A DNA stretch of 5,040 nucleotides from Tessaracoccus flavescens (GTDB lineage Bacteria > Actinomycetota > Actinomycetes > Propionibacteriales > Propionibacteriaceae), in contig DYZF01000281.1 of assembly GCA_020741375.1 (NCBI GenBank), forward strand, positions 1-5,040, given 5' to 3'. The notes under the pieces were generated by a model that was not told where the DNA came from, made no database searches, and saw only the letters and a program-made list of their open reading frames with translations. The position numbers and the translations under genes were made by a program. Below, in pieces: positions 1 through 5,040 of this stretch. Within the stretch, counting starts at the first letter, position 1; the number at the start of each line of letters is the position of its first letter.

Positions 1-47
1 GCTCCGGCTCCTAGGCCCGGTAGGGGCTGGCGAGCCGTGGTTGGGGC

Positions 48-159
48 GAGTGTGACGGGGATGGGGCATTCTCGCCCAGGGGCTGTTCACGCGCCTATGG
101 CGCGCGTGAACGCCCCGACACGCCCGACCCGCCACGAAGGCCCCATCCCCGCCCCACTC
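48..159. repeat. Imperfect long inverted repeat enclosing the hairpin
   Basis: The 24 nt at 48-71 match the reverse complement of 136-159 at 21 positions. They share the core GGGGATGGGGC (57-67), flanked by GAGTG and TTC. The arms enclose the perfect hairpin at 79-116, so the whole block can fold as one nested cruciform or RNA structure. This could be a palindromic non-autonomous element or an intergenic repeat family. No target-site duplication is apparent by eye. Confidence 0.6.
79..116. repeat. Strong stem-loop, 15 bp with one bulge
   Basis: GGGGC (79-83) and GTTCACGCGC (85-94) pair perfectly with GCGCGTGAAC (102-111) and GCCCC (112-116). Only T84 is bulged, and the loop is 7 nt (95-101). 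The inner part can also fold in a shifted register, GCGCC-TAT-GGCGC (91-103). No T-run follows on either strand, so a factor-independent terminator is doubtful. It may be a REP-type element, a bidirectional transcription end without a U-tract, or the centre of a small mobile or repeat unit. It sits exactly between the arms of the larger inverted repeat at 48-71 and 136-159. Confidence 0.75.
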
Positions 160-234
160 TCGACCTGCGGGTGACAGTCTCCGCGCCGACAGCTGCGACG
201 CCCGACCCACCGCGAAGGCCCCCCGCCCCACTCT
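121..234. repeat. Pair of direct repeats, 40 and 36 nt
   Basis: The copies lie at 121-160 and 199-234. Both begin CGCCCGACCC, continue through CGAAGGCCCC and end CCGCCCCACTCT. The second copy lacks 4 nt (the ATCC part) and has a few substitutions. The 38-nt separator (161-198) is unrelated. The inverted partner of the first copy is at 48-71, so the unit occurs three times in about 190 nt in two orientations. Confidence 0.65.
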
Positions 235-340
235 TGTCGTACCGGTCGCGACTCAGCCGCGATGGCCCATCCCCTCGGAGTCCCATTTCATTCCCGATTT
301 CGCCTTCGGCGAAGATCAGTCCTCAGCGGTGAGAAGTGTG

Positions 341-368
341 CCGACCTGCTCCCGGACGCCACTAATTT
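341..368 (+). promoter_or_regulatory. Candidate promoter for the leader and operon
   Basis: TAATTT (363-368) fits the actinobacterial -10 pattern TANNNT and is the most AT-rich hexamer just upstream of the leader. CCGACC (341-346) matches the -35 consensus TTGACA at only three of six positions, with a 16-nt spacer. Transcription would start near 375, giving a 5' leader of roughly 35 nt before the first ORF. A 12-nt near-palindrome, CTCAGCGGTGAG (322-333), lies just upstream and could be a regulator site, but that is speculative. The -35 match is weak. Confidence 0.35.
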
Positions 369-410
369 GGGCGACACCGAACCCCACCCGAGGTTAAGGA
401 AGCAACACCG

Positions 411-521
411 ATGATGCAGGTCTCCACGTCGCTCAACGCGACGCTTGCCCTGTCCGCCGCCGGTCGCGTCACCACGACGCCCGCCCGCGTGGCGTGTTGC
501 ATGATGCGCGGGCAGCACTGA
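411..521 (+). CDS. Cys-Cys-Met-Met leader peptide (36 aa)
   Basis: This 36-residue ORF begins MMQVSTSLNATL and ends RVACCMMRGQH. AAGGA (396-400), within AAGGAAG, lies about 10 nt upstream and is a good ribosome site. The peptide has no domain and is too short to be an enzyme. Its notable part is the run TGT-TGC-ATG-ATG (495-506), two cysteine then two methionine codons four residues from the stop. Actinobacterial leader peptides with consecutive Cys codons are known upstream of sulfur-assimilation operons, where ribosome stalling at low cysteine raises downstream expression. The placement here, 148 nt ahead of an operon with a sulfonate-type importer, fits that role. The adjacent Met codons could add a response to methionine, which is inference. 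A start at the second ATG (414) is equally possible. The peptide probably has no function beyond being translated. Confidence 0.82.
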   Translation: MMQVSTSLNATLALSAAGRVTTTPARVACCMMRGQH

Positions 522-631
522 CCTAAGCCCCCTCGCGCGCCGAGCATTCCCGCTCGGCACACCCGTACCCGACCGCCGTCAGGCTCTGCCATGGCGTGCC
601 GCCGCGTACCCACACCCCGACGGCGCCGAGC
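506..631 (+). promoter_or_regulatory. Putative cysteine-responsive attenuator with alternative folds
   Basis: Several helices are possible between the leader ORF and the first structural gene. GCGCG (506-510), beginning inside the last Met codon, can pair with CGCGC (534-538). A perfect 7-bp hairpin follows: GCCGAGC (539-545), loop ATTCCC, GCTCGGC (552-558). The 3' arm of that hairpin has a second perfect partner, GCCGAGC, at 625-631. The alternative would stack over CGCCGTC (574-580) pairing with GACGGCG (619-625, sharing G625). The two states exclude each other. No U-tract follows any helix, so control by Rho or by translation-coupled folding is likelier than intrinsic termination. The stretch 559-620 is C-rich and G-poor in places, as Rho loading sites are. 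The mechanism is inferred from base pairing read by eye. Confidence 0.5.
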
Positions 632-669
632 CGCGACGTCGTCACTCACCCCCCATGAAGGAATCCATC

Positions 670-1182
670 ATGTCGCTGTACCTTGTCGAGCTCACGTCCG
701 CCGCTGACGCCCAGTCCGTCCTCGCCGACCTCGCCGCCACCACCGCCACCGAGTTCATCGAGGCCCAAGTCACCGCCGACGCGTCGCGCATCTTCGCCAT
801 CCTCGAGGCCGACTCCGCTGACGACGTTGCTGCCGCCGTCGCGCCGCTCGAGGCCGAGGCCTCCGACCCGGCCGAGGTGCGCCTCGTCGGCGCCGACCTT
901 TCCGACATCAAGGCTGCCCGCCCCGAGGCCGGCTACCTCGTCGAATGGGACATCCCGTCGCACATCGACATGGACACCTACCTCGCCCGCAAGGCGGAGA
1001 AAACTCCGCTCTACGATCAGGTCCCCGAGGTCAGCTTCCTCCGCACCTACGTGCGGGAGGACATGGCCAAGTGCCTGTGCTTCTACGACGCGCCCGATGC
1101 TGACGCCGTCGTGCACGCCCGCGACGTCGTCTCCACCCCTGTTGACCGCCTACACGCTCTCGGCCGAATCGAGCTGCCATGA
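670..1182 (+). CDS. Two-domain DUF4242 (SCO4226-like) protein
   Basis: The product is a 170-residue soluble protein with no signal peptide or membrane segment. The C-terminal half (about 88-166) resembles DUF4242, a ferredoxin-like α/β family that includes the Streptomyces nickel-responsive protein SCO4226. The resemblance lies in the run VSFLRTYVRED (121-131), the CLCFYDAPDADAV strand-helix segment (135-147) and the ending STPVDRLHAL. The N-terminal half repeats the pattern more loosely: YLVEL at 4-8 answers YLVEW at 89-93. It is probably an internal duplication. Possible metal or thiol ligands are Cys135, Cys137 and His149. The start is taken at 670 because AAGGAA (658-663) sits 6-7 nt upstream; an in-frame ATG at 655 has the same purines after it and is unsuitable. 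The gene is first in the operon and overlaps the next by ATGA. Its role is unknown; binding of a metal or small ligand, or a partner role to the flavoprotein, is conjecture. Confidence 0.85.
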   Translation: MSLYLVELTSAADAQSVLADLAATTATEFIEAQVTADASRIFAILEADSADDVAAAVAPLEAEASDPAEVRLVGADLSDIKAARPEAGYLVEWDIPSHIDMDTYLARKAEKTPLYDQVPEVSFLRTYVREDMAKCLCFYDAPDADAVVHARDVVSTPVDRLHALGRIELP

Positions 1183-2192
1183 CCATCGCCACGCAAGCAC
1201 CTGCTTCTCTGCTCGAGGACGTGGCCGCTGCGGCCGCTGACATCGACGCCGCCGTCACCACACCCAGGGGTCACCTCTCCGAACTAGGAGCCGCTGGCCT
1301 GCTCGACCTCGACGTCCGCGGCTCCGCGCAACTCATCTCCGAGCTGGCCGGCGAGTGCATGTCCACAGGGTTCAGCGTGTGGGCGCACCGCATGGTCATC
1401 GAATATCTCCGTCGCGGCCTGCCCACCGAACCGAACCTGTCCCTCCTGACCGATGTCGCAGCCGGCCGTCGCGTCGGCAGCACCGCCATGGCGAGCGGCC
1501 TCAAGTGGCTCGCCGGCATCGGAGACGTCACCGTCACCGCGACCCCGATCGGCGGAGGCTGGGCGCTGAGCGGTTTCATCCCGTGGGCCTCGAACCTGTT
1601 CGACGACGGCGTCGTGGTGCTTCCTGCCACAACACCCGACGGCACCATCGTCGTCTGGGTGCCGGCCGCCGATCTCTCGGTCAAGCCGGTGACCGGCCTC
1701 CTTGCCCTCAACGCGACCGCGTCGGGAAACATTCGGCTCGACGACGTCATCGCGCCGGACGAGCAACTCATCAGCGACGATCTCCGCAGCTTCGCGTCCG
1801 GCTTCCGCCCAACGTTCCTGGTGCTCCAGACCGCGTTCTGCGTCGGCCTCATCCGCCGAGCGCTCGCGGAAGCCGAGGCCTCACTCGATCGAGCGGAGAA
1901 CTCCGCGTTCGCGCCGACTGTGGCCGAACTGATCGAGCTGGCCGACGAGCACCGTGCGCGCTGGGAGGTGTTGGTGGCGGATCTGGATCGCCCGGTTGCC
2001 GAATACCTGCGGCTGCGTCTCGACGCGGCGCTGCTCGCCGCGGAGGCCACCAGATTGGAATCGACGCTCGCCGGTGGTCGCGGCTACCAAGCGACATCAG
2101 GCTCGTCACGCCGCTTCCGTGAGGCCGCCTTCTTGCCAGTTCAGTCTCCGTCGGAAGGGCAGTTGCGGTGGGAACTCTCCTCGCTCGCCTGA
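1179..2192 (+). CDS. Acyl-CoA dehydrogenase-family flavoprotein, possible organosulfur monooxygenase
   Basis: The 337-residue product has the acyl-CoA dehydrogenase fold. A helical N-terminal domain (about 1-97) is followed by a β domain (about 98-195) containing GSTAMASGLKW and GGGWALSGFIPWASNL, the counterpart of the family's 'G..L.G.K.WITN' flavin-contacting segment, and ending NIRLDDVIAP. A C-terminal helical domain (about 205-337) carries AGGRGYQATSGSSRRFREAAF, split around residues 298-318, matching the family's 'G..GY......R..RD' region. At 337 residues it is shorter than the usual 380-400. The catalytic Glu of true dehydrogenases is not clearly conserved; Glu326-Gly327 near the end may or may not align with it. 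The superfamily includes FMNH2-dependent oxygenases such as DszC and SfnB, and the importer and Cys leader favour such a role over fatty-acid oxidation. No CoA pathway gene is nearby. Translation is probably coupled to the preceding gene through the ATGA overlap, as only a weak ribosome site is visible. The fold is firm and the substrate unknown. Confidence 0.85.
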   Translation: MTIATQAPASLLEDVAAAAADIDAAVTTPRGHLSELGAAGLLDLDVRGSAQLISELAGECMSTGFSVWAHRMVIEYLRRGLPTEPNLSLLTDVAAGRRVGSTAMASGLKWLAGIGDVTVTATPIGGGWALSGFIPWASNLFDDGVVVLPATTPDGTIVVWVPAADLSVKPVTGLLALNATASGNIRLDDVIAPDEQLISDDLRSFASGFRPTFLVLQTAFCVGLIRRALAEAEASLDRAENSAFAPTVAELIELADEHRARWEVLVADLDRPVAEYLRLRLDAALLAAEATRLESTLAGGRGYQATSGSSRRFREAAFLPVQSPSEGQLRWELSSLA

Positions 2193-2932
2193 ACGGCGTC
2201 TCCGTGTGGCACGGCCACCGGCGAGCCCTCGACGAGGTTGACCTCGACCTGGTCAAGGGCCGTCAGGTGGCGGTGCTGGGCCCAAGCGGCGCCGGCAAGT
2301 CGACCTTGCTCAGGGTGCTCGCGGGAGAGCAGCACCCCAACCCGGGCCGTGTTGAGTTTCCCCTCGGGCGCCCCCGCCAAGGGGTGGTTCGTCAAGAGCC
2401 GCTCCTCTTCGAGTGGCTCACCGTGGCCGAGAATGTCGCCCTCGGTCAGACGCTGAAGGCCAACACTGCAGATCCCGCCCTGGTGGCGGAACTGCTCGGG
2501 CTCCTCGGCATCGCCGACGTGGCATCGTCGTACCCGGACCAGATCTCCGGCGGTCAGGCTCAGCGCGCCGCGTTCGCGCGGGCCCTCGCCATCGCTCCGG
2601 ACCTGCTGCTCCTCGACGAGCCCTTCAGCGCTCTGGATCCGGCTACCCGAACAGACCTGCAGTCGTGGCTGGTCGACACCCTTGCCGAGCGCGGACTCAC
2701 CTCGGTGCTCGTCACACATGACATCGACGAGGCACTCGTGCTGGCAGACGACATCGTGTTGGTGAACCGAGGCCGAGTGGCCCACCGCTGGGACAACACC
2801 GCTCGGGCCGACGGCGAAGCCTCCGCCCATCGACACCCGCTGCGGGCAGCGATTCGTGCCGCCTACGGCTCCGACTGGGAACCCGGCGACGAAGAGTTCT
2901 CCGGACCCGCACCGAGGAGCGTCCATGCCTGA
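2168..2932 (+). CDS. ABC importer ATP-binding protein (SsuB/TauB/NrtD type)
   Basis: This 254-residue cytoplasmic ATPase powers the importer. All motifs are present: Walker A GPSGAGKST (38-46), Q-loop Gln76, signature SGGQAQR (127-133), Walker B LLLLDEP (146-152), D-loop SALD (154-157) and switch His184 in VTHDIDEA. The DEPFSALD and THDIDEA wording is typical of the nitrate/sulfonate/taurine importer family. The C-terminal tail after about residue 200 is short, with no regulatory domain. The start is GTG (2168), with GGAAGGG (2153-2159) 8 nt upstream. The gene overlaps the end of the flavoprotein gene by 25 nt and the next gene by 8 nt. The substrate cannot be read from this subunit. It would act as a dimer with the permease at 4067. 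Confidence 0.93.
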   Translation: MGTLLARLNGVSVWHGHRRALDEVDLDLVKGRQVAVLGPSGAGKSTLLRVLAGEQHPNPGRVEFPLGRPRQGVVRQEPLLFEWLTVAENVALGQTLKANTADPALVAELLGLLGIADVASSYPDQISGGQAQRAAFARALAIAPDLLLLDEPFSALDPATRTDLQSWLVDTLAERGLTSVLVTHDIDEALVLADDIVLVNRGRVAHRWDNTARADGEASAHRHPLRAAIRAAYGSDWEPGDEEFSGPAPRSVHA

Positions 2933-4070
2933 CCGCCGAACAGTCCTCCAGAACGCGGCCCGCATCGGCGCTGCCGCGACCGTCGGCGGGCTCGCCGTCC
3001 GGGGCGGCTGGCAAGCTCTCGCCCCCCAGCGGGCCGACGCGGCCACGGGCCTCGGCCGTGAACTGCGCATCGGCTACCTCCCGATCACCGACGCCACAGC
3101 TCTACTGATCGCGCACGACCGTGGGTTGTGGGCCGAGGCCGGGGCGCCGACGGCAAAACCCGTGCTGTTCCGCTCATGGGATGCGCTCGCCCAAGCGTTC
3201 GTCGTCGGGGAGGTCGACGTCGTCCACCTCCTCATGCCGTTGGCACTTCAGCTTCGGCTGGCCACCAATGCACCGGTCAAGGTGCTCGGCTGGGGCCATA
3301 CCAATGGGTCGGCTCTCGTTCTGGGGGCCGGGATCAGCGACGTCGGGCAACTCGGCGGCGCCACCGTGGCCGTCCCGTACTGGTGGAGCGTCCACTCCAT
3401 CCTCACCCAGCGGATCCTCACTTCCGCTGGTCTCACGCCGGTGATCGGCCGCGGCGCGCGCCCGGGCGAGGTGCAGCTCGTCGTCATGGCGCCAGCCGAG
3501 ATGGTGTCTGCGCTAGCCGCGGGTCAGATCGCCGGGTTCGCCGTGGCCGATCCGTTCAACGCCGCCGCCGAAATCCAAGGCATCGGCACCGTGCATCGCC
3601 TCCTCGGCGACGTGTGGCGCGATCACGCGTGCTGCGCCGTCGCCGTCCGTCAGGACTTGATAGATCGGCACCCCGACACGGTGCACGCACTGGCCGACGG
3701 GTTGGTCGCGGCCCAGGGCTGGGCAGACGCCCACCGGGACGAGGCGGCGGAGCGGCTCAGCGCCGGCGGCTACCTGCCGCAGCCAGTCGGGGCCATCAAG
3801 CGCGCGCTGTCGCGCCCGGCCGATCCTGGCGCCGAACACGCCCACTGGCACGGTGAGAAGCTCGGCTTCAGTGCCTTCCCGCATGCGGCCTACACGGAGC
3901 GTCTGGTTCAGCTCATGGCGGGCACAGTCGTCGACGGCGACCGTTCGTTCCTCGATCAGGTGGATCCGGCCGAGGCACACCGTCAACTTGTCGAGGACAC
4001 ATTCATCACGGCCGCGCTCCAGCGTGCCGGCGTTGCGGTTCCAGACCGCGTCGAGGAGGTCTCAGAATGA
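2925..4070 (+). CDS. Tat-exported ABC substrate-binding protein (NMT1/SsuA/NrtA-like)
   Basis: The 381-residue protein should capture the importer's substrate outside the membrane. The N-terminus MPDRRTVLQN has a twin-arginine motif. A hydrophobic stretch follows (about 11-25), then a likely cleavage region near ADAAT (37-41), so Tat export of a folded protein is predicted. The mature part begins ELRIGYLPITDATALLIAHD (46-65). This and the segments RSWDALAQAFVVGEVDVVHL (83-102) and VAVPYWWSVHSI (148-159) are the pattern of NrtA/SsuA-type periplasmic-binding proteins for nitrate, taurine, sulfonates or thiamine precursors. The start at 2925 is chosen because GAGGAG (2914-2919) lies 5 nt upstream and the Tat motif follows directly. 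A GTG at 2856 in the same frame would add 23 non-signal residues. Adjacent Cys236-Cys237 (HACCAV) is unusual and could form a vicinal disulfide. There is no lipobox, so retention at the membrane would need the permease or the cell wall. The ligand is unknown; an organosulfur compound is inferred from context. Confidence 0.9.
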   Translation: MPDRRTVLQNAARIGAAATVGGLAVRGGWQALAPQRADAATGLGRELRIGYLPITDATALLIAHDRGLWAEAGAPTAKPVLFRSWDALAQAFVVGEVDVVHLLMPLALQLRLATNAPVKVLGWGHTNGSALVLGAGISDVGQLGGATVAVPYWWSVHSILTQRILTSAGLTPVIGRGARPGEVQLVVMAPAEMVSALAAGQIAGFAVADPFNAAAEIQGIGTVHRLLGDVWRDHACCAVAVRQDLIDRHPDTVHALADGLVAAQGWADAHRDEAAERLSAGGYLPQPVGAIKRALSRPADPGAEHAHWHGEKLGFSAFPHAAYTERLVQLMAGTVVDGDRSFLDQVDPAEAHRQLVEDTFITAALQRAGVAVPDRVEEVSE

Positions 4071-4882
4071 GCGCCATTGCTGTCGGCCGCACTGCGGCCA
4101 GTCCACGGGGTGCTGGTATCGACGCGCGGCCACTCCTTCCGGCGGTCGGGGTCGTCGGAGCGGTGTTCCTATGGTGGCTCGCGACCGACGTGGTCTTCGC
4201 GGCCCGGCCGCTCGTGGCACAGTTCTCCCCGCTTCTGGCTGTGCGGGGCTTTGCCGAGCTGGCCGCTGGGGGAGCGCTGCTCGACGCCGCGTCGGCCAGC
4301 GTGTTCAGGCTGCTGGCCGGGGTCGCGGTGGCGGCGGTGATCGGTGTCGCGATTGGGTTGGCCGTCGGCTCGAGTCGGAGCTTGGATCGGGCTGTGTCCC
4401 CGGTGCTGCTGTTCTTGCGCATGGTCTCGCCGCTCTCGTGGGCTCCCGTCGTGGTCATCGCGTTCGGCGTCGGCGATCCGCCGGTGGTTGCGCTGGTGGC
4501 AGCAGCTGCCGTGTGGCCCATCGCCACGGGTGTCGCGGAGGGGGTTGGGCGGGTCAACCCGGGGCATCTTGGGGTGGCGCGCTCTCTCGGCGCCTCCCGC
4601 GCCGAGGTGCTTTCCCGCGTGACGTGGCCGTCGGTGCGCCCTGCCCTCCTGCTCGGGGTGAGGCAGGCTCTCGGGATCGCGTGGGTGGTCCTCGTGCCGG
4701 CAGAGATGCTCGGCGTCGCGAGCGGGCTGGGCTACGAGATCCTCAATGCAAAGGATCAGTTGGCCTTCCATCACGTGACGGCGCTGATCCTTGTGATCGG
4801 CACGCTCGGCTTCTTGATCGACGTCGTCGCTCGTTGGCTGCTCGCCACACGTCGCGACAGGTCGCGCGGAGCCGCACAGTAG
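4067..4882 (+). CDS. ABC importer permease (SsuC/TauC type)
   Basis: This 271-residue membrane protein forms the transport channel, probably as a homodimer since only one permease gene is present. Six hydrophobic segments are visible at about 23-44, 80-101, 110-134, 138-157, 195-215 and 238-260. The cytoplasmic EAA loop, which docks on the ATPase, is GHLGVARSLGASRAEVLSRVTWPSVRP (166-192, split here as GHLGVARSLGAS and RAEVLSRVTWPSVRP), close to the binding-protein-dependent transport family consensus. GAGGAGG (4053-4059) sits 7 nt before the start, and the start codon overlaps the preceding stop as ATGA. It is the last gene of the operon; no further gene follows before the window ends. Length and topology are normal for the family. 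Confidence 0.93.
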   Translation: MSAIAVGRTAASPRGAGIDARPLLPAVGVVGAVFLWWLATDVVFAARPLVAQFSPLLAVRGFAELAAGGALLDAASASVFRLLAGVAVAAVIGVAIGLAVGSSRSLDRAVSPVLLFLRMVSPLSWAPVVVIAFGVGDPPVVALVAAAAVWPIATGVAEGVGRVNPGHLGVARSLGASRAEVLSRVTWPSVRPALLLGVRQALGIAWVVLVPAEMLGVASGLGYEILNAKDQLAFHHVTALILVIGTLGFLIDVVARWLLATRRDRSRGAAQ

Positions 4883-4888
4883 GACGCT

Positions 4889-4935
4889 CCCTGAGTGACG
4901 CGCTCGCGACGGAGTCGCGTGGTGCTGTCGAATGG
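4889..4935. repeat. REP-like palindromic unit after the operon
   Basis: The unit runs from CCCTGAG (4889-4895) to TCGAATGG (4928-4935). It contains a perfect 6-bp stem CGCGAC-GGA-GTCGCG (4905-4919). The frame CCTGAG...TCGAA.GG resembles a short extragenic repeat common in high-GC actinobacteria, a resemblance from memory. It begins 7 nt after the permease stop and may protect or end the transcript, but no T-run follows it. Confidence 0.5.
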
Positions 4936-4937
4936 CG

Positions 4938-4989
4938 CCCCTTTCGCTGATTGAGTAGTCCGCCCCCTTCCGCTGATTGAGTAGTCCGC
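4938..4989. repeat. 26-bp tandem duplication of an intergenic repeat
   Basis: Two exactly adjacent 26-nt units (4938-4963 and 4964-4989) each read CCCCTTY followed by CGCTGATTGAGTAGTCCGC. They differ only at T4944 versus C4970. The second unit continues into a short stem GCGC-GTA-GCGC (4990-5000) and GGGCGTATCGACTCG (to about 5016). That full-length form resembles a REP-type element found between genes in Gordonia and related actinobacteria. The first unit is thus a partial copy, probably from replication slippage. Confidence 0.7.
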
Positions 4990-5040
4990 GCGCGTAGCGC
5001 CGGGCGTATCGACTCGTGGGCTGGTTTGTGGACTTGCCTG

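Follow-up and report, generated by a model that had tools for sequence, protein, structure and literature searches.

A conserved cysteine-ended leader ORF before a putative sulfonate-type uptake operon in Tessaracoccus flavescens: a candidate new family of attenuator peptides

The locus raises the question whether the short ORF in front of its operon encodes a leader peptide, and which amino acid such a leader would sense. The stretch of DNA analysed (5,040 nt, hereafter the window) is an entire contig, C281, of the T. flavescens draft genome G000 (2.26 Mb, 296 contigs). Reading frame and translation bear out the ORF at 411-521, with a CCMM run at 495-506 followed by four residues and the stop. 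A second in-frame ATG stands at 414, and the start is either 411 or 414. The preliminary description regarded the ORF as easily missed, which is true in part: protein databases contain 25 relatives, the majority of them unnamed. The parts of the ORF are as follows.

411..521, + strand: leader ORF of 36 codons, ATG at 411 and TGA at 519-521; peptide MMQVSTSLNATLALSAAGRVTTTPARVACCMMRGQH
411..464, + strand: conserved head MMQVSTSLNATLALSAAG, mean pairwise identity 0.76 among 28 peptides
465..518, + strand: tail of variable sequence with many Cys and Met residues
495..500, + strand: two Cys codons, the proposed stall site; Cys lies within the last seven residues in 28/28 members
501..506, + strand: two Met codons, whose place is not conserved (CCMM in 2/28; P0021 has CCIM at that spot)

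An Rfam scan of the window gave nothing at the gathering threshold, and the single match at E<=1 (sX7, E 0.22, minus strand) was taken as chance. One DNA pattern was searched in a plasmid collection and in viral contigs, with no match. Near the contig end CGCTGATTGAGTAGTCCGC occurs twice, starting at 4945 and 4971 (window 4945-4989), possibly as an interspersed repeat.

Five genes, all in one direction, follow 3' of the leader.

658-663, + strand: Shine-Dalgarno AAGGAA of the first operon gene
670..1182, + strand: first operon gene, DUF3303 plus SCO4226-like protein (Pfam PF14026, E 6.9e-23; PF11746, E 3.3e-5)
1179..2192, + strand: gene 2, SfnB/acyl-CoA dehydrogenase-like oxidoreductase (TIGR04022 weak, E 1.3e-4, far under its cut-off; no Pfam match)
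2168..2932, + strand: ABC transporter ATPase, SsuB-like (PF00005, E 2.1e-27)
2925..4070, + strand: substrate-binding protein, SsuA-like (PF13379, E 1.5e-42; TIGR01728, E 1.5e-28, under its cut-off)
4067..4882, + strand: ABC permease, SsuC-like (PF00528, E 2.4e-20; top NCBIfam matches SaoP, NtrB and SsuC, all under cut-off)

The order is thus SCO4226-like, SfnB-like and SsuB/A/C-like, and the best subfamily matches of the ABC parts are of the sulfonate, taurine and nitrate kinds. Because of the SfnB-like and SsuA/B/C-like matches, all of them below the family cut-offs, we infer that the operon is of a sulfonate-uptake type and would supply sulfur from sulfonates. No regulator gene adjoining the operon was common to L013 and L016, the two loci whose ORFs were read by eye; the former has LexA-like and NrdR-like ORFs, and the latter has a permease-like gene on the opposite strand.

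The first operon gene was used as a query, which led to 24 distinct loci including the window, and about 420-450 nt of upstream DNA was read in each. The relatives searched included Propionibacteriaceae MAGs and an uncultured Arachnia. The new leader was found at six of the 24 loci (the window, L007, L012, L013, L014 and L016), directly 5' of the putative sulfur-supply operon. The first gene is the same each time and begins 128-165 nt after the leader stop, with gene 2 next at all six. The claim of a conserved Cys-ended ORF 5' of a sulfur-type operon is supported, at the site where some other actinobacteria have known Cys leaders. A leader of the known type described by the model NF042934 (cis_reg_atten, curated cut-off 27 bits, LVxRRHVDLxRVASAxC) was found at seven loci (L015, L017, L018, L019, L021, L022 and L078), and in Pseudonocardiaceae (Amycolatopsis, Pseudonocardia, Saccharopolyspora) it is this type that precedes the orthologous operon. 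The cut-off was passed by five of the six scanned leaders (L015, L017, L018, L019 and L022), while that of L078 stayed under it with 21.1 bits; L021 was assigned by eye. The leaders of L018, L019 and L021 have GTG starts and were read from the DNA. The tail of the L015 leader, 239 nt before the first gene, reads AACCRRMCW and also holds both Cys and Met. L078 lies on the reverse strand in a small genome belonging to the same class, and its leader, MVLIKRRHIDLMRSTTSSCCC, ends in three Cys codons before the orthologous first gene.

Neither leader type was found within about 450 nt upstream at 11 of the 24 loci (L008-L011, L020, L076, L077 and L079-L082); at L020, short Cys-holding upstream frames of other kinds were left out of the counts. 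Gene 2 follows the first gene at 21 of the 24, and is absent from L008, L009 and L011. Since these three loci without gene 2 all have neither leader type, the leaders go with the operon. They accompany it, yet not at every locus with gene 2: eight of the 21 are without either leader within about 450 nt. L010 of genome G030, whose first gene is nearest to that of the window (75-77% identical), is among the loci without a leader.

Twenty-eight distinct predicted peptides of the new type were assembled from the DNA loci and from profile searches of protein databases, which gave 22 proteins and then 25. DNA context covers six of the members, and the other 22 are protein records. P0018 was dropped, being P0016 with an upstream extension, and P0001 and P0002, which are the L016 and L013 peptides, were each counted once. 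P0010 equals the window peptide except for one residue and clusters with the window's own protein, but was counted as distinct. Database peptides were trimmed to the MMQ/MKV start before counting. The leader profile was run over 198 genomes of the family and 391 of the order, and strong matches came from the same five genomes both times, one per genome; in many genomes a part of the first-look candidates was scored (39 in the family search, 20 in the order search). Weaker matches (E 0.001-0.1), many of them within frames of >100 codons, were excluded from the counts. In all five leader-bearing whole genomes the leader precedes the operon.

The preliminary description expected conservation of the CCMM run and the stop position against a drifting remainder, and the opposite was found. 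Conservation resides in the head, with the consensus MMQVSxSLNATLALSAAS: over the 28 peptides its mean pairwise identity is 0.76, and that of the tail is 0.27 right-aligned and 0.35 left-aligned. CCMM occurs in two of them, the window and its near-identical allele P0010, and P0021, the closest relative besides that allele, ends ACCIMCR. What the tails keep is Cys. All 59 Cys residues of the family are located in tails (59 of 440 tail residues, none of 497 head residues), and each of the 28 peptides has at least one within its last seven residues. The distance of the last Cys from the stop varies between 1 and 7 codons, and most often (15 peptides) it is the third residue from the end; CC is found in 16. 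This retention is not a scoring artefact, because an HMM of the six loci with Cys masked still gave 28/28 at E 1 or better, a check of the scoring step that comes after the database word filter. CCMM in one sequence could be chance; the family shows that its Cys part is not. The conserved signal is Cys near the stop, not the combined CCMM run. In the six DNA loci the tail has pS 0.466 and pN 0.532, which shows no protein-type constraint. Of the 97 tail codons of these loci, 11 are for Cys and 13 for Met; after dinucleotide shuffling the tails held on average 7.15 Cys (P 0.07 for the observed 11). Cys in the last eight codons at all six loci had P 0.018 in the shuffles, and P 0.074 with four clade representatives.

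The best reading of these data is that Cys-responsive leader peptides of a new sequence family precede sulfonate-type uptake genes. We consider it probable that the leader is a Cys-responsive attenuator of the sulfonate-type operon. The preliminary description went further in suggesting that the ORF could report both sulfur amino acids; in such a sensor a stall at either codon set would signal their total supply. Met is indeed enriched: it makes up 46 of the 440 tail residues, 23 of the 28 tails have at least one, and 15 have MM. The 13 Met of the six-locus tails compare with a shuffle mean of 3.63 and were reached in none of 3000 shuffles, although this count overstates independence because the MM of L007, L012 and L014 is probably inherited. 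There is a precedent in metL of Streptomyces lividans, which holds both residues according to the accessible part of its description (PMC8079986). Five tails are nevertheless free of Met whereas none is free of Cys, CCMM is confined to 2/28, and MM precedes Cys in 13 of the 15 MM tails, following it solely in the window and P0010. A combined Cys and Met sensor appears rather unlikely.

For a leader that would act on transcription, the signals around the ORF are also of concern.

300..312: dyad TCGC-N5-GCGA (T-N11-A form), exact, at -111 from the leader ATG; a possible operator
363..368, + strand: hexamer TAATTT, the likely -10 element of the leader promoter, TARYTT family motif
396..402, + strand: Shine-Dalgarno AAGGAAG of the leader; a GAGGA/AAGGA-type site precedes the ATG at 6/6 loci
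429..441: dyad TCGC-N5-GCGA within the head, which also forms the inner hairpin when the head RNA is folded; exact at 5/6 loci, one mismatch at L014
522..669, + strand: C-rich untranslated gap (47% C, 24% G), a candidate Rho loading region

The TARYTT motif lies 48-67 nt 5' of the leader ATG at all six loci, with 0.0027 expected per 40 nt for a motif that was picked after looking; a sigma-70 consensus scan of window 1-900 gave no hit. The mycobacterial Cys-rich leaders are reportedly leaderless, going by the title of the 2020 study describing them. Unlike such leaderless uORFs, the new leader is preceded by a -10-like hexamer and a Shine-Dalgarno. Between leader and gene 1 the six loci have 43-52% C and 21-28% G, and each gap ranks within the top 1.2-4.2% for C-over-G skew when compared with segments of equal length from its own locus; the first gene leans to C as well (skew 0.13-0.21). 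No terminator-like site with a U-run was found in window 1-900, the region scanned for intrinsic terminators. In predicted folds of the six loci, the gene-1 Shine-Dalgarno is unpaired with a probability of 0.34-0.73 in ribosome-free RNA, and a ribosome on the Cys codons or on the stop would barely shift this exposure (maximum 0.15, at L014). The predicted fold of the window places the gene-1 start in a separate small local hairpin. For masking of the gene-1 Shine-Dalgarno by the leader, the folds with and without ribosome showed no clear switch. A match by eye between CATGATG (500-506) and CATCATG at the gene-1 start was set aside, since the pairing is absent from the predicted fold.

From the family, the tail Cys, the context and the promoter-like and ribosome-binding signals, all read from the sequence, we infer a course of translation, stalling and signal that would run as follows. 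The transcript would start near 375 and the leader would be translated via its own Shine-Dalgarno. As long as charged Cys-tRNA abounds, the ribosome would complete the leader and depart, leaving the gap at 522-669 bare, and Rho would end transcription. When sulfur is scarce, the ribosome would stall at 495-500 and cover the beginning of the gap, and transcription would go on into the operon. The Met codons of the tail may add to the stall, with Cys as the constant signal. A Rho-type model is suggested by a gap that is C-rich and without a terminator, and by a predicted exposure of the gene-1 Shine-Dalgarno that the ribosome hardly changes. To the Rho step by itself, which is deduced from base composition, we give an even chance. 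Against it counts that mycobacterial Cys genes are described, in the accessible part of PMC13236596, as subject to translation attenuation and not Rho. For other actinobacterial Cys leaders Rho was considered, and the prediction was called rather weak, in the part available of PMC1262725. The experimental precedent is given by the Cys-responsive short ORFs of mycobacteria (Canestrari 2020, as cited in the accessible portions of PMC9031893 and PMC13236596).

No simple starvation model accounts for the conserved head, since a plain sensor does not need one. In the six DNA loci the head has pS 0.249 and pN 0.151 (first gene: pS 0.441, pN 0.207), and among L007, L012 and L013 head pS is 0-0.07 against 0.37-0.53 in gene 1. 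Being conserved even at silent sites, the head may have a role of its own. Its variable columns are spread over codon positions 1, 2 and 3 as 5, 6 and 7 of 16, a distribution lacking codon periodicity, and conservation is for this reason not clearly at the peptide level. A nascent-chain arrest peptide would account for a head much more conserved than the tail: acting inside the exit tunnel, the head would confer metabolite specificity on a stall at the Cys codons or at the stop. With the ribosome at the Cys codons, NATLALSAAS would be about 10-20 residues back and inside the tunnel. The absent codon periodicity and the silent sites kept in L007, L012 and L013 fit a nucleic-acid constraint as well or better, and we hold arrest by the nascent chain to be possible but doubtful. 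A dual-layer sensor is a speculative extension that we regard as unlikely: NATLALSAAS would arm the ribosome in the exit tunnel, shortage for the Cys/Met tail would fire it and open sulfonate scavenging, and the device, combining nascent-chain arrest with both sulfur amino acids in one leader, would have evolved separately from the HVDL-type Cys leaders that serve elsewhere in this genome.

Alternatively, the head could be a DNA operator or an RNA hairpin for a regulator, the ORF being incidental. The two dyad cores at 300-312 and 429-441 are 129 nt apart, one 5' of the putative promoter and one inside the head. The head dyad is exact at five of the six loci. The upstream dyad is exact at three (the window, L007 at -96 and L013 at -97) and has one mismatch at a fourth (L012 at -97); L014 and L016 lack it at the corresponding position. 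The T-N11-A form is the preference of LysR-type regulators, and the longer TTCGC-N5-GCGAA has five sites in the genome against two for the reversed control. All six heads fold into a similar two-part stem, but with z of -0.37 to -2.29 and no compensating double change in any of the 18 consensus pairs, hence no covariation. An operator or hairpin also leaves unexplained both the Cys of the terminal region in 28/28 peptides with otherwise drifting tails and the Shine-Dalgarno before the ATG at 6/6 loci. As the sole explanation it is quite improbable, though it could coexist with a leader. A small trans-acting protein would fit the peptide-level conservation of the head over 28 sequences, but is very improbable given a tail with pN 0.532 against pS 0.466, where protein-type constraint is missing, an ORF that precedes the operon at 6/6 DNA loci, and one strong match per genome in five genomes.

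The preferred reading, a Cys-responsive leader, was compared with the known leader types. No model of NCBIfam or Pfam matched the family above its cut-off. The NF042934 type is likewise a short ORF with terminal Cys; its head is not common to the new family, in which the R-x-HVDLxR...C core is absent by reading. NF042934 matched none of 23 members at E up to 10, where HMMER filters drop most weak matches, and the L007 and L014 leaders gave no match at E up to 1; the five passing leaders from orthologous loci served as positive controls. No relation was found by hhalign between the new family (24 rows) and known-type leaders (13). Within the genus, NF042934 has a match above cut-off in 7 of 39 genomes, and leaders of its type stand before a NirA/sulfite-reductase-like gene at L083, L084, L085 and L092 (four other genomes of the genus; one of the genes was scanned). 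An ORF of G151 with 21.7 bits to this model precedes a cysteine-synthase-like gene recognized by eye. G000 itself has an NF042934-like ORF, MPMLVGRLWVDLCRLQGASCR, with 25.2 bits against the cut-off of 27, located 48 nt before an SDF-family symporter gene (contig C34 of G000, L107 about 324-389). NF042934-like ORFs of G033, G013 and G030 (18.7-21.8 bits, under cut-off) precede what by eye is apparently the same symporter, which suggests that it takes up cystine or a sulfur-related compound. The new family would thus be a second leader type in genomes apparently having the first. NF042934-type leaders were also seen before a TauE-like membrane protein gene (L087) and an MFS transporter-like gene (L088), both recognized by eye.

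The Cys-rich leaders Ms4527A and Ms5788A (NF042936 and NF042933) gave no model match to the new family. These and the mycobacterial polycysteine uORFs also have Cys codons near the uORF stop, and were published, according to the accessible parts of the sources, as Cys-responsive attenuators. Leaders with Cys runs were predicted in Mycobacterium, Propionibacterium acnes and Bifidobacterium by Seliverstov 2005 (PMC1262725, of which a part was available). By their description, they resemble the new leader in placing Cys codons close to the stop, in lacking a terminator hairpin, and in having a polypyrimidine gap and Rho as the proposed factor, but they precede cys operons or cbs. The metL leader before metNIQ in S. 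lividans has the tail ARCMCRRMCAF, with Cys and Met as in the new family; its operon is another one, its head is unrelated by eye, and its authors read it as methionine-type in the available part of PMC8079986. DUF6380 was rejected as a relative: four of 23 members matched weakly (best E 0.063, 13.6 bits against a cut-off of 27), and its own members precede a FAD desaturase-like gene instead of a sulfur operon. At 13 loci (L108-L120) DUF6380 members with an ATLR...AASLT-like motif stand just before this gene, HpnE-like by eye, and may themselves be leader-type ORFs. Matches of IPTL-CTERM (three of 23 members, best E 0.019) and ErcA (three of 23, best E 0.048) were taken as chance. In the literature searched, with subscription papers mostly outside it, no mention of NATLALSAAS, NF042934, cis_reg_atten, Ms4527A or Ms5788A was found, and none of the titles listed was a publication on the new family.

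The Cys-leader models met in the scans (NF042934, NF042936 and NF042933) are of one related sequence type. The new family carries the same terminal-Cys signature behind an unrelated, strongly conserved head, precedes the orthologous operon, and occurs in a genome that also has an ORF resembling the known type. This offers a natural comparison of two leader designs, bearing directly on whether such leaders read codons alone or the nascent chain as well. If the switch is real, the sulfonate-type operon would join the genes that are likely attenuated by Cys.
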